DNA of 64,000 nucleotides from Mucilaginibacter rubeus (GTDB taxonomy: Bacteria > Bacteroidota > Bacteroidia > Sphingobacteriales > Sphingobacteriaceae), in contig NZ_BMKD01000002.1 in assembly GCF_014643835.1 (NCBI RefSeq), positions 558,001-622,000 on the forward strand. Reading direction: 5' to 3'. The translations under genes and the position numbers were made by a program. A model generated the notes under the pieces. That model saw only the letters and a program-made list of their open reading frames with translations, had not been told where the DNA came from and did not search any database. Positions 1 through 64,000 of the stretch are shown piece after piece; positions within the stretch are counted from its first letter, which is position 1, and each line of letters starts with the position of its first letter.

Positions 1-37
1 CCAAATGTGGCGCGATACCGGGCTACGCTACATCCCG
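1..37 (-). tRNA. tRNA-Pro (UGG), 5' part only
   Basis: Read on the minus strand from base 37, the sequence gives a 7-nt acceptor strand (CGGGATG), TA, a D-arm with the GCGT...TCGC stem, an anticodon stem CCACA and a loop opening TT-TGG. The anticodon is therefore UGG, for proline. The T-arm and 3' end lie outside the window. Confidence rests on the tRNA geometry seen directly. Confidence 0.85.
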
Positions 38-262
38 TCTCCCTGATTGGGTGTGCAAAAGTATGATTTTAAATTAAGTTGCAAAATTTTTTTTGAAAGA
101 TTTTGCAAGCCTGCCTATAATCTGCTCATTAACAAAATATTGCCTTAAATTAAATTCTTTATGGTTTCTCAAAATACTGAATAACCCTGTTATTACACTT
201 GATTTCCCCCCAAAAAACTTAAAAAAGGATTGCATGTTGTTATGCTATAGCTGTTCAAATCC

Positions 263-1465
263 ATGAATTTATATGAACAACAGCCTTACTGGCTAATAAA
301 AAATAGCATAATTGCCTCCTACCCTTCTCTTCAAAAAGATTTGAAGCTGGATGTGGCCATTATTGGGGCCGGCATCAGCGCCGCTTTAACAGCCTGGCAG
401 CTCCGCAACTCGGGTTTAAGTATAGCTGTTTTTGATAAGCGCCACGTTGGTATGGGCAGTACCGCGGCCAGCACTGCGTTCCTGCAATATGAAATTGATA
501 CGCCCCTTACATCTTTAAAACACCTGGTTGGCGAAGCAAATGCCGTAACAAGCTATCAACTTTGCCGCAAAGCTATTTATGACATTGCTGATTTATGTAA
601 ATCGCTTAAACCCGCCTTTGATTTTAGCTTGAGGCCAAGTTTGCAGTATGCCAGCTTCAAAACACATACAAATTCACTAAATCAGGAATATAACTTCCGT
701 AAAAAGCATGGCTTTGAGGTACAATGGCTCGAAGCTGATGAAATTGAACAGAAATTCGGGTTTAAGGCTTCCGGGGCTATTTTCTCTGCAGATGGCGGGG
801 AGGTTGATGCATATCTGCTTACCCATGCTTTACTTGCAAATTTTGCCAAAGCCGGTCATAAAGTATACAGCAATACCGATATTAAAGCCATTGAGCATCA
901 TAAACAAGGCATAACGCTGCAAACCGGCAACGGCTCAGTTATCAAAGCTAAAAAGTTGATTATTGCATGTGGTTACGAAAGTTTAAAATATGTCCCTAAA
1001 AAAATAGCCGAAATTAACTCAACTTACGCACTGGTTTCGGAGCCTTTGCCCGATGTACGTTTTTGGTATAAGAACAGTTTGATTTGGGAAACTGCTGTAC
1101 CCTACATGTACTTTAGGGCTGTAAGTGAAAACCGCATCCTGGTTGGAGGCCGCGATGACCCTTTTCATCATCCGCATATACAGCCTTCTGTTATTAAACG
1201 AAAGACGGACATGTTACAGCAGGCTTTTCTCAAAAAAATGCCGCACATCCCGTTAAAAGCTGATTTTAGGTGGGCTGGTGCTTTTGCCAACACGAAAGAT
1301 GGCTTGCCTTATATTGGCTGTATCCCCGAAAGACCAGACACTTATTTTGCGCTTGGCTTTGGAGGTAATGGTATCACTTTTAGCGTAATAGCTGCCGAAA
1401 TTCTCCATGATCTTATCATGGAGAGAAAGAACGAACATGTTCAATTGTTCGGTTTTAACAGGTAG
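263..1465 (+). CDS. FAD-dependent oxidoreductase (DAO family)
   Basis: A 400-residue protein of the D-amino-acid oxidase/glycine oxidase (DAO) fold, probably a cytoplasmic flavoenzyme oxidising an amine or amino acid. The dinucleotide-binding motif IIGAGISA lies at residues 33-40, with the acidic ribose-binding position in VFDKR about 20 residues later. The C-terminus carries the family's second FAD signature (GLPYIGC, then LGFGGNGIT). There is no signal peptide. An AraC-type regulator starts about 40 bases after the stop, so the two are likely co-transcribed. The substrate cannot be read from sequence. Confidence 0.85.
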   Translation: MNLYEQQPYWLIKNSIIASYPSLQKDLKLDVAIIGAGISAALTAWQLRNSGLSIAVFDKRHVGMGSTAASTAFLQYEIDTPLTSLKHLVGEANAVTSYQLCRKAIYDIADLCKSLKPAFDFSLRPSLQYASFKTHTNSLNQEYNFRKKHGFEVQWLEADEIEQKFGFKASGAIFSADGGEVDAYLLTHALLANFAKAGHKVYSNTDIKAIEHHKQGITLQTGNGSVIKAKKLIIACGYESLKYVPKKIAEINSTYALVSEPLPDVRFWYKNSLIWETAVPYMYFRAVSENRILVGGRDDPFHHPHIQPSVIKRKTDMLQQAFLKKMPHIPLKADFRWAGAFANTKDGLPYIGCIPERPDTYFALGFGGNGITFSVIAAEILHDLIMERKNEHVQLFGFNR

Positions 1466-1505
1466 CGCGTTTTCAAATAATAAAAAGCCGATATTTATAC
1501 CTGAA

Positions 1506-1943
1506 ATGACCAATCAATTACCCAAAATATACCTCTACCGCAGGCTTGTACAGGCTAAGTTGTTCATTGATAAAAACTATCATGAACCGATCGACCTGAA
1601 CGATATTGCCGACGAGGCCTATTTTTCCAAATATCATTTCATCAGGTTGTTTAAAAACATCTATGGTAAAACACCACACCAATACCTCATCCAGGTGCGG
1701 GTTGAAAACGCCCGGCTGCAATTAAAAAAAGGCCTTCCCATTGCTAATGTTTGTTATGCTGTAGGTTTTGACAGTGTTACTTCATTTTCTGCTTTATTTA
1801 AAAAGATCACCTCCCGTTCTCCTGCAAACTACCAGCAAACAGAACTTAAACGGCAGGCGGAGATGCAGCAATCGCCCCTCAAATTTATACCCGGTTGCTT
1901 TGCCCGGGAAAAAGAATGGCTGCGAAATCGCAATTTTCAATAA
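1506..1943 (+). CDS. AraC-family regulator, DNA-binding domain only
   Basis: About 145 residues forming little more than an AraC/XylS double helix-turn-helix. The first helix pair lies near residues 25-45 (DLNDIADEAYFSKYHF) and the second near 75-95 (IANVCYAVGFDSVTSFSALFKK). There is no ligand-binding domain; a basic tail of about 40 residues follows. The ATG at 1506 was preferred over an upstream in-frame ATG at 1407, which would overlap the preceding flavoenzyme and add a non-homologous leader. It sits between the flavoenzyme and a VOC protein and may regulate this small cluster. Confidence 0.85.
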   Translation: MTNQLPKIYLYRRLVQAKLFIDKNYHEPIDLNDIADEAYFSKYHFIRLFKNIYGKTPHQYLIQVRVENARLQLKKGLPIANVCYAVGFDSVTSFSALFKKITSRSPANYQQTELKRQAEMQQSPLKFIPGCFAREKEWLRNRNFQ

Positions 1944-1992
1944 GCCCGGTTCTTTTTTGATAACGACTTTTGGTTTATCAAACAACATTAAC

Positions 1993-2406
1993 ATGATAAC
2001 CAAATTAAACCATGTAAGCGTATTTGTACTTGACCAGAACAGCGCTTATGATTTTTATGTAAACAAATTAGGCTTTACCGTAAATACAGATGCTGCCATG
2101 GGGCCGGGAATGCGCTGGCTTACTGTATGTCCTCCCGGGCAGCCCGAATTGGAAATATCACTCATGGCTGTAACGGAGGGAATGATGTTCGACGCACAGT
2201 CGGCACATCAAATGCGCGAATTGGTACAGCGCGGCACCTTTGGGTTCGGGGTTTTTGAATGCAACGACCTTATAGCTACTTACGAAGAGTTAAAAGCGAA
2301 AGGCGTTGAGTTTACTAAAGCCCCCACTAAAGAGTTTTACGGCTTTGAAGCCTTATTCAAAGACGACTCGGGTAATTGGTTTTCATTGGGTGAAAAGAAA
2401 AGATAA
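1993..2406 (+). CDS. VOC (glyoxalase/bleomycin-resistance fold) protein
   Basis: A 137-residue vicinal-oxygen-chelate protein with two beta-alpha-beta-beta-beta modules: the opening strand MITKLNHVSVFVLD, the helix SAYDFYVNKLGF, and the C-terminal strand pair ending DDSGNWFSLGEK. The reading frame is open further upstream into the AraC gene, but homology to the family begins at the ATG at 1993. It lies 49 bases after the AraC regulator, a common pairing in Bacteroidota. Its substrate is unknown; the fold covers lyases, dioxygenases and drug-binding proteins. Confidence 0.85.
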   Translation: MITKLNHVSVFVLDQNSAYDFYVNKLGFTVNTDAAMGPGMRWLTVCPPGQPELEISLMAVTEGMMFDAQSAHQMRELVQRGTFGFGVFECNDLIATYEELKAKGVEFTKAPTKEFYGFEALFKDDSGNWFSLGEKKR

Positions 2407-2513
2407 ACGCCTGCACATACGATGGCGCAAAACCACCCCAATTATGGCACAAACGACAAGGTGTAAATTTTGATTTTGCATGGAGATTTGTATTAATCAA
2501 TCTTCAAAACATC

Positions 2514-3050
2514 ATGGAAAATCAAATAACCACCACCCTCCAAACCGATGCACGTATTAACTTACTGGCAGTATTTGAGGATACTGCCAGCAACCTTTTA
2601 TCAACCATTGCTTTATTCAATGAGCAACAAATTAATATTATACCACCCCACGGCGGATGGACAGCCGGACAGATAGCGGAACATGTTTTTAAATCGGCTT
2701 TACAACTTGTTCCGGTACTTACCGGCTCCGACAAACCAGCAGAAAGAGACCCGGCCGAAAAAGTCAAAATGATAAAAGACCTGTTTCTTGATTTTGAGGC
2801 TAAATTCAAATCAGCACCAAACATATTGCCATCAGACGGGCCTCACAATAAATCTCAGCTTATCGAATTATTACAAACAGTTATCATCCAGGTTAGAGAA
2901 ATAATTAACTCCAAAGATCTTTATGCCATTAGTACTGATCTGGTAGTTCCTTTTTTTGGTGAGCTTACCCGGTTAGAATGGCTCTATCTTATTTGCTATC
3001 ATACTCAAAAGCACATTCACCAGTTAAAAAACGTCGGGCAGTCTTTATGA
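2514..3050 (+). CDS. DinB-family four-helix protein
   Basis: A 178-residue DinB/YfiT-like metalloprotein. The presumed metal ligands are His57 (AGQIAEHVFK) and His163/His167 in the last helix (HTQKHIHQL), the usual three-histidine arrangement; W49 and T50 match the conserved helix-2 entry. The family includes thiol-dependent transferases, but the function here is unknown. Its stop codon overlaps the convergent MFS gene: the last six bases (TTATGA) hold both stop codons. Confidence 0.8.
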   Translation: MENQITTTLQTDARINLLAVFEDTASNLLSTIALFNEQQINIIPPHGGWTAGQIAEHVFKSALQLVPVLTGSDKPAERDPAEKVKMIKDLFLDFEAKFKSAPNILPSDGPHNKSQLIELLQTVIIQVREIINSKDLYAISTDLVVPFFGELTRLEWLYLICYHTQKHIHQLKNVGQSL

Positions 3051-4436
3051 TTCATTTAATGATACCTGCATGTTCCTGGCTACCGAATTTACAACGTAAA
3101 TAATGAGCCATAGCAAACCGATTAAAGCATACATACTAAGTATAACAAGCGATAAAGTGCTCACGGAAGCGCCTTCATCGCTTGTTTGCATAAAAAGTGC
3201 GAGTATAGACAAACCTACTCCGGCACCTAAAAAGTAAGCGGTAGTACCCAGGCTTGATGCCAACCCGTAGTGTTGTTTGGGGATGTTTTTTACAGCAAGT
3301 ACCGACAAGCTTGTAAAACAGATGGTCATACCTAAACCGGATATAAAAGCAGCGGATAACAGCAGTAAAGCGAGAGAGTAACCTGTAAATACCGCGCAAA
3401 TTAAAACCAGTCCCCCGGTTAACATATAACTCATACCCAACAATCCTGTTTGTTCGGTTGTTAACCGTTTCATGATGCCGGGTAGCATAAACTTAGCCAC
3501 AATAGCTGATAAAAAACTAAAAGGTACCAGTAACAAGCCTGACCGTGCTGCGGTGTAATGCATATCTTTTTGCAATAATTGAGATATAATGAAAAGGTAA
3601 CCGGTAAAAAATGCGCCTAATAAAATGAATACGCCATTTGCGGTAATAACTGATGACGCTTTAAAAACTGAAAGATCGATCAGCGGATTTGCACTCCGGG
3701 TTAAACGGACATATAAGAGCCTCATGCAAATAACCACGCCTATAGCACAAAGCATAATAAAAGTATATTGTTGTTTGATATCTGCAAGCTGGTGCACACC
3801 ATAACTAAGCATCAGCAAACCTATCACCAATAAAATACCCGAAAACAAATCGGGGGATGGCTGCTTTTGTTCAGGAGCGTCATTAGCCAGGGACAGCCAG
3901 CCTATAACAATAATAAAAACCAGTATTGGCACGTTGATCAAAAACACCCAATGCCAGCCTAAGTAAGTGCTGATGATTCCGCCAATGGAAAGACCGCTTC
4001 CTGAACCAACCGCCGCGAATGAGCTAAAGATCCCGATAGCCTTGCTCCGCTCCAGTTCTTCGGTAAAAGTATGCGTTACTATGGAAAGTGCTGATGGCAT
4101 GATCAACGCTGCTGCCAAGCCTTGTACAGCCCTCGATAAACTAAGAAACACAAAAGTACCTGATAAGCCGGCACCTAATGAAGTTACCAGGAATAATACC
4201 GCACCGGTAATAAAGACCTTCTTTGGTCCGGCAACATCAGACAGCTTCCCTCCTATAATCAGGAAACCACCGTACAATAGCACATAGAGCGTTTGAAGCC
4301 ATTGAACTTGGTCGTTAGTGACCACAAACTGCTTTTGTATTGCCGGAATGGTGAGGTTAATGATGGCGATGTCAAGCGCTTCGACAAATATGGCCATAGA
4401 GGCTATGATCAGGACTTTGTTCTTTTTTTGTGCCAT
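3045..4436 (-). CDS. MFS drug/proton antiporter, DHA2 (EmrB/QacA) type
   Basis: A 463-residue inner-membrane protein with about 14 hydrophobic segments, typical of the DHA2 branch. It has the N-terminal motif LDIAIINLTIPAIQ and motif A (GGKLSDVAGPKKVF) between segments 2 and 3. It is predicted to export small toxic compounds in exchange for protons. It is divergent from an Lrp/AsnC regulator, and the 125-bp gap holds a TAGTTTTG -7 element for this gene with a perfect inverted repeat just upstream, so control by the neighbouring regulator is likely. Substrate unknown. Confidence 0.88.
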   Translation of the reverse strand: MAQKKNKVLIIASMAIFVEALDIAIINLTIPAIQKQFVVTNDQVQWLQTLYVLLYGGFLIIGGKLSDVAGPKKVFITGAVLFLVTSLGAGLSGTFVFLSLSRAVQGLAAALIMPSALSIVTHTFTEELERSKAIGIFSSFAAVGSGSGLSIGGIISTYLGWHWVFLINVPILVFIIVIGWLSLANDAPEQKQPSPDLFSGILLVIGLLMLSYGVHQLADIKQQYTFIMLCAIGVVICMRLLYVRLTRSANPLIDLSVFKASSVITANGVFILLGAFFTGYLFIISQLLQKDMHYTAARSGLLLVPFSFLSAIVAKFMLPGIMKRLTTEQTGLLGMSYMLTGGLVLICAVFTGYSLALLLLSAAFISGLGMTICFTSLSVLAVKNIPKQHYGLASSLGTTAYFLGAGVGLSILALFMQTSDEGASVSTLSLVILSMYALIGLLWLIIYVVNSVARNMQVSLNES

Positions 4437-4456
4437 AATTTTGATTTTTGTCCTTT

Positions 4457-4464
4457 CAAAACTA
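4457..4464 (-). promoter_or_regulatory. Bacteroidota -7 element for the MFS gene
   Basis: On the minus strand this reads TAGTTTTG, an exact match to the TAnnTTTG consensus, 20 bases upstream of the MFS start codon. A TTG lies 16 bases further upstream (4481-4483), slightly closer than the usual -33 spacing. Confidence 0.5.
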
Positions 4465-4482
4465 TGTTAATAGAAATTAACA
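4465..4482. promoter_or_regulatory. Candidate Lrp/AsnC operator between MFS and regulator
   Basis: A perfect inverted repeat TGTTAAT-AGAA-ATTAACA fills the spacer between the -33 and -7 elements proposed for the MFS gene. This position fits a repressor site, or a switch site in the divergent promoter region. Lrp-family proteins usually bind AT-centred dyads of about this size. The dyad is seen directly; binding by the neighbouring regulator is inferred. Confidence 0.5.
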
Positions 4483-4495
4483 ATATTATTTATTA

Positions 4496-4503
4496 TAATT
4501 TTG
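4496..4503 (+). promoter_or_regulatory. -7 element for the Lrp/AsnC gene
   Basis: TAATTTTG matches TAnnTTTG and lies 58 bases before the regulator's ATG. No clear TTG -33 partner is visible at the normal distance, and the dyad at 4465-4482 would occupy that position. Confidence 0.4.
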
Positions 4504-4561
4504 GAACATAATTAAAAATTAAAGCGCTTTAAAAGAACAAACGCCCAATTAACACACCGTT

Positions 4562-5050
4562 ATGGCCCCACAAACAGAACAAGAAAAAGCCGGCATCCAG
4601 CTTGATGAAAAAGATTACGAAATATTACGGCTGGTTGAACGGAATGCCAAGCTTACTGTGCGGGAAATAGCTGTTAAGATCAACCTAAGCCCTACGCCTG
4701 CGCACGAACGCATTAAACGCCTTGAAAAAGCGGGGGTTATTAAAAGCTATACCGCCATTTTAGATAAGCGGATGCTGAACAAACGCATCATGGTTATTTG
4801 CATGGTAACCCTGCGCGAACATAGCCGCAAAGCAGGTGCCGATTTTATTAACGCTGTATTGGAATTTGACGAAGTGATAGAATGCTATAACATATCGGGC
4901 GATTTTGATTTTATGCTCAAAATTGTTTCTGAAAGTATGGATAGTTACCATTCGTTTTTTGTAAATAAACTAAGCGAAGTAAAGGGTATTGGCCACTCAA
5001 AAAGCACTTTTGTAATGGATATTATCAAAGAAACCAATCATTTGCTTTAA
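4562..5050 (+). CDS. Lrp/AsnC-family transcriptional regulator
   Basis: A 162-residue protein with the two standard parts: an N-terminal winged helix-turn-helix near residues 15-65 (DYEILRLVERNAKLTVREIA, then LSPTPAHERIKRLEKAGVIKSY) and a C-terminal RAM ligand-binding/oligomerisation domain with the GDFDFMLKI core. It is probably an amino-acid-responsive local regulator. It is transcribed divergently from the MFS exporter across a dyad-containing promoter region, suggesting it controls that exporter and itself. Confidence 0.9.
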   Translation: MAPQTEQEKAGIQLDEKDYEILRLVERNAKLTVREIAVKINLSPTPAHERIKRLEKAGVIKSYTAILDKRMLNKRIMVICMVTLREHSRKAGADFINAVLEFDEVIECYNISGDFDFMLKIVSESMDSYHSFFVNKLSEVKGIGHSKSTFVMDIIKETNHLL

Positions 5051-5225
5051 CTTACACAATAGCAGCGTTCTCCGTCCGTTTATATGTCCGGATAATTAAT
5101 CGGTTCAACACCCAGTTTTATCGATTCATTAACCCGGTATATCAAATTGTTATCTTAATTTTAAGCTCAACTAAAACGGCACTTTTATCGTAATTATTAC
5201 CAACCGGGTTTATATACAGACATAT

Positions 5226-6320
5226 ATGACTGCAAAACATTTACTTTTTACTTCCAAAATTATTGGTTGTTTATTAATAACGGTTGCCTTTTTTTCCTGT
5301 AAAAAAGATAAAACCGCAGCGCCTCAAACACAAGTTAGTCCTGTTACACTTGGTTTATATGAATACGCCAGCGGGGTAAACAAACGGATCTTTTTACCCA
5401 TTACGCTGGTAGGCACAAAAGCAGTGACTTATTATACCGTGTTTGATACGGGTTCATCGGGGATGACGCTTGATGCCGCAGGTATCCTGCCTGCATCAAT
5501 GATCACATCGTCAGGCATCCAGTTTACCGGGGACTCGGTGGTTGTGAACGGTATTACGGTTACTAATACCAAGGGCACAATAAGCTTTGGCGACCAGTTA
5601 AGCTCCACAAAAGAATACGGCAATTTAGCCTACGCCAATATCACCATCGGCGACGCACAGGGCAACCTTACGTTAAAAAGGGTGCCATTTTTTTTATACT
5701 ACAAAATAGTTGATGAAACTGGTGCGCAACTATCGGCCCATGCCAGCGATGTTTTTGGTGTTGGCCCCGGTACAAGTTATGTAACCAGTCTGATTCAGAG
5801 CCCGTTAAGATCCTTTAGCACCGGCACAGGTCTTACAAGCGGATTTAAGCTGGCCACGTTAAATAAAAGCTTATTTTCCACCAGTGGAACTTATGTAAGC
5901 AATCTGTTAACTATCGGCTTAAGCAACAGTGATCTTTCATCATCCGGATTCATTATGCACCCGCTTTCTTATTCAAACAGCGGCGGATACTCACCTAATA
6001 TCCCTGCAACTATCACTTACAATGGAAAGACCATCTCCGGACAGATTTTGTTTGATACCGGAACCCCATCAACTACTGTAATTGAAGACAGGCTGGCAAC
6101 CAATTCAATAGGCAGCCTTCCCGCAAATTCGACCGTAACCATAACTACCAACAAGGGCTTTGTTTATACTTATACCACATCAAGCACCGGAAACCTAACA
6201 GAAGTGCAAAATCCCAATAATACGGGTGATTACCGTACCATTTTCAGTCTCGATTTTTTCATCAGTAATGAATACCTAACCGATTATGGCAACCATCAGA
6301 TCGGGTTAAAAAACAACTAA
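5226..6320 (+). CDS. Lipoprotein with two DTG motifs, pepsin-like aspartic protease candidate
   Basis: A 364-residue lipoprotein: signal peptide, then Cys25 (FFSCKKD). Two aspartic-protease signatures stand 203 residues apart: TVFDTGSSG (Asp74) and ILFDTGTPST (Asp277). Between them is DVFGVGPG (around 176-181), resembling the flap-distal ILGLG strand of pepsins. Two DTG triads in one bilobed chain is the pepsin (A1) architecture, whereas bacterial retropepsin-like proteins have one per chain. Proteolysis is inferred; a non-catalytic cell-surface relative is possible. It stands alone, with no operon partner. Confidence 0.65.
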   Translation: MTAKHLLFTSKIIGCLLITVAFFSCKKDKTAAPQTQVSPVTLGLYEYASGVNKRIFLPITLVGTKAVTYYTVFDTGSSGMTLDAAGILPASMITSSGIQFTGDSVVVNGITVTNTKGTISFGDQLSSTKEYGNLAYANITIGDAQGNLTLKRVPFFLYYKIVDETGAQLSAHASDVFGVGPGTSYVTSLIQSPLRSFSTGTGLTSGFKLATLNKSLFSTSGTYVSNLLTIGLSNSDLSSSGFIMHPLSYSNSGGYSPNIPATITYNGKTISGQILFDTGTPSTTVIEDRLATNSIGSLPANSTVTITTNKGFVYTYTTSSTGNLTEVQNPNNTGDYRTIFSLDFFISNEYLTDYGNHQIGLKNN

Positions 6321-6469
6321 ACATTAATGCTTAAGGTCGATACCATTATCTTCAAAAACCATACCCTCATAATTTCAACTCCTTTTTATACTCTGTCACG
6401 AGGTGAGTTTTTCAATGCGCTACAAATTTACAGCGACGCTTTTTAAATAAATCAAAGGATATTAAAAGT

Positions 6470-7270
6470 CTATTTTTTATTACAGATCTCTGTAACAGCA
6501 GTACGGCGGGTGGCAGTGTAAACTATTCCATTTACCATTTCATAGCCAGTAGAAACGCTTTGCGAATAGCGTTTTAAAATAACCCCGGTGTTGTTATCTA
6601 TGAGCATTGATCCGTTTATCCGGCTATTTAAGCTACCGCCTAAAACCGAAGTTTTATAGGTAACAACGGTAGTTGTGCTGCTTATAGCATAAACTGTATA
6701 GTTGGTTTCGGCCGATGAAGTAGTCACCTTCCATGAATAGCCCTTTTTAAGCGCGACGCTTACTGGAAAATCAACCATTAACTGTAGTGTGGTCCCTGGC
6801 GACAACCGTTCGGGCTGGATGCCGGCAAAAGATAAAAGTGTATCATTGGCAACAGCCGGGCGTTTTAAATTCAGGATCTCGCCTTTGTTGTTTACTGAAA
6901 CTATCGATTGATTATTGAACATCTTTTGCAAACCAACCTGGATAACAGAATTTGGGTCGGCAGGTTTACCTGAGTTATATACCAGGTTCTGGTTCATTGC
7001 ATTTATGGTATCGATAAGCTTATCAGTAGTAATAGTAAAAGAGGCCCCCCTTTCAGAAGCATCGGTTACCTTGTACGTTTTAATAACTATTGAAACCGAA
7101 CCAACACGCAAAGTTTGGCTGCCGCGCTGTAAAACACAATTTGACTTTGTATTTACCTGCCTTTGAAACTCATCTCCCTGTTTAAATCTGCCCTGGGCAT
7201 AGGTAACACCGCTCGCAAAAGCTAATATTATAACAAATATATATTTTAACTCAATTGGGGTACTTTTCAT
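6470..7270 (-). CDS. Secreted protein of unknown function (DUF6263-like)
   Basis: A 266-residue protein with a signal peptide (cleavage after VTYAQ). The mature part is beta-rich: it opens with a GRFKQGDEFQRQV-like strand and contains NNKGEIL and a GSMLIDNNTGVILKRYSQS segment near the C-terminus. The layout resembles DUF6263-type Bacteroidota proteins, but that assignment is from memory of style and is weak. It is the second gene of a two-gene minus-strand unit, 49 bases after the proline-rich gene. No enzymatic motif was found. Confidence 0.6.
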   Translation of the reverse strand: MKSTPIELKYIFVIILAFASGVTYAQGRFKQGDEFQRQVNTKSNCVLQRGSQTLRVGSVSIVIKTYKVTDASERGASFTITTDKLIDTINAMNQNLVYNSGKPADPNSVIQVGLQKMFNNQSIVSVNNKGEILNLKRPAVANDTLLSFAGIQPERLSPGTTLQLMVDFPVSVALKKGYSWKVTTSSAETNYTVYAISSTTTVVTYKTSVLGGSLNSRINGSMLIDNNTGVILKRYSQSVSTGYEMVNGIVYTATRRTAVTEICNKK

Positions 7271-7319
7271 TTTGGTATTCTTGTTATAATGCCTTTAATA
7301 ATTTGACATTATGTCACAG

Positions 7320-8030
7320 TTAGTGTTTTTTCCTGTTTGATTGGGGTTTGCCTTTTAACTTATCATCCTTCGTTCCCGCAGGCGATATCATTTTAAAGCT
7401 CTCGCTTTCGGGAATTTCCGGGATAGACCAGGGTGTAAGATTTTCGGAAGGCTGTAAAAGCGGCACCGTACTTGTTATATCGGGCATTATCGGAATGGGG
7501 CCTTTTATAATATTCACCTGGCCTGATACGGTTGGCTCAACAGGCGCTGGCGGCAATTCCGGCGATTCTGGCAAAGGGAGGTCCATAACAGCTGAAAACT
7601 GAAGGTCCTGCATTGTTTGCTTTGGCAAATGTGGAGCCTCGGGCGCTTCAGGCGATGGAATTTCAGGTAACCCCGCAGTTGAACCATTAACATCGGGTTG
7701 GTCGGGTGCATCAACCACAGGTGGCGTTGAGCCAACTGCAGCCAGCACAGGCATTTGAGTTGCTGAAACAAAGGGCTGAGCAACTACGGGGATATCCGTA
7801 AGCGTAAGTACAATCGGCTTACCCGCCGAACCATTGCCTTGAGTGTTTCCTTTGGTAATTGTACCAGGCGTTAATGGCGGCGGCACGTTCCAGTCCGACT
7901 GATTATTGCGGCTCTGGGCCATAGTATTACTTAAGCCCCCCCAGGCAACTAATAACCAAATAAAGCATGGTATTAAGCTGTTGAGTCGCCGGTTTCTCTT
8001 CTTTTTTTGGACGATGTATGACATTTCCAT
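7320..8030 (-). CDS. Proline/glutamate-rich exported protein, unknown
   Basis: A 236-residue protein with a basic N-terminus (KKKRNRR), one hydrophobic segment (FIWLLVAWGGL) and a long low-complexity region rich in Pro, Glu, Val and Ala (PEIPSPEAPEAP, PLPESPELPPAPVEP). The end is basic (KLKGKPQSNRKKH). It looks like a membrane-anchored periplasmic spacer, but no domain is recognised. It is the first gene of a two-gene unit, and two palindromes lie upstream of it (8048-8063 and 8134-8181). Codon use looks like that of its neighbours. Confidence 0.55.
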   Translation of the reverse strand: MEMSYIVQKKKRNRRLNSLIPCFIWLLVAWGGLSNTMAQSRNNQSDWNVPPPLTPGTITKGNTQGNGSAGKPIVLTLTDIPVVAQPFVSATQMPVLAAVGSTPPVVDAPDQPDVNGSTAGLPEIPSPEAPEAPHLPKQTMQDLQFSAVMDLPLPESPELPPAPVEPTVSGQVNIIKGPIPIMPDITSTVPLLQPSENLTPWSIPEIPESESFKMISPAGTKDDKLKGKPQSNRKKH

Positions 8031-8047
8031 TTAATTATCTTTATGCA

Positions 8048-8063
8048 GAAAGCGATTGCTTTC
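8048..8063. repeat. Short palindrome in the leader of the minus-strand unit
   Basis: GAAAGC-GATT-GCTTTC, with 6-bp perfect arms and a 4-nt loop, 18 bases before the start codon at 8030. It could be an operator or a leader hairpin; the sequence cannot decide. Confidence 0.4.
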
Positions 8064-8133
8064 AATACAGTCAGTCAGTTTTATTTGGTGAATAATAGCT
8101 TATTAATTTAATTTTTATTGATTGTTAATGAGC

Positions 8134-8181
8134 AATAATGATTTTAGGTATAGGTTAGAATTATATTGTAAAATCATTATT
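8134..8181. repeat. 13-bp perfect inverted repeat
   Basis: AATAATGATTTTA (8134-8146) and its exact reverse complement (8169-8181) are separated by 22 bases. It lies about 100 bases upstream of the minus-strand unit and 137 bases before the kinase-operon promoter module. It could be a two-half-site operator (centres 35 bp apart) or a hairpin. Confidence 0.45.
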
Positions 8182-8317
8182 AAAGTTAATCCTTTTTATC
8201 GATTACGGCACACGGCTTTCCAATATATGCTATCTGTATAATACTAAATAGTGTTTCTACATGATATACTTACCTCCAATATTTCATCTGTAAAAATAAG
8301 CTTTATGGTGTTACTCC

Positions 8318-8370
8318 AAAATACCAACTGCTTTGTATTGTGTGAATTTCGGCCTCTCCATAAAATTGTA
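8318..8370 (+). promoter_or_regulatory. Promoter module A, shared with 11201-11253
   Basis: A 25-bp block (AAAATACCAACTG-C-TTTGTATTGTG) contains the imperfect dyad TACCAA-CTGC-TTTGTA. After 17 unconserved bases comes ATAAAATTGT, whose TAAAATTG is one mismatch from the -7 consensus; ATTG sits 20 bases before it as the -33. The same module with the same spacing occurs at 11201-11253. It points to the gene at 8462 and, through it, to the histidine kinase. Confidence 0.65.
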
Positions 8371-8461
8371 CTGTCAAGCACGATGGTGAAATAATATAAA
8401 ACAAAGCCATAATGGTTTTGACCAAATTAATTCATCGCGTTTCATCTAAATTAAAAAAACC

Positions 8462-8659
8462 ATGGAAAGTACTTTAAATTACCTCGCGGGCTTTGTTTCC
8501 CTAACTTTTATGGGATTATCGGCTATGTATAAATTTAAGCTCGACAAATTGCAGGGAACAGGCAAAATACCCAACATTATCAGTGCCAGGCAACGGCAAA
8601 TTATGTTTTTCGTGTTAGCCGTATTATCTGCTTTAATAATATTCATCTCCAGATTTTAA
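8462..8659 (+). CDS. Small two-helix membrane protein upstream of the kinase
   Basis: A 65-residue protein with two hydrophobic helices (YLAGFVSLTFMGLSAMY and QIMFFVLAVLSALIIFI) joined by a basic loop (KFKLDKLQGTGK, SARQRQ). No family is recognised. It begins about 95 bases after the -7 element of promoter module A and ends 90 bases before the sensor kinase, with no terminator between them. It is therefore probably co-transcribed with the kinase and might be a membrane accessory to it. Confidence 0.6.
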   Translation: MESTLNYLAGFVSLTFMGLSAMYKFKLDKLQGTGKIPNIISARQRQIMFFVLAVLSALIIFISRF

Positions 8660-8749
8660 AAACACATTAACCGGTAACAACCCCAAGCCCAACGGCTTTT
8701 GCTGATAAATATCAAATTGCTATCTTTAACCGGGACCAAAAACCCGGAC

Positions 8750-10522
8750 ATGAAATACCCTTTGTTTTTTCTGCTTATTTTGGCTGTAATTCCGTGTTGC
8801 GGTCAAAATATTGACAGTTTAGAAAAGGTTGTTTTCAGCAAATCACCCATACAAAAACGCTTAACCGCCGCTACTCAGATTGCCAACTATCCGGCTGAAA
8901 AAAATCCGACTAAAATCATTATAGTTGCAAAAGAAGGATTGAACCTTGCACATAAGCTAAACAATAAAAAAGCAATTACTTTACTATCGCAAACTTTAGG
9001 AGAAGCTTATTTCCAAACTAACCAATATGATTCCGCATCATATTATTACAACCTTGCCGCGGTTGCACTCAACAAAATAAATCAACAGTACATTTTAACC
9101 GATGGTTACTACAGGTTAGCGAAAGCGTATGTAAAATTAAAAAATCATAAAAAAGCGCTTGAATTTTGCATGCTGGCAATTTCGTATGCCCAAAAAACCG
9201 GCGACCGTACAGAATTGATAGAAGCTTTAAACCTGGCCGCAACGTTATATGAGGCAAAAAACAATTACCGGGAGGCCTTAAATTACTCCAGGCAGGCTTT
9301 CGACATAAACGACTCTTTAAACCTTGCCCGGCAAACAAATGAAAACACCTCTGAAGCCTACAGCCATAAATTTATGGGGGATGTTATGGGAAGTATTAAA
9401 CCAAACGATTCAGAGCAGGAAATTTTAAAAATCATCGATGTCAAAAAATCATTAAATGATACCCTTGCGCTTTCAATTAACTATTTTAACCTTGGCGTAT
9501 TGTATAAAAACAAACGGTTATATCTACAATCTCTCGATGCATTAAAAAACAGCCTTCAGTTTGCCACACAAATAAATTATGCAGATATGCAAAGAAGCGC
9601 CACAAATGAAATAGCTGATTTGTATGAGCAATTGGGCGACTATAAGCAATCGCTGATTTACTTAAAAAGGCATGCAGCAATTAAAACCTCAGGCAACAGC
9701 ACCATTGATGAACTACAGGCAAAATACGAAATAAAACAACGTGAAGATCAGGTACTGCAACAACAATTTGAAATAACAAAGCGTAATTACTGGATGGCGG
9801 GTATCTGTGTTTTTATACTTTTAATGTTCTTTACAGGCTTTTTTTACTATAAACAAAACAAGCTAAAACAGCGCAATATGGCTATGCAGGCTATAATTGC
9901 AGCTGAAGAAAGTGAAAGGCAAAGAATTGCCAGGGATTTACATGATAGTGTGAGCCAAATAATATCGGCGGCAAAAATAAACCTGTCAGTTATAGGCAGT
10001 GAATTAGCTTTCATAAACGAAGAGCAAAGAACCCGTTTTGAAAAAGCAATTAACCTTGTTGATTATGGATTTAAAGAGGTAAGAACGATATCACACAATA
10101 TGATGCCCTGGACACTTCATAAAACAGGGTTAGCACAAGTAATTAAACAATTTATTGAGAATATCAAGAACAATAATATTGCAATAAACTTTTTTTGCCA
10201 GGGATTTGATTCGCCGTTTGACGATACCATCGAGATCATTTTATACCGGGTATTACAGGAAAGTGTAAACAATGTAATGAAGCACGCTCATGCCGACAGG
10301 GTTGACATTTCACTTATAAGAAGTGATGAAAACATCAGCCTCACTATTGAAGATAATGGCATAGGTTTTGACGCAACCAATCCTGATATTTTTAAAGGCA
10401 TGGGCTTAAACAATCTAATGTCGCGGATAAATTTTTTAAAAGGCATGGTTGAATTTGATTCGCATCCTAACAGGGGCACACTTGTTTCTATTTATATCCC
10501 ACTCACCAATAAACCTTTATAA
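8750..10522 (+). CDS. TPR-containing sensor histidine kinase (HisKA_3 type)
   Basis: About 590 residues. It has a signal sequence (MKYPLFFLLILAVIPCCGQ), a periplasmic region of tetratricopeptide-like helix pairs (about 60-330), one transmembrane helix (about 346-367), a HisKA_3 dimerisation helix with phospho-acceptor His398 (RDLHDSVSQ), and an HATPase_c domain (QESVNNVMKHAHA, DNGIGF, GMGLNNL). The ATG at 8750 was chosen because it begins the signal sequence; an in-frame start at 8699 adds a polar leader. It is tail-to-tail with its likely partner, the LuxR response regulator, overlapping it by six bases. Confidence 0.9.
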   Translation: MKYPLFFLLILAVIPCCGQNIDSLEKVVFSKSPIQKRLTAATQIANYPAEKNPTKIIIVAKEGLNLAHKLNNKKAITLLSQTLGEAYFQTNQYDSASYYYNLAAVALNKINQQYILTDGYYRLAKAYVKLKNHKKALEFCMLAISYAQKTGDRTELIEALNLAATLYEAKNNYREALNYSRQAFDINDSLNLARQTNENTSEAYSHKFMGDVMGSIKPNDSEQEILKIIDVKKSLNDTLALSINYFNLGVLYKNKRLYLQSLDALKNSLQFATQINYADMQRSATNEIADLYEQLGDYKQSLIYLKRHAAIKTSGNSTIDELQAKYEIKQREDQVLQQQFEITKRNYWMAGICVFILLMFFTGFFYYKQNKLKQRNMAMQAIIAAEESERQRIARDLHDSVSQIISAAKINLSVIGSELAFINEEQRTRFEKAINLVDYGFKEVRTISHNMMPWTLHKTGLAQVIKQFIENIKNNNIAINFFCQGFDSPFDDTIEIILYRVLQESVNNVMKHAHADRVDISLIRSDENISLTIEDNGIGFDATNPDIFKGMGLNNLMSRINFLKGMVEFDSHPNRGTLVSIYIPLTNKPL

Positions 10523-11158
10523 GTTATATTGCATGATAAACCGGTTAAGCTCAACCGGATTTTTCAGATTAAGCTTTTGCATAATATTTTTACGGTGTGT
10601 TTCAACAGTATAAATACTTAAGTGAAGATGATCGGCCATTTGCTGGTTGGTAAAATTCTGTTTTATAAATTGTAAAAGTTCAGTTTCCCGCTTAGTAAGC
10701 TGGAACTGCTTTAAAAAAGGATCTGGTTCATTAGGCATGGAATTAACAACCGGCTGCTTGCAGGGAAAACACAGTTGCCCTTGCGCTACGGAGCGCATTA
10801 CCTGTAATAGTTCCGCCTTTTCGGCATTTTTGAACAAGTAGCCGTTAGCTCCTTCAGCTTTTGCTTTTTCAATCAGGTGCTCCTCATTGTATGTAGAAAG
10901 CATGATTACCTTAATTTTAGGATAGTAGTCCTTTATGCGCTTAAGTACGTCAAACCCGTTCATACCCGGCATATTGATATCAAGCAATACCAGATTGGGC
11001 GTTTTGGTGTGTAACGAATGCAATAACTCCTTACCGTTTGCTGCAATACTTATTACCTCTATATCCGGCTCTCCCTGCAACAACATGTGTAAACCGTTTA
11101 TAAATAAAGTATGATCATCTGCTATTATTACTGATAATTTTTCCACGGTGCTTTCCAT
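10517..11158 (-). CDS. NarL/FixJ-family response regulator
   Basis: A 213-residue protein: receiver domain at about 8-125 with phospho-acceptor Asp60 (LVLLDINMPGMNG), an acidic pocket in IIADDH and Lys near 107, then a LuxR-type helix-turn-helix at about 150-210 (LTKRETELLQFI, HLSIYTVETHRKNIMQKL). It is the expected partner of the HisKA_3 kinase encoded convergently. Two copies of a conserved promoter module, one upstream of the kinase operon and one 43-95 bases upstream of this start codon on the other strand, are its most likely targets. Confidence 0.92.
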   Translation of the reverse strand: MESTVEKLSVIIADDHTLFINGLHMLLQGEPDIEVISIAANGKELLHSLHTKTPNLVLLDINMPGMNGFDVLKRIKDYYPKIKVIMLSTYNEEHLIEKAKAEGANGYLFKNAEKAELLQVMRSVAQGQLCFPCKQPVVNSMPNEPDPFLKQFQLTKRETELLQFIKQNFTNQQMADHLHLSIYTVETHRKNIMQKLNLKNPVELNRFIMQYNL

Positions 11159-11200
11159 ATAATAAATTCACTGTAAATCTATATTTTATCTTTATTTCAT

Positions 11201-11253
11201 AAAATACCAACTGATTTGTATTGTGCATCCCAGCCTCTGTTCATAAAATTGTT
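11201..11253 (+). promoter_or_regulatory. Promoter module B, shared with 8318-8370
   Basis: 24 of the first 25 bases equal those of module A, including the dyad TACCAA-CTGA-TTTGTA. After the same 17-base gap comes the identical ATAAAATTGT. It drives the plus-strand small gene (start 11304 or 11367) and lies in the divergent gap upstream of the response regulator, so it may also affect the regulator. Confidence 0.65.
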
Positions 11254-11366
11254 CTACCGAAACAAACTTAAATAAATGAAAAGCCATCGCACATCTTATT
11301 TATATGAATTACGCTTACCCGGTTACTGTATCCAATATATACCGAAATCTATTAACAGAAAAAGTG

Positions 11367-11786
11367 ATGGAATACTTTATTAGCACATTTATAATAATGC
11401 TGATTTGTATAATCGCATTATTGCAGGATAAATCTTATGACAACGGGATAGTTTTACCAAGGCCTCAGAGCAAACTTCCAGACCGAAGAGAGTACCGGCT
11501 ACTTAAATATAACAAAGCCCCTCACTTTGTTTCGGGGATATCCCCTCAATTACCTGTTAGTGAATATGAACCTCAAACAGATGCATTAGCGACATCATCA
11601 ACAGCCAGGCTCGTCTATCCTTCAAATTTTAACGGGACAACAGTATTACAACCAAAGCCTAACCCAACTATGCAATCAAATACTGAAAAAGATACAAATG
11701 TCGCAAACGCTTTTTGCTCACAATGCAATTTAAGCTTCTTCGCTCCTGCCTGCAACTATTACAAACAATCCTTTAAGGTTGCATAA
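11367..11786 (+). CDS. Small single-helix membrane protein with C-terminal cysteines
   Basis: About 139 residues: an N-terminal transmembrane helix (STFIIMLICIIALLQ), a polar, probably disordered middle rich in Pro, Ser and Thr, and a C-terminus with three clustered cysteines (AFCSQCNLSFFAPACNYY). No family is recognised. The ATG at 11367 has an A-rich upstream region and starts directly with the membrane helix; an in-frame ATG at 11304 would add 21 residues. It is transcribed from promoter module B next to the response regulator and is probably one of its targets. Confidence 0.5.
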   Translation: MEYFISTFIIMLICIIALLQDKSYDNGIVLPRPQSKLPDRREYRLLKYNKAPHFVSGISPQLPVSEYEPQTDALATSSTARLVYPSNFNGTTVLQPKPNPTMQSNTEKDTNVANAFCSQCNLSFFAPACNYYKQSFKVA

Positions 11787-12325
11787 CCGGCAGATGACAA
11801 CTTCATGGCAACGGATATTTGCTACCTGACAATTAATGAAGTAATTAAGCTGCATTGAAGTGCTAAGTGCCGCCCCCATTTTTAGTAAACCACAAAAATT
11901 CGATTAATTGGGGTACAATCAAAATACCTTGCTATCACAGTTTGACAATTAAATTCTTTTTAAACATTTTATTTAAAAACAGAATCCGACAAAAAATAAT
12001 AATATATACAGAATACAAAATCACTAAAAACCTAACAGTCAATTAATTAAATATTCACAAAGGCAATTCGGGTATTACAAGCAAAAGCTTTCACCAATTA
12101 TTTTTTTAATATTCAGCCATTTGTCACTTTCTTTTTACAAAAAATATTATTATTTTTAAAAAGTAAACTAAAACGTTTTTCTCAAATGTATATTTAGTTT
12201 TTAAATTAAAAAAAAGAACACGCTTTTTCAATTATTACTTACATATCTCATTAATATTGACTTTATAAAGTAATATTTCACGTCATTTTCCATAAACATC
12301 GTGGCAACCGCCTCAAAAATTAAAA

Positions 12326-12357
12326 TTCATATAGATTTTATATGAATTTCATATGAA
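12326..12357. promoter_or_regulatory. Cluster of TTCATAT/ATATGAA palindromes upstream of SusC
   Basis: The heptamer TTCATAT occurs at 12326 and 12348, and its complement ATATGAA at 12340 and 12351. They form a 21-bp dyad (12326-12346) and an overlapping self-complementary TTCATATGAA (12348-12357). The cluster is about 130 bases upstream of the proposed -7 element and is a candidate activator or repressor site. Confidence 0.45.
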
Positions 12358-12485
12358 GAATTCAAAAAAAACCACATTTCACTTATTTTGCATTAACGTT
12401 TTATCAATTTTTTTATAAATATTTTAATATATGCAAAAAACTTTAAAATTTTTTTAACTTTTTTTTCATTTTATTACAAAAATTG

Positions 12486-12493
12486 TAGTTTTG
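12486..12493 (+). promoter_or_regulatory. -7 element for the first SusCD unit
   Basis: TAGTTTTG matches TAnnTTTG exactly and is 28 bases before the SusC ATG. No clear TTG -33 is present in the T-rich stretch upstream, as expected for an activated promoter. Confidence 0.5.
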
Positions 12494-12521
12494 AATATTA
12501 ACTAAAACTGATTTTTTAACA

Positions 12522-15500
12522 ATGAAAAAACTCCTACTCGCAAGCTGGTGTTTGTTCATGCTATTTATTAGTGTGGTACATGCACAAAACAAAACGGTTA
12601 CCGGCCGGGTAACTTCAAAAGACGATGGACTACCGCTGCCAGGCGTGTCCGTAAGAGTTGTAGGTACCACGCTCGGTACACAAACAAATGCAGATGGTAA
12701 ATTTTCTTTATCTGTTCCTGCCTCTGCAAAATCTTTAGGCTTTAGCTTTATTGGTTTTACATCTCAAACTGTTGAAATAGGTTCGGCTCCCTTAGATGTA
12801 AAATTATCAAGCAGCGCTAACAAATTATCAGAGGTTGTTATCTCTGGTGCTTACGGAACAAAGCAATCATCACGTTCTGCATCATATGCGGCGCAAGTTG
12901 TAAAGTCCGAAGAATTGAACACTATTAGGCAGCCCAACATTAACAATGCCTTAGCTGGTAAAGTAGCCGGTATACAAGTTCGCAGTCAATCAGCTGCCGC
13001 CCTGGGCCGTAGTACCAATATTAGACTACGCGGTGCTGTTGGTTTTGGGAGCGGTAACAATCCGCTTTATGTAGTTGACGGCACTATTTTACCTAACTCA
13101 GATGATCTTAACCCTGATGATATGGAATCGGTGAGCGTACTGGAAGGTCCTGCCGCTTCAGCACAATTTGGTTCACAGGGAGCATTTGGCGCTATCGTTA
13201 TGACCACCAAGAAAGGAAAAAAAGGTCGTGGCATTGGACTGGAAGTTAACATAGGAGCCAACTTTGACAAGGCCTACATCATGCCTAACTACCAAAACAC
13301 TTATGGAGGTGGTGCATCTGCCGATTTTATCCAGTATCACTGGAAAGATGGCGATCCGGAGGGCTGGAAAGCGTTAGATGGTAAATACTATCCGGACTAT
13401 ACAGATGATAGCAGTTGGGGCCCCAAAATGGTTGGTCAGGAATATATTCCATGGTATGCATGGGCAGCCGGCACCAAATACTCGTTCAAAACCGCGAAAT
13501 GGCTACCACAACCAGATAATGCGAAAGACTTCTTTCAAACCGGTGTAAGCTTGAACAATAGTATTGCATTTAGCAAAGCTGGGGATGACTACAACATCAG
13601 GATGTCATACAATAACCAAAATGTACGCGGTATAGTGCCTGAGACCAAGCTAACTAAAAACATATTTAACTTAAATGTTAACTATGACCTTAACAAACAT
13701 TTTAGTGTAGGCGCAAATATTAATTTTGTAGGCACACAGCTAAATGGCCAGATCAGTGACGCTTATGCAAGCGCGACCAGCGGATCATTTAACTCCTGGT
13801 TCCACCGTGATTTGGATATGGGCATCATGAAAGAATTACAGGACCTGAAATCACCTGATGGAACCTATGTAAGCTGGAATCACCAAAACCCTAATTCTTA
13901 CGATGCTTCAAACCCATCGCAGTTTTATGCCGGCAACTATTGGTATAACCCATATTTATGGCAAAAACAATGGCAAAACCTCAATCAGCGTGACCGTTTC
14001 TACGGACTTATCTATTTCCAGTATAACATCATAAAAGACCTGAGTTTTAAAGTTACCTACCGCCGTAACCAAACCAATACCTGGAACGAAGGAAGGATCT
14101 CTTCAGAAATTCAGGCCAGTGGTACCCAAACCGGTCAAAAAGCCGCTTATGGCACTTCCAACACATATTCAAACCGCGAAAACTACGAAACCTTACTAAG
14201 CTATAATAAGCAGATAAAAGATTTTCACATTAACGCAAATGCAGGTTCGGATATCTATAATTGGAGTTATAAAGATGTTTCGGCCAGTACCCAAAATGGG
14301 CTAAGTGTGCCGGATCTTTATACTTTATCAAACTCGGTAGATCCTATCGCATACGGTAACGGCCGTACGCAGGAACAATACCGCGCTTTATTTGGCAAAG
14401 TTTCGCTGGGTTACAAAGCAATAGTATATGTTGACGGAACATTACGTAACGACTGGTATTCTACCTTACCTTCAGCCAACGGCGCCAACTCTGTATTATC
14501 AAAATCATTCGGTAGTTCATTTGTGTTCAGCGAATTGCTTCCCGAATTTAAAGACTGGTTAAGCTTTGGTAAGGTAAGGGCATCATGGGGCCAGATCCCG
14601 CGTGCCTTAAGTAATGGTACTGAAACATTTGGCGCTTACGTAAATAACACTGTTTATAACGTAGCAGGCAGTAAATTCAATGGCTACCTTTTAGAAGCCG
14701 GGCCAAATAACTTTGTTGATCCAAACTTACATGGAAGCACAACAGAAACAACTGAAGTTGGCTTTAACCTTGGCTTTTTTAACGACAGGCTGAACTTAGG
14801 GGCTACCTATTATGCGGCAAAAGACAAGGATTTTCCTACTTCTCTAAGTGTAAATGCTGCCAGCGGCGTATCATTCATTCAAACCAACGTAGGTTCGATC
14901 AAGAGAAAAGGCCTTGAATTAATGGCAGGCGGTACCCCTATAAAACTACCAAATTTCAGTTGGACTATTAATGCAAATTTCGCTCAGCTGATAGATAATA
15001 CGGTAGTAGAGATCAGTGATAAATATGGCGTTAACAGGGTAAATGTTGCAGGTGTTTGGGGTTCAGACATGCCTTTGCTCATCAATCAAAAGGGTAAATG
15101 GTGGGGACAAATCTATGGTAATGGTATCAAACGTAATTCTAAGGGAGTTCCAATCCTTACTTCGTCAGGCATGTATATAAACGATCCTAACGTGTATTTC
15201 GGAAGCGCGCTACCAAAATATACAGGCGGTTTGCAAAACTCATTTAGCCTATTTAAAGATTTTGTCCTTAATGTTAATATCGACTATCAGTTTGGCGGTA
15301 AATTCGTATCCCTTTCAAACAGGTGGGGCCAGTACAGCGGTTTAACTGCCAATACCGCAGCGCTTAATGATAAGGGCTTATCGGTACGTGACCCTGTTGC
15401 TGACGGTGGCGGTGTTAAAGTTAGCGGTGTTGATGCTAACAACAATCCGGTTACATACTATGTTGACGCGAAAGCATATTACCAGGGCTTAACCAACAAC

Positions 15501-15761
15501 AAAACTTACGACCCGTATATCTATGACCTTACTTTTATTAAACTTCGTGAGATAGCGTTTGGTTACAACCTTCCTATCAAAAAATGGGGTTTAGGTAAAG
15601 CGTTGCAGTCTGCAAGATTTGAACTAACCGGCCGCAACTTATGGCTGATGTACGCAAAATCTAAAGATTTCGATCCTTCAGAGATTACCGCAACAGAAGG
15701 TGAAACAGCGCAATACCCCGGCACGAGGGGCATTGGTTTTAACCTGAGAGTAACATTCTAA
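12522..15761 (+). CDS. SusC/RagA-type TonB-dependent outer-membrane transporter
   Basis: A 1079-residue outer-membrane barrel that imports oligosaccharides or similar ligands using TonB energy, capped by its SusD partner. It has a signal peptide (cleavage after VVHAQ), a carboxypeptidase-regulatory-like beta domain (about 25-100; VTGRVTSKDDGLPLPGVSV), the linker SEVVISGAYG, a plug with NPLYVVDGTILP and SVLEGPAASAQFGSQGAFG, then the barrel ending in a beta-signal (FNLRVTF). It is the first gene of a three-gene unit with SusD and a DUF1735 lipoprotein. No glycoside hydrolase is adjacent, so the ligand is unknown. Confidence 0.95.
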   Translation: MKKLLLASWCLFMLFISVVHAQNKTVTGRVTSKDDGLPLPGVSVRVVGTTLGTQTNADGKFSLSVPASAKSLGFSFIGFTSQTVEIGSAPLDVKLSSSANKLSEVVISGAYGTKQSSRSASYAAQVVKSEELNTIRQPNINNALAGKVAGIQVRSQSAAALGRSTNIRLRGAVGFGSGNNPLYVVDGTILPNSDDLNPDDMESVSVLEGPAASAQFGSQGAFGAIVMTTKKGKKGRGIGLEVNIGANFDKAYIMPNYQNTYGGGASADFIQYHWKDGDPEGWKALDGKYYPDYTDDSSWGPKMVGQEYIPWYAWAAGTKYSFKTAKWLPQPDNAKDFFQTGVSLNNSIAFSKAGDDYNIRMSYNNQNVRGIVPETKLTKNIFNLNVNYDLNKHFSVGANINFVGTQLNGQISDAYASATSGSFNSWFHRDLDMGIMKELQDLKSPDGTYVSWNHQNPNSYDASNPSQFYAGNYWYNPYLWQKQWQNLNQRDRFYGLIYFQYNIIKDLSFKVTYRRNQTNTWNEGRISSEIQASGTQTGQKAAYGTSNTYSNRENYETLLSYNKQIKDFHINANAGSDIYNWSYKDVSASTQNGLSVPDLYTLSNSVDPIAYGNGRTQEQYRALFGKVSLGYKAIVYVDGTLRNDWYSTLPSANGANSVLSKSFGSSFVFSELLPEFKDWLSFGKVRASWGQIPRALSNGTETFGAYVNNTVYNVAGSKFNGYLLEAGPNNFVDPNLHGSTTETTEVGFNLGFFNDRLNLGATYYAAKDKDFPTSLSVNAASGVSFIQTNVGSIKRKGLELMAGGTPIKLPNFSWTINANFAQLIDNTVVEISDKYGVNRVNVAGVWGSDMPLLINQKGKWWGQIYGNGIKRNSKGVPILTSSGMYINDPNVYFGSALPKYTGGLQNSFSLFKDFVLNVNIDYQFGGKFVSLSNRWGQYSGLTANTAALNDKGLSVRDPVADGGGVKVSGVDANNNPVTYYVDAKAYYQGLTNNKTYDPYIYDLTFIKLREIAFGYNLPIKKWGLGKALQSARFELTGRNLWLMYAKSKDFDPSEITATEGETAQYPGTRGIGFNLRVTF

Positions 15762-15788
15762 GATTAACGGATATCAGAGAGAAAAAAA

Positions 15789-17222
15789 ATGAAAAAGATA
15801 TATTTATATACCATATCAAGCGCACTTATTTTCTTAGGTGCCGGCTGTAATAAAATTAAAGACTTCGGTGATGTTAATAACAACCCCGGAGCAACAGTAA
15901 CACCAATTCCATCGGCTCTATTATCGGCTGTGGAAGCAGGACTTGGGGGGTACGCCTCCACCGGAACAGAAGCCATCAGCGGCGGTCAATATGCACAGTA
16001 TTTTACCGAAACGCAATATTCTGGTACCTCTCTTTATAATTTACCACAAAACTCATTTACCGGCAACTATGGAGGTAACTTAAATAACCTGCAGATCATT
16101 GTTAGGTTAAACCCTAATAAAAACATGGTAAACGTAGCTAAGATCCTTCAGCAATACATCTTTTGGGTTGTTACTGATTCATGGGGAGATGTACCTTACA
16201 GTGAAGCATTACAGGGTTCAGCGAACATATTGCCCAAATATGATACCCAAGAGGATATTTACAAAGGCATGCTCACCACTTTAACAACTGCTATAAACTC
16301 GTTTGATTCATCACCTATATCAGGCGACTTGATCTATGGTGGCGATGTAGCCTCATGGAAAAGAATGGCAAATTCACTCAAATTACTCATTGCCGTTCAG
16401 ATGTCGAAAGTTTCAAGTGTAGCAAGTTTAGCTTCAGCGGCCGCGAAAGAGGCCGTTGCATCGGGAGTTATAATCGGTAAAGATCAAAACTTCGTAATTA
16501 AATATCCGGGAAGTTCATACAAAAGTCCTTGGTGGAACCTCTATAACGGCAGAAAAGATTTTGCTGAATCAAAAACACTAACTGATTACACAGCAAGTAC
16601 AAACGATGCCCGTCAGGCCGCGTTTGGAGGCGAAAGCGAACAACCAGGTAATCTTAATACATCAAGTGTTGGAGTACCTTATGGTTTAGCACGCTTAGCG
16701 GTAACCGCATTTACCGATGCTAACCCAAAATGGGCGCGTGTATTGCGTGGTGACTTCAGGCTTGAAACCGGAACCGTTGTATTGATCAGCGCAGCTGAAA
16801 CGTGGTTAGCAAGAGCTGAAGCAGCTAATTTAGGCTGGGTCAGTGAAAGCGTTAGCGACGATTTCCACAAGGGTTTAACCGAATCGTTTGCGCAGTGGGG
16901 CGTTGGTAGTGTTCCTGAATCTTTCGAAAGTCAGTTTAAGATAACAGCTGGTCCGAGCATCGACAATATCAAAAACCTGTCAATTCAACGTTGGGTGGCA
17001 AGTTATCCTGATGGCCATATGGCTTGGAATATATGGCGAAAATCAGACTATCCGAAACTTACTCCTGCCCCTGATGCAACAAACGCTTCCAAGCAAATTG
17101 TTCGCCGATTCGTGTATTCTACAACTGAATACAGTACAAACAGTGCAAGTGTAAACGCCGCGGTAGCAAGATTATCAGGAGGTGACACTCAGGATTCACG
17201 TGTTTGGTGGGACGTTAAATAA
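15789..17222 (+). CDS. SusD/RagB-like lipoprotein (SusD-like_2 type)
   Basis: A 477-residue surface lipoprotein (lipobox GAGC, Cys20) that forms the lid of the SusC barrel. The N-terminal segment FGDVNNNPGATVTPIPSALL and the aromatic-rich QYAQYFTETQYSG match the SusD-like_2 branch. The C-terminal helical part contains the usual ETWLARAEAANLGW and a terminal DSRVWWDVK. It starts 27 bases after SusC and is followed 22 bases later by the DUF1735 gene. Confidence 0.92.
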   Translation: MKKIYLYTISSALIFLGAGCNKIKDFGDVNNNPGATVTPIPSALLSAVEAGLGGYASTGTEAISGGQYAQYFTETQYSGTSLYNLPQNSFTGNYGGNLNNLQIIVRLNPNKNMVNVAKILQQYIFWVVTDSWGDVPYSEALQGSANILPKYDTQEDIYKGMLTTLTTAINSFDSSPISGDLIYGGDVASWKRMANSLKLLIAVQMSKVSSVASLASAAAKEAVASGVIIGKDQNFVIKYPGSSYKSPWWNLYNGRKDFAESKTLTDYTASTNDARQAAFGGESEQPGNLNTSSVGVPYGLARLAVTAFTDANPKWARVLRGDFRLETGTVVLISAAETWLARAEAANLGWVSESVSDDFHKGLTESFAQWGVGSVPESFESQFKITAGPSIDNIKNLSIQRWVASYPDGHMAWNIWRKSDYPKLTPAPDATNASKQIVRRFVYSTTEYSTNSASVNAAVARLSGGDTQDSRVWWDVK

Positions 17223-17244
17223 TTAATTAAAATTAACACACAAG

Positions 17245-18135
17245 ATGAAAAAGAACATTTCAAAATATTTACTTCTTGCCTGTATCGCATCTGCAATCGC
17301 TTTTTCAGGCTGCCGGAAAGAAACTGTTGCCGACAAGGTTACAGGGCAGGCTATGGACAATGGCAAGTCGTTCATCGGATTCCCTGACGGACTTGAACAA
17401 TCCCACTTCTTTGATCCGTTTACCAACATTAAGACCGTTGATGTATTTTCGATCAAACGCGATGCAAAAAGCACGGCGGATTTGCAAAAAGATCAAACTG
17501 TGGTTTTGAAATCAATCCCCGATGCAATCACTAAATACAACGATGATAATGGCACCGAGTATGAGTTACTGCCAACAAGTCTGTATACAATAAGCAGCAC
17601 CAAAGTTACTGCCGGAACTTCAGGAAACCTTAATGCTAAATTTGCTCCCGGGGATTTCCAGAACTATTTCACTATCAAATTGGATGGAAGTAAGTTTGAT
17701 CTGACCAAAAAATATGCGCTTGCTTATATAATCAGTGACGCTGCCGGTTTAACCGTACATGCTGAAAGCAAAGACACTTTATATGCTTTCTTTGCTATTA
17801 AGAACAAGTATGACGGGGAATATCACTCAACCGGAATCTTCCACCATCCTGTAAACGGCGACCGCGCAATAGACAGGGATAAAACCCTTACTACAGCTGG
17901 TGCTACAGCCGTAAGCACAGAAATTGGTGATATCGGCGGATCAATGACCCTGACCGTAAATGAAGCTACAAATGAGGTAACTGTTTCTGGTAATGTTAGT
18001 GCAACCCAACCGTTATTACCTGTTGCCGGAAAGAAAAGTACTTACGACCCTGCCACTAAAAGCTTTATATTGAATTACAGATATCCAGCCGGTACGGGCG
18101 ACCGTGTTGTTGAAGAAACTATCAAACACAAATAA
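17245..18135 (+). CDS. DUF1735-domain surface lipoprotein
   Basis: A 296-residue lipoprotein (Cys23, AFSGCRKE) of the kind commonly encoded directly after SusD. The N-terminal beta-sandwich (about 60-160) is the DUF1735 region; the C-terminal part (about 175-296; YDGEYHSTGIF, then LNYRYPAGTGDRVVEETI) looks like the DUF4361-type second domain. Such proteins are thought to bind glycan at the cell surface. It is the last gene of the unit, followed by a clear terminator. Confidence 0.8.
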   Translation: MKKNISKYLLLACIASAIAFSGCRKETVADKVTGQAMDNGKSFIGFPDGLEQSHFFDPFTNIKTVDVFSIKRDAKSTADLQKDQTVVLKSIPDAITKYNDDNGTEYELLPTSLYTISSTKVTAGTSGNLNAKFAPGDFQNYFTIKLDGSKFDLTKKYALAYIISDAAGLTVHAESKDTLYAFFAIKNKYDGEYHSTGIFHHPVNGDRAIDRDKTLTTAGATAVSTEIGDIGGSMTLTVNEATNEVTVSGNVSATQPLLPVAGKKSTYDPATKSFILNYRYPAGTGDRVVEETIKHK

Positions 18136-18144
18136 TAAAAAATC

Positions 18145-18185
18145 AAAAAAGAGCCGTTTTGCATTGCATAATGCGGCTCTTTTTA
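18145..18185 (+). terminator. Rho-independent terminator of the SusCD-DUF1735 unit
   Basis: AAAAGAGCCG pairs with CGGCTCTTTT around a loop that can fold a small inner GCAT/ATGC stem, followed by a T run, 10 bases after the stop. Confidence 0.8.
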
Positions 18186-18328
18186 TATCCTGTTACATCA
18201 CATAATTGATGACATACTGACCTTATTAAACTAAACAAATCCGTATTGAATTGGGGTTTTAATAATTATTATAAAACACCAACACTTTTAACTGCAGCTT
18301 CGTTCTTTTAGTTAATAGTTACTACAAG

Positions 18329-18359
18329 AAACCGTACACAGTAAGCTCGTGTACGGTTT
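18329..18359. terminator. Hairpin between convergent genes
   Basis: A perfect 11-bp stem, AAACCGTACAC (18329-18339) with GTGTACGGTTT (18349-18359), and a 9-nt loop. It lies 19 bases past the stop of the minus-strand PHP gene. The T tract is on the plus strand, so it may act in both directions. Confidence 0.6.
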
Positions 18360-18378
18360 TCCCTATTATATTCGGTTG

Positions 18379-19602
18379 TCAGAAATTCGGATCAAAATTA
18401 AAACAGATCGGGTTTGACAATCCTACCATATTACAGCTCAGTGCTGCTGATTGCGGCACCTGAGGGTAAGGCGTAGACGGCCCTTCAACCGTAACCCGGT
18501 AATAAGTACGGCCGGCTATTGCCGGTGTATCGGTAAATTCAATCATGGGCATTTTTCCTTCCATTTTAAAAGCACCAAACGGGTTGCCGTTTTTTACTAC
18601 ATTGATAGTGTAGGTAGTATCCTTTATACTGTTCCCGGTTAACTGAACTTTAAATTTAACCGGCTTACCTGTTGCCTTCACATTATCACCCATCATCATA
18701 TCCATTTTATCGTCGCCATTTAAATCAGCATAAAACTCAACACGGGGAGCATATGGGTTTGAACTTATAGATACCCGTCCGTTGGTTAAGGCGTCAATAA
18801 CAGCTTGCTTAGTACGTGCAGTTGCAAATACCCAGGTAGTAGGCGTTCCTGCATAATTGGCTTTAGCCTGGTAAGTATTAGGGCCTGGTTTTTCATCCCC
18901 TACAGGCACGCCGTGATGTGCATCGCTCCCTCCCCTGCCGGTTAGCTTTCGGCCCGATGACAGCATATCATCCCAGATCATGATCGCATTGGCATTTTTT
19001 GACCATATGGCCGAATTCCATACTTCGATAGAATTAACCATATCATACGAATACCCAAAATGATCTTTACCGCTGGGATGGTTTGCCGACAGGTGAATAC
19101 CAAGTTTATTTTTTATGCGCCCCACCACAGTATCGCGCTGATCGCGCACGTCAAATAACTGTTGATGATCATAAGGCCTGGCCGAAAAGGCGTTGCCATG
19201 GCCTCGGGTAGTTGTCCATTCGGCAGCGTAAAGCAGCAATACCGAATCTGATTTAAACTCCGGATCAGCCCAGGTATTGTGGGCTATGTCGCCTTCTACA
19301 TGATTATCGTGATCGGTAATAGCCAGGAAATCGATCCCTGCCAACTTGCAAAAAGTAATGATCTTGCTGATTGAATTATTTGACGACTCCTTGCTATGCC
19401 TGGAGTGCATATGCAGCTCGCCTTTAAGCCAGACACCCTGACTGAGACTGGCCGGCGGCGGCAGTGTGCCCAGCGGTTTGGGAGCCCAGGGGTTTACATG
19501 GGCCGATTGCCCCAATGCCGAACCGCTGATGCAGCCCGCAACCATAATTATTAAACCGGTTTTAATTAACAGTCCAATGTTCCTGTTAGTGCTTAGTACC
19601 AT
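18379..19602 (-). CDS. PHP-type metallohydrolase lipoprotein (CehA/McbA family)
   Basis: About 407 residues. The N-terminus has a lipobox-like MVAGC (Cys24) or an ordinary signal peptide. The PHP metal site is visible: HMHSRHS (His64/His66), ITDHDN (Asp97-His98), SANHPSG and GGSDAHHG. A beta-sandwich follows (about 290-407). The family hydrolyses phosphoesters or related bonds; the substrate here is unknown. The start at 19602 was chosen because an in-frame ATG at 19662 adds a polar leader. It converges on the SusCD-DUF1735 unit and may act on the imported ligand. Confidence 0.8.
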   Translation of the reverse strand: MVLSTNRNIGLLIKTGLIIMVAGCISGSALGQSAHVNPWAPKPLGTLPPPASLSQGVWLKGELHMHSRHSKESSNNSISKIITFCKLAGIDFLAITDHDNHVEGDIAHNTWADPEFKSDSVLLLYAAEWTTTRGHGNAFSARPYDHQQLFDVRDQRDTVVGRIKNKLGIHLSANHPSGKDHFGYSYDMVNSIEVWNSAIWSKNANAIMIWDDMLSSGRKLTGRGGSDAHHGVPVGDEKPGPNTYQAKANYAGTPTTWVFATARTKQAVIDALTNGRVSISSNPYAPRVEFYADLNGDDKMDMMMGDNVKATGKPVKFKVQLTGNSIKDTTYTINVVKNGNPFGAFKMEGKMPMIEFTDTPAIAGRTYYRVTVEGPSTPYPQVPQSAALSCNMVGLSNPICFNFDPNF

Positions 19603-19822
19603 AAGTAATTTTGTCGATCTTTTATTTTGTAATACTTTCGGCAGCCAACTTAGCCCACTCATGTTAGCTCACCGTTAACAACTGCAAATGATATAAAAAT
19701 GTGACAGTGGAGCAAAAATTGAGATATCCGCTTTAATTTTTATTTGACTGAAAATTAAAGCTAACATCCCGCAAAACATTTGTAATTTAGGATTACGCGA
19801 TTTAACTCAACAAATTATACCT

Positions 19823-20758
19823 ATGAGCAACCCGACAACAACACGCTGGCCCAGGCTTGATTACCATGATCTTAAAGATACCCTTGCAAGTGTTCATATG
19901 TGGACTCAAATCATTGGTAAGGTAAGATTAAAACAAATGCCCTGGATCAATCATTCATGGCAGGTAACCCTTTATGTAAGTTCAACCGGTCTAACTACCG
20001 GAAGTATGCCATTTGAGGGCGGCGTTTTCCAGATAGATCTTGATTTTATCAGTCATACCCTGAATATATCCACCAGTACCGGAGAAAAACGATCGTTTGA
20101 GCTCGGTACCGGAAGTGTGTCCGCCTTTTACAGTTCCCTGATGGACAGCATTGCTTCAGTTAATGCAAGTGTAGAAATATATGCGGTGCCGAATGAAGTG
20201 GAACCGGCTATTCCTTTTGCCGAAAATCATACGCCATGTAACTATAACGCTTCCATTATGCATGATTACTGGCAGGCACTGGTAAGGATCCATAATGTTT
20301 TCACAGAGTTCAGGGCCGGGTTTCAAGGGAAAAATAGTCCGGTACATTTCTTTTGGGGAGGATTTGACCTGGCGGTCACCCGCTTTTCGGGCAGGCCCGC
20401 ACCAAAACATCAGGGCAGCGTTCCCAATATGCCCGCGATAGTAATGCAGGAAGCCTATTCGCAGGAGGTGAGCTCATGCGGCTTTTGGCCGGGTTCGGAT
20501 GCTTTCCCTCATCCCGTTTTTTACGCATATTGCTACCCGACTCCGGAAGATTTTGCCACACAGCAGGTATCGCCTCCCGAAGCATTTTACAGCGGGGAAA
20601 TGGGTGAGTTTTTATTGACCTACGAAGTTGTTTCCCGATCGGCCGACCCGGAAAGGACTTTGCTTCAATTTTTACAATCCACCTATGACGCCGCGGCTAA
20701 AACGGGAAATTGGGATAAAGATCTGCAATGCGATTTGTCGGCGTTAAAGAACGCGTGA
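19823..20758 (+). CDS. DUF5996 family protein
   Basis: A 311-residue soluble protein without a signal peptide. It opens with WPRLDYHDLKDTLASVHMWTQI and contains the conserved HFFWGGFDLAVTRFSGR and SSCGFWPG blocks that mark DUF5996. These repeated aromatic and acidic motifs suggest a beta-rich fold, but no catalytic role is known for the family. It stands alone, divergent from the PHP gene across about 220 bases, with no terminator seen after it. Confidence 0.8.
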   Translation: MSNPTTTRWPRLDYHDLKDTLASVHMWTQIIGKVRLKQMPWINHSWQVTLYVSSTGLTTGSMPFEGGVFQIDLDFISHTLNISTSTGEKRSFELGTGSVSAFYSSLMDSIASVNASVEIYAVPNEVEPAIPFAENHTPCNYNASIMHDYWQALVRIHNVFTEFRAGFQGKNSPVHFFWGGFDLAVTRFSGRPAPKHQGSVPNMPAIVMQEAYSQEVSSCGFWPGSDAFPHPVFYAYCYPTPEDFATQQVSPPEAFYSGEMGEFLLTYEVVSRSADPERTLLQFLQSTYDAAAKTGNWDKDLQCDLSALKNA

Positions 20759-20926
20759 GATAAAATATTGAGAGGCCAGAAAATCCTAAAACAACAGAAT
20801 TTATCGATACCGCTGTTTAACATTTTAGCAGTTATCGTTTATTACAATTTAATAATTCAATAATAATATAATATTTTTTTTGCAACTCGATATATAATAA
20901 TACCTTTGGAAAAAAACCTATTCCAA

Positions 20927-21661
20927 ATGAAAAAAAACCTATGTATTGCATTCATTCTTTTAATTTGTGGATGCTCTAAAAACCCATCTAATCATCCAAT
21001 CGCGAACGACGCGAAAAAAACACAAAATCCTTTCGGAATAACCTCTTCAGGCACCAATGAAAGTGGGGCGGACAGTTTATCTAATACTAACAAAACTGAA
21101 ATAACTAAGCGCGTATCAGTTAACAGTATTTCATGCGCCTTATCACAAGTAGGAAGCACTACTCATTTTTCACCAAGTTACTATACAGTAATTGGCACGT
21201 TCCCTTCTTCGTCTTCATTTCCATCAGTTGTTGTTCCTAAAGGTACATGGCAAGCAGGAATTTATGCCTTTAACAACCAAGGCGACGGTAACCTTGTAGT
21301 TTATGTCCATTCAACAGGAAAAGTATTATGGGCCAGCAACACAAGTAATAAACAAACCAGATTAGATCTACAAAATGATTTAAATCTCGTTTTGTATCAA
21401 GTTAATGGGCCTCCTGTTTTTGAATCACAGACATATTATTTCAAATGTGGATCTCAAAATCCTCAAAATACTCAATTGGTGCTTACCGTTGACGGAGACC
21501 TTGCCATAATTGCTGATGGTGTAAATGGAAATGGTTCTCTTTCTACTGTAAATTTAGCGGATACACGTACCTTTGGCGGAGCTACAAGTCCAAATTCGGG
21601 CAGCTTCTTTAAACTTTATACTACATCTCCCGGACCGGGAACATATCCTTTCAAATACTGA
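20927..21661 (+). CDS. Lipoprotein with bulb-type (B-lectin) mannose-binding repeats
   Basis: A 244-residue lipoprotein (Cys16, LICGCSK). The central region carries two copies of the mannose-binding motif QxDxNxVxY: QGDGNLVVY (from Gln118) and QNDLNLVLY (from Gln149), 31 residues apart as in bulb-type lectins. A third, degenerate beta-prism strand set follows (QLVLTVDGDLAIIADG). It probably binds mannose-type glycans at the cell surface. The ATG at 20927 starts the signal peptide; a start at 20906 is possible. A terminator follows it. Confidence 0.78.
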   Translation: MKKNLCIAFILLICGCSKNPSNHPIANDAKKTQNPFGITSSGTNESGADSLSNTNKTEITKRVSVNSISCALSQVGSTTHFSPSYYTVIGTFPSSSSFPSVVVPKGTWQAGIYAFNNQGDGNLVVYVHSTGKVLWASNTSNKQTRLDLQNDLNLVLYQVNGPPVFESQTYYFKCGSQNPQNTQLVLTVDGDLAIIADGVNGNGSLSTVNLADTRTFGGATSPNSGSFFKLYTTSPGPGTYPFKY

Positions 21662-21694
21662 AACATACAAATTTTATTGTAAGATTGGAAGGCC

Positions 21695-21735
21695 AAAGGC
21701 TTATGGATATAAAACTCCATAGGCCTTTAGCTTTT
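21695..21735 (+). terminator. Terminator of the lectin lipoprotein gene
   Basis: A 13-bp stem (AAAGGCTTATGGA with TCCATAGGCCTTT, one T-G pair) and an 8-nt loop, then AGCTTTTA. It starts 34 bases after the stop. Confidence 0.75.
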
Positions 21736-21913
21736 ATTAAAAAATATTTAATTGTCATTCCTTATTGCCCATCGAATTAGAGACAATAAATAATCCAAAG
21801 AAATAAAATCTTTAAAACAATATACTCGTTTCTCACTGCATCAATTAATCACATTTTCCATTTGTTTTTATCTCGGCAATAATTTAACTTTATTTAGCAA
21901 TAATTATTTGATT

Positions 21914-22162
21914 ATGAGCCAATTTCCAGATCCTGACGAAACCCCAACCCCTGAAGAAGACAGTGGAAATATCCCTGACATCTGGGATATCAAAACATCA
22001 GGCAAGGGCCGTGTGGGCAGATCAGACATTAACCTGGATGAGGCCATGCCTTGTGCCGAAGACAGCGAGCCTTATTTGGAAGGGGATATAGGTACACCCG
22101 GTTTATGGGATGATAACGACCTGTCATCGTCTGATCAGGCGGATTATCTGGGAGCGGAGTAG
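21914..22162 (+). CDS. Small acidic protein, unknown
   Basis: An 82-residue, strongly acidic protein (many Asp, Glu and Pro; MSQFPDPDETPTPEEDSGN) with no hydrophobic segment and no recognised domain. The C-terminal half repeats the theme of GTPGLWDDNDL and resembles the earlier NIPDIWDIKTS, a possible short internal duplication. Its stop codon abuts the stop of the convergent membrane-protein gene with no base between them. Confidence 0.5.
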   Translation: MSQFPDPDETPTPEEDSGNIPDIWDIKTSGKGRVGRSDINLDEAMPCAEDSEPYLEGDIGTPGLWDDNDLSSSDQADYLGAE

Positions 22163-22717
22163 TCAGGAAGCTATAGTTGCAATAGCAAAAGCTATCCCCA
22201 TAACTATGGGCGAAAAAAATATTGCCCGTAAACAAAGTACGTAAATATTCCATCTATAATCGTTTTTCTTTGTGTTTTGCTCAATCCGTTCCTGGTAATT
22301 GATGATCTCAACTTTGTAAAACCTCAGGATCCTTTCATCATCAGCAATATCCTTATGGAAAAATGCCTTATCAAAGTATACTTTGGGATTTGTACCTGGC
22401 AAAAGATATTCACTTGGGGTTAAGCCTTGCAGTACAAACATTAAACCTACTATCAAAAAATAAAAGATTCCTACAATTGCTGTAAATAACAAACTATCCA
22501 AGTGAGGTGTATCCTTCCATTTTCCGATAGCATAAGCCACAAGACCAATTAAAACACCTGAAACCAGGGTTAATAATCCGTTTGATCGTTCATAAATACC
22601 CTTTGCCGTTTCTATGGTGTAGTTATATGATTTTTCGGCCTGTTCAAATATGAACTTTGCATCTTCCAGGGTCAATTTATTGAGCCATTCCTTTTTTTCC
22701 TGCCAGAAGTTTTCCAT
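22163..22717 (-). CDS. Membrane protein, unknown
   Basis: A 184-residue protein: an N-terminal amphipathic helical region (about 1-45), two adjacent transmembrane helices (LLTLVSGVLIGLVAYAIG and FTAIVGIFYFLIVGLMFVL), a soluble helical loop (about 95-155; DIADDERILRFYKVEIINYQERI) and a C-terminal membrane helix (IFFSPIVMGIAFAIATIAS). The order of soluble helix, hairpin, soluble helix and final helix recalls SLATT-like pore proteins, but I cannot confirm this. It stands alone. Confidence 0.6.
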   Translation of the reverse strand: MENFWQEKKEWLNKLTLEDAKFIFEQAEKSYNYTIETAKGIYERSNGLLTLVSGVLIGLVAYAIGKWKDTPHLDSLLFTAIVGIFYFLIVGLMFVLQGLTPSEYLLPGTNPKVYFDKAFFHKDIADDERILRFYKVEIINYQERIEQNTKKNDYRWNIYVLCLRAIFFSPIVMGIAFAIATIAS

Positions 22718-22862
22718 ATGGATACTTTTAACCTAATTTAAACTAAATCTGGCGTAATTCATACAAAATCAAGCAAATAGATATTAAAACATCCACTTAA
22801 AGCTTATTAAGTGCCGGCAGAGTAATGATCAAGCTACGAGATTAATTAAGCAGGTTTAAGAG

Positions 22863-22886
22863 GCAAAGGATATTTTTATCCTTTGC
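22863..22886. repeat. Perfect 10-bp hairpin of unknown role
   Basis: GCAAAGGATA, a 4-nt TTTT loop, then TATCCTTTGC. No T tract follows on either strand, so it is not a standard terminator. Confidence 0.5.
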
Positions 22887-22990
22887 AAAAGGTGTACAGA
22901 TACTGAGCGGACTTTCATTGATGTTTAAGCGTTACGCGCCGTTTTCGGCCTTGATATTATCCTCGATCAGTCGGAAAATCGGTTGGGAAA

Positions 22991-23009
22991 TAAAAAGGCA
23001 TTAATGCCT
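22991..23009 (-). terminator. Short terminator of the VOC gene
   Basis: Read on the minus strand: AGGCA-TTAA-TGCCT followed by TTTTTA, 19 bases after the stop at 23028. Confidence 0.55.
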
Positions 23010-23027
23010 GCAATGGAGCTATAAGAA

Positions 23028-23399
23028 CTAAAGTTTATTAAAAAATTCACCAAAATGCCAGAGGATTCCGGAAGGGTCATGTAAAAAACATTCCCTACCC
23101 CATTGCTCTACACGGATTGGGGTTAATCTTACTCCGGCATATTTTGCAGGCAGATCAAGAGCCAGCAACTCGTTCCAGTAGCGGGCAACATCATCAACTT
23201 CCAGAAACAACATGGTGTTATCTATCCAATCTTTAACATATGCGTTTTGAAGATAAAATGCCAGCTGACCTGTCTTGAACACCGACATATTAGGATCCAA
23301 CACAACCTCCTCAAAACCCAGGTCACGATAAAAACTGCGAGAGGTTTCAAAATCTTTTGCACCGATGAACGGCCTGAGTGATATAGCTTTGTGTTGCAT
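23028..23399 (-). CDS. VOC-family (glyoxalase-fold) protein
   Basis: A 123-residue VOC protein. The first module opens SLRPFIGAKDFETSRSFYRDLGF; the second contains MLFLEVDDVARYWNELLAL and ends HDPSGILWHFGEF, the usual C-terminal metal-site strand (His, Glu). It is similar to bleomycin-resistance-type antibiotic binders, but resistance is not implied. Monocistronic, with its own short terminator. Confidence 0.82.
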   Translation of the reverse strand: MQHKAISLRPFIGAKDFETSRSFYRDLGFEEVVLDPNMSVFKTGQLAFYLQNAYVKDWIDNTMLFLEVDDVARYWNELLALDLPAKYAGVRLTPIRVEQWGRECFLHDPSGILWHFGEFFNKL

Positions 23400-23521
23400 A
23401 TTTGTGGCTTTAGATTTCGACCTGCAATCTACGTAAACATAACGCAGATTGCAGGTTAATTAGATACCAAGATACTTCATGGCCGTCGATTTTCAAATAA
23501 CTAATTAATTCGCTTTTAATG

Positions 23522-26194
23522 TCAATTTTTTTGCTGAGATAGAAAAGTAACCAATGAGGCAAATTCATCATATGATAATGCATTGGCAAGCCCTACAGGC
23601 ATCATAGATGTTTTCAGTTCCTTCCTGGTAATCACATCGCTGGATTTAATGGTAAATACATCTCCGGTAATGTTTCTCATCACTATTTTTTGGGCAGACT
23701 CATCTGTAATAAATCCCATATAATTTTTATTTCCTTTAGCTGTGATCATCACCGTGGCAAATCCCTGCGAAATAGAAGCGCTGGGTTTTAGGATGGATTC
23801 GGCAATTTGCTGGCGGTTCATGATAGATCCTATCTGTCCCATAAACGGCCCTTTTAATTTTTCGCCACGGGTAAGGCTATGGCAGGCTACACAACCTTGC
23901 TGCGTAAAGAGTGCCCTTCCTTTCTTTGGATCTCCTTTAACTTTGGCTAACATCAACATCACATCTTCAATAGATGAATTACCGATCTGCCCTTTTTTGT
24001 TCAGGATCTTTGACAAATCTACTTTAACCTCTTTTGTTGGAACACTTTTTTCTTCACCGCCAAAAGCTGTAATTCCCATTTGGTGGCGCTCATTCAGGTC
24101 GGCATAAAATTGTTTGTCCGCAGCGCCTGCTTTGCTTCGTTCAAGCGTCAGGAACTTCTCGATACGAGCCGAGCCTTCCCAGGTTATACCTTTGTAAATT
24201 GGGCCATGTGAATCGGGCCGGGTTCCCCACCACCAGGATGCATCATAAGGAGCTTCCTGCTTATAAAGGCGTGCCAGGGTTACCAATATTTGTTTCTTTA
24301 TTTTTACATCTTTGATTTTAGGGTAAGCAGCAATCAAACCATTTACCGCTTTAGTATCGTACATATATCGCAATGCCCATAATGCTAATGTTGAATTGGT
24401 AGTTCCAATTGCACCAACGCATGCATCAACCGCATTCATGCTTACAAGTGCCCTCACAGCCAGGTGGGGCAGTATTATGGCCGAATTGGGTGTGGCGTGC
24501 GGCCCTTCGGTATTTTTAGCGGGCGCTGCAAAACTTGCAGGAACTTGTGTTTTAAGTAATTCAGAAGCTGCGTCTAAACGGCCAAGACGACCCAAACCTA
24601 TAATTGCCGCAGCCTTCACGCGCGGAGACGGATCTTTCAGCCCGTTCAAAAAGGGAGCTATTGGCACTTGTGCTATTCCTTCTTTCCTGTCTGTTAAGGC
24701 TCGTAATGCAAATTCCCTCAAAGCATTATCCTCCGTAAGTTGTACAAGGTTAGCTATTCCGCTCTCCCGGGCAATTTGTCCGTAAGTAAAAAGAGCAGCC
24801 ACCCGTGCATATAAAGCAACACTTGCATCTGATGCTACGGCAAAAGCTGCCTTGCTGCTTTCGTCAGCCGGTCTTGTAATAAGTTCCTGTGAAGCATTTA
24901 ATCTCGCCACTGCGCTTTCTGATTTTAACATATTGGCCAAATCAGCTACGGCCAGCGCTTTAACATCAGGAAATGCTTTATAGTTCCATCCATTAGGTAT
25001 AGCCCTGATAACATAGCCCTTTGATGCACTACCCGAATATCCCGCGCCATCCCAGGCCGAAAGATAAAGCCGCCCCGAACCATCAACATCCAGATCAGTG
25101 ATCTGAGGTAGTTCAATAAACGGTTCCTCAGTTTGTTTAAAACTGGCACCATCTGGTTTTACCCTATTTATATAAAGTTCGCTCCGTCCCCAGTCTGCCG
25201 TCATAGGTACATGGTTATATTTTTCGGGCCAGGTAGGTTCATCCATAAATAGCGAACCTGTGCCTGAACCGCCGCCCAAATCAACCAGGGCGGGCAGAAT
25301 CTCATCTGTAAAATGCTGAAATAATAAGGGGTAACCATATTCGCCCGATTGAATATGATGCGAAAAACGGATGTTCCATCCGCCGCCATCATTGGTATTG
25401 TCTCGGGTAAATACATTCATGTACGGATCTATGGCAACATCATAAATATTGCGGGTACCATGAGTATAAACCTCCATTTCTTTGCCATTAGGCCTTACCC
25501 TTATAATGCCGCCGCCAAGCATGGTCAGTTTTTTACCATCGCGGTCGGTAGCATCATGAAAGCCGAAATCGCCAACAGCTATGTAGATCCATCCATCAAT
25601 CCCCATACGGATGCCATTAGTAGCATGGTCTGTTCCGCGTTCAACCAGCATGTGAGCATTACTCAGGTGCTCGACGAGTGGTTTTGGCGGCCCGTCGGCT
25701 ATGCCATCATGATCTTTATCTTCAAAAACTTCAAGGATCATACCGGTCGCCTTAAGAGTTTCTTTTGAAAAAACTGTATGGAGCACAAAAACCTGGTCGC
25801 CCATGATGAGTATACCGCGCGGATCATCAACATCAGCAAAATCTGTATGCTTATCTAACTTGCCATCATTATCGCTATCGATAAGTTTAATTATCCGCCC
25901 TTTCCCGGGATCTTTACCCAGCGAACCAATCATATCAACGCCAACAAACACCTCGCCTGTGGCAGCCACAGCTAAACAAGCCGGACTTGGTGTAAGCTCA
26001 GGTCCGGCAAACCTGGTGATTGTAAAGCCGGCTGGCCAATGGAGCGAATCGCTCTTAGAATGACTTTGTCCTCGTATTGAAGCCAAAGTATTTGATTTAG
26101 TGGGTCCCGCTTCGTTACTGTGGATATTTGCAAAATATTTGAACGTCAAAATGAAAGAGAAACAGAGGAATAGGGTTAAGGAAAACTTTAACAT
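23522..26194 (-). CDS. Large c-type cytochrome with beta-propeller and HEAT-like domain
   Basis: An 890-residue exported protein. It has an N-terminal signal or anchor, then a PQQ-dehydrogenase-like six-bladed propeller (about 55-400; IDSDNDGKLD, DGIADGPP, NDGGGWNIRFSHH), an alpha-helical HEAT-like repeat region (about 420-640; DPSPRVKAAAIIGLGRLGR) and a C-terminal cytochrome c domain with haem motif GCVACHS (Cys768, Cys771, His772). This is the PVC-type or DUF7133-like layout of periplasmic sugar oxidation proteins. It starts 55 bases after the DUF1080 gene and is probably co-transcribed with it. Confidence 0.82.
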   Translation of the reverse strand: MLKFSLTLFLCFSFILTFKYFANIHSNEAGPTKSNTLASIRGQSHSKSDSLHWPAGFTITRFAGPELTPSPACLAVAATGEVFVGVDMIGSLGKDPGKGRIIKLIDSDNDGKLDKHTDFADVDDPRGILIMGDQVFVLHTVFSKETLKATGMILEVFEDKDHDGIADGPPKPLVEHLSNAHMLVERGTDHATNGIRMGIDGWIYIAVGDFGFHDATDRDGKKLTMLGGGIIRVRPNGKEMEVYTHGTRNIYDVAIDPYMNVFTRDNTNDGGGWNIRFSHHIQSGEYGYPLLFQHFTDEILPALVDLGGGSGTGSLFMDEPTWPEKYNHVPMTADWGRSELYINRVKPDGASFKQTEEPFIELPQITDLDVDGSGRLYLSAWDGAGYSGSASKGYVIRAIPNGWNYKAFPDVKALAVADLANMLKSESAVARLNASQELITRPADESSKAAFAVASDASVALYARVAALFTYGQIARESGIANLVQLTEDNALREFALRALTDRKEGIAQVPIAPFLNGLKDPSPRVKAAAIIGLGRLGRLDAASELLKTQVPASFAAPAKNTEGPHATPNSAIILPHLAVRALVSMNAVDACVGAIGTTNSTLALWALRYMYDTKAVNGLIAAYPKIKDVKIKKQILVTLARLYKQEAPYDASWWWGTRPDSHGPIYKGITWEGSARIEKFLTLERSKAGAADKQFYADLNERHQMGITAFGGEEKSVPTKEVKVDLSKILNKKGQIGNSSIEDVMLMLAKVKGDPKKGRALFTQQGCVACHSLTRGEKLKGPFMGQIGSIMNRQQIAESILKPSASISQGFATVMITAKGNKNYMGFITDESAQKIVMRNITGDVFTIKSSDVITRKELKTSMMPVGLANALSYDEFASLVTFLSQQKN

Positions 26195-26249
26195 TGTTAT
26201 TTTTTAATTATACAGGTAAAAGGCAGTCAAATTAGTCTTTTTATTTTAT

Positions 26250-27107
26250 TTATTGTTTAGGAATCCGTTTCTCAGCGGTCAACTGCTTAATTACGTCGGC
26301 TAATTTCTGAGGATCATGCGCGTATTTTTCAAGATTAACAATTTCAACTTTCCTAAACTCAACTGGATGGCTTTCGCTTTGCAGGGAAATTGTACCGCTT
26401 TTTAACAACGCACCCTCCTCTGCGCTGCCAACGGGATCTAATTGCGGACGCTGATAACGTAACACTTCTTCTCCGTTTACATAATGTACCACCAGCGAAT
26501 CGCCCAAAACAAGGGCCTCCACCCTAACCCACTGATCGCCATGAAAGGTTTCCGATTTTGAATCCAGGCAATGACTTTTAACTACCGAGTTATTTAAAAC
26601 GTACTGTGTACTAGGGGTGCACACGTTCGCCGTCGGCCGTTTATCTTTACCATTACCGCCCAACAACTGAACCTCAATGGATATTGGAAAATCCTGGTCT
26701 ACCTTCATAGTTTTAGGATCTTGCCCATGTATCATAATTCCGCTGTTGCGGAACGCCCATCCGGGGCCGCCTTTTACCTGGTTACCTGTGAAACGATACT
26801 CTACCCCTATCAGGTAATAAGAAAAAGGCTTTTTGTAAAACAAGTGCCCAAACTGGTCATCAAATTTTTCATATTGATCATAACTTACCTGGATCTTATG
26901 ATCAACAACCCTGAAGGTGTTACCAAAATTTTCATTTAATTGATGTTTCCTGATTTTAACAGTCCAATCCGTTAAATCCTTTCCGTTAAAAAGCTGTTCC
27001 CACTTAACTTTCAATTTTGGATCCGGGCGTTTAAACGCCAGTAATATGGACAGGCTTATTAAAAATAAAACACTCGGTGTTGAAAGAATGAGTCCACGCT
27101 TTATCAT
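26250..27107 (-). CDS. DUF1080 (3-keto-disaccharide hydrolase family) protein
   Basis: A 285-residue exported protein with a hydrophobic N-terminus and one DUF1080 concanavalin-like beta-jelly-roll domain. It carries the family's opening block (WEQLFNGKDLTDWTVK), NSGIMIHGQ and the terminal GTISLQSESHPVEFRKVEI. Members hydrolyse or eliminate 3-keto-glycosides made by periplasmic dehydrogenases. It is upstream of the large cytochrome, consistent with an oxidation-plus-cleavage pair. A 40-bp operator-like site lies 109-148 bases upstream of its start. Confidence 0.85.
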   Translation of the reverse strand: MIKRGLILSTPSVLFLISLSILLAFKRPDPKLKVKWEQLFNGKDLTDWTVKIRKHQLNENFGNTFRVVDHKIQVSYDQYEKFDDQFGHLFYKKPFSYYLIGVEYRFTGNQVKGGPGWAFRNSGIMIHGQDPKTMKVDQDFPISIEVQLLGGNGKDKRPTANVCTPSTQYVLNNSVVKSHCLDSKSETFHGDQWVRVEALVLGDSLVVHYVNGEEVLRYQRPQLDPVGSAEEGALLKSGTISLQSESHPVEFRKVEIVNLEKYAHDPQKLADVIKQLTAEKRIPKQ

Positions 27108-27454
27108 AACATATTTTTTTATTATCTAACTATTAGTTTATTGCCCGAAAAATAAAAAAGCAGATTGCTACATAGGTTTAACTGGCTGCTGATCAAAAAT
27201 GCAATAATAGAATTAGAAAAAAAGGGGGTAAAGCCCTAAATTTAAGGGGGTAAAATAAATTGCCTGTAAAAATCAAGATACAGAAAACTATCTGGTAGTA
27301 TAGAAGCAATTAACTATAGACATATACTCAAAACAGCACCATGAACACTACCCCTGCCCTTGCTTTGTAACATTATCACTTGGATTAAAAAACAAGACAC
27401 TTTTGTAAATCAATTTGATATTTTTACTTACCAATTATTAACTAATAATTTATA
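27108..27454. other. Divergent regulatory region of the glucan locus
   Basis: No gene is seen. The gap separates the DUF1080 gene (minus) from the hybrid regulator gene (plus) and contains the paired C-rich operator-like site at 27216-27255. Confidence 0.7.
27216..27255 (-). promoter_or_regulatory. Operator-like paired repeat, site 1
   Basis: Read toward the DUF1080 gene (minus strand) it contains TTTTACCCCC and CTTTACCCCC, 22 bp apart. 34 of 40 bases match site 3 upstream of the SusC gene, including an identical 19-base run. The probable binder is the hybrid regulator encoded 200 bases away. Confidence 0.65.
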
Positions 27455-30400
27455 ATGCATAGTAGGATAAATAACGTCTTAAATCCGAAAATATACTTTA
27501 GTTTCCTGTTCCTTTTCGTTTACCTAAATGTTTTTGGTTTCACAGCCGGGCAGCCCGTGCGGTATCTTGGTATCGAAAACGGACTATCTAATAATGCGGT
27601 TACATCTCTCTACCAGGATCAATATGGTTTTATGTGGATGGGTACTTATGATGGCTTAAACCGGTATGACAGTGATGAATTTAAAGTCTACAGAAACGAG
27701 TGGAACAACAACAAATCCCTCCCATACAATCATATAAGTGCCTTAAATGGTGTTGGTAACAAAATATTGATAGGCACACAACGCGGGCTTGTTTTTTATA
27801 ATTACCCCAACTCTTATTTCTATCCGGAATATTTCCGGGAGCACAACAGCGGGCACCGGTTAAAAATAGCTTCAAATATCAATGTTATTGTAACCGGTAA
27901 GGACAGTAGCATATATATAGGATCCGATGAGCTGGGATTATTGAGATATGATAAAACCAGGAAACTTTACCTGCAAACGGGCCTTACCAACCAATATAAT
28001 TATAGTGTAAAAGCATTATGCCTCACCCGGGCAGGAGTTTGGGTATTTGTAAAAAACCGCGGACTGGGTTTATACGATCCAAAATCTGATCGTATAAATA
28101 TCATCAATACTCAACTTTACAGTGCCAGTTGCCTGCTTTCAGATAAAGCGGGTAACCTTTGGATAGGCACCGAAAACGGCTTGTTTATATTTAACAGTAA
28201 AACACTAGCTATCAAGAGGTTTAACCAGACTATTGATAAACTTACAAGCGATAACATATCCAATTTAACTCTCGACGAAAAAGGTAATATCTGGATAGCT
28301 ACCGACGGTGGCGGCATCAATATTTTAAATACAGATAGTGGCAAACTCACTTTTATTACCAATGGTAACAAAGCAGGTTCATTGCGCAGCGGGGCTGTTA
28401 CCGCGGTTTATCATGACATGGAATCAAGAAAATGGATAGCAACCCTGCGCGGCGGGGTTAGTGTCGTAGACAACTTTAAAAAGCCGTTCGCACTTTTTAA
28501 CAATGATCCCTTCAATAAAAACAGCGTGATCAACAATTTTATCCTTTCATTTTGTGAAGATGAAAAGCATAACCTATGGATAGGCACAGATGGCGGCGGG
28601 CTTTCTTACTGGGACATAAAAAATAATTTATACACCGGTTATACTCATGCATCAACCGGTGGGGGCCTGAGTACCGATTTTATCGTGAGCATACTTAAAA
28701 CCTTCGATAATAAAATATGGGTGGCTTCTTTCAACGGTGGTATTGACCAGTTTAGCAAAGCTACCGGCAAATTCAAGCATTACAACTGCTATAATACATT
28801 AACTCAAACAACCGATAGAAACCTATGGAAACTTTTTGAAGATTCCAGGCACCATTTATGGGCAGGTACTACCAGGGGCGGCCCATTGTATCTTTATAAC
28901 CGAAAAAATGACCGCTTTGAACTATTTGATGAAAACCTCGTTAACATACATGCTATATTTGAAGACAGTAATGGAAACTTGTGGGCAGGCAATTACACCC
29001 GGCTCATTAAAATAGATACCGTTAAGAAGGCTCATCATTTTTTTAATGTGGGTTATGGCATCAGAACCATAGCGGCTGATAATTCAAATCATTTATGGGT
29101 TGGAACTGAGGGTGGTGGATTGTTAAAATTCAACCTTCCTGATATGGTCCGTGTGAGGTATACCAAGGCCAATGGTTTGCCGGGTAATTCCATCCTTAAT
29201 ATCCTTATCGACAATAAAGAAAACCTATGGTGCAGTACTTACAATGGTTTAAGCAGGTTTTCCCCGGCAAAAAATAAGTTTACAAATTATATTGTTTCTG
29301 ACGGTTTGCAAAGCCTCCAATTTAATTACAACGCGGCTATCCGGCTTCAATCGGGCAATATGGCCTTTGGAGGGATTAATGGATTTAACATTTTTAATCC
29401 CGACAGCATACAGGTAGCAGACCATAGGCCCGATCTTCGCATTACCGGCTTGAAAATTGACAATTCAGAAACCGATGGCTCCAGCGAATTGCTCAAAAAT
29501 CAATCTGTAGCGGATCTTAAAACAATCCGGCTTAATTATGAACAGGCTGCGCTTACCGTTCATTACACGGCGCTCGAATATTCGTTTCCGGATAAAATTG
29601 AATACGCTTATTATCTTGAGGGATGGGACCATGGGTGGAACTATGTGGGCAAGACCAAATCTGCATATTACACTCATTTAAATGAAGGCAATTACAGGCT
29701 AAGGATCAAAGCTACAGACACCCGGGGAAACTGGATGCCGAAACAGATCAGTGTTAAAGTTATTGTGTTTCCGCCATGGTACAGAACGTTGTGGGCCTAC
29801 GGGGTATACCTGGTTATTATCTTTGGGATAATGTACCTTTATTTCCTATACCGGGTAAAGCAGGCAAAGCTTAAATTTGAAATTAACCTGGCTAACTTAA
29901 ATGTTGAAAAGGAAAAAGAACTGAATGAAAAGAAGCTCGCTTTTTTTACCAATGTTTCGCACGAGTTCAGAACGCCGCTTACGCTGATCATTAATCCTAT
30001 CAAGGATCTGCTTGAGAAAAACAAAAGCCATTCGGACGAGCTAAATACGGTATATAGGAATGCCCGGCGCTTATTAGGATTGGTAGATCACCTACTGCTG
30101 TTCCGCAAAACTGAAAGCGAAAACCCGCAGTTAAATATAAGTGAGATAAATTTTGTGCGGGTATGCGAAGAGGTATTTTCCTGCTTTGCACATCAGGCTA
30201 AAATCAAAAACCTGAATTTTAACATTGAAACAACCAGCAGGAATATTACGGTATTTGCCGATGTCGAAAAAATAGAGATCTCATTGTTTAACCTTATTTC
30301 GAACGCCGTTAAGTTTACACCAGATCACGGCACCATCAAGATTTTTGTGGAAGAAGATGACACACATGTTTACTTTAAAATAACAGACAATGGTATTGGT

Positions 30401-31540
30401 ATCAATACCGAAACCGGCGATAAACTGTTTGATAAATTCTACCAGGTAAAGGATAATAATTACTTTAAAAAGGGTTTCGGTATCGGTTTGTACCTGGTTA
30501 AAGTATTTATTGATTGCCATAAGGGCACGATAAACTATTTAAATAATAAAGATGGCGGAACAACCTTTACCTTAAAGCTATCAAAAGGAATAAAACACTT
30601 TTCGGTAGAGGAGATAAATATTGTAACAGCTCCTGACTATAATTTTGTAAATGACCTTATAGATCATGACAGCAAAGATTTGGTTGAAGAAAATAATGAA
30701 TTGCAGAAGCTTGAACTGTTTAGCCAGGAAAAGCATACCCTCGTTGTTATTGACGATAATGAACAGATCAGGACATATATCAAAAAAATATTTTTTGCCG
30801 ACTATTTAGTTCTTGAAGCAAAAGATGGAACAACCGGTCTTGAGTTGATTAAAAAATACATACCAGATCTGATCATCAGCGATATTGTAATGGACGGAAT
30901 AAACGGGTTGGATTTATGTAAAATGATTATGGATGATGCAGCCATAAAGCATATCCCGGTTATTTTGCTCACCGGCGATACCACACCCGATATTATGGTT
31001 AAAAGCCTTGAACAAGGCGCAATTGACTTTTTGCGAAAACCATTTGATAAAGAATTGCTCACAGCAAGGGTTAAAAGTGTGTTGAGGAATAAAACCAAAC
31101 TTCAGCAATATTTTTATAAGGAGGTTACGAAGGAAAACATAGCCATTAATATTTCGCGGGAAAATAAAGACCTGCTCAACAACTGTATTGCTGTTATTGA
31201 GCAAAATTTCAACAGCGACAATTTTGATGTTTATGCCCTTGCCGATGCAGTCGGCATTAGTTATCCAACATTATTTAAAAGGATCAAAAGCACTACCGGT
31301 CAGTCTATCAACAACTTTATCAGGTTTGTTCGCTTGCGTAAAGCCGCCGAGCTCCTGATCCAAACCAATTGTAATATCAATGAGGCGGCAATACAGGTAG
31401 GTATCAGCGATATCAAATATTTCAGGGAACAATTTCACAAACAATTCGGCGTCAATCCATCAGAATTTATCAGAAAACACCGGGCAAATTTCCAGGTCTC
31501 CTATCGCTTAAACGAGTTTGAAAAACCTCCCGTAAATTAA
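27455..31540 (+). CDS. Hybrid two-component system regulator (HTCS)
   Basis: A 1361-residue one-protein signalling system. It has an N-terminal signal sequence, a two-propeller periplasmic sensor of Reg_prop repeats (about 30-690; many WIGT and LWAGT blades), a Y_Y_Y domain (about 700-770), a transmembrane helix (about 778-802), a HisKA domain with phospho-His836 (SHEFRTPLT), HATPase_c (DNGIGI, KGFGIGLYLVK), a receiver with Asp1143 (DLIISDIVMDG) and an AraC-type DNA-binding domain (about 1245-1345). Such proteins bind a glycan fragment and activate nearby polysaccharide genes. Complete, with all key residues present. Confidence 0.95.
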   Translation: MHSRINNVLNPKIYFSFLFLFVYLNVFGFTAGQPVRYLGIENGLSNNAVTSLYQDQYGFMWMGTYDGLNRYDSDEFKVYRNEWNNNKSLPYNHISALNGVGNKILIGTQRGLVFYNYPNSYFYPEYFREHNSGHRLKIASNINVIVTGKDSSIYIGSDELGLLRYDKTRKLYLQTGLTNQYNYSVKALCLTRAGVWVFVKNRGLGLYDPKSDRINIINTQLYSASCLLSDKAGNLWIGTENGLFIFNSKTLAIKRFNQTIDKLTSDNISNLTLDEKGNIWIATDGGGINILNTDSGKLTFITNGNKAGSLRSGAVTAVYHDMESRKWIATLRGGVSVVDNFKKPFALFNNDPFNKNSVINNFILSFCEDEKHNLWIGTDGGGLSYWDIKNNLYTGYTHASTGGGLSTDFIVSILKTFDNKIWVASFNGGIDQFSKATGKFKHYNCYNTLTQTTDRNLWKLFEDSRHHLWAGTTRGGPLYLYNRKNDRFELFDENLVNIHAIFEDSNGNLWAGNYTRLIKIDTVKKAHHFFNVGYGIRTIAADNSNHLWVGTEGGGLLKFNLPDMVRVRYTKANGLPGNSILNILIDNKENLWCSTYNGLSRFSPAKNKFTNYIVSDGLQSLQFNYNAAIRLQSGNMAFGGINGFNIFNPDSIQVADHRPDLRITGLKIDNSETDGSSELLKNQSVADLKTIRLNYEQAALTVHYTALEYSFPDKIEYAYYLEGWDHGWNYVGKTKSAYYTHLNEGNYRLRIKATDTRGNWMPKQISVKVIVFPPWYRTLWAYGVYLVIIFGIMYLYFLYRVKQAKLKFEINLANLNVEKEKELNEKKLAFFTNVSHEFRTPLTLIINPIKDLLEKNKSHSDELNTVYRNARRLLGLVDHLLLFRKTESENPQLNISEINFVRVCEEVFSCFAHQAKIKNLNFNIETTSRNITVFADVEKIEISLFNLISNAVKFTPDHGTIKIFVEEDDTHVYFKITDNGIGINTETGDKLFDKFYQVKDNNYFKKGFGIGLYLVKVFIDCHKGTINYLNNKDGGTTFTLKLSKGIKHFSVEEINIVTAPDYNFVNDLIDHDSKDLVEENNELQKLELFSQEKHTLVVIDDNEQIRTYIKKIFFADYLVLEAKDGTTGLELIKKYIPDLIISDIVMDGINGLDLCKMIMDDAAIKHIPVILLTGDTTPDIMVKSLEQGAIDFLRKPFDKELLTARVKSVLRNKTKLQQYFYKEVTKENIAINISRENKDLLNNCIAVIEQNFNSDNFDVYALADAVGISYPTLFKRIKSTTGQSINNFIRFVRLRKAAELLIQTNCNINEAAIQVGISDIKYFREQFHKQFGVNPSEFIRKHRANFQVSYRLNEFEKPPVN

Positions 31541-31611
31541 ATATCAATGGTGCAAAATTGGGAAGAAGAAACATCAGCTGTCTTAAAAAAGAAGAACAAC
31601 CTTGAACATAA

Positions 31612-31651
31612 TTTTCTCCCCCTTTAGTTTATGGTTTTATCCCTCCTTTAT
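31612..31651 (+). promoter_or_regulatory. Operator-like paired repeat, site 2 (weaker)
   Basis: TTTTCTCCCCCTTTA and TTTTATCCCTCCTTTA are about 23 bp apart, in the same orientation relative to the GH16 gene as sites 1 and 3 have to theirs. It lies 75 bases before the GH16 start. A TTATTTTG (31667-31674), one mismatch from the -7 consensus, follows at promoter distance. Confidence 0.5.
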
Positions 31652-31725
31652 GCGTTAAACTATGCCTTATTTTGCTTCGGACGAAATCAATAAGATCATT
31701 TAAGATTTAAACTTATTTCATTATT

Positions 31726-32559
31726 ATGATTACTAAAATAATTACTGTCCTACTGCTGATAGCAATTCCGCTCGTCGGTAAATGCCAACAGGATACGGTG
31801 GGCGGTTATAAATTGGTTTGGGCAGATGAGTTTGACGAGTACGGCTCTCCTAATCCGGATAATTGGGCATTTGAATCCGGTTTTGTACGGAATAATGAAG
31901 ATCAATGGTATCAGGAGCAAAATGCAATTTGCCGCCACGGCAAATTGATAATCGAAGCACAGAGGGTACACCTGACAAATCCTGGGTACGTACCTAACAG
32001 TACCAACTGGAAACAGAAAAGACAATTTATAAATTATACATCGTCAAGCATCAATACAAGGGGCAAACACAGCTTCCAATACGGCCGCTTTATTATGCGC
32101 GGCCGTATAAGTACCGATGCCGGCCTATGGCCCGCTTTTTGGACCTTAGGTATCGAAAAGCCCTGGCCGTCTAACGGAGAAATTGATATTATGGAATATT
32201 ACCAGAATAAGCTTTTGGCTAATATTGCCTGCGGTACGGCTTTGCCCTATAAAGCCAAATGGTATAGTAACACCAAGACCCTCAATACTTTCAAAGCCAA
32301 CTGGAGTAAGAAATTTCATACCTGGCGCATGGATTGGGATGCCACAGCTATAAGTTTATATGTAGATGATAGCCTGCTCAATCATGTCGAGCTAAAAGAT
32401 CTTATTAATCAGGACGGCACTCAATTTAACCCTTTTATGCAGCCTCATTATATATTGCTGAACCTTGCAATAGGGGGCGACAATGGTGGCGATCCATCTG
32501 CCACAAAATTCCCTAAACGGTTTGAAGTTGATTACGTTCGGGTGTATCAAAAAAATTAA
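31726..32559 (+). CDS. GH16-family glycoside hydrolase (beta-glucanase type)
   Basis: A 277-residue exported enzyme with a signal peptide (cleavage near VGKCQ) and a single GH16 jelly-roll domain. The catalytic motif is GEIDIMEYY: nucleophile Glu152, assisting Asp154, acid/base Glu157. Supporting blocks are LVWADEFDE, YGRFIMRGRI, GLWPAFWTLG and HTWRMDW, typical of the laminarinase/licheninase branch. Endo-hydrolysis of a beta-1,3- or mixed-linked glucan is likely, but GH16 also covers agarases and others. It lies between the HTCS gene and SusC. Confidence 0.92.
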   Translation: MITKIITVLLLIAIPLVGKCQQDTVGGYKLVWADEFDEYGSPNPDNWAFESGFVRNNEDQWYQEQNAICRHGKLIIEAQRVHLTNPGYVPNSTNWKQKRQFINYTSSSINTRGKHSFQYGRFIMRGRISTDAGLWPAFWTLGIEKPWPSNGEIDIMEYYQNKLLANIACGTALPYKAKWYSNTKTLNTFKANWSKKFHTWRMDWDATAISLYVDDSLLNHVELKDLINQDGTQFNPFMQPHYILLNLAIGGDNGGDPSATKFPKRFEVDYVRVYQKN

Positions 32560-33108
32560 AGCGCCGGATCAATACATTTTGTTTGCTGCCTTTTAAAATT
32601 GTCATATATACATTATTCCTCACCAAAAACAGGGACATAAGACCGTTTTATTTTAAAAACGTTGCATATAATGGATTTTATCCCCTTTTTTTTACAGCTT
32701 TACCCCCTTTTTTTCCAAAAAAATAGCGCTTAATTGTCGCTACCAATTAACATAGACTGTTTGTTATACCCTGCAAAAAAATTATACAGCCTTTTCGTAC
32801 AGATTTTTTATTTGTTAAAAATTGCCTGCTGATGTTGTTCAATAATATAGCTTCTTAAGTTTTAAGAAACACCAGGCTATAATTATTAATGCAAGCTTAA
32901 AACGGGAAGCTACCATTGTTCTTTGAAATTACTACCTGAATTGCGCCCTAAATTTAAACTGTTATTTTAACAATTATTCTATTAACTCATTTCATAACCT
33001 AACAAAAAATTATGGCAAGACAGAAAAACTAAAAAGGAAAAAGGAAAACGGACCACGATCCAAACGCATTAACAAATGCCAAGTTTTAAATTCTAATCAC
33101 TCCCAATT
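32560..33108. other. Upstream region of the second SusC gene
   Basis: No gene is seen in these 549 bases. Site 3 (32676-32715) lies in the first third; the rest looks like promoter plus a long, A-rich untranslated leader, common for susC genes. No confident -7 element can be chosen among the T-rich candidates. Confidence 0.6.
32676..32715 (+). promoter_or_regulatory. Operator-like paired repeat, site 3
   Basis: TTTTATCCCC and CTTTACCCCC are 22 bp apart, 34 of 40 bases identical to site 1 on the opposite strand. It points toward SusC, 394 bases from its start codon, leaving room for a long leader. Confidence 0.65.
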
Positions 33109-36100
33109 ATGCAATATTTTTTACCTGATAAAATATCTTTGAGAAGAAAATCCGGGTCAGTAGTTTTATCACTGATCCTGCTGATAGCTATGCAAACAAG
33201 CAGCTATGCAGCTATTGTCTTTAATTCTTTCAGCGGAATAAAACTTAACCGATATACCGCCGCTGTACCTATTAAAGGTAAAGTAATTGACAAAACCACC
33301 GGCGAAACCATCATCGGCGCATCTGTAAAAATCAAAGGAACCAGCACAGGTGCCGTTACAGACGTAAATGGTAGCTTCACGCTTAATGCCGACCCTAACG
33401 CAGTTCTGGTGATTTCCTACATCGGTTATGAACAGGCTGAGTTCCCGTTGAACGGACAAACCTCGGTAACCATCAGGTTACAGGTAAATGCCAAAAACCT
33501 GAATGAGGTAATCGTGGTAGGTTACGGTACCCAAAAGAAAACATCTTCAACTGCAGCCGTATCAACCATTCAAACTACCGAAATTGCGAAAAAACCGGTG
33601 GTTAACTTAACCAACAGCCTTGTTGGCCGTGCCTCTGGCTTAATCATAACCCAGGGTAGCGGCGAACCAGGTTATGACGGTTCAAACATATTGATCAGGG
33701 GCATCGGATCAACCGGCGGCAGTTCTCCCCTGCTTATTGTTGATGGTGTGCCACGCGATTTCAGCCGTCTTGATCCAAACACTATCGAAAACGTATCGGT
33801 ATTAAAAGACGCTGCTGCTGTTGCTCCATATGGTGTGGCGGGCGCAAATGGCGTAATACTGGTTACTACCAAAAAAGGTAAATCGGGCAAACCTACTTTA
33901 ACTTATAACGGTTATTATGGCCTCCAGAACCCCACCAAAGTACCAACCTTTGTGGGTTCGTATGAGTATGCATTGCTGCGTAATGAGGCCAATGCCAATG
34001 ATGCAAAAGATCAAGGTGTTCCTTATGTTCCGTTTGCAACAGATGACGATCTTCAAAAATTCAAAGACCATTCAGATCCTGATGGTCACGCTGATGGTCA
34101 CCCTTTACAGCAAATTATCCAAAAAAACCGCCCCATAACCTATCATAACGTAACACTATCTGGCGGTACAGAAGATATTAAATATTTTGCTGCTTTAGGT
34201 TATACGCACCAGGATGGTATGTGGAGCACAACTTATCTTAACAAGTACAATGGCTCGTTAAACCTAACGGCAAACGCTACTAAAACCACTACAATATCAT
34301 TGTCTGTGAACAGCTATGTAGAGGATCAGCATTTCCCATCCCAGAGTGCTGCAACGATTATAGGTCAGGCACAACGCCAGGCACCAACCACACCTATTTA
34401 CTACAGTAATGGCTTGTGGTCTGGCTATATCGGTCAATCATTAATAGGCGAAATTTATCATAGCGGTTATCAATTTAATGAAAATACGGCCGTATTGTCG
34501 CAGTTTACTATTGACCAAAAGCTTCCGATCAAAGGTTTAAGCCTGAAGGGCGTAATTAGTTATGATAATGGGCCTGATCCGTTGTTCACAGGAAATCAAA
34601 CATCTTTCCAGCGTATTTACGCCACACCGATACCTTTTTACAACGTTGACACAAGCCATATTCCTTACACTTACAATACAGGTATACAAGGCAATGATAA
34701 AGCTACATTTACCGAAAACTACAGCCAAAATCACACATTAACTATACAGGGCTTGTTATCGTATTCAGGTTCATTTGGTAAAAGCGATATCACGGCTTTA
34801 GGCGTATTTGAAAGCCGCCGCGTAAAATATCAAATTTTTGGTGCCACTAAATACAATTATAACCTTAATATTGACGAACTGGATTTTGGTGGCCCGGCCG
34901 CCGCGGATGCAACTAACTTCGGTCATTCCGAAGGCCAAAAACAAATTGGTTATGTTTATAGGGTGGGATATTCCTATGACAAAAAATACCTGCTTGAAGC
35001 GTCAGGAAGATATGACGGAAGCTATTTATTTGCACCCGGCCACAGATATGGCTTTTTCCCTGCTTTTTCTGCCGGTTGGCGCTTGTCTGAAGAAAAATTT
35101 ATAAAAGACAATATTCTCTGGCTTGACAATTTAAAAATCCGGGCATCTTGGGGAAAATCAGGTGCATATCCAAGGCTCGGTGGCACAATCCAAACATATC
35201 AGTATCAAAGCCCCTACACACCTTACGCAAACTCCGCTGTTATCAATGGCAGCGCTACCCAAGGTATCTACGAAACAAGGCAGGGCAATCCTAATATTAC
35301 CTGGGAAAAAGCAACGAAAACCGACATCGGGTTTGAAGCTACATTATGGAAAGGCCTTTTAAATATTGAGGCAGATTACTTTTATGAAAAAAGGGGCAAC
35401 ATGCTTGTGAGTATCGCAAACACGCTACCTGGAGAATATGGATTAGGCGTGGGCCTTGTAAATGGAGGCATCATGAGCAATCATGGTATCGATCTGACAT
35501 TGCAAAGTTCCCATAGCTTCTCAAAAGACCTGCGTTTAGATGTTACGGGTACTTTTACATTTGCAAGGAACAAGCTATTACAAACTTTCGAAAACAGCGC
35601 AACGGCAAATAATCCTAACAGAAGACAGACGGACAGGCCTTTAAACACGATATTCGGCTACCAGGCATTAGGTTATTTTAAAACAACAGATTTTAACCCA
35701 GATGGATCATTGAAAGCTGGTATACCAGTTCCTTCTTTCGGGACGGTTAGAGCAGGTGATATCCAATATGCTGATTTAAGTGGGCCCGATGGAAAACCAG
35801 ACGGCAAGATAGATGCTAACGATCAAACGGTAATCGGTCATCCAAATACCCCGGAGATCATCTATGGTCTGGAACCGAGGTTAACGTTTAAAAACTTTGA
35901 TCTTGATGTTTTATTCCAAGGTTCGGGTAATAGTAATATTGTTATCAGCAACTATTTCGCCTTCCCATTCAACGCGTCTGGTTCGGCGTCACAGTTGGTG
36001 TATGACAACCATTGGACACCTTCTACCCCAAATGCCTTATATCCGAGGGTTACCGGTACACCGACCTCAAATAATACACAAACCTCGTCCTGGTTTGTCA

Positions 36101-36324
36101 GGAATGACTCCTACATCAGATTAAAAAGCTTTGAACTCGGTTACACTTTGTCAAACAGGCTACTGAAAAACAAGATTCAATCAATTAGGATCTATCTTGC
36201 AGGTCAAAACGTTATTAACTACTTACCGCACGTAAAGGAGATCATTGATCCTGAAAACAGCGGTAGCAATACCAACTACTACCAACAGCGTGTATTTTCA
36301 TTAGGTTTAAATGTCACCTTTTAA
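33109..36324 (+). CDS. SusC/RagA-type TonB-dependent transporter of the glucan locus
   Basis: A 1071-residue outer-membrane transporter. The basic N-terminal leader is longer than usual (MQYFLPDKISLRRKSG) before the hydrophobic segment. It is followed by a carboxypeptidase-like domain (about 53-130; IKGKVIDKTTGETIIGASV), the linker NEVIVVGYGTQKK, a plug (SPLLIVDGVPRDF, SVLKDAAAVAPYGVAGANG) and the barrel ending SLGLNVTF. It imports oligosaccharides released outside by enzymes such as the adjacent GH16. Followed 18 bases later by its SusD partner. Confidence 0.95.
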   Translation: MQYFLPDKISLRRKSGSVVLSLILLIAMQTSSYAAIVFNSFSGIKLNRYTAAVPIKGKVIDKTTGETIIGASVKIKGTSTGAVTDVNGSFTLNADPNAVLVISYIGYEQAEFPLNGQTSVTIRLQVNAKNLNEVIVVGYGTQKKTSSTAAVSTIQTTEIAKKPVVNLTNSLVGRASGLIITQGSGEPGYDGSNILIRGIGSTGGSSPLLIVDGVPRDFSRLDPNTIENVSVLKDAAAVAPYGVAGANGVILVTTKKGKSGKPTLTYNGYYGLQNPTKVPTFVGSYEYALLRNEANANDAKDQGVPYVPFATDDDLQKFKDHSDPDGHADGHPLQQIIQKNRPITYHNVTLSGGTEDIKYFAALGYTHQDGMWSTTYLNKYNGSLNLTANATKTTTISLSVNSYVEDQHFPSQSAATIIGQAQRQAPTTPIYYSNGLWSGYIGQSLIGEIYHSGYQFNENTAVLSQFTIDQKLPIKGLSLKGVISYDNGPDPLFTGNQTSFQRIYATPIPFYNVDTSHIPYTYNTGIQGNDKATFTENYSQNHTLTIQGLLSYSGSFGKSDITALGVFESRRVKYQIFGATKYNYNLNIDELDFGGPAAADATNFGHSEGQKQIGYVYRVGYSYDKKYLLEASGRYDGSYLFAPGHRYGFFPAFSAGWRLSEEKFIKDNILWLDNLKIRASWGKSGAYPRLGGTIQTYQYQSPYTPYANSAVINGSATQGIYETRQGNPNITWEKATKTDIGFEATLWKGLLNIEADYFYEKRGNMLVSIANTLPGEYGLGVGLVNGGIMSNHGIDLTLQSSHSFSKDLRLDVTGTFTFARNKLLQTFENSATANNPNRRQTDRPLNTIFGYQALGYFKTTDFNPDGSLKAGIPVPSFGTVRAGDIQYADLSGPDGKPDGKIDANDQTVIGHPNTPEIIYGLEPRLTFKNFDLDVLFQGSGNSNIVISNYFAFPFNASGSASQLVYDNHWTPSTPNALYPRVTGTPTSNNTQTSSWFVRNDSYIRLKSFELGYTLSNRLLKNKIQSIRIYLAGQNVINYLPHVKEIIDPENSGSNTNYYQQRVFSLGLNVTF

Positions 36325-36342
36325 CTAAAAATAAGAAAAGCG

Positions 36343-38031
36343 ATGAAACAGAATTTTATAAAATACAGAGAGCTTTTTTTACTTGCTTTGCTTATTATAA
36401 GTATCAGTGGTTGTAAAAAGGACAGCTCTTTAGATGTTACGAATAAAGCATCACTATCAGACCAAGCGACATTCAATTCGCAAGGTAACGCAGACCTTTT
36501 TGTGAACGATATATACAATCAAATTCCCGATGTCAATAACGACTATCAGCTTACCGAGCAATATGCTGATAATAGTTTTTGCGGAGCGGCCTGGGAAAAC
36601 GGGCAAGCTACAGTAAGGGTTGGTTCAATTGGACCAAGCAACGTACCTACCGGCCCCGGCAGTATGTGGTCATGGGAAGGGAACTATACCAAAATACGAA
36701 AATGCAATGTATTTCTGCAGCAGGCTGCTTTAAATAAAGCAAAGTATACCGACGACTGGTATAAGCAACGCGTTGCGGAGGTTACATTTCTAAGAGCTTA
36801 CTTCTACTCACTGTTGTTCACAGCTTATGGCGGGGTGCCTATTATTACTGTCCCACTTGACAACCGGAATGGAAGCGACATTTTTACCGCCCGTGGCACT
36901 ATTGATGAGACTGTTGCTTTTATTGAGGCTGATTGCGATGCCGCAGCCGCTGTTTTACCCACAAAAGCAGCACAAACCGGGAGAGCTACCAAAGGCGCCG
37001 CATTAACACTTAAGGGCTGGGTAGAGCTTTTTGCAGCCAGTCCGTTGGTAAACACGGCCAATGACGCGGGAAAATGGAGTAAAGCAGCAGCTACCAACAA
37101 ATCAGTGATGGATATGGGTACTTATAGCCTGTTCAACACTTCGGCTACTTCTTATGCCGACCAGTTTCTATCGGCAAACAACTGGAATGTTGAAACGATA
37201 TTTGCCCGTGGTTATGCTACAGGGCCTGCAAAGGGTAGTCACCGGGAAGGTTACCTGGGCCCGGTTTATGTCAACGGCGTTCAGCAGTCATGGGGAAACC
37301 TTGCTCCAACACAGGGCCTGATTGATGATTACTCGATGGATAATGGCTTGCCTATTACAGATGCGGCTTCAGGATATAACCCTCAAGCCCCTTACACCCA
37401 TCGTGAGCAACGTTTTTATCAATCTATATTATACGATGGTGCAGCCTGGCAGGGAGATATCATAAAAACGCGGATAGGCGGCAGTAACCAGATAGATCTT
37501 GCTTCTGCAAGCGATATCACCAATACCGGTTATTATGCCCGTAAAACGCTTGATGAAAGCATCACCGGGCAAACCAGTATCAACCTGGCGCCAAGTTTTG
37601 CCAATTACATTATTTTCCGCTATGCGGAAGTATTGCTAAGTTATGCCGAAGCGCAAAATGAAGCGGTTGGACCGGATGCGTCGGTTTATGACGCGGTTAA
37701 TAAGGTGAGGGCGAGATCTGCCTTGCCTGCTGTAAAAGCCGGCTTAACCAAGGATCAAATGCGTGTATATATTCGTCGCGAACGGCGTATTGAGCTCGCA
37801 TTTGAGGATAAGCGATGGTTTGACATCCGCAGATGGCTGATAACTACCGGCACAAACGGTGTGCTTACCACGCCGGAATATGGCATGAAGATCGAAGCCG
37901 GTGGGTCAGGGCTAACGTATACCCCGGTTAAGATATTTACCAATACCTTCTTCGAGCGGCAAAACTGGATGCCAATTCCGCAAGCGGAAATTGACAAGAA
38001 TAAAAAACTGGTACAAAACCCAGGATACTAA
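36343..38031 (+). CDS. SusD/RagB lipoprotein of the glucan locus
   Basis: A 562-residue lipoprotein (Cys24, SISGCKKD) of the classical SusD/RagB family. It has N-terminal helical TPR-like pairs (VTFLRAYFYSLLFTAYGGVPII) and the C-terminal SusD block (YIIFRYAEVLLSYAEAQNEA, ERRIELAFEDKRWFDIRRW, ending PIPQAEIDKNKKLVQNPGY). It binds glycan on the surface and closes the SusC barrel. In operon with SusC; the next gene begins 149 bases later after a hairpin. Confidence 0.95.
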   Translation: MKQNFIKYRELFLLALLIISISGCKKDSSLDVTNKASLSDQATFNSQGNADLFVNDIYNQIPDVNNDYQLTEQYADNSFCGAAWENGQATVRVGSIGPSNVPTGPGSMWSWEGNYTKIRKCNVFLQQAALNKAKYTDDWYKQRVAEVTFLRAYFYSLLFTAYGGVPIITVPLDNRNGSDIFTARGTIDETVAFIEADCDAAAAVLPTKAAQTGRATKGAALTLKGWVELFAASPLVNTANDAGKWSKAAATNKSVMDMGTYSLFNTSATSYADQFLSANNWNVETIFARGYATGPAKGSHREGYLGPVYVNGVQQSWGNLAPTQGLIDDYSMDNGLPITDAASGYNPQAPYTHREQRFYQSILYDGAAWQGDIIKTRIGGSNQIDLASASDITNTGYYARKTLDESITGQTSINLAPSFANYIIFRYAEVLLSYAEAQNEAVGPDASVYDAVNKVRARSALPAVKAGLTKDQMRVYIRRERRIELAFEDKRWFDIRRWLITTGTNGVLTTPEYGMKIEAGGSGLTYTPVKIFTNTFFERQNWMPIPQAEIDKNKKLVQNPGY

Positions 38032-38052
38032 AGATTAATACTTTGATTTTAA

Positions 38053-38082
38053 ATAACCCCGGGGCAAATGTCCAGGGGTTAT
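38053..38082 (+). terminator. Hairpin after SusD (weak terminator or attenuator)
   Basis: ATAACCCC pairs with GGGGTTAT around a 14-nt loop. There is no T run, so read-through into the next gene is likely; it may help set a transcript ratio. Confidence 0.45.
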
Positions 38083-38180
38083 GTATTTAAAAACTACTCT
38101 CACCGATTAATATTTTTTAGCTTTAAGCTTTGTGCATTCTGTTTTTAGCTTTTGTATATTAAACGCCTTCTAAAATATTC

Positions 38181-39794
38181 ATGAATAATAAACCTGATAG
38201 TCACCGTCCTGCAAAAAATCGCAAAGTTGTAATTGTTGGTTCGATTGTTTTGGTCATAACCGTTTTGGTAGTTTATTCAATATGGCATTTCTCTGAAAAC
38301 AAACAGGATAATGCCGGTACAGATCTACGTACCGATTACCCCCTGGCAACCCTTCAAAGCATTGCCAGGGGAAAGATCTTATCTCAACAATACTGCCGCT
38401 CGTGCCATATGCTGCCCGACCCAGCCCTGCTTAACAGGTTTAAGTGGAAAAATGTATTTCCGCAAATGGGTTTACGTATGGGCATTAAAGCTTACAGAGG
38501 CGAATCATACGTTGGTACAATTAAGGGCGACGATTTGATTGTGCCCGACAAGCCCGCATTAAATGAGGAACAATGGCAGGATATTATCGATTATTACATG
38601 AACACCGCCCCTATTGCCTTACCTGCACAAAACAGGCCTATGGCTATTAAACGGGAGCTTCCCTTTTTTAACATCCAAAAACCACAGCAATCATTTGACG
38701 GCAAACAGGTGTTGGGCTGCTATGTAAGAATTGACAACAGCGTTAAGCCCGCCCGTGTTTTTATTGCCAACGGGCAAACAAAAAAGCTTTATCTTTTATC
38801 AGGTCAATTAAATATCATCGATTCGGTATCAACAACCGGCCCTGTGGTTGATATGCTTTTCGACCATGGCAATACCATGGTCTGCACCATAGGCAATGAA
38901 TTAGGTGCCAACAGTGATAAACTGGGGACTATAACCCCATTAACCATTTCCGCCGAAGGCAAAATGCAATTAGCATCTCAGCCTGTATTCAATAAGCTTG
39001 GTCGCCCGGTTCAAATACTGGCGGCCGATTTGAATAACGACAACAAAACCGACTATGTTATTTGTGAATTTGGGAGTATAACGGGCGGGCTTTGCTGGAT
39101 GGAAAATTTGGGTACCGGCACTTTTACCAAGCATGTAATAAGTAATTTACCCGGAGCCATAAAAGCATATATTGATTATAAGGATAAAAAATTATCCGGC
39201 CTGTACGTGCTTTTTGCACAGGGCGAAGAAGGGATTTTCCATTTCGAAAACAAAGGGAGCGGCAAATTTGATTCAAAGGAAATTTTAAGGTTCCCGCCGA
39301 TCTATGGGTCATCCTACTTTGAAATGGTTGACATGAACCATGACGGGTATAAAGACATAGTTTACACCTGCGGCGATAACGGGAATGCAACGCTGGTATT
39401 AAAACCATACCATGGTGTCTACATTTTTTTAAACGACGGAAAAGACGATTACAAACAGCGATATTTTTACCCTATAAACGGCTGCTATAAAGCTATCGCT
39501 AAAGATTTTGATGGTGACGGGAATATTGATCTTGCAACGATCAGTCTTTTTACCGATGCAAAGCAGCCTGAAGAAGGCTTTGTATATCTAAAAAACATCG
39601 GCAACTTAAACTTTGTCCCATATGCTTTCCCTGCCGATACAAAGTTTGAACGTGCGGTAACTCTTGATGCCGGTGATATAAACGGTGATGGAAAACCCGA
39701 CCTCCTTATCGGAAATGCTTTTTTTGATTTTGGCCCCTTCAGCTATAATATCAAAGAGCCGCTTTTCTACATTTTGAAAAACGCTTCGAAGTGA
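38181..39794 (+). CDS. Membrane-anchored cytochrome c / FG-GAP (VCBS) repeat protein
   Basis: A 537-residue protein with an N-terminal membrane anchor (VVIVGSIVLVITVLVVYSIW), a cytochrome-like domain with haem motif CRSCH (Cys72, Cys75, His76), then an FG-GAP/VCBS beta-propeller with Ca-binding-like loops (DLNNDNKTD, DMNHDGYKD, DFDGDGNID, DINGDGKPD). It may pass electrons from an oxidised sugar to the membrane chain, or bind glycan. It follows SusD on the same strand and completes the locus. The catalytic role is inferred only. Confidence 0.75.
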   Translation: MNNKPDSHRPAKNRKVVIVGSIVLVITVLVVYSIWHFSENKQDNAGTDLRTDYPLATLQSIARGKILSQQYCRSCHMLPDPALLNRFKWKNVFPQMGLRMGIKAYRGESYVGTIKGDDLIVPDKPALNEEQWQDIIDYYMNTAPIALPAQNRPMAIKRELPFFNIQKPQQSFDGKQVLGCYVRIDNSVKPARVFIANGQTKKLYLLSGQLNIIDSVSTTGPVVDMLFDHGNTMVCTIGNELGANSDKLGTITPLTISAEGKMQLASQPVFNKLGRPVQILAADLNNDNKTDYVICEFGSITGGLCWMENLGTGTFTKHVISNLPGAIKAYIDYKDKKLSGLYVLFAQGEEGIFHFENKGSGKFDSKEILRFPPIYGSSYFEMVDMNHDGYKDIVYTCGDNGNATLVLKPYHGVYIFLNDGKDDYKQRYFYPINGCYKAIAKDFDGDGNIDLATISLFTDAKQPEEGFVYLKNIGNLNFVPYAFPADTKFERAVTLDAGDINGDGKPDLLIGNAFFDFGPFSYNIKEPLFYILKNASK

Positions 39795-39842
39795 AAGCAA
39801 CAACTAATTTTCAATGCAAATGATCAGGATTATTTGAGGAAA

Positions 39843-40271
39843 CTATAGCTGTTTTTCAAACACCATATATACATCGTTATTACCCACATATATAAAGCCT
39901 AACCTTTTACAAATATTTACTGCTTTGATGTTGTCAGCATTCACCTCGGTGCGGCATTTTTCAAATCCCTTCATTGTTAAATCTTTTAATGCAAATTCAA
40001 CAAGCCTTCGGCCATAACCCATCCGTTTTGTAGAAGGATCAATGATCAGCATGGAGATAAACCCAACTTTATTCTCATAATCATTGGCATAATAAGCCAA
40101 AAAACCCTGTAAAGCATCCTGTGCCATAATAGTTATGATACATGCTTTTTCAATTAACTTATCAATATAACCATCCAAATCGCCTACTTCAAACAACCCG
40201 CTTTCATCGTTGATCATCAGGTTCATTAAATCATAAATTTTCGACTTTAGGTAAGTTCCCTGTTCAATCAT
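39843..40271 (-). CDS. GNAT-family N-acetyltransferase
   Basis: A 142-residue GNAT protein. The acetyl-CoA pyrophosphate loop is KRMGYGRRLVEFAL (Q/RxxGxG/A form), after strand VGFISMLIIDP, and the fold ends with NICKRLGFIYVGNNDVYMVFEK. The substrate is unknown. It is convergent with the cytochrome-VCBS gene (48 bases apart). The ATG at 40271 is the only suitable start. Confidence 0.85.
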   Translation of the reverse strand: MIEQGTYLKSKIYDLMNLMINDESGLFEVGDLDGYIDKLIEKACIITIMAQDALQGFLAYYANDYENKVGFISMLIIDPSTKRMGYGRRLVEFALKDLTMKGFEKCRTEVNADNIKAVNICKRLGFIYVGNNDVYMVFEKQL

Positions 40272-40493
40272 GATTGGTATAAAATTTATTTTACTTAATT
40301 AAAATCGGTTATATCAGCCAGGTTGGCGACAAGTAACAGAGCAGATTAATACATATTAACCCTTTATCGAAAATCAAATAATGCCGATATAAAAGTGACT
40401 GATATTTAGATTACAGAACCAATTTATAGGTATGTTTTTAAAGAAACAACAAGAGTAAAATAATGGTATTAAATTGTATATGACTGCACATAA

Positions 40494-40521
40494 GGTTTAC
40501 ACCATTTGTAAACCGTTTTTT
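40494..40521 (+). terminator. Plus-strand terminator without an upstream gene
   Basis: A perfect 7-bp stem GGTTTAC / GTAAACC with a 7-nt loop, followed by G and a run of seven T. No plus-strand coding gene precedes it, so it may end an untranslated RNA. Confidence 0.5.
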
Positions 40522-40743
40522 TAGAGTTTCCATCGATAGTGGATAAGCCACAACATATTGCCCCTTGTTAGCCAATTTGGTTTTGACTGCCTTAGTTATC
40601 AGGATCAAATAGTTAAGAATGTAAATGAAATTGGTGAAAAGGGGCAATCAAAATGGTATTTCAATAGCTTCCATTTGTGCAAATGTAAGCGTTTAATGGA
40701 TGTAAGTAAACAGTATCGGCTTTTATGACGGGACCTGTAGAAA

Positions 40744-40771
40744 CAAAAAAAGGACCGCAACTTGCGATCCT
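40744..40771 (-). terminator. Terminator of tRNA-Ser
   Basis: On the minus strand AGGATCGCAA pairs with TTGCGGTCCT (one T-G pair) and is followed by seven T, starting about 10 bases after the tRNA 3' end. Confidence 0.8.
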
Positions 40772-40780
40772 CTTGCGAAG

Positions 40781-40867
40781 CGGAGAGAGAGGGATTCGAA
40801 CCCTCGGTACCGTTTCCAGTACGACAGTTTAGCAAACTGTTCCTTTCGGCCTCTCAGGCATCTCTCC
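40781..40867 (-). tRNA. tRNA-Ser (GCU)
   Basis: An 87-nt class II tRNA on the minus strand. The acceptor stem is GGAGAGA/TCTCTCC with discriminator G; the anticodon arm ACAGT-TTGCTAA-ACTGT gives GCU; the long variable arm is TACTGGAAACGGTA; the T-arm contains GGTTCGAATCC. CCA is not encoded. All elements are visible in the sequence. Confidence 0.95.
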
Positions 40868-40951
40868 GTTTTGTTTTTTAAACTATATCCCTTTTTTCAG
40901 GGACTGCAAATATAGTAATTCAAGTATCCCCGCAAAAAAAAATTACATTTT

Positions 40952-43021
40952 TTAATAATCTATTCTAACATGATAAATACTCATCAGCATGCGCTTAAAA
41001 ATAGCCTTGATTGTTTCTATGTCTTTCAAAGTTATATTACTGTCTTTCAACTGGTTTTGATCAAGCTTGTATTTTACAATACGGTCTACCAGTACACTAA
41101 TGGATTCTTCATCGGGCTCTTTTAATGAGCGCGATGCGGCCTCAACTGAGTCGGCAAGCATTAAAACGGCACCTTCTTTGGTAAAAGGAATGGGGCCGGG
41201 ATAGCGAAAAATGTTCTCGTTAATGAATTTTTCCGGAAAATTTTTCAATGACGACTGGTAAAAATAATCCACGCGGGTATTACCATGATGGGTACGGATA
41301 AAATCAATCACCACCTCGGGCAGGTTGGACTTGCGTGCCATTTCAATACCCCTGCTCACGTGGCGGATAATGATCTGGGCACTTTCTTCATAAGGCAGTT
41401 TATCATGCGGGTTAAAGCCCGAACTTTGGTTTTCGATAAAAAACAAAGGGTTTTCCATTTTGCCAATATCATGATAAAGCGCCCCTGCCCTAACCAGTAA
41501 GGCGTTGCCGCCAACTGCATAAATAGCGTTTTCGGCCAGGTTAGCTACCTGCAGCGAATGCTGAAAGGTGCCCGGAGCGTTAAAAGCCAGTTCGCGCAGC
41601 AATGGCGCATTGGTATTGGTTAATTCGATGAGCGTAATTTCGGAAGTGATGGCAAAAACCTTCTCGAACAAATAAATAAGCGGGTAAGCCAGCAGGGTAA
41701 GCAGTACGCTAACTACAAAAGGCAAAAAGTCCATCCAGTCGATGTTCAGGAAATCACCCTCACGAATAAAGGTAATCCCCAAAAATGCCACGAAGTAGGT
41801 AAAAATGATGATCACTGCCGAGATCAGAAACTGTTCGCGGCGTACCAGGTTTTTAATACTGTAGATGGATACCATACCCGCCGTAATTTCATAATAAGCA
41901 AACTCAAAGCTGTTAGGCACAAAAAAACCGGCTATGAGCACCACCAGCAAATGGATATTAAGCGCCAAACGGGTATCAAACAATATCCGGATAATAATAG
42001 GTACTATACAATAAGGGATATAGTACAAATTAGTCGGGAACTGGAGTTTTATAGCCAGCGATAAAGTGGCCAGCATGGTAGTAATTACCAGTAATATCAA
42101 ACTTACCAACCTGTTATCGGCGTAAATATCCTTACGAAAAAGATACAGGAAAATCATGAGCAGCGAGATAGCTATAGCCACCAGGAAAAATTGCCCCAAG
42201 AGGACTAAGTTTCTGTTACCGTTAACACGGGCGTTATCCTCAAACGCTTTTTTAAATGATTCCAGTTTTTGATAAACATCATCATTAACTACCGAGCCTT
42301 TGTAAACTATCACCTCTCCTTTTTGCACCATTCCGCGTGTTACCGAAAGACCATCTACAACTTCCTTCTCCAGTCTTGAAGTAAGGTTATTATCATAGGC
42401 AAGATTATTTTGGAGGCGGTTGCTGATCAGATCGAGCAGGAAGGCTTTATCTAAATCAGTATGCCTGCTCAATACCTTATCACAATAAGCCTGCGCTTTT
42501 TCTTTGGTAAACAGCTCACTGGTGTTTTTATCAGTGGCCACATTCTTATCCAGGATTCGTATAGGGTAATTCTCTGAACTTTGCTGGTATTTGGCATTAG
42601 GCTTAAAAACCCCTGTCTGGTAAATTTCGGTCAATAAATCGGTACCGACAGCAATGTACTTTGGCTTAAGTTTATCATTGATACCGGCATTGTGCCATTT
42701 AATTTCCAGGTCGGCTTTAAAACCTTCAATCTGCTGGCTTTGCATCCCTGCGTCCAGCTGGTAAATTGGCGTTATGCTTTCCAGCGCCGATTTTTGATCG
42801 GCCATGATTTCCTGCGGTGTTTTTAGTATTGCGAAATTATAGGGCGATACCAGGTCTTTCTGGTTCCAGATCCTCCCCTTTTCGTGCTCGTAGCTAAATT
42901 TTGCCTGTTTCGGTAAAAAGTAAACAATAAGCACGATACTAATCAGCATCATCAAAAACTTAACATTACGGGCGTATTTGCGCAGTAAAGCCTTTTGGCG
43001 CGAAGTGGATAGTTTTGCCAT
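40952..43021 (-). CDS. pgpH: 7TM-HD phosphohydrolase, c-di-AMP phosphodiesterase PgpH type
   Basis: A 689-residue inner-membrane protein: an N-terminal membrane helix, an extracytoplasmic 7TMR-HDED domain (about 55-275), seven transmembrane helices (about 285-475) and a cytoplasmic HDIG domain. The metal motif is LYHDIGK with later HVSRG and THHG. The architecture is that of YqfF/PgpH, which degrades cyclic di-AMP. It stands alone upstream (in transcription order) of nothing but tRNA-Ser, and is divergent from the SPFH gene. Confidence 0.88.
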   Translation of the reverse strand: MAKLSTSRQKALLRKYARNVKFLMMLISIVLIVYFLPKQAKFSYEHEKGRIWNQKDLVSPYNFAILKTPQEIMADQKSALESITPIYQLDAGMQSQQIEGFKADLEIKWHNAGINDKLKPKYIAVGTDLLTEIYQTGVFKPNAKYQQSSENYPIRILDKNVATDKNTSELFTKEKAQAYCDKVLSRHTDLDKAFLLDLISNRLQNNLAYDNNLTSRLEKEVVDGLSVTRGMVQKGEVIVYKGSVVNDDVYQKLESFKKAFEDNARVNGNRNLVLLGQFFLVAIAISLLMIFLYLFRKDIYADNRLVSLILLVITTMLATLSLAIKLQFPTNLYYIPYCIVPIIIRILFDTRLALNIHLLVVLIAGFFVPNSFEFAYYEITAGMVSIYSIKNLVRREQFLISAVIIIFTYFVAFLGITFIREGDFLNIDWMDFLPFVVSVLLTLLAYPLIYLFEKVFAITSEITLIELTNTNAPLLRELAFNAPGTFQHSLQVANLAENAIYAVGGNALLVRAGALYHDIGKMENPLFFIENQSSGFNPHDKLPYEESAQIIIRHVSRGIEMARKSNLPEVVIDFIRTHHGNTRVDYFYQSSLKNFPEKFINENIFRYPGPIPFTKEGAVLMLADSVEAASRSLKEPDEESISVLVDRIVKYKLDQNQLKDSNITLKDIETIKAIFKRMLMSIYHVRIDY

Positions 43022-43135
43022 TTAAATGATTAACCTGCCAAAAATAATATAAGTTTCTGTTATATGCAGTTTTTCTTGCTTTTGTAAAAATAAATTTGAT
43101 ATCTTTATGATATCATTTTAAAATCAAACTAAATC

Positions 43136-43993
43136 ATGAATCCTGAAAAAACCATCAACCCGCCATCGGGTTTTGCTGTGCTTATTGTATTCCTTGCATT
43201 ACTGGTAATAGCTGCCCTTTGCTTTTGGGCGGGTGAAGAACCTATTGGCGCTATGTTAGCTATCATCGGCTTCGTTTTTCTGCTCCCGGGACTTGTTGTC
43301 GTTAATCCTAACGAATCAAAAGTGCTTACCCTTTTCGGCAAGTACCTGGGTACTGTAAAAAAAGATGGCTTTTTTTGGGTGAACCCTTTCACCGTAAAAA
43401 GAAAAGTATCATTAAGAGCCTTTAACCTTAACGGCCAACAACTGAAAGTAAACGATAGCATTGGTAACCCTATTGAAATTGCCGCTGTTATTGTATGGCA
43501 GATAAAAGATACCGCCGCTGCCGTGTTTGCAGTTGAAAATTACATTCAATATGTAAATATCCAGAGCGAAGCCGCGGTAAGGCACTTGGCCAACTCATTT
43601 CCTTATGATAACCTGGAGGATGAAACCGCAGCCATCACCCTGCGCGGTGGCGCCGAACAGGTAAGCTCAATGTTGGAGAAGGAATTGAACGAAAGGCTCG
43701 ACCGCGCCGGCATTGAGGTATTAGAAGCCCGCATCTCCCATTTGGCCTACGCGCCTGAAATTGCACATTCCATGCTGCAGGTACAGCAGGCATCGGCCAT
43801 CATAGCAGCCCGTAAGCTGATAGTTGAAGGTGCCGTTGGCATGGTTGAAATGGCACTGAACAAGCTATCCGAAAAAAACATAGTTGAACTTGACGAGGAA
43901 CGCAAGGCAGCCATGGTAAGCAATCTGCTGGTTGTACTTTGCGGTGATAAAGCTGTTAACCCTGTTGTTAATACCGGTACTTTATACCATTAA
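43136..43993 (+). CDS. SPFH/band-7 membrane protein
   Basis: A 285-residue protein with two N-terminal transmembrane helices (about 12-32 and 38-56) and then a band-7 domain ([46 protein letters not shown]) and a helical tail ([15 protein letters not shown]). SPFH proteins assemble large membrane cages that organise lipids and proteases. It is the first of three tightly packed genes; a protein of unknown function starts 4 bases later and a ribbon-helix-helix protein follows, a set that appears to travel together in Bacteroidota. Confidence 0.88.
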
Positions 43994-43997
43994 TACC

Positions 43998-44525
43998 ATG
44001 GATCAATTCAGAAGCTTTGATCAGCTCCGCGTATCGGAATTACCAGTACTGAGGCATGGTTTTTGGCGACCATGGTACGAACTTACCGACGGGCAGTTTA
44101 GCTATGGTAAGCTCACCTATACGGGAGCTTTAAAACGCGCTTGCTTACTGGAAACAGCGAATGGAAACTGGATAGTAAAACGCAAGAACTGGTTAGGCCG
44201 AAAACTTGCTATTGAGCAGTCCGATGGCATGGAAACAGGTTTGGTGACACCAGACATCTGGAACCGTAAGATAACGCTCAATTTAAACAATGGGCTCATG
44301 GCTACTTTTTATAACAAAAAGATCCTTTCACGCACCTGTACCTTGGTAAACGAGCAATTGGGCGATATCCTGAATGTAGAAACCAAAATATGGAGCCGGA
44401 AAAAGCCATTTATTGTAAAAATGAACCTCGATATGATCAAAAAAGTACCAGAACTGCCGCTATTGGCGTTACTGGGCATAAATTTAGTTTTGTTAAAACA
44501 GGCCCAGGCAGCGGCCGCAAGTTGA
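43998..44525 (+). CDS. Unknown protein in the SPFH cluster
   Basis: A 175-residue protein with no signal peptide. A beta-rich middle reads like repeated short strands (GQFSYGKLTYTG, NGNWIVKRKNWLGRKLAIEQ, GLMATFYNKKILSRT), resembling a phospholipid-scramblase-like or LURP-type barrel, but this is not secure. The end is hydrophobic (LPLLALLGINLVLLKQAQAAAA), a possible membrane tail. The ATG at 43998 was chosen over an upstream frame start inside the SPFH gene. It is packed 4 bases after SPFH and 1 base before the next gene. Confidence 0.65.
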   Translation: MDQFRSFDQLRVSELPVLRHGFWRPWYELTDGQFSYGKLTYTGALKRACLLETANGNWIVKRKNWLGRKLAIEQSDGMETGLVTPDIWNRKITLNLNNGLMATFYNKKILSRTCTLVNEQLGDILNVETKIWSRKKPFIVKMNLDMIKKVPELPLLALLGINLVLLKQAQAAAAS

Positions 44526-44526
44526 T

Positions 44527-44703
44527 ATGGCCGAAAAAAAAGCATTTGTATTACGCATTAACCCCGACATGCTGAAGGAGATTGAGAGCTGGGCTGCCGA
44601 AGAATTCAGAAGCACCAACGGCCAGATCGAATACCTCATGCAACAAGCCCTGCACGCCAGGAAAAAAGGAAGTTCGAAGAAGAAAAAGGAAGATAGTGAT
44701 TAG
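44527..44703 (+). CDS. Arc-type ribbon-helix-helix protein
   Basis: A 58-residue protein. The N-terminal strand KKAFVLRINPDMLKEIESWA and second helix FRSTNGQIEYLMQQALHAR give the ribbon-helix-helix pattern of Arc/MetJ-like DNA-binding proteins, followed by a lysine-rich tail. The RxNP-to-RSTNGQIE layout is the same as in Arc-like antitoxins. It starts one base after the preceding stop, so it is the third gene of the SPFH unit and may regulate it. Confidence 0.8.
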   Translation: MAEKKAFVLRINPDMLKEIESWAAEEFRSTNGQIEYLMQQALHARKKGSSKKKKEDSD

Positions 44704-44705
44704 TG

Positions 44706-44843
44706 GCAGTAGCAGTAGGTAGCAACTGTTTGCCGTTTATAGTTTGCAGTTAGTATAATTATTGTCCTATTACAAAAGCCCTAATTTTACATAATCAAAA
44801 AACTGCAAACTAAACTATCAACTGATTTAAAACCTGCTACTGC
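44706..44843. repeat. Inverted short-repeat element 3' of the SPFH unit
   Basis: GCAGTAGCAG (44706-44715) and TAGTTTGCAGTT (44740-44751) recur as reverse complements at 44834-44843 and 44801-44812. The left arm runs in 7-base units (TTTGCCG, TTTATAG, TTTGCAG). It begins 3 bases after the stop codon of the ribbon-helix-helix gene. Confidence 0.65.
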
Positions 44844-44936
44844 AACTAAAAAACTGCAACTAATTTTATTATGCATGCATAGTATTTTCTTTCATCCAAA
44901 TCACTAAATTTGCCCACCAATTTTAATGAGGGACAC

Positions 44937-46115
44937 ATGAAAGAAGTTGTAATAGTAGCGGCTACACGCACACCTATAGGTAGTTTTGGAGGCAGCCTGG
45001 CTGCTATCGGCGCCACACAGTTAGGCGCGGCAGTCATCAAATCGGCAGTTGAAAAAGCGGGCTTACGGCCCGATCAGGTTCAGGAAATTTATATGGGCAA
45101 TGTAATGTCGGCCAATGTTGGGCAGGCGCCGGCAACACAGGCAGCTATTTTTGCCGGGCTCCCCTATCTGCCCGCAACAACGGTTAATAAAGTTTGTGCA
45201 TCGGGTATGAAAGCCATTATGTTAGCCGCCCAAAGCATAGCCATAGGGCAAAACGACATTGTTGTTGCCGGCGGCATGGAAAGTATGAGCAACGTACCCT
45301 ATTACCTGGATAAGGCCCGCAACGGTTACCGTTTAGGTAACGGGCAAATCATTGACGGTTTGGTAAAAGACGGTCTTTGGGATGTTTACAACGACTATCA
45401 TATGGGCTCAGCAGCCGAACTTTGCGCTACCGACTGCAACATCAGCCGGGAGGAACAGGATGCATATGCCATCCTATCATACCAGCGTGCCCAAAAAGCA
45501 CAGGCAGACGGAAAATTTAAAGATGAAATAACTCCTGTTGGCCTTAAAGACAAAAAAGGCGATATCACGATGTTCGCCGAAGATGAGGAACCTCAAACAG
45601 TTAAGTTTGACAAGATCCCATCATTAAAACCCGTATTTAAAAAAGACGGCACGGTTACGGCCGCCAACGCGTCGACCCTGAATGATGGCGCAGCAGCTGT
45701 AGTGCTTATGAGCCGCGAAAAAGCAGATGAACTTGGCATAAAGCCGCTTGCTAAAATAGTATCTTATGCCGATGCCCAGCAGGCACCCGAATGGTTTACC
45801 ACTGCGCCCTCAAAAGCTATTCCGCTGGCACTGCACAGGGCGGGCCTGCAAAATTCCGATATCGACTTCTTTGAGATCAATGAAGCCTTCTCTGTAGTAT
45901 CAATAGCCAACAACCAGCTTTTGAACCTCGACCCGGAAAAAGTAAACGTTAACGGTGGTGCTGTTTCATTGGGCCACCCTCTCGGCGCTTCGGGTGCGCG
46001 AATCATTGTTACCCTTTTACACGTATTAAAGCAAAATAACGGTAAATATGGCGCTGCAGGTATCTGTAACGGAGGCGGCGGTGCCAGTGCAATGGTTATC
46101 GAAAATTTACGTTAG
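44937..46115 (+). CDS. Acetyl-CoA C-acyltransferase (thiolase)
   Basis: A 392-residue thiolase II-type enzyme joining or splitting acyl-CoA and acetyl-CoA (acetoacetyl-CoA thiolase/beta-oxidation). The nucleophile is Cys87 ([11 protein letters not shown]), with [23 protein letters not shown] and the second catalytic Cys in [12 protein letters not shown]. The ATG at 44937 follows an AGGG-like stretch and matches the family start; an upstream in-frame ATG at 44910 is less likely. Monocistronic by spacing. Biosynthetic versus degradative role is not resolved. Confidence 0.93.
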
Positions 46116-46426
46116 TATTTTATAAATAACGTCATTATAAGCAAAATATATTTTTAGTGATGTTGCGTGTGGGCGCGTTAGGGATTGCAGTGAAAAGCCC
46201 ACAGCGCGGGTTGCGGTTGCGAGCAGGAAAAGCGAGGACTTGTAACGGAAAGCCCGGGCCGCAGGCAACGCCCATATTTATAAAATAGATTATAAAATAC
46301 AATACTAACCAACAGCTTACAATTACATCATTATAAGAAACGAAACAATCTTATTCTATATAAAGAAACTTGCAAAGCCATCTCGCAAAGACATAAAAAA
46401 TAAGCTCAACTAATTAAATTAAAATA
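46116..46426. other. Intergenic region with a GC-rich repeat
   Basis: No gene is seen in these 311 bases. The GC-rich block at 46170-46274 contrasts with the AT-rich flanks; the remainder is AT-rich promoter-like sequence for the gene at 46427. Confidence 0.6.
46170..46274. repeat. GC-rich intergenic repeat candidate (REP-like)
   Basis: A 105-base block bounded by TGGGCG and CGCCCA (inverted ends). It contains two related segments, TTGCAGTGAAAAGCCC and TGTAACGGAAAGCCCG, about 60 bases apart, each followed by a GC-rich run. Its base composition differs sharply from the flanks. It resembles dispersed intergenic repeats of Bacteroidota, but copies elsewhere cannot be checked here. Confidence 0.5.
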
Positions 46427-47350
46427 GTGACAAAAAAAACCCTTCTTACTATCCTCTCCATACTGCTTTGCATGCAAACTTTTGCGCAATACTATGACGA
46501 AGGTACAAGGCTCAAAAAACTTAACGAATACCAGGATAGTCTCACTCGCCTTGGCAAAAAGATTGTAAATGATGAGAATGACATGGAGCGTAAAAACGCT
46601 AATTACCAGTTTATTAAAACACTGGTACAGGCGTTAAAAATCAATAACTCCTTCCTGTTCCCCTTTGATTCTGTTAAGAGCATCAGCATTGTTAACTCAC
46701 CCGATAACCGTTTTCGCATCCTGAGCTGGCATGTTACAAACCTCGATGGCAGTTATCGCTTTTATGGAACTGTTCAAATAAATACCGGCGGCCCGCTCAA
46801 AATGTACCCACTCGAAGATTATTCGCCTTTATTGAAGAACCCAGAGGATTCGGTAACCGATAGCCATAAATGGTATGGTGCCCAATACTATAAGATAATG
46901 TCGGTGTACGGCCCCAAACCATATTATGTATTATTAGGGTGGAAAGGTAATACCGTTAAATCCACAAAAAAAGTGATCGATGCAATTTCATTTAACAATG
47001 GTGTGCCGCAGTTTGGCATGCCCGTGTTTAACGGCAATGGCAAAACCCGCAGCCGTGTTATATTTGAGTACGCCCGGCAGGTATCGATGCTATTGAGATT
47101 TGTGCCAGAGAAAAATATTATTGTTTTTGACCATCTTTCGGCGCCAGATGGCCGGAGTAAAGACAAACCTGAAACCTTTGGCCCCGATTTGAGTTACGAT
47201 GGCTACCAATTAAAAGATGGCCGCTGGACTTATATAGAAAACCTTGACATGCGCAACATTGCCGACGGCAATTCGGCCACCGATAACGAATATATTGATC
47301 CCAAAAAGCAAGCCGCAAAAGACCGCGCCCTTTTACCGGTAAAACATTAA
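46427..47350 (+). CDS. Secreted protein of unknown function
   Basis: A 307-residue exported protein with a GTG start (MTKKTLLTILSILLCMQTFAQ signal peptide). No catalytic motif was found. The mature part has alternating strand and loop segments with aromatic residues (NRFRILSWHVTNLDGSYRFYGTVQI, YYVLLGWKGN, YIENLDMRNI), giving a beta-rich fold. The GTG was chosen because no in-frame ATG precedes the signal peptide. It stands alone between the thiolase and the POT transporter. Confidence 0.7.
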   Translation: MTKKTLLTILSILLCMQTFAQYYDEGTRLKKLNEYQDSLTRLGKKIVNDENDMERKNANYQFIKTLVQALKINNSFLFPFDSVKSISIVNSPDNRFRILSWHVTNLDGSYRFYGTVQINTGGPLKMYPLEDYSPLLKNPEDSVTDSHKWYGAQYYKIMSVYGPKPYYVLLGWKGNTVKSTKKVIDAISFNNGVPQFGMPVFNGNGKTRSRVIFEYARQVSMLLRFVPEKNIIVFDHLSAPDGRSKDKPETFGPDLSYDGYQLKDGRWTYIENLDMRNIADGNSATDNEYIDPKKQAAKDRALLPVKH

Positions 47351-47471
47351 GAAATTAAACAACAGCAATAGCCCCAAAATCAACACTTTTATTGTTTAAA
47401 TTGTAACACTTTCGGTATTAAATTTCGGATTGGAAGATTTATATTACCTTTAGCAAATTTTAAGTTAACTG

Positions 47472-48950
47472 ATGCAAGAAAAAACTGCTCCACTAAAATC
47501 AAAATTCCCCAAGAGCGTCCCTTACATTATTGGCAATGAAGCCGCTGAACGTTTTAGCTTTTATGGCATGCGTTCCATACTTACCCTTTTTTTGGTAAAA
47601 CAATTCTTTAACCCTGCAGGTAATCCCGCGTTAGCCCAACAGGCTGATGCCCATGCCAATAAGCTGAACCATTTATTTGTTATGGTGGCTTACGCTTTAC
47701 CATTTGTAGGCGGCATGGTGGCCGACTGGTTTACCGGCAAATACAAGCTCATCCTTTATATTTCTGTAGTATATTGCTTTGGACACCTGTTGCTGGCGAT
47801 GTTTGATACAAGCCTTAGTGGCTTTGAGATAGGTATGCTTGTTGTCGCCATCGGTGCGGGTGGTATCAAATCGTGCGTTTCGGCCAACGTAGGCGACCAG
47901 TTTGATGCCAGCAACCAGGATTTGCTCTCAAAAGTTTACGGTTGGTTTTACTTTAGCATCAATGCAGGCTCTATGTTATCAACGATTGCTATCCCTACCA
48001 TTTACAAATATTACGGCCCTAAATGGGCTTTTGGTGTTCCCGGCATATTAATGGGTTTGGCAACTGTGATATTTTTTATGGGCCGCAAAAAATATGTAAA
48101 AGTGCCTCCGCAGGGCGTAAACCGAAATAACCTGGTGTTTATTACCTGGTATGCACTTACCCATTTAAGTAAAAAGAAACCAGGGCAATCATTACTTGAT
48201 ATTGCCAAAGAAAGTTATGACCCGGAACGTGTTGAAGGAGTTAAAGCGGTATACCGCGTAATTTCTGTATTCTTTTTTGCGCTGGCGTTTTGGGCTGTTT
48301 GGGACCAATGCCTTTCAGAATGGACGCTGTATGCTGCAAAAATGGATCGAAACATCAATCTTGGTTTTACCTCATTCCAGATAGAACCGGGTTCAATGTC
48401 TACATTTAATACCATTTTCCTCCTGTTATTCATCCCGCTTTTTAACTATGTGATTTATCCAAATTTAGATAAGATCGGGTTGAAAACAACACCTTTGCGC
48501 AGGCTCGGAGCGGGCTTGATTTTGACGGCGTTATCGTTTGTAGTTATCGGTTTTACACATGTAAGTATTGATCATGGTGGCTCTCCGTCAATGTGGTGGC
48601 AAGTGCTGGCCTTTTTAATATTATCAGCTGCGGAAGTATTGGTGTCAATTACCGGTTTGGAATATGCTTATACCCATTCTCCAAAATCAATGAAAAGTAC
48701 TATGTCAGGAATTTGGTTCCTGGTTGTTTCGTTTGGAAACCTGATCACCGCCCTTGTAAATGGTCTTATTGAAGACGGGGGCTGGTGGGCTGAAAATCTT
48801 AAGGGTGCCAATTACGAATGGTTTTTTGTGGCTTTCATCAGTGTATTCATCATCATATTCCTGATCGTTTCTCCACGCCTTAAAGAAAGAAATTACATTA
48901 CCGACCCTTACGTGGAAAACCAGGTTATTGCCGACACTCATAACCTGTAA
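47472..48950 (+). CDS. POT/PTR2-family peptide:proton symporter
   Basis: A 492-residue inner-membrane transporter with about 12-14 helices that imports di- and tripeptides with protons. The family motifs are present: GNEAAERFSFYGMRSILTLFL at the first helix (ExxERFxYYG-like) and GGIKSCVSANVGDQF, then FYFSINAGSM in helix 5. It is preceded by a 120-base gap and followed by a terminator. Nothing nearby suggests a specialised substrate. Confidence 0.92.
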   Translation: MQEKTAPLKSKFPKSVPYIIGNEAAERFSFYGMRSILTLFLVKQFFNPAGNPALAQQADAHANKLNHLFVMVAYALPFVGGMVADWFTGKYKLILYISVVYCFGHLLLAMFDTSLSGFEIGMLVVAIGAGGIKSCVSANVGDQFDASNQDLLSKVYGWFYFSINAGSMLSTIAIPTIYKYYGPKWAFGVPGILMGLATVIFFMGRKKYVKVPPQGVNRNNLVFITWYALTHLSKKKPGQSLLDIAKESYDPERVEGVKAVYRVISVFFFALAFWAVWDQCLSEWTLYAAKMDRNINLGFTSFQIEPGSMSTFNTIFLLLFIPLFNYVIYPNLDKIGLKTTPLRRLGAGLILTALSFVVIGFTHVSIDHGGSPSMWWQVLAFLILSAAEVLVSITGLEYAYTHSPKSMKSTMSGIWFLVVSFGNLITALVNGLIEDGGWWAENLKGANYEWFFVAFISVFIIIFLIVSPRLKERNYITDPYVENQVIADTHNL

Positions 48951-48967
48951 AATATTACCCAAAATTG

Positions 48968-48996
48968 CAGGATTGCGCAAGCTTTCCTGTTTTTTT
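48968..48996 (+). terminator. Terminator of the POT transporter gene
   Basis: CAGGA pairs with TCCTG around a 12-nt loop, followed directly by seven T, 18 bases after the stop. Confidence 0.55.
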
Positions 48997-49066
48997 GTTT
49001 TGATGCTCTGTAAATTGATTATTTTCGCACCTTAAACGTTTACATCATTTTTCAAAATACGATTCA

Positions 49067-49798
49067 GTGCCCGATAGCATAGTAATTATACCCACGTATA
49101 ACGAGAAGGAAAATATCGAGCGGATGATCCGCAAGGTATTTTCCTTGCCTCATGATTTTCATATCCTGATCATTGACGACGGATCACCCGACGGTACGCC
49201 GCAGATAGTAAAAAGTTTGCAAGCTGAATATAACGGTCGGCTTTTTATGGAAGAACGAGCCGGTAAACAGGGATTGGGCACTGCCTATATACATGGTTTT
49301 AAATGGTGTATAGCCCGCCATTACGACTATATTTTTGAGATGGATGCCGACTTTTCGCACAATCCGGATGACCTGTTGAAACTAAGGCAAGCCTGTATTG
49401 ATGGTGCCGACGCGGCAATAGGCTCCCGTTATGTAACTGGCGTAAACGTGGTAAACTGGCCCATGAGCCGGGTGTTGATGAGCTATTTTGCATCAGTATA
49501 TGTACGTTTTATAACCGGCATGAAAGTGCAAGACGCCACCGCGGGTTTTATGTGCTACAAACGCAGGGTGCTTGAAACCGTTAAGCTGGATAAAATCAAG
49601 TTTGTTGGTTACGCTTTCCAGATCGAGATGAAATATACTACCATTAAACATGGCTTTAAGCTGGTAGAAGTCCCGATTATATTTACCGACCGCACTGCCG
49701 GTACCTCCAAAATGTCGACGCGTATTTTCCGGGAAGCATTTTTAGGCGTGATCCAGATGAAGATCAACAGCATTTTCAGGAAGTACCCGGAGGGGTGA
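49067..49798 (+). CDS. Polyprenyl-phosphate mannose/glycosyl synthase (GT2)
   Basis: A 243-residue GT2 glycosyltransferase with a GTG start. It has the nucleotide-sugar block IIPTYNEKENIERMI, IIDDGSPDGTP, EMDADFSHNPDDL (catalytic metal DxD) and the later TAGFMCYKRRVLE. It lacks the extra transmembrane helices of some homologues, so it is the single-domain dolichyl-phosphate mannose synthase type, transferring a sugar to a polyprenyl carrier. The gene's stop is 5 bases before a large inverted heptamer element. Confidence 0.88.
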   Translation: MPDSIVIIPTYNEKENIERMIRKVFSLPHDFHILIIDDGSPDGTPQIVKSLQAEYNGRLFMEERAGKQGLGTAYIHGFKWCIARHYDYIFEMDADFSHNPDDLLKLRQACIDGADAAIGSRYVTGVNVVNWPMSRVLMSYFASVYVRFITGMKVQDATAGFMCYKRRVLETVKLDKIKFVGYAFQIEMKYTTIKHGFKLVEVPIIFTDRTAGTSKMSTRIFREAFLGVIQMKINSIFRKYPEG

Positions 49799-49803
49799 TT
49801 TTT

Positions 49804-49975
49804 TAAAGGTGAAAGGATAAAGGCGAAAGGTTAAAGGTTACATTACAAAACTTTAACTTTTTGTCTTTAAAGCAAATTAATCTATCCACTGAAAGAAAAA
49901 ACCTTTTGCCCTTTAGCTTTAACCTTTCGCCCCCTCAAAAGAAACAAACCTTTTACCTTTAACCTTTCACCTTTG
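49804..49975. repeat. Inverted heptamer element (TAAAGGY) after the GT2 gene
   Basis: Five consecutive 7-base units lie at 49804-49838 (TAAAGGT, GAAAGGA, TAAAGGC, GAAAGGT, TAAAGGT). Their complements lie in two four-unit blocks at 49901-49928 and 49948-49975 (for example ACCTTTA, ACCTTTC, ACCTTTG). It begins 5 bases after the stop and ends 28 bases before RuvB. The arms can pair into a long stem. Confidence 0.75.
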
Positions 49976-50003
49976 GCCTAAAAAATTACTAATTTCGTTG
50001 GCA

Positions 50004-51026
50004 ATGAATGAGCATCTTGACCCTGAACGCGAACGTCTCAGTCCGGCCGAACGTGATATTGAAAAAGTATTGCGCCCGCAGCAATTTGAAGACTTTACCG
50101 GTCAGCATAAAATATTAGCTAATTTAAAGATCTTTGTACAGGCGGCCCGCCAGCGTGGAGAGGCGCTTGATCATGTATTGCTGCATGGCCCTCCGGGTTT
50201 AGGCAAAACCACCCTTTCACACATTATCGCCAATGAAATGGGTGTAGGCATTAAGATCACCTCAGGCCCTGTTTTAGATAAACCCGGGGATTTGGCGGGT
50301 TTGCTTACCAATCTTGAAACCGGGGATATTCTTTTTATTGATGAAATTCACCGCTTAAGTCCGCTGGTTGAAGAATACCTTTACTCGGCCATGGAGGATT
50401 TTAAGATAGATATTATGCTGGAGAGCGGCCCCAATGCCCGTTCGGTACAAATTTCGCTTAATCCGTTCACCCTGGTAGGCGCAACTACCCGTTCCGGCTT
50501 GCTTACTGCGCCTCTAAGGGCCAGGTTTGGTATCAACTCGCGCCTGGAATATTATGATGCCAAACTGCTTACCACCATTGTACTACGTTCGGCGTCGATA
50601 CTAAAAACACCTATTACTGATGAAGGTGCTTATGAAATCGCCCGCCGCAGCCGTGGTACCCCCCGTATTGCCAATGCATTACTTCGCCGCACACGTGATT
50701 TCGCCCAAATCAAAGGAAATGGCAAGATTGATACGGAGATTGCCCAGTATGCATTGAACGCTTTAAATGTAGATAGTCACGGATTGGACGAAATGGACAA
50801 CAAGATCCTGCTTACCATTATTGATAAGTTTAAAGGCGGTCCGGTAGGTTTAAAAACCGTTGCAACAGCAGTTGGTGAAGACGAGGGCACAATTGAAGAG
50901 GTTTACGAACCGTTTTTAATACAGGAAGGCTTTTTAATGCGTACGGCCCGCGGCCGTGAAGCTACTGAAGCTGCCTACAAACATTTAGGAAAGATAAAGC
51001 TGGGAGGAAATCCATCCTTATTTTGA
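50004..51026 (+). CDS. ruvB: Holliday junction branch-migration helicase RuvB
   Basis: A 340-residue AAA+ motor of the RuvAB complex. It has Walker [10 protein letters not shown], Walker B LFIDEIHR, the sensor/arginine region ([18 protein letters not shown]) and a C-terminal winged-helix domain ending [11 protein letters not shown]. The ATG at 50004 starts the usual [10 protein letters not shown]. It lies downstream of a repeat-rich gap and is followed by an unrelated oxidoreductase gene 26 bases later. ruvA and ruvC are not in the window. Confidence 0.97.
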
Positions 51027-51052
51027 GATAAACGTATACATCGCCACCAATC

Positions 51053-52249
51053 ATGAAAACCAAATTAAAACTACTGCTCACTACTACTACGCTCTTTTTA
51101 AGCTGCATAACTATCGCATCGGCACAAACAACACCACCACCACCAGGTACAGCACCAGCCCCTTCGGTTACGGCACCTACCGATTCAGTTAACAAGGCAA
51201 AAAAAGACACCATACCCGTGATACACAAGCCCGTACCGACGCTAAAAGTAGGTATTATGGGCTTAAACCATGACCATATCCACCTCATATTAAGTGAGTA
51301 CCGAAAGGGAAACGTAAATATTGTAGGCATTGCCGAACCCGATAAAAAGCTTTGGGAAAAATTTGGCAAAGCATATAACCTGCCCGATTCCCTGTTTTTT
51401 GATGACCTAAGGAAAATGTGCACCACCCGTAAGCCTGCTATTGTGTTGGGTTACAACGCTGTTGGCAAACATGTGGATATTGTGGAGACCTGCGCACCCT
51501 TAGGTATTTCAGTAATGGTTGAAAAACCGCTGGCCGCCACCCTTGAGCAGGCTAAACGCATGGAGTTTCTGGCCCTTAAATACTACGTCAAAGTATTAAC
51601 AAATTATGAAACTACCTGGTACCCATCCTTTCAGGATGTTTATAATACCGTTAAGCAGGACAGCATAGGTTTGATCCGTAAAATGGTGGTGCATGACGGG
51701 CACCAGGGGCCACGCGAAATTGGCTGCAGCGAGGACTTTTTGAGCTGGTTAACAGATCCTGTATTAAATGGTGCAGGCGCCCTGAATGATTTTGGTTGCT
51801 ATGGCGCTGATTTGATGACCTGGCTAATGAAGGGCCAGCGCCCGATAGCAGTAACCGCTATCGCAAGGCATTATAAACCAACCGTATATCCGAAGGTTGA
51901 GGATGATGCCACCATATTGGTTGAATACGCCAATGCCACCGGGCAGATTGAAGCCTCCTGGAACTGGCCTTTCAGTATCAAGGACATGGAGATTTTCGGT
52001 GCTAAGGGTTATATCCATGCCTTCGATAAGGATAGTGTTGAAATAAGAGTTAATAACCGTGTAAGAGGTTATAAAGCTGTCCCACTGGTAGCCCCAGCTG
52101 ATGCGCCGGTAGCCTATTTTACTTCGGCCCTCGCAAATCCGCTCAGGCACCCGGATGACCGTTCATCATTAAAATACAATATGATTGTTATGCAAATCCT
52201 GGATGCCGCCAAGCGGTCAATAAAAGAAGGAAAGCGTATAGTTTTATAA
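51053..52249 (+). CDS. Exported Gfo/Idh/MocA-type oxidoreductase
   Basis: A 398-residue protein with a Sec signal peptide (TIASAQ) and a Pro/Thr-rich linker (about 25-65), then a Rossmann-type NAD(P)-binding domain (LKVGIMGLNHDHIHLIL at about 64) and a Gfo/Idh C-terminal domain. The conserved catalytic VEKPLA is present. The family normally works in the cytoplasm on sugars, so export is noteworthy; periplasmic members often use a tightly bound cofactor. It is followed 17 bases later by a lipoprotein gene. Confidence 0.85.
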   Translation: MKTKLKLLLTTTTLFLSCITIASAQTTPPPPGTAPAPSVTAPTDSVNKAKKDTIPVIHKPVPTLKVGIMGLNHDHIHLILSEYRKGNVNIVGIAEPDKKLWEKFGKAYNLPDSLFFDDLRKMCTTRKPAIVLGYNAVGKHVDIVETCAPLGISVMVEKPLAATLEQAKRMEFLALKYYVKVLTNYETTWYPSFQDVYNTVKQDSIGLIRKMVVHDGHQGPREIGCSEDFLSWLTDPVLNGAGALNDFGCYGADLMTWLMKGQRPIAVTAIARHYKPTVYPKVEDDATILVEYANATGQIEASWNWPFSIKDMEIFGAKGYIHAFDKDSVEIRVNNRVRGYKAVPLVAPADAPVAYFTSALANPLRHPDDRSSLKYNMIVMQILDAAKRSIKEGKRIVL

Positions 52250-52266
52250 CAAACACAACAGGGCCG

Positions 52267-53145
52267 ATGAAATACATAACTTTATTACTGTTATTTTCCT
52301 CGGCCTTGTTAAGCTGCAGAACCAAAAAAGACAAAGCATCCGCTGAGATTTACCCAACGGTTAGTTACTTAAAGATCAAACTTGATGCTGCCGGGCACCT
52401 GCCTGCCAATCCCTACATATTAAGGTTTAAAAACGACAAAAAGGAGATTGTTTTTTGTGGCGTTAACCATTTGCCGGATAACAACGACACCGAAAATCCG
52501 ATGTTTAAGGGGATCAAAAAGGCATTTTTTGAATTCAGACCTGATGTATGTGTTAACGAAGGAGGAGATGTTTCAAAAAAGGTTTTCGCCTCAAAAAAAG
52601 AAGCCATTCAAAAAGATGGTGAAATAGGGCTTACCAAAACCCTTGCAGATAGCCTTAAAATTATAACCGTTAACGGCGACATGACCGATAGCCTTGAATT
52701 TAAAGAGCTATTGAAGAGATACACTACCAGCGAATTTTTAGCTTATATAGTTACCGAACGTTTTATGTGGGGCCAACGGCTTCCTGTTACCGATAGCGCG
52801 GCATTTAAAGCAAATTATGCTAAATTTATACAAGGCTATATCATGAAAACAGGTGGAGTAAAGCTTTCACCTGCTGAGCAAACCCTGGATTATTTTGAAG
52901 CCGCCTATCAAAAACTGCTTAACCGCCCTTTTAAGCTCGAGGAGCTGGAACCTACCAATCCGTTTGACCCCAAAGGAAAATTTCAGGAAATTGGCAGAGC
53001 CTCCAAAGAGATCAGGGATCAAAGCCTGCTTCGCACCATTGACAATCTGCTTAAAACCCATAACAAAGTGTTTGTAGTTTTTGGCGGATGGCACCTGCTT
53101 ACATGCGAGCCGGGCCTGAAGCAGATCATCAATAAAAGCGAATAA
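52267..53145 (+). CDS. Lipoprotein, possible TraB/GumN-like fold
   Basis: A 292-residue lipoprotein (Cys17, ALLSCRTK). Three spots resemble TraB/GumN-type proteins: IVFCGVNHLP near the start, VCVNEGG in the middle and a C-terminal VVFGGWHLLTCEPGLKQI. This match is weak and the true function is unknown. It is probably co-transcribed with the upstream exported Gfo/Idh gene and precedes a polysaccharide deacetylase by 115 bases. Confidence 0.5.
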   Translation: MKYITLLLLFSSALLSCRTKKDKASAEIYPTVSYLKIKLDAAGHLPANPYILRFKNDKKEIVFCGVNHLPDNNDTENPMFKGIKKAFFEFRPDVCVNEGGDVSKKVFASKKEAIQKDGEIGLTKTLADSLKIITVNGDMTDSLEFKELLKRYTTSEFLAYIVTERFMWGQRLPVTDSAAFKANYAKFIQGYIMKTGGVKLSPAEQTLDYFEAAYQKLLNRPFKLEELEPTNPFDPKGKFQEIGRASKEIRDQSLLRTIDNLLKTHNKVFVVFGGWHLLTCEPGLKQIINKSE

Positions 53146-53260
53146 TTATCCGGTTATCATACTTAAAGTCTTAATTAATTTTGTTTACATCGCAAGGCTT
53201 GCGTGTTATATAATTATTATTTTAGCTGCCGTTAATTAAGGAATAAAACCAACCTATAAT

Positions 53261-54148
53261 ATGATAAAACAAACGTTAGCCATGCTGGCCCTTTGTGCTT
53301 TCGGCGCTGTTTCATGCCAGTCGAAGCCATCAGATAAATCAACTACTGCTGCCCCTGTTGCCGAAGTTCCGGCTGCCAATGCAACATCACAGGGTGATGC
53401 GGCCGCTATTTTAGCCCGCAAACAGGTACCTATCCTCTGCTACCACCAAATCCGCGACTGGAAGCCTACCGATTCAAAAAACGCTAAAGATTATATAGTT
53501 CAGGTTGCTGCTTTTAAAGAGCACATCAAAATGCTGGCCGACAGCGGTTACCATACCATACTGCCCGATCAGCTTTATGCATACCTTACCAAGGGCGCGC
53601 CGCTGCCTAAAAAGCCTATCATGCTTACGTTTGATGATACTGACCTTGATCAGTTCACCATTGCCAATCCTACCCTTAAAAAGTATGGTTTTAAGGCAGT
53701 TTATTTTGTGATGACCGTATCGTTAGGCCGTCCGCATTACATGACCAAAGAGCAGGTAAAACAACTATCTGACGAAGGTAACGTTATTGCCAGCCACACC
53801 TGGGACCACCACCGTGTTGACCGTTATTCACATACATCAACCCTTAAGATCATCGGCAAAAATGGTAAAATAACCAATCGCCCGGTGGACGACTGGGTTA
53901 CCCAAATCGAAAAACCAACTAAAACATTGGAAGAAATCACCGGCAAAAAAATGGACTACTTTGCTTATCCGTTTGGTATCTGGAACAAAGCCGCTTTACC
54001 TGAACTTAGGAAACGTGGTTTTAAAATGGCTTTCCAATTAGCTGATAAACGTGATCAAGCCGATCCATTAATGACTGTGCGCCGGATTTTGGATAGCGGG
54101 TACTGGAGCGCTAAAACGTTAAGCAACAGTATCAGGAACAGCTTTTAG
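53261..54148 (+). CDS. Polysaccharide deacetylase lipoprotein (NodB fold)
   Basis: A 295-residue lipoprotein (Cys19, GAVSCQSK) with a carbohydrate-esterase-4 domain that removes N- or O-acetyl groups from cell-wall or surface polysaccharide. Visible motifs: MLTFDDTD (catalytic base and metal Asp), SHTWDHH (two metal His) and the C-terminal FAYPFGIWNK. The gene is followed by a stop-flanking inverted element and an internal terminator. Confidence 0.88.
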   Translation: MIKQTLAMLALCAFGAVSCQSKPSDKSTTAAPVAEVPAANATSQGDAAAILARKQVPILCYHQIRDWKPTDSKNAKDYIVQVAAFKEHIKMLADSGYHTILPDQLYAYLTKGAPLPKKPIMLTFDDTDLDQFTIANPTLKKYGFKAVYFVMTVSLGRPHYMTKEQVKQLSDEGNVIASHTWDHHRVDRYSHTSTLKIIGKNGKITNRPVDDWVTQIEKPTKTLEEITGKKMDYFAYPFGIWNKAALPELRKRGFKMAFQLADKRDQADPLMTVRRILDSGYWSAKTLSNSIRNSF

Positions 54149-54151
54149 CCC

Positions 54152-54303
54152 CCGCCCCCTTAAAGGGGAGATACGGAGGATATTTAAATAAGAAATGCCG
54201 GCTCAAAGAGTTGGCATTTCTTGTTTTCTGCCATCTATTTAGGCATAGCCATCAATTTAAGGACTAAAAAGCTGGGAACTTGCGATTCCCCTTTTGGGGG
54301 CGG
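54152..54303. repeat. GC-rich inverted element between two stop codons
   Basis: CCGCCCCC-TTAAA-GGGG (54152-54168) and CCCC-TTTT-GGGGGCGG (54288-54303) are near-perfect inverted copies. They enclose the gap between the stop of the plus-strand deacetylase (54148) and the stop of the minus-strand gene (54309). A separate terminator hairpin lies between the arms. Confidence 0.6.
54190..54227 (+). terminator. Terminator between convergent genes
   Basis: A perfect 10-bp stem AAGAAATGCC / GGCATTTCTT with a 13-nt loop, then GTTTT, inside the inverted element. Confidence 0.75.
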
Positions 54304-54308
54304 ACGCC

Positions 54309-54497
54309 TCACAAATCCTCACCCGCCGGGCCTTGCCCTTTGTTTGACGACGGCATTTTGCTAATATCCTTTTCGTCGGGTTTTAAATGAACTATCTCGG
54401 CTATTATGGTATCATCACCGGTATTTTCACCTAACTCATCATTGTGCAGATCTGAATCATCATTATTCATAGCTGCTCTTTCATCTATAGTTTCCAT
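54309..54497 (-). CDS. Small acidic protein, unknown
   Basis: A 62-residue acidic, disordered-looking protein (METIDERAAMNNDDSDLHNDELGENTGDD) with one short hydrophobic stretch (TIIAEIVHL). No domain is recognised. It lies 8 bases after the SpoIIAA-like gene on the same strand, so it is the second gene of that unit. It could be a real conserved small protein, but the evidence is thin. Confidence 0.45.
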   Translation of the reverse strand: METIDERAAMNNDDSDLHNDELGENTGDDTIIAEIVHLKPDEKDISKMPSSNKGQGPAGEDL

Positions 54498-54505
54498 AAT
54501 GATAT

Positions 54506-54874
54506 TTATTTATTTCCTGTTATCCATTTTACGGCTTCGTCTAATTCTTCCAGCCTATAGCCTGCAAACTTGCCCGGTAAAATATATTTAAACAAATGAC
54601 TGAACTCCCGAACACCGTCCTGATCGGTTACAACAGCAACTTTGTTCCATCGGGTAAAATATTTAAGGCCCAGCCTGATATTACCGCACCAGGCACCTGC
54701 TGTAAAATTTTTAATATTAGTTTCCAGCACCAGTAAAAAGTTTATCCGCCCGGTTTGTTTTACCTGTTGCTCAAGCAATGGTCGTAAAGCCCTTTCATAA
54801 TCGCCAATAGTAACGTGGCCTGCTGCATGCATCCCTAACACATGCGCAGGCAAATATTTAATATGCTCAAGCAT
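54506..54874 (-). CDS. SpoIIAA-like/STAS family protein
   Basis: A 122-residue protein of the SpoIIAA-like (STAS/SEC14-like) family. It opens LEHIKYLPAHVLGMHAAGHVTIGDYER and contains FLLVLETNIKNFTAG, then VAVVTDQDGVREF and the typical C-terminal RLEELDEAVKWITG. Homologues are often encoded near sugar or stress genes. It forms a two-gene unit with the small acidic gene 8 bases downstream. Confidence 0.82.
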   Translation of the reverse strand: MLEHIKYLPAHVLGMHAAGHVTIGDYERALRPLLEQQVKQTGRINFLLVLETNIKNFTAGAWCGNIRLGLKYFTRWNKVAVVTDQDGVREFSHLFKYILPGKFAGYRLEELDEAVKWITGNK

Positions 54875-55044
54875 GCTATAAATTCTTATTTTTTAATCAG
54901 ATACAAAAACTGAACCAATAGTAAACTTATAGCAAAACGGAGTAAAGTATAATAACGAATAATGTGCTTATGCAAGTATACAAACCTGATTGGGGGGGCG
55001 TCTCTGTACACTCACCAATTTCAATTTATAGTATCTTTGCACAA

Positions 55045-55983
55045 ATGCAGCAAAACAAATCAACATACAGTCAACTCATTAAAAACGAGGCGCAAAAACT
55101 TGGCTTTCTGTTTTGCGGCATCGCCAGGGCTGATTTTTTGGAAGACGAAGCTCCACGCCTTGAAGCCTGGCTTAATAAAAACATGCATGGCGAAATGGCG
55201 TACATGGAGAACCATTTTGATAAGCGCCTTGACCCTCGTTTGTTGGTTGATGGGGCAAAATCTGTCATCTCGCTTGGTATAAATTACTATACCGATCAGC
55301 AACAGGATGATCCGTTATCGCCCAAAATCTCTAAATACGCTTATGGAATTGACTACCACACGGTGATTAAAGATAAGCTGAGGCTATTACTGCAAATCAT
55401 TAATGATAAAATTGGTGAAGTAGGCGGCCGTGCGTTTGTTGATTCGGCTCCAGTACTTGATAAGGCATGGGCACGTAAAGCAGGAATGGGCTGGATTGGC
55501 AAAAACAGCAACCTGCTCAACAAAAAAGCCGGCTCGTTCTTTTTCCTGGCCGAACTGATCATTGACCTTGAACTGGAATACGATATAGCCCCCACAGCCG
55601 ATCATTGCGGCACCTGCACCAATTGTATCGACGCCTGCCCTACCGATGCTATAGTTGGCCCATATGTGGTTGATGGCAGCCGCTGCATCTCCTATTTAAC
55701 CATCGAGCTTAAAAATGAAATTCCGCAGGAGTTTAAAGGCAAGATGGATAACTGGATGTTTGGCTGCGATGTTTGTCAGGATGTTTGCCCCTGGAACCGT
55801 TTCTCGGTGCTTAATACCGAGCCGGCCTTTACTCCGCACCCCGATTTGCTACACTTGAAAACTACCGACTGGCAGGACATTACCCAGGATATTTTTCAAA
55901 AAGTATTCAAAAACTCGGCTGTTAAACGCACGAAATTTAGCGGGCTAAAAAGGAATATTGATTTTTTAAAGGCTAAAGGCTAA
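55045..55983 (+). CDS. queG: Epoxyqueuosine reductase QueG
   Basis: A 312-residue cobalamin-dependent enzyme that reduces epoxyqueuosine to queuosine in tRNA. It has the N-terminal queG domain ([30 protein letters not shown]-like), two 4Fe-4S motifs ([12 protein letters not shown] and [11 protein letters not shown]) and a C-terminal helical region. The ATG at 55045 matches the family start; an upstream in-frame ATG at 54964 adds an unlikely leader. Its last four codons and stop fall inside a 7-bp tandem repeat. Confidence 0.92.
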
Positions 55984-56048
55984 AGGCTAAAGGCTAAAGG
56001 CTAAAGGCTAAAGGCTAAAGGCTAAAGGCTAAAGGCTAAAGGCTAAAG
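55967..56048. repeat. TAAAGGC tandem repeat overlapping the 3' end of queG
   Basis: Eleven perfect tandem copies of the heptamer TAAAGGC, plus a partial twelfth. The repeat supplies the last codons and stop of queG and runs 65 bases beyond. The same unit occurs in the inverted element at 49804. No inverted arm is present here. Confidence 0.85.
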
Positions 56049-56088
56049 TTGAACGAATCCATGAAGCTTAGGTTTCAGAATATTATCA

Positions 56089-56123
56089 ACAAAAAGCCCT
56101 TGCACAAATACCTGCAAGGGCTT
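56089..56123 (-). terminator. Terminator of the exonuclease gene
   Basis: On the minus strand a perfect 11-bp stem (AAGCCCTTGCA / TGCAAGGGCTT) with an 8-nt loop is followed by TTTTTG, about 50 bases after the stop at 56176. Confidence 0.8.
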
Positions 56124-56175
56124 CATAAAAAATCCTGAAAATCCTTTAATCCTAAAAATCAGGGTTCAGACAAAT

Positions 56176-57201
56176 TTACCCCTTTTTAAACTTCAAAGCT
56201 AACTGAGCCAGCATATCATCGTTAACAGGCTGGGCAGGCTCATCCTTCTTTTTGAAAGGTTTGTTTTGATAATGTTGATTTTTAGTATGATCGGGCTTTG
56301 TGTATTCTTTTTTCTGATACTCAGGTTTGGGGGCAGCAGGTTGTTGATCGGCCGGTTTTGGCTGGGCTGCTTTGTTTGCCTGACGCTCGGCAACTTTTTT
56401 GGCGTTCCAGCGGGTATAAATTTCTTCGAGCTTGCGCTTGGTATAAAGCGGAAAATCACCCTGCATCATCCACGAATAATAACTTGGCTCGGCGTTTAAT
56501 ACGTCTTCAACACGTTTGCCTTTATGTTTGCCAAAGTTTATCAACTCCTCGCCCTGTTCATTATAAACCATACGACCGGCAAAATCAACCGGTTTGCTCA
56601 GGTTAGTAAATGCGTGCAGCGCTTCAACATCGCCCACAACAGGGATTATTTTATTGCCTTTTTTATCTTCCCACTCTACATTTTCATAACGCTCAATCTG
56701 CGCCAGCAAAACCTCCATGGTAGCGCGGGTATCTGCTTCGGCCGAATGGGCGTTTTCAATTACTTTATTGCAATAAAACTGGTAGGCCGCCTTTAACGTG
56801 CGTTGCTCCATTTGATGAAATATGTTCTGTACATCAACAAAATGGCGGGCATCCAGGTTGAAATCCACTCCGGAACGTAAAAATTCCTCCATAATCATGG
56901 GGATATCAAACTTATTTGAATTGTATCCGGCCAAATCACTATCACCAATAAAATCGGCTATTTCCTGTCCAAGTTCTTTAAATTGCTTTTCGTTTTGTAT
57001 ATGCTCATCATAAATGCCGTGCACCAGCGACGACTCGAGTGGGATAGGAATGCCCGGGTGAACACGCCACGTTTTCACTTCTTCGCTGCCATCAGGGTTA
57101 AGCTTGATAACAGATATTTCAACTATACGGTCGGCACCGATATTGGTACCTGTTGTTTCAAGATCAAAGAAAGCCAGGGGCCGTTTTAAATTTAATTTCA
57201 T
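56176..57201 (-). CDS. DEDDh 3'-5' exonuclease with extra C-terminal domain
   Basis: A 341-residue protein with a DnaQ-like exonuclease domain (about 1-175): FDLETTG (Asp13, Glu15), DLAGYNSNKFDIPM and HSAEADTRAT. It is followed by a small domain (about 205-265; NFGKHKGKRVEDVLNAEPSYYSWM) like DUF3820 and a basic proline- and lysine-rich tail (about 275-341). It acts on DNA 3' ends and may serve repair. The tail suggests a nucleic-acid or partner contact. Confidence 0.85.
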   Translation of the reverse strand: MKLNLKRPLAFFDLETTGTNIGADRIVEISVIKLNPDGSEEVKTWRVHPGIPIPLESSLVHGIYDEHIQNEKQFKELGQEIADFIGDSDLAGYNSNKFDIPMIMEEFLRSGVDFNLDARHFVDVQNIFHQMEQRTLKAAYQFYCNKVIENAHSAEADTRATMEVLLAQIERYENVEWEDKKGNKIIPVVGDVEALHAFTNLSKPVDFAGRMVYNEQGEELINFGKHKGKRVEDVLNAEPSYYSWMMQGDFPLYTKRKLEEIYTRWNAKKVAERQANKAAQPKPADQQPAAPKPEYQKKEYTKPDHTKNQHYQNKPFKKKDEPAQPVNDDMLAQLALKFKKG

Positions 57202-57326
57202 TTGTAAGTGTTCAGAGATGCAAAGGTCGCAAATGTCCTAAAATTAATCAGCAGAATAAATTTTTTAATTTATTTAATATACCAATTTATTATTTAATTT
57301 GATTATCCCTAATTATCACAATTTGC

Positions 57327-59300
57327 ATGAACAGATTTCTTCTTATTCTTTTGATTTTCATTACCTTATCACACCTCGCGTCGGGCCAGGACTTTGAAAC
57401 CGGTATAGAAGGACCGGAAATTGATATGGTTAAATATGATAAAGATCCGCAGGCCAACGCCGTTTTTTTAAACGAGTTTGGCAGTGTTCGTATAGATGAA
57501 TACATGGACCATATCAGGCTCATTCACACCTATCATGCCAAAATTAAAATTTTCACCAAGGAAGGATTAACTCACGGTACTATAGCTATACCTATCCACA
57601 ATGGCGATAACTCCGCAGAAGAAGTTAACAATGTTAGCGGGTTTACTTATTATAAAGATGATAACGGTATTATTCAAAAGGCCGAACTTGATTCCAAAAA
57701 GGTATTTACATCTAAAGATTATAAATATGGCAGCACTGTAAAGTTTGCGTTGCCGGCATTACGGCCCGGCTGCGTTATTGAATTTAAATACGAACTTATC
57801 TCACCATATTGGGACAATTTCCGGGAATGGGCATTTCAGGACGATATCCCCAAAATAAATTCGCAGTATGAAGTACACATCCCGGGCTTTTGGACATTCA
57901 ACGCTTCGTTACGCGGGGCGCTGAAATTAACCAAAAGTAGTTCGGAAGTTGAGCGTGAATGCTTTTCATCGGGAGGTGCAAAAGCCGATTGCTCACATAT
58001 TACTTACAACATGAAGGACATTCCTGCATTTGTTGATGAAGATTATATGACCGCCCGTAAAAACTTTTTATCAGCTATATTTTTTGAGCTTGTTGAATAC
58101 ACCAACCCTTATAACAACGTCAAAACTGTTATGACAAAAGAATGGGGCGACGTTGACCATCAATTAAAGATATCCGATGAATTTGGCGTTCAAATGAAAA
58201 GGACCAGCTTACTTAAAGAACGCATTGGGCCGGTAATTGCAGGTAAGGCAAATGACCTTGACAAGGCAAAAGCTATTTATGCATGGATCAAAAGCCAAAT
58301 AAAGTGGAATGATTATATAGGTATCTACAGCACCGATGGCGTAAAAAAATCATTGGATACACATGCCGGCAGTATCGCCGATATTAATCTGACACTTATT
58401 ACCGCGCTAAGCGCCGCTGGCCTTAACGCCGATGCCGTATTGCTTTCAACCCGCGACCATGGAATGGTGAATAACCTTTACCCGGTACTTAGCGACTTTA
58501 ACTACGTTATAGCCAGGTTAACTATTGGCGATCAAACCTACCTGCTCGATGCTACCGATCCGTTATTGTCCTTCGGTTTACTCCCTCTTAAATGTATAAA
58601 CGATAAGGGAAGAGTGATTAGCCTTAATAAACCATCATACTGGATAGAGTTAAGCACTCAGCAAAAAGCGGCCACCACACGGATGTTCGATCTTACACTG
58701 CTTGATAATGGAAAGCTAAAAGGAACTATAACCAATTACTACAAAGGTTATGATGCCTATGAAAAACGCAAAGCCATTAAAAAGTTTAATACAGTTGATG
58801 AATACGTTGAAGATTTTGATGAGAAACAACCTAAATTAAAAGTATTTAAATCAGATATAGCAAATCTCGACAGCCTTGACAACCCGCTACGTGAAACCTT
58901 TGAAGTGGAGATAGATGCTTTTGATAATACCAATCATGATAAGCTTGCATTTAACCCTTATTTTTGGGAAAAACGTACTACCAATCCCTTCAAACTTGCC
59001 GAACGTGATTATCCGGTAGACTGGGCCTTTGCCTCAGACAAGAGGCTGGTTTTGGTAATGCACCTGCCTGCACAATATATCATTGAAACCCCGCCCCAGA
59101 TAGTGGCGTTTTCATTACCAAACAAAGGCGGCATGTTTGCTACCACGTTTGAGAGCCAGGACAATAACAGTTTTACCTTTTCAAACATTACCCAGTTTAA
59201 CAAGTCGGTTTATGATTCGGCCGAATACCCTTATCTTAAGGAGTTGTTTAATAAGATCATTCTAACGGAGAAAGGGGATATGATCTTCAGGAAAAAATAA
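57327..59300 (+). CDS. DUF3857/transglutaminase-like protein lacking the catalytic Cys
   Basis: A 657-residue exported protein: signal peptide (HLASGQ), a DUF3857 beta domain (about 55-250) and a transglutaminase-fold domain (about 290-450), then a beta-rich tail. Where the active enzymes have GDCK, this has GSIA (348-351; Ile350 at the Cys position), and where they have NHV it has NYV (Tyr393). So two of three catalytic residues are replaced. The Asp in LLDATDP is kept. It is translationally coupled to the next gene (TAATG overlap). Confidence 0.88.
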   Translation: MNRFLLILLIFITLSHLASGQDFETGIEGPEIDMVKYDKDPQANAVFLNEFGSVRIDEYMDHIRLIHTYHAKIKIFTKEGLTHGTIAIPIHNGDNSAEEVNNVSGFTYYKDDNGIIQKAELDSKKVFTSKDYKYGSTVKFALPALRPGCVIEFKYELISPYWDNFREWAFQDDIPKINSQYEVHIPGFWTFNASLRGALKLTKSSSEVERECFSSGGAKADCSHITYNMKDIPAFVDEDYMTARKNFLSAIFFELVEYTNPYNNVKTVMTKEWGDVDHQLKISDEFGVQMKRTSLLKERIGPVIAGKANDLDKAKAIYAWIKSQIKWNDYIGIYSTDGVKKSLDTHAGSIADINLTLITALSAAGLNADAVLLSTRDHGMVNNLYPVLSDFNYVIARLTIGDQTYLLDATDPLLSFGLLPLKCINDKGRVISLNKPSYWIELSTQQKAATTRMFDLTLLDNGKLKGTITNYYKGYDAYEKRKAIKKFNTVDEYVEDFDEKQPKLKVFKSDIANLDSLDNPLRETFEVEIDAFDNTNHDKLAFNPYFWEKRTTNPFKLAERDYPVDWAFASDKRLVLVMHLPAQYIIETPPQIVAFSLPNKGGMFATTFESQDNNSFTFSNITQFNKSVYDSAEYPYLKELFNKIILTEKGDMIFRKK

Positions 59301-61210
59301 TGAAAGCATTTTTAACTACTCTTTTTATCTTTTTGGCGGTAACCTGTGTAAAAGCACAGGAAAACTACGACGTATCGCTCATTTCAAAAGACCTTTTGCC
59401 TTATGCCAGCTCAATAGTGCGTAATGAGGAAGTTACTGTTGAGGTTAAAGACTTAGATAACACACTTTGTCACGTAAAACAAGTAATAACCGTACTCAAT
59501 AAAAATGGCGACGATGACGTTGATATAGCGATATGGCATGACAAAAGTCGTTATATTAAGGATATAAAAGGAATGATTTACAACCAATGGGGCAAGCCCA
59601 CAGGTAAATTTTCAGAAAGCGACTTTGATGATGACAGCAACCACGATGGCTTTTCGCTTTTTACCGACCTAAAGATAAAACATTATCAACCCAGGGTAAA
59701 TGATTATCCTTACACCGTAAGTTATGAGTATGATGTAAAGTCAAAACAATCACTTGACCTTGAGAGTTGGCACCCGATACCTTCGGATGGTATAGCAGTT
59801 GAAAAAAGCTCGTATACGTTAATTTGCAAACCCGATTTTAAGATCAAATACAAACAAACCAATTTATCTGTTAAACCAACAATTGGTACCAATAAACAGG
59901 GTATGCAAACATACACCTGGCAAACTAATAACCTTAAAGCTTTAAAGCATGAGCCATATAGCCCTGTTTACCGATCAATAATGCCCGGCCTGGAAATAGT
60001 GCCCGAAAAATTCATTTACCGTGGTATCAGTGGCTCATTTACCAACTGGAAAGAACTTGGGCAATGGCAATATGACAAGCTTAATGCAGGCCGTCAACAG
60101 CTTTCGCCTCAAACTGTGGCAAACATGAAGGAGCTTACAGCATCAATAACCGATCCTAAAGCCAAAGCGCGTAAGGTTTATGAATACATGCAGGGCAAAA
60201 CGCATTATATCAGCATCCAAGTAGGGATAGGCGGCTTACAACCCTTCCTGGCTTCGGATGTTGACGCTCAAAATTATGGTGATTGCAAAGCCCTCGTTAA
60301 CTACACACAGGCGTTATTAAAGGCTGTCGACATCGATTCATATTACTGCGTGGTGTATGCAGGATCATCGAAGGTAAATTTCCAGCCCGACTTTGCAAGC
60401 ATTGACCAGGGCAATCATGTTATTTTATGCCTGCCTTTTAAAAATGATACCACCTTTTTAGAATGTACCAGTCAGAACATACCTTTTGGCTTTTTAGGTG
60501 ATTTCACCGACGACAGGATCGTACTGGCCTGTACCCCACAGGGCGGCAAATTAATGCGTACGCCAAAATACACGGCCCAGGCTAATCTCGAACAGCGCAA
60601 AGCCAATTTTACATTGAGTGCCAACGGTAACCTGTCGGGTACAATGGTTACCAATTTCAAGGGCACTAATTATGAAGATCGCGACCATGTGATCTATGAA
60701 TCGAAAACAGAACAGATCAAAGATCTGAAGAAGATTTATCCCATTAATAACCTTGATATTGAAAGTGCAGATCTGAAGCAGTTTAAAGTTGAACAACCAT
60801 ACACCACCGAAACGTTAAAAATTTCGGCTACAGACTATGGCTCGGTATCTGACGGAAAAATAATTTTTCTGGCCAATCCGGCCAACCGTGTAAGTTCGCC
60901 GTTACGTGAGGTCCGTAACCGACATAACGATGTTTACATTAACCGTGGATATACCGATGAGGATGAGATCACTTATACCCTACCCGCAGGATACAAGGTT
61001 GATATGCGCCCTAAAAAAGTAAGTATCGAAAAACCTTTCGGAAAGTTTGAATCAAGTGCAACTGTAAATGGGGATAAGTTGGTATACAGTCGCAAGCTAC
61101 AGATCATAGATGGTACATATAGTAAAGACACCTATCAGGACCTTGTTGATTTTTACCAGTCAATTGCGGATGTAGATAATGATAACGTTACCTTAGTTAA
61201 AGGTAACTAA
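59300..61210 (+). CDS. DUF3857/transglutaminase-like protein with catalytic Cys
   Basis: A 636-residue paralogue of the previous gene with a signal peptide (VTCVKAQ), a DUF3857 domain and a transglutaminase-fold domain carrying Cys329 (YGDCKALVNY) and His373 (GNHVILC); the third position is in FLECTSQ. So it is likely a working thiol hydrolase or transglutaminase. It starts at the last base of the upstream stop codon, giving coupled translation. Its stop overlaps a tiny membrane-protein gene on the other strand. Confidence 0.88.
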   Translation: MKAFLTTLFIFLAVTCVKAQENYDVSLISKDLLPYASSIVRNEEVTVEVKDLDNTLCHVKQVITVLNKNGDDDVDIAIWHDKSRYIKDIKGMIYNQWGKPTGKFSESDFDDDSNHDGFSLFTDLKIKHYQPRVNDYPYTVSYEYDVKSKQSLDLESWHPIPSDGIAVEKSSYTLICKPDFKIKYKQTNLSVKPTIGTNKQGMQTYTWQTNNLKALKHEPYSPVYRSIMPGLEIVPEKFIYRGISGSFTNWKELGQWQYDKLNAGRQQLSPQTVANMKELTASITDPKAKARKVYEYMQGKTHYISIQVGIGGLQPFLASDVDAQNYGDCKALVNYTQALLKAVDIDSYYCVVYAGSSKVNFQPDFASIDQGNHVILCLPFKNDTTFLECTSQNIPFGFLGDFTDDRIVLACTPQGGKLMRTPKYTAQANLEQRKANFTLSANGNLSGTMVTNFKGTNYEDRDHVIYESKTEQIKDLKKIYPINNLDIESADLKQFKVEQPYTTETLKISATDYGSVSDGKIIFLANPANRVSSPLREVRNRHNDVYINRGYTDEDEITYTLPAGYKVDMRPKKVSIEKPFGKFESSATVNGDKLVYSRKLQIIDGTYSKDTYQDLVDFYQSIADVDNDNVTLVKGN

Positions 61211-61325
61211 ATATCACGATACCGAGGATAATACCAAGCACCATGATCACATAAAGCATGATCTCGGTGCCTGCGAACCGTTTGTACTTAGTCCAGAATG
61301 AGTAATCTTGTTTTTTATCGGCCAT
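61197..61325 (-). CDS. 42-residue small membrane protein
   Basis: MADKKQDYSFWTKYKRFAG is followed by a single hydrophobic helix (TEIMLYVIMVLGIILGIVIF) and SYL, giving one transmembrane segment with a basic cytoplasmic start. The frame begins at an ATG at 61325, and a TAATTTTG -7 element sits 8 bases upstream, so the transcript could be leaderless. It overlaps the 3' end of the convergent DUF3857 gene by 14 bases. Not recognised, but the codons are ordinary and the protein looks real. Confidence 0.6.
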   Translation of the reverse strand: MADKKQDYSFWTKYKRFAGTEIMLYVIMVLGIILGIVIFSYL

Positions 61326-61332
61326 AACAGCG

Positions 61333-61340
61333 CAAAATTA
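61333..61340 (-). promoter_or_regulatory. -7 element for the small membrane protein
   Basis: TAATTTTG on the minus strand, matching TAnnTTTG, 8 bases before the start codon of the 42-residue gene. A TTG lies 16 bases further upstream (61357-61359). Confidence 0.4.
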
Positions 61341-61375
61341 TTGAAAATAAACACACCAATTGGCTCAAATTTTAA

Positions 61376-61419
61376 CGAATTACACGAATGCGATTTAAGC
61401 TTAATATTGGTGTAATTCG
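61376..61419. repeat. Inverted element 3' of the NlpC gene
   Basis: CGAATTACAC (61376-61385) and GTGTAATTCG (61410-61419) are perfect inverted copies. The nearer arm is 28 bases from the stop of the minus-strand NlpC gene. Confidence 0.6.
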
Positions 61420-61446
61420 CAAAAATCCTTCTAAAATTTGTGTTAC

Positions 61447-62013
61447 TTAATTCATGCTTGTAGGTACGTTTTCAATAGAACCTGCCCTCGAAAAGTACTT
61501 GTATAATGATGGATCGCGCAGTTTTACGATGATCACTCCACGGCGCGAGCTGGCATGCACAACATACCCATTTTGCAGGTAAACACCCACATGGCTAAAC
61601 TGCTTTCCGTCGAAATCAAAAAACACCAGGTCGCCTTCCTTTAGCTCGTCTTCATATTTTCGTTTTATGACGGATATCTGCTTGCTGGTCATGCGGGGAA
61701 TGGTAATACCATAAACCTGCTGTTCCAGCAAAAAAGTCAGCCCTGAACAGTCGATCCCGTCTTTATCTAATCCACCAAATTTATAGGGTGTTCCCATCCA
61801 TTGATCAATAAAAGCGTAAAGGCGACCATTTTGAATACTGCCCTTATCAACCTCCATAATTTCGGAATATTTTGAAGCGATATCAGGCGAGGGATTAACC
61901 ACCTCACCCGGCTGGCCGCGCATAGCGGCCTTGCGCGAGTGACATGAACTTAATATAAATGGGGAAAGGAAAAGTATAAACAAATAAAAACTACGACGCA
62001 GGTATATGCTCAT
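61447..62013 (-). CDS. NlpC/P60 peptidoglycan endopeptidase lipoprotein
   Basis: A 188-residue lipoprotein (Cys24, ILSSCHS) with a C-terminal NlpC/P60 domain that cuts peptidoglycan stem peptides. The catalytic residues are visible: Cys89 (GIDCSGLTF), His141 (SHVGVYL) and a third polar position, His153 (VVHASS). It is compact, with no extra SH3 domain. Flanked on its 3' side by an inverted element and upstream by another inverted element behind mutS. Confidence 0.92.
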   Translation of the reverse strand: MSIYLRRSFYLFILFLSPFILSSCHSRKAAMRGQPGEVVNPSPDIASKYSEIMEVDKGSIQNGRLYAFIDQWMGTPYKFGGLDKDGIDCSGLTFLLEQQVYGITIPRMTSKQISVIKRKYEDELKEGDLVFFDFDGKQFSHVGVYLQNGYVVHASSRRGVIIVKLRDPSLYKYFSRAGSIENVPTSMN

Positions 62014-62090
62014 AAAGTAAAATTAACTTTAATGTTTATTGAGAGGATGCGGATGTTTTTAACATATTAACATGGGTGAAAGAAGTGTGC

Positions 62091-62187
62091 AAGTCCGATG
62101 TCCGAAAGTCCGGAAGTTAATTTCTTTAAATTAAAACCTTTACAAACTTCGACCTTTCTGACTCGCCGACTTTCGGACATCGGACTT
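62091..62187. repeat. 20-bp inverted repeat 3' of mutS
   Basis: AAGTCCGATGTCCGAAAGTC (62091-62110) recurs as a perfect reverse complement at 62168-62187. The arms repeat in about 7-base units (AAGTCCG, ATGTCCG). It is 14 bases from the stop of mutS (62202). Confidence 0.75.
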
Positions 62188-62201
62188 TCGAACCTCGAAA
62201 A

Positions 62202-64000
62202 TCAACTCTTCACCACCCTTTGAATTTCATCCAGTTTCATGAGTGCCTCAACCGGGGTTAGGGTATTTACATCAAGGTTGTTCAGCGTATCACGGATCTT
62301 CACCAGTACCGGGTCATCTATCGAAAACATCTGCATTTGTACAGCTTGTTTCTGCACCTTACGGATACTTTCTTTAATATGTTCGCCGCCGGTACGTTCG
62401 TTTTCCAATTTCTTTAGGATCTCATTGGCGCGGCTTAACACTTTTGAGGGCATCCCAGCCAGTTTAGCTACGTGGATCCCGAAGCTGTGTTCGCTGCCAC
62501 CCGGTACCAGTTTGCGTAAAAATATGATCTGCTGGCCCACTTCTTTTACCGATACGTTAAAGTTTTTAACCCGGTTAAATGAGTTGCTTAATTCATTAAG
62601 CTCATGATAATGTGTAGCAAATAAGGTTTTAGCCCTTGCCGTTGGATGGTTATGCAGGTATTCGGCAATCGACCACGCAATGGAAATCCCATCATAGGTT
62701 GATGTACCACGACCGATCTCATCCAGCAGGATCAGGCTCCTGTCGCTCAGGTTATTGAGGATGCTTGCCGTTTCATTCATCTCTACCATAAAGGTTGATT
62801 CGCCGGATGAAAGGTTATCCGAAGCTCCCACCCTTGTAAAGATCTTATCAACCAGGCCTATTGACGCAGCTTTAGCCGGCACAAAACAACCCATTTGAGC
62901 CATCAGTACTATCAAGCCTGTTTGCCTTAATAAAGCCGACTTTCCTGCCATATTAGGGCCGGTAATAATGATGATCTGCTGGGTTTCCGAATCGAGATAA
63001 ACGCTGTTGGTGATGTACTCCTCGCCTATTGGCAGGTTCTTTTCAATAACAGGGTGGCGACCGCCCTTAATGTCAAGTACCTTAGTTTCATTAATTTCGG
63101 GCTTAACGTAGTAGTTTTTAATGGAGATGGTTGCAAAGTTGAGCAGCACATCCAAACGGGCTATCAGTTGGGCATTCAACTGGATTGGCTTGATATATTC
63201 GGCCAGTGAATACAGCAGGTCATTATATAATTGTGTTTCAAGCGCCAGGATCTTTTCTTCGGCACCTAAAATCTGTTCTTCATATTCTTTAAGCTCGGGC
63301 GTAATGTACCGCTCGGCATTAACCAGCGTTTGCTTGCGGATCCATTCGGTTGGTACTTTATCCCTGTGGGCATGGGTAACCTCCAGGTAGTAACCAAATA
63401 CGTTATTGAACGATACTTTAAGCGATGGGATCCCCGTTAATTCAGCTTCGCGCTTCTGAATCTCCAGCAGGTAGCCTTTACCACCGAAGGCGATCTTACG
63501 CAGCCTGTCAAGCTCCTCATTAATCCCCTCGTTCATTACAGAGCCTTTTACCAGCATCACCGGCGGCTCGGGGTTCAATTCCCGTTCTATCTTTTCACAG
63601 ATCAAAGCGCAGGGGTTAAGCTGCTCGCCAATGGCACGCAGCGGGGCACTTTGTGATGATTCGGCAATCCGCTTAATTTGTGCTATGGCAGTAAGTGCTT
63701 TTCTTAACTGGCAAACCTCGCGCGGGTTGGCTTTTTGGAGGCCAATTTTTGAGATGAGCCTTTCCAGGTCGCCTATCTGGCGCAGGTATTGTAGCAGCTC
63801 TTCCCTTAGTTCTTCGTTTTCTATCAGGTATTCAACCACACCTAAACGATCATTGATAGCTTTGATCTGCTTCAACGGCATTACAATCCAGCGGCGCAAT
63901 AAACGCGCGCCCATGGGCGAACAAGTATGATCAAGTACATCAACCAGCGTCATGGCGTTTTCGTTAGCCGAGCCAACCAGCTCCAGGTTGCGGATGCTGA
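62202..64000 (-). CDS. mutS: DNA mismatch repair protein MutS (N-terminus outside window)
   Basis: The C-terminal 599 or so residues of MutS, which finds mismatches and signals MutL. The frame is open through the window edge ([15 protein letters not shown] precedes the first internal Met), so the gene continues to the right. Visible are the core/lever helices, the ATPase with Walker [10 protein letters not shown], Walker [17 protein letters not shown] and the helix-turn-helix with [10 protein letters not shown] and [18 protein letters not shown]. An inverted repeat lies just past the stop. Confidence 0.97.

Follow-up and report, generated by a model that had tools for sequence, protein, structure and literature searches.

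Predicted activator operators of a neighbouring sugar-sensing hybrid regulator in Mucilaginibacter

Introduction

Hybrid regulators of the HTCS class are major glycan switches in Bacteroidota, and one of them (P0001) is encoded in the window analysed here, a 64 kb stretch of Mucilaginibacter rubeus DNA, with one C-rich double repeat ahead of its gene and two behind it. The locus raises the question of whether these repeats are the sites through which the HTCS controls its neighbours and, if so, whether they belong to this regulator alone, as an earlier note on the sequence had proposed in describing them as paired operators that define its regulon.

Results

The regulator and the genes around it

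The HTCS combines in a single chain a propeller sensor with a kinase, a receiver and an AraC-type HTH (PF07494, PF07495, PF00512, PF02518, PF00072, PF12833). The genes of interest, all assigned with Pfam, are as follows.

23522..26194, minus strand: DUF7133-HEAT-cytochrome c protein
26250..27107, minus strand: DUF1080 / 3-keto-disaccharide hydrolase (PF06439), predicted target of site 1
27455..31540, plus strand: HTCS (P0001) with Reg_prop propeller, Y_Y_Y, HisKA, HATPase, receiver and HTH_18
about 31238-31474, plus strand: HTH_18 domain of the HTCS (residues 1262-1340)
31726..32559, plus strand: GH16 enzyme, predicted target of site 2
33109..36324, plus strand: SusC-like transporter (plug and CarboxypepD_reg domains), predicted target of site 3
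36343..38031, plus strand: SusD-like lipoprotein
38181..39794, plus strand: FG-GAP protein with a CRSCH heme-type motif (motif read from the sequence)

Judged by its strand and a gap of 55 bp, the DUF7133-HEAT-cytochrome c gene is the probable operon partner of DUF1080. The FG-GAP gene is possibly the last gene of the susCD operon. From the one GH16 gene it may be guessed that the signal is a beta-glucan.

Three C-rich double sites

27216..27255, minus strand: site 1, predicted operator facing the DUF1080-cytochrome unit; distal unit 27246-27254, proximal unit 27224-27232; exact pattern match, profile score 39.7 bits, conserved in 5/5 close relatives
31614..31644, plus strand: site 2, weak predicted operator facing GH16; units 31614-31622 (TTCTCCCCC) and 31636-31644 (TTTATCCCT); three mismatches, 26.3 bits, position kept in 5/5 close relatives
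32676..32715, plus strand: site 3, predicted operator facing susC; units 32677-32685 and 32699-32707; exact pattern match, 35.5 bits, conserved in 5/5 close relatives

As the earlier note had claimed, 34 of 40 bases are the same in sites 1 and 3, which share an identical run of 19 bases by direct reading (GCTTTACCCCCTTTTTTTC) and each contain two exact TTTAYCCCC units 22 bp apart. The full pattern, TTTAYCCCC-N13-TTTAYCCCC, has two copies only in the window, at 27224-27254 (minus strand) and 32677-32707 (plus strand), and was matched in none of 100 dinucleotide-shuffled versions of it. The weaker copy reported before GH16 is real, but the register given for it (31612-31651) lay one base too far to the left; in the best register 28/40 bases match site 1 and 26/40 match site 3, as against 23 and 25 in the earlier one. 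When the window was scored with a profile built from 22 sites, sites 1 to 3 among them, everything outside these three scored 8.2 bits or less. Sequence and gene positions also bear out that the C-rich strand is directed at the next gene at all three sites. A search for structured RNA between 27000 and 33200 returned nothing from Rfam at E values up to 1.

In close relatives, sites 1 and 3 form islands of identity amid drifting intergenic DNA (six aligned loci; 5/5 relatives), whilst the distal unit of site 2 is degraded in two of the five, and the counterpart of site 2 in the nearest genome, G001, reaches just E=0.185. Another 13 HTCS loci have a site with at most three mismatches directly 3' of the HTCS gene, followed by susC in 12 of them, and HTCS homologs in Hufsiella, a Chitinophagaceae MAG and Niastella likewise have such sites downstream; at 6 of the 24 loci compared no site was found at this threshold. 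The idea of a strong motif shared across the phylum was rejected, a phylum-wide profile search (E up to 0.001) having given matches in 2/247 genomes, both of them Mucilaginibacter.

Distribution of the repeat within the genus

The genome search proposed in the earlier note, for TTTAYCCCC-N13-TTTAYCCCC, was carried out on 149 Mucilaginibacter genomes and returned 15 matches, with none for the pattern read backwards. When the gap was left free between 3 and 30, there were 29 matches (3 backwards), with 15 at a gap of 13, two at 12, three at 14 and nine elsewhere, corresponding to unit periods of 22 bp (15/29), 21 bp (2/29) and 23 bp (3/29). Allowing three mismatches made the plain pattern unspecific (34 matches versus 26 backwards in one genome), and the site profile was therefore used instead; it gave 92 matches in the 149 genomes, training sites and their orthologs included, versus two for the mirrored profile, and 82 versus none at E up to 0.005.

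An HTCS gene lies within 3 kb at 65 of the 92 matches, where G001, with 14 HTCS-like frames in a genome of 7.1 Mb, would lead one to expect about 2%; a same-strand gene begins within 450 bp downstream at 89/92, and this gene is susC at 46/92. These SusC and HTCS labels derive from blastp against the window proteins rather than from curated models, and weak labels (24-28% identity over 221-851 aa, at sites in G023, G083 and G150) are excluded from the 65. Among the 27 matches lacking an HTCS within 3 kb, 20 lack one in the roughly 10 kb examined per side; in 17 of the latter the site faces susC, a glycoside-hydrolase gene or a similar one, with GH16, GH35 and GH43 among the genes faced. A 332-aa gene (G049) and 274-aa genes (G018, G137) lay outside the scan; their lengths and distances from the site are as in the scanned GH43 and GH16 genes.

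Over 84 HTCSs, the site score climbs with the similarity of the HTH domain (Spearman 0.74, uncorrected for shared ancestry and with searched flanks of unequal length). Among HTH domains of 48-59% identity, some go with a good site and others do not. The M. gossypii paralogs are about 60%, 35% and 34% identical to the HTCS of the window.

A promoter-like box at a fixed offset

27194..27201, minus strand: -7-like box of site 1, CATTTTTG, at the fixed offset (22-29 after the proximal unit)
31667..31674, plus strand: -7-like box of site 2, TTATTTTG (sequence, alignment of relatives, offset)
32730..32737, plus strand: -7-like box of site 3, TTAATTGT, with the G one base early (sequence, alignment of relatives, offset)

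In 33 of 45 non-redundant sites TTNG occurs 26 after the proximal unit, against 5 at the next best offset and a mean of 0.38 at the others. Column counts give the box consensus as TTAWTTNG, which is not a part of the profile, the box columns having lain outside it; TAnnTTTG with at most one mismatch is found at the offset in 8/45 sites. A paralog clade of 35% identity has the box about 2 nt farther downstream. Transcription would be expected to start shortly downstream of the boxes, near 27187 (minus strand), 31680 and 32743 (both plus strand). TTTG at -33 is not conserved in the site alignment, where those columns are filled by the proximal unit's C run and by the bases directly following it.

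Discussion

The three C-rich double sites are very probably docking sites for the adjacent sugar-sensing hybrid regulator. More specifically, we put at roughly 0.8 the probability that they serve the HTCS encoded between them as activator operators, at the DUF1080-cytochrome, GH16 and susCD promoters, a prediction made from sequence. The sites are present and conserved, with a 22-bp period, a fixed offset to the box, an HTCS neighbourhood and same-strand targets.

The mechanism that we infer, from ligand to binding, its dependence on phosphorylation and activation, would run as follows. The propeller and Y_Y_Y domains would detect a periplasmic glycan fragment, phosphorylation of the receiver by the kinase would follow, and the HTCS, as a dimer, would then bind both TTTAYCCCC half-sites with its AraC-type domains; at a spacing of 22 bp (about two turns) the half-sites would share one DNA face. 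The proximal of the two would occupy the position of the -33 element, upstream of the -7-like TTAWTTNG box; since this place and the constant box offset would allow an activator to reach RNA polymerase, the bound HTCS may touch the polymerase and so switch on DUF1080-cytochrome, GH16 and susCD.

In favour of repression instead of activation, the receiver of P0001 has KHIP where the S/CHIP motif would be, and HTCSs that depart from this consensus can repress (Gao et al., 2024; PMC11253607). Such departures are, however, frequent among the HTCSs compared (NHIP, KHIP, GHIP and QHIP together account for 31 of the 84 HTCSs and SHIP for 27, whilst 26 were unmatched by the expression used), and a repeat placed upstream of the -7-like box, over a -33 region without a conserved TTTG, suits an activator; repression at sites 1 to 3 is highly unlikely. 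It is also very improbable that another regulator binds the sites, or that they are a general promoter element of sugar uptake which lies near HTCS genes merely by sharing loci with them. The copies with no HTCS in the roughly 10 kb examined would fit such a reading, but the frequency of an HTCS within 3 kb, the way in which the site score tracks the HTH domain, and tandem 22-bp repeats of a kind that fits AraC-type dimers all argue against it. A general susC promoter element was rejected: few of the at least 56 susC genes in G001 (56 of 145 candidates were scored) have the site, and the other susC of the window (12522) has none.

That the sites behave like operators of the neighbouring HTCS is supported by ortholog conservation, the transporter and enzyme genes faced, the 22-bp direct repeat, the AraC-type domain and the fixed box offset; the further proposal, that the sites by themselves define the regulon of a single regulator, finds no support in that form, as very similar repeats stand at paralogous HTCS genes of the nearest genome and at GH16, GH35 and GH43 genes with no HTCS in the roughly 10 kb examined per side. 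The motif is not private to the neighbouring HTCS, and related regulators within the genus appear to use similar-looking sites. Many copies at unrelated loci had been named as evidence against the idea; other copies do exist, but they are few and mostly beside related regulators, and so count against it only in part. A stronger form of sharing, in which the repeat is a common operator of several paralogous HTCSs and two or more glycan sensors act on the three promoters, the neighbouring HTCS being only one input, is in our view rather unlikely. Such a site stands at 4 of the 14 HTCS-like genes of G001 (E up to 0.01), which together with the HTCS-free sites speaks for it, but the distal unit and spacer are clade-specific in detail across species, TTTAYCCCC being paired with TTAAATTTAGGGC or TTTTTTTTACAGC, TTTGACCCC with AATTTATAGT, TTTATCCCC with ATATTGAGGC and TTTGTCCCC with TATTGA, and this resembles separated specificities.

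Tentatively, and with odds below even, one rigid activator-promoter module that lacks a -33 element, [C-rich unit]-13-[C-rich unit]-22-[TTAWTTNG], may serve a whole HTCS paralog subfamily in Mucilaginibacter. Several glycan sensors per genome would then read a near-identical operator, with nothing but small differences in the distal unit and the spacer to separate them, and enzyme genes both linked and unlinked would come under their joint control, among them the DUF1080-cytochrome unit, which suggests a 3-keto-sugar route coupled to polysaccharide cleavage by GH16. The motif predicts targets without a nearby regulator and connects a polysaccharide sensor with DUF1080 and cytochrome genes, and the system lends itself to a clean test of what keeps paralogous regulators apart when their operators look alike.

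A literature search of titles and abstract openings found no description of this C-rich operator, and the operator papers that it found concern gut Bacteroides; for a soil genus, sites 1 to 3 offer a sharp geometry of operator and promoter that can be tested. The Bacteroidetes housekeeping promoter has TAnnTTTG at -7 and TTTG at -33 (PMC7366714); the box described here, at a constant offset from the operator, resembles the former in ending in TTNG, but it is only near to it as TTAWTTNG, and the -33 place is occupied by the proximal operator unit. In vitro promoter binding has been demonstrated for BT4124 on bt4114 and BT4663 on bt4662, and S/CHIP in Bacteroides HTCS receivers has been tied to phosphorylation-gated binding and an inhibitory interface (Gao et al., 2024; PMC11253607); the receiver and AraC-type HTH fragment and the susCD promoters are common to those systems and ours, whereas binding is shown there and predicted here, and KHIP replaces S/CHIP.

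SusR-type operators are also direct repeats before sugar-utilisation genes, but 67 or 77 bp apart rather than 22 (PMC3878776). The closest parallel is with the predicted HTCS operators of Bacteroides thetaiotaomicron, which are direct repeats on one DNA face, on average 21 bp apart, lying before susC and enzyme genes near the HTCS gene, with similar motifs for close paralogs and some unlinked targets (Ravcheev et al., 2013; PMC3878776). The Mucilaginibacter sites differ from these, as described in that paper's text, in being C-rich, in their spacing of 22 bp and in their constant offset to a -7-like box, a feature not found in the text consulted, supplementary motif alignments aside. As direct repeats about 21 bp apart have already been predicted for HTCSs in Bacteroides, the Mucilaginibacter sites belong to a known kind, with which they share the direct repeat, here of 22 bp, the susC and enzyme genes near the HTCS, and conservation before orthologous genes.

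Sites around the regulator gene

Three C-rich double sites, each made of two TTTAYCCCC-type units (the proximal nearer the target gene, the distal farther), stand around a gene for a hybrid two-component regulator (HTCS); judged by their sequence they are very probably real operators, which probably serve the HTCS encoded between them.

Features of the window (box, a -7-like TTAWTTNG element)
27194-27201, minus strand: box of site 1, CATTTTTG, at the offset after the proximal unit
27224-27254, minus strand: site 1, facing the DUF1080-cytochrome unit, exact pattern match
27455-31540: HTCS gene, encoding propeller, Y_Y_Y, HisKA, HATPase, receiver and HTH_18 domains
31614-31644, plus strand: site 2, facing GH16, 3 mismatches to the pattern
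31667-31674, plus strand: box of site 2, TTATTTTG, at the offset after the proximal unit
32677-32707, plus strand: site 3, facing susC, exact pattern match
32730-32737, plus strand: box of site 3, TTAATTGT, G one base early

The earlier note had described sites 1 and 3 as an alike pair, and this is borne out: they agree at 34 of 40 bases and are the sole exact matches to TTTAYCCCC-N13-TTTAYCCCC in the window, a pattern contained in none of 100 shuffles of it. The weaker copy reported before GH16 also stands, its best register having moved to that listed for site 2. A sequence profile built on 22 sites, the window's three included, lists sites 1, 3 and 2 at 39.7, 35.5 and 26.3 bits, the next-best place in the window reaching 8.2. 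When six loci were aligned (the window, M. gossypii, M. endophyticus, M. kameinonensis, M. gossypiicola and strain SMC90), near-identical blocks were seen at sites 1 and 3 within otherwise drifting intergenic DNA; site 2 keeps its place, spacer and proximal CCC in all six, with the distal unit degraded in two, and its counterpart in G001, the nearest genome compared (33% of sampled 31-letter words common with the window), reaches a profile E of only 0.185. Directly after the HTCS gene, 13 of 19 other HTCS-homolog loci carry a site with at most three mismatches, next to susC in 12 and to a GH88-like gene in L074; none within three mismatches was found in the other six (L076, L077, L080, L082, L083, L084), weaker sites beyond this threshold being present in L077 and L080.

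The HTCS is 97% identical in the nearest named relative, Mucilaginibacter gossypii Gh-67, and likewise in G001. Its neighbours encode a DUF1080 protein (PF06439, 3-keto-disaccharide hydrolase), a DUF7133-HEAT-cytochrome protein, GH16, a SusC-like transporter, SusD and an FG-GAP protein; 3-keto-disaccharide hydrolysis has been tied to DUF1080 proteins (PMC9007349). Judged from GH16 alone, a beta-glucan is at most a plausible ligand. The FG-GAP protein (38181-39794), encoded after susCD and with a CRSCH motif, is a second heme-type protein of the locus beside the DUF1080-cytochrome unit. An AT-rich block at 27389-27450, directly before the HTCS start codon, is conserved in six loci, has no C-rich repeats and is probably the HTCS gene's own promoter.

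Distribution of the sites

The genome search proposed in the earlier note gave 15 exact matches in 149 Mucilaginibacter genomes against 0 for the pattern read backwards; one of these (in genome G056), inside a called frame and away from any HTCS label in its 3-kb locus, looks like chance. Letting the gap vary between 3 and 30 raised the matches to 29, of which 15 have a gap of 13, 2 of 12, 3 of 14 and 9 some other length, against 3 for the pattern read backwards. The profile found 92 matches at E<=0.01, in 44 of the 149 genomes, and its mirrored control two (E 0.007 and 0.009); at E<=0.005 the counts were 82 and 0. The 92 are not independent of one another, since they take in the sites used for training together with orthologs of these; 45 are left once near-duplicates are removed. 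Across the phylum, 2 of 247 genomes match at E<=0.001, both Mucilaginibacter.

An HTCS, counted only if aligned over >900 residues, lies within 3 kb of 65 of the 92 matches, where about 2% would be expected from the 14 Y_Y_Y frames of at least 1300 aa in the 7.1 Mb of G001, and within 18 kb of 7 more. The next gene is on the same strand for 91 matches, within 450 bp for 89, and is susC by the script's label for 46. Five matches fall inside a called frame; three (G064, G128, G150) look like chance, and the other two are real promoters overlapped by the frame. For 20 matches, about 10 kb searched to either side contained no counted HTCS. Three of these are the chance-like matches just named; the targets of the others are 6 susC, 3 GH35, 3 GH43-type, 3 GH16-type, 1 BNR_4 and 1 without a Pfam family, with domain scans behind the label in 3/3 GH35, 2/3 GH43-type and 1/3 GH16-type cases. 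The GH16-type trio has E values of 0.007-0.008, the range of the two mirrored-profile matches; its spacing is the same in three genomes, and the box is in place in the only member that belongs to the non-redundant set. In G001 (contig 41) a C-rich site, L127:9779-9809, faces a second, distant GH16 gene in a locus with GH32, SusCD, PfkB and a transporter, with no HTCS found within the 19.9 kb examined; in G018 and G137 sites precede a 274-aa gene at an equal distance.

Sites of their own belong to a homolog of the cytochrome gene in G005 (74% over 502 aa to the window's), where site and HTCS are 14 kb apart, and to a DUF1080 gene in G135 (81% over 253 aa), which argues for regulon membership of both genes whatever their position.

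Link between regulator and sites

Among 84 distinct HTCS genes, the closer the HTH domain is in sequence identity to that of the window's HTCS, the higher the best site score in the flanks (Spearman 0.74, uncorrected for shared ancestry and from flanks of unequal length). The seven HTCSs with HTH domains <35% identical have best scores <=1.5, and those at 48% to 59% are mixed, with and without good scores. The HTCSs of G011 and G025 (HTH 64% and 69% identical) have no site in the flank searched, sites lying 15 and 11 kb distant respectively. In G001 such a site (E<=0.01) lies next to 4 of the 14 HTCS-like frames. The proposal that the sites define an HTCS regulon very probably holds for the operators and probably for their regulator; a one-regulator regulon is too strong a claim because paralogous HTCSs appear to use look-alike sites.

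Promoter layout and leader frames

The profile's last column is 3 nt past the proximal unit, the box columns lying beyond it. Of the 45 non-redundant sites, 33 have TTNG at offset 26 after the proximal unit, against 5 sites at the next-best offset and a mean of 0.38 for the rest. Counted column by column, offsets 22-29 read TTAWTTNG, hence 22 bases between unit and box; in a paralog clade of 35% identity the box lies about 2 nt farther downstream. The published promoter has TAnnTTTG as its -7 box and TTTG at -33 (PMC7366714). As only 8 of the 45 have TAnnTTTG with at most one mismatch at the offset, the box here is related to the published one, not identical. The proximal C run occupies the place of that promoter's -33 element, a layout suggesting an activator that substitutes for the upstream promoter element.

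About 75 bp before susC is a six-codon frame, MARQKN plus stop (33012-33032), possibly a leader peptide; similar frames (MARQKN, MARQKK, MAKQKN, MVKQNK) occur at the equivalent place in seven of eight close relatives, the eighth (G142) having MER. Another frame, always 20 codons long and mostly reading MKxSK...VVLNRPG, lies about 113-120 bp before susC in 10 loci picked from a paralog clade of 60-67% (L132, L134, L142, L176, L177, L180, L182, L222, L225, L227) and is absent from all 64 further distinct susC leaders that were compared. Its differences by codon position number 237, 229 and 304; it is a possible translated leader peptide.

Comparison with known HTCS operators

The motif predictions of Ravcheev et al. 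cover 16 of the 36 HTCSs in B. thetaiotaomicron and describe direct repeats averaging 21 bp apart with dimers on one DNA face, similar motifs in close paralogs and occasional distant targets (PMC3878776), and Gao et al. found DNA binding of HTCS receiver-HTH fragments to be phosphorylation-dependent, with two susCD promoters tested (PMC11253607). The window's sites, known from sequence, closely fit the operator kind described there. The receiver motif of the window's HTCS is KHIP, whereas 84% of Bacteroides HTCSs have Ser or Cys at the first position (PMC11253607); the 84 HTCSs compared here comprise 27 SHIP, 18 NHIP, 10 KHIP, 2 GHIP and 1 QHIP, with 26 unmatched by the expression used. No constant distance from operator to box was found in the passages compared (PMC3878776). 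To the known operators the present sites add a C-rich sequence, the way it is distributed across the genus, and a fixed spacing to a -7-like box.
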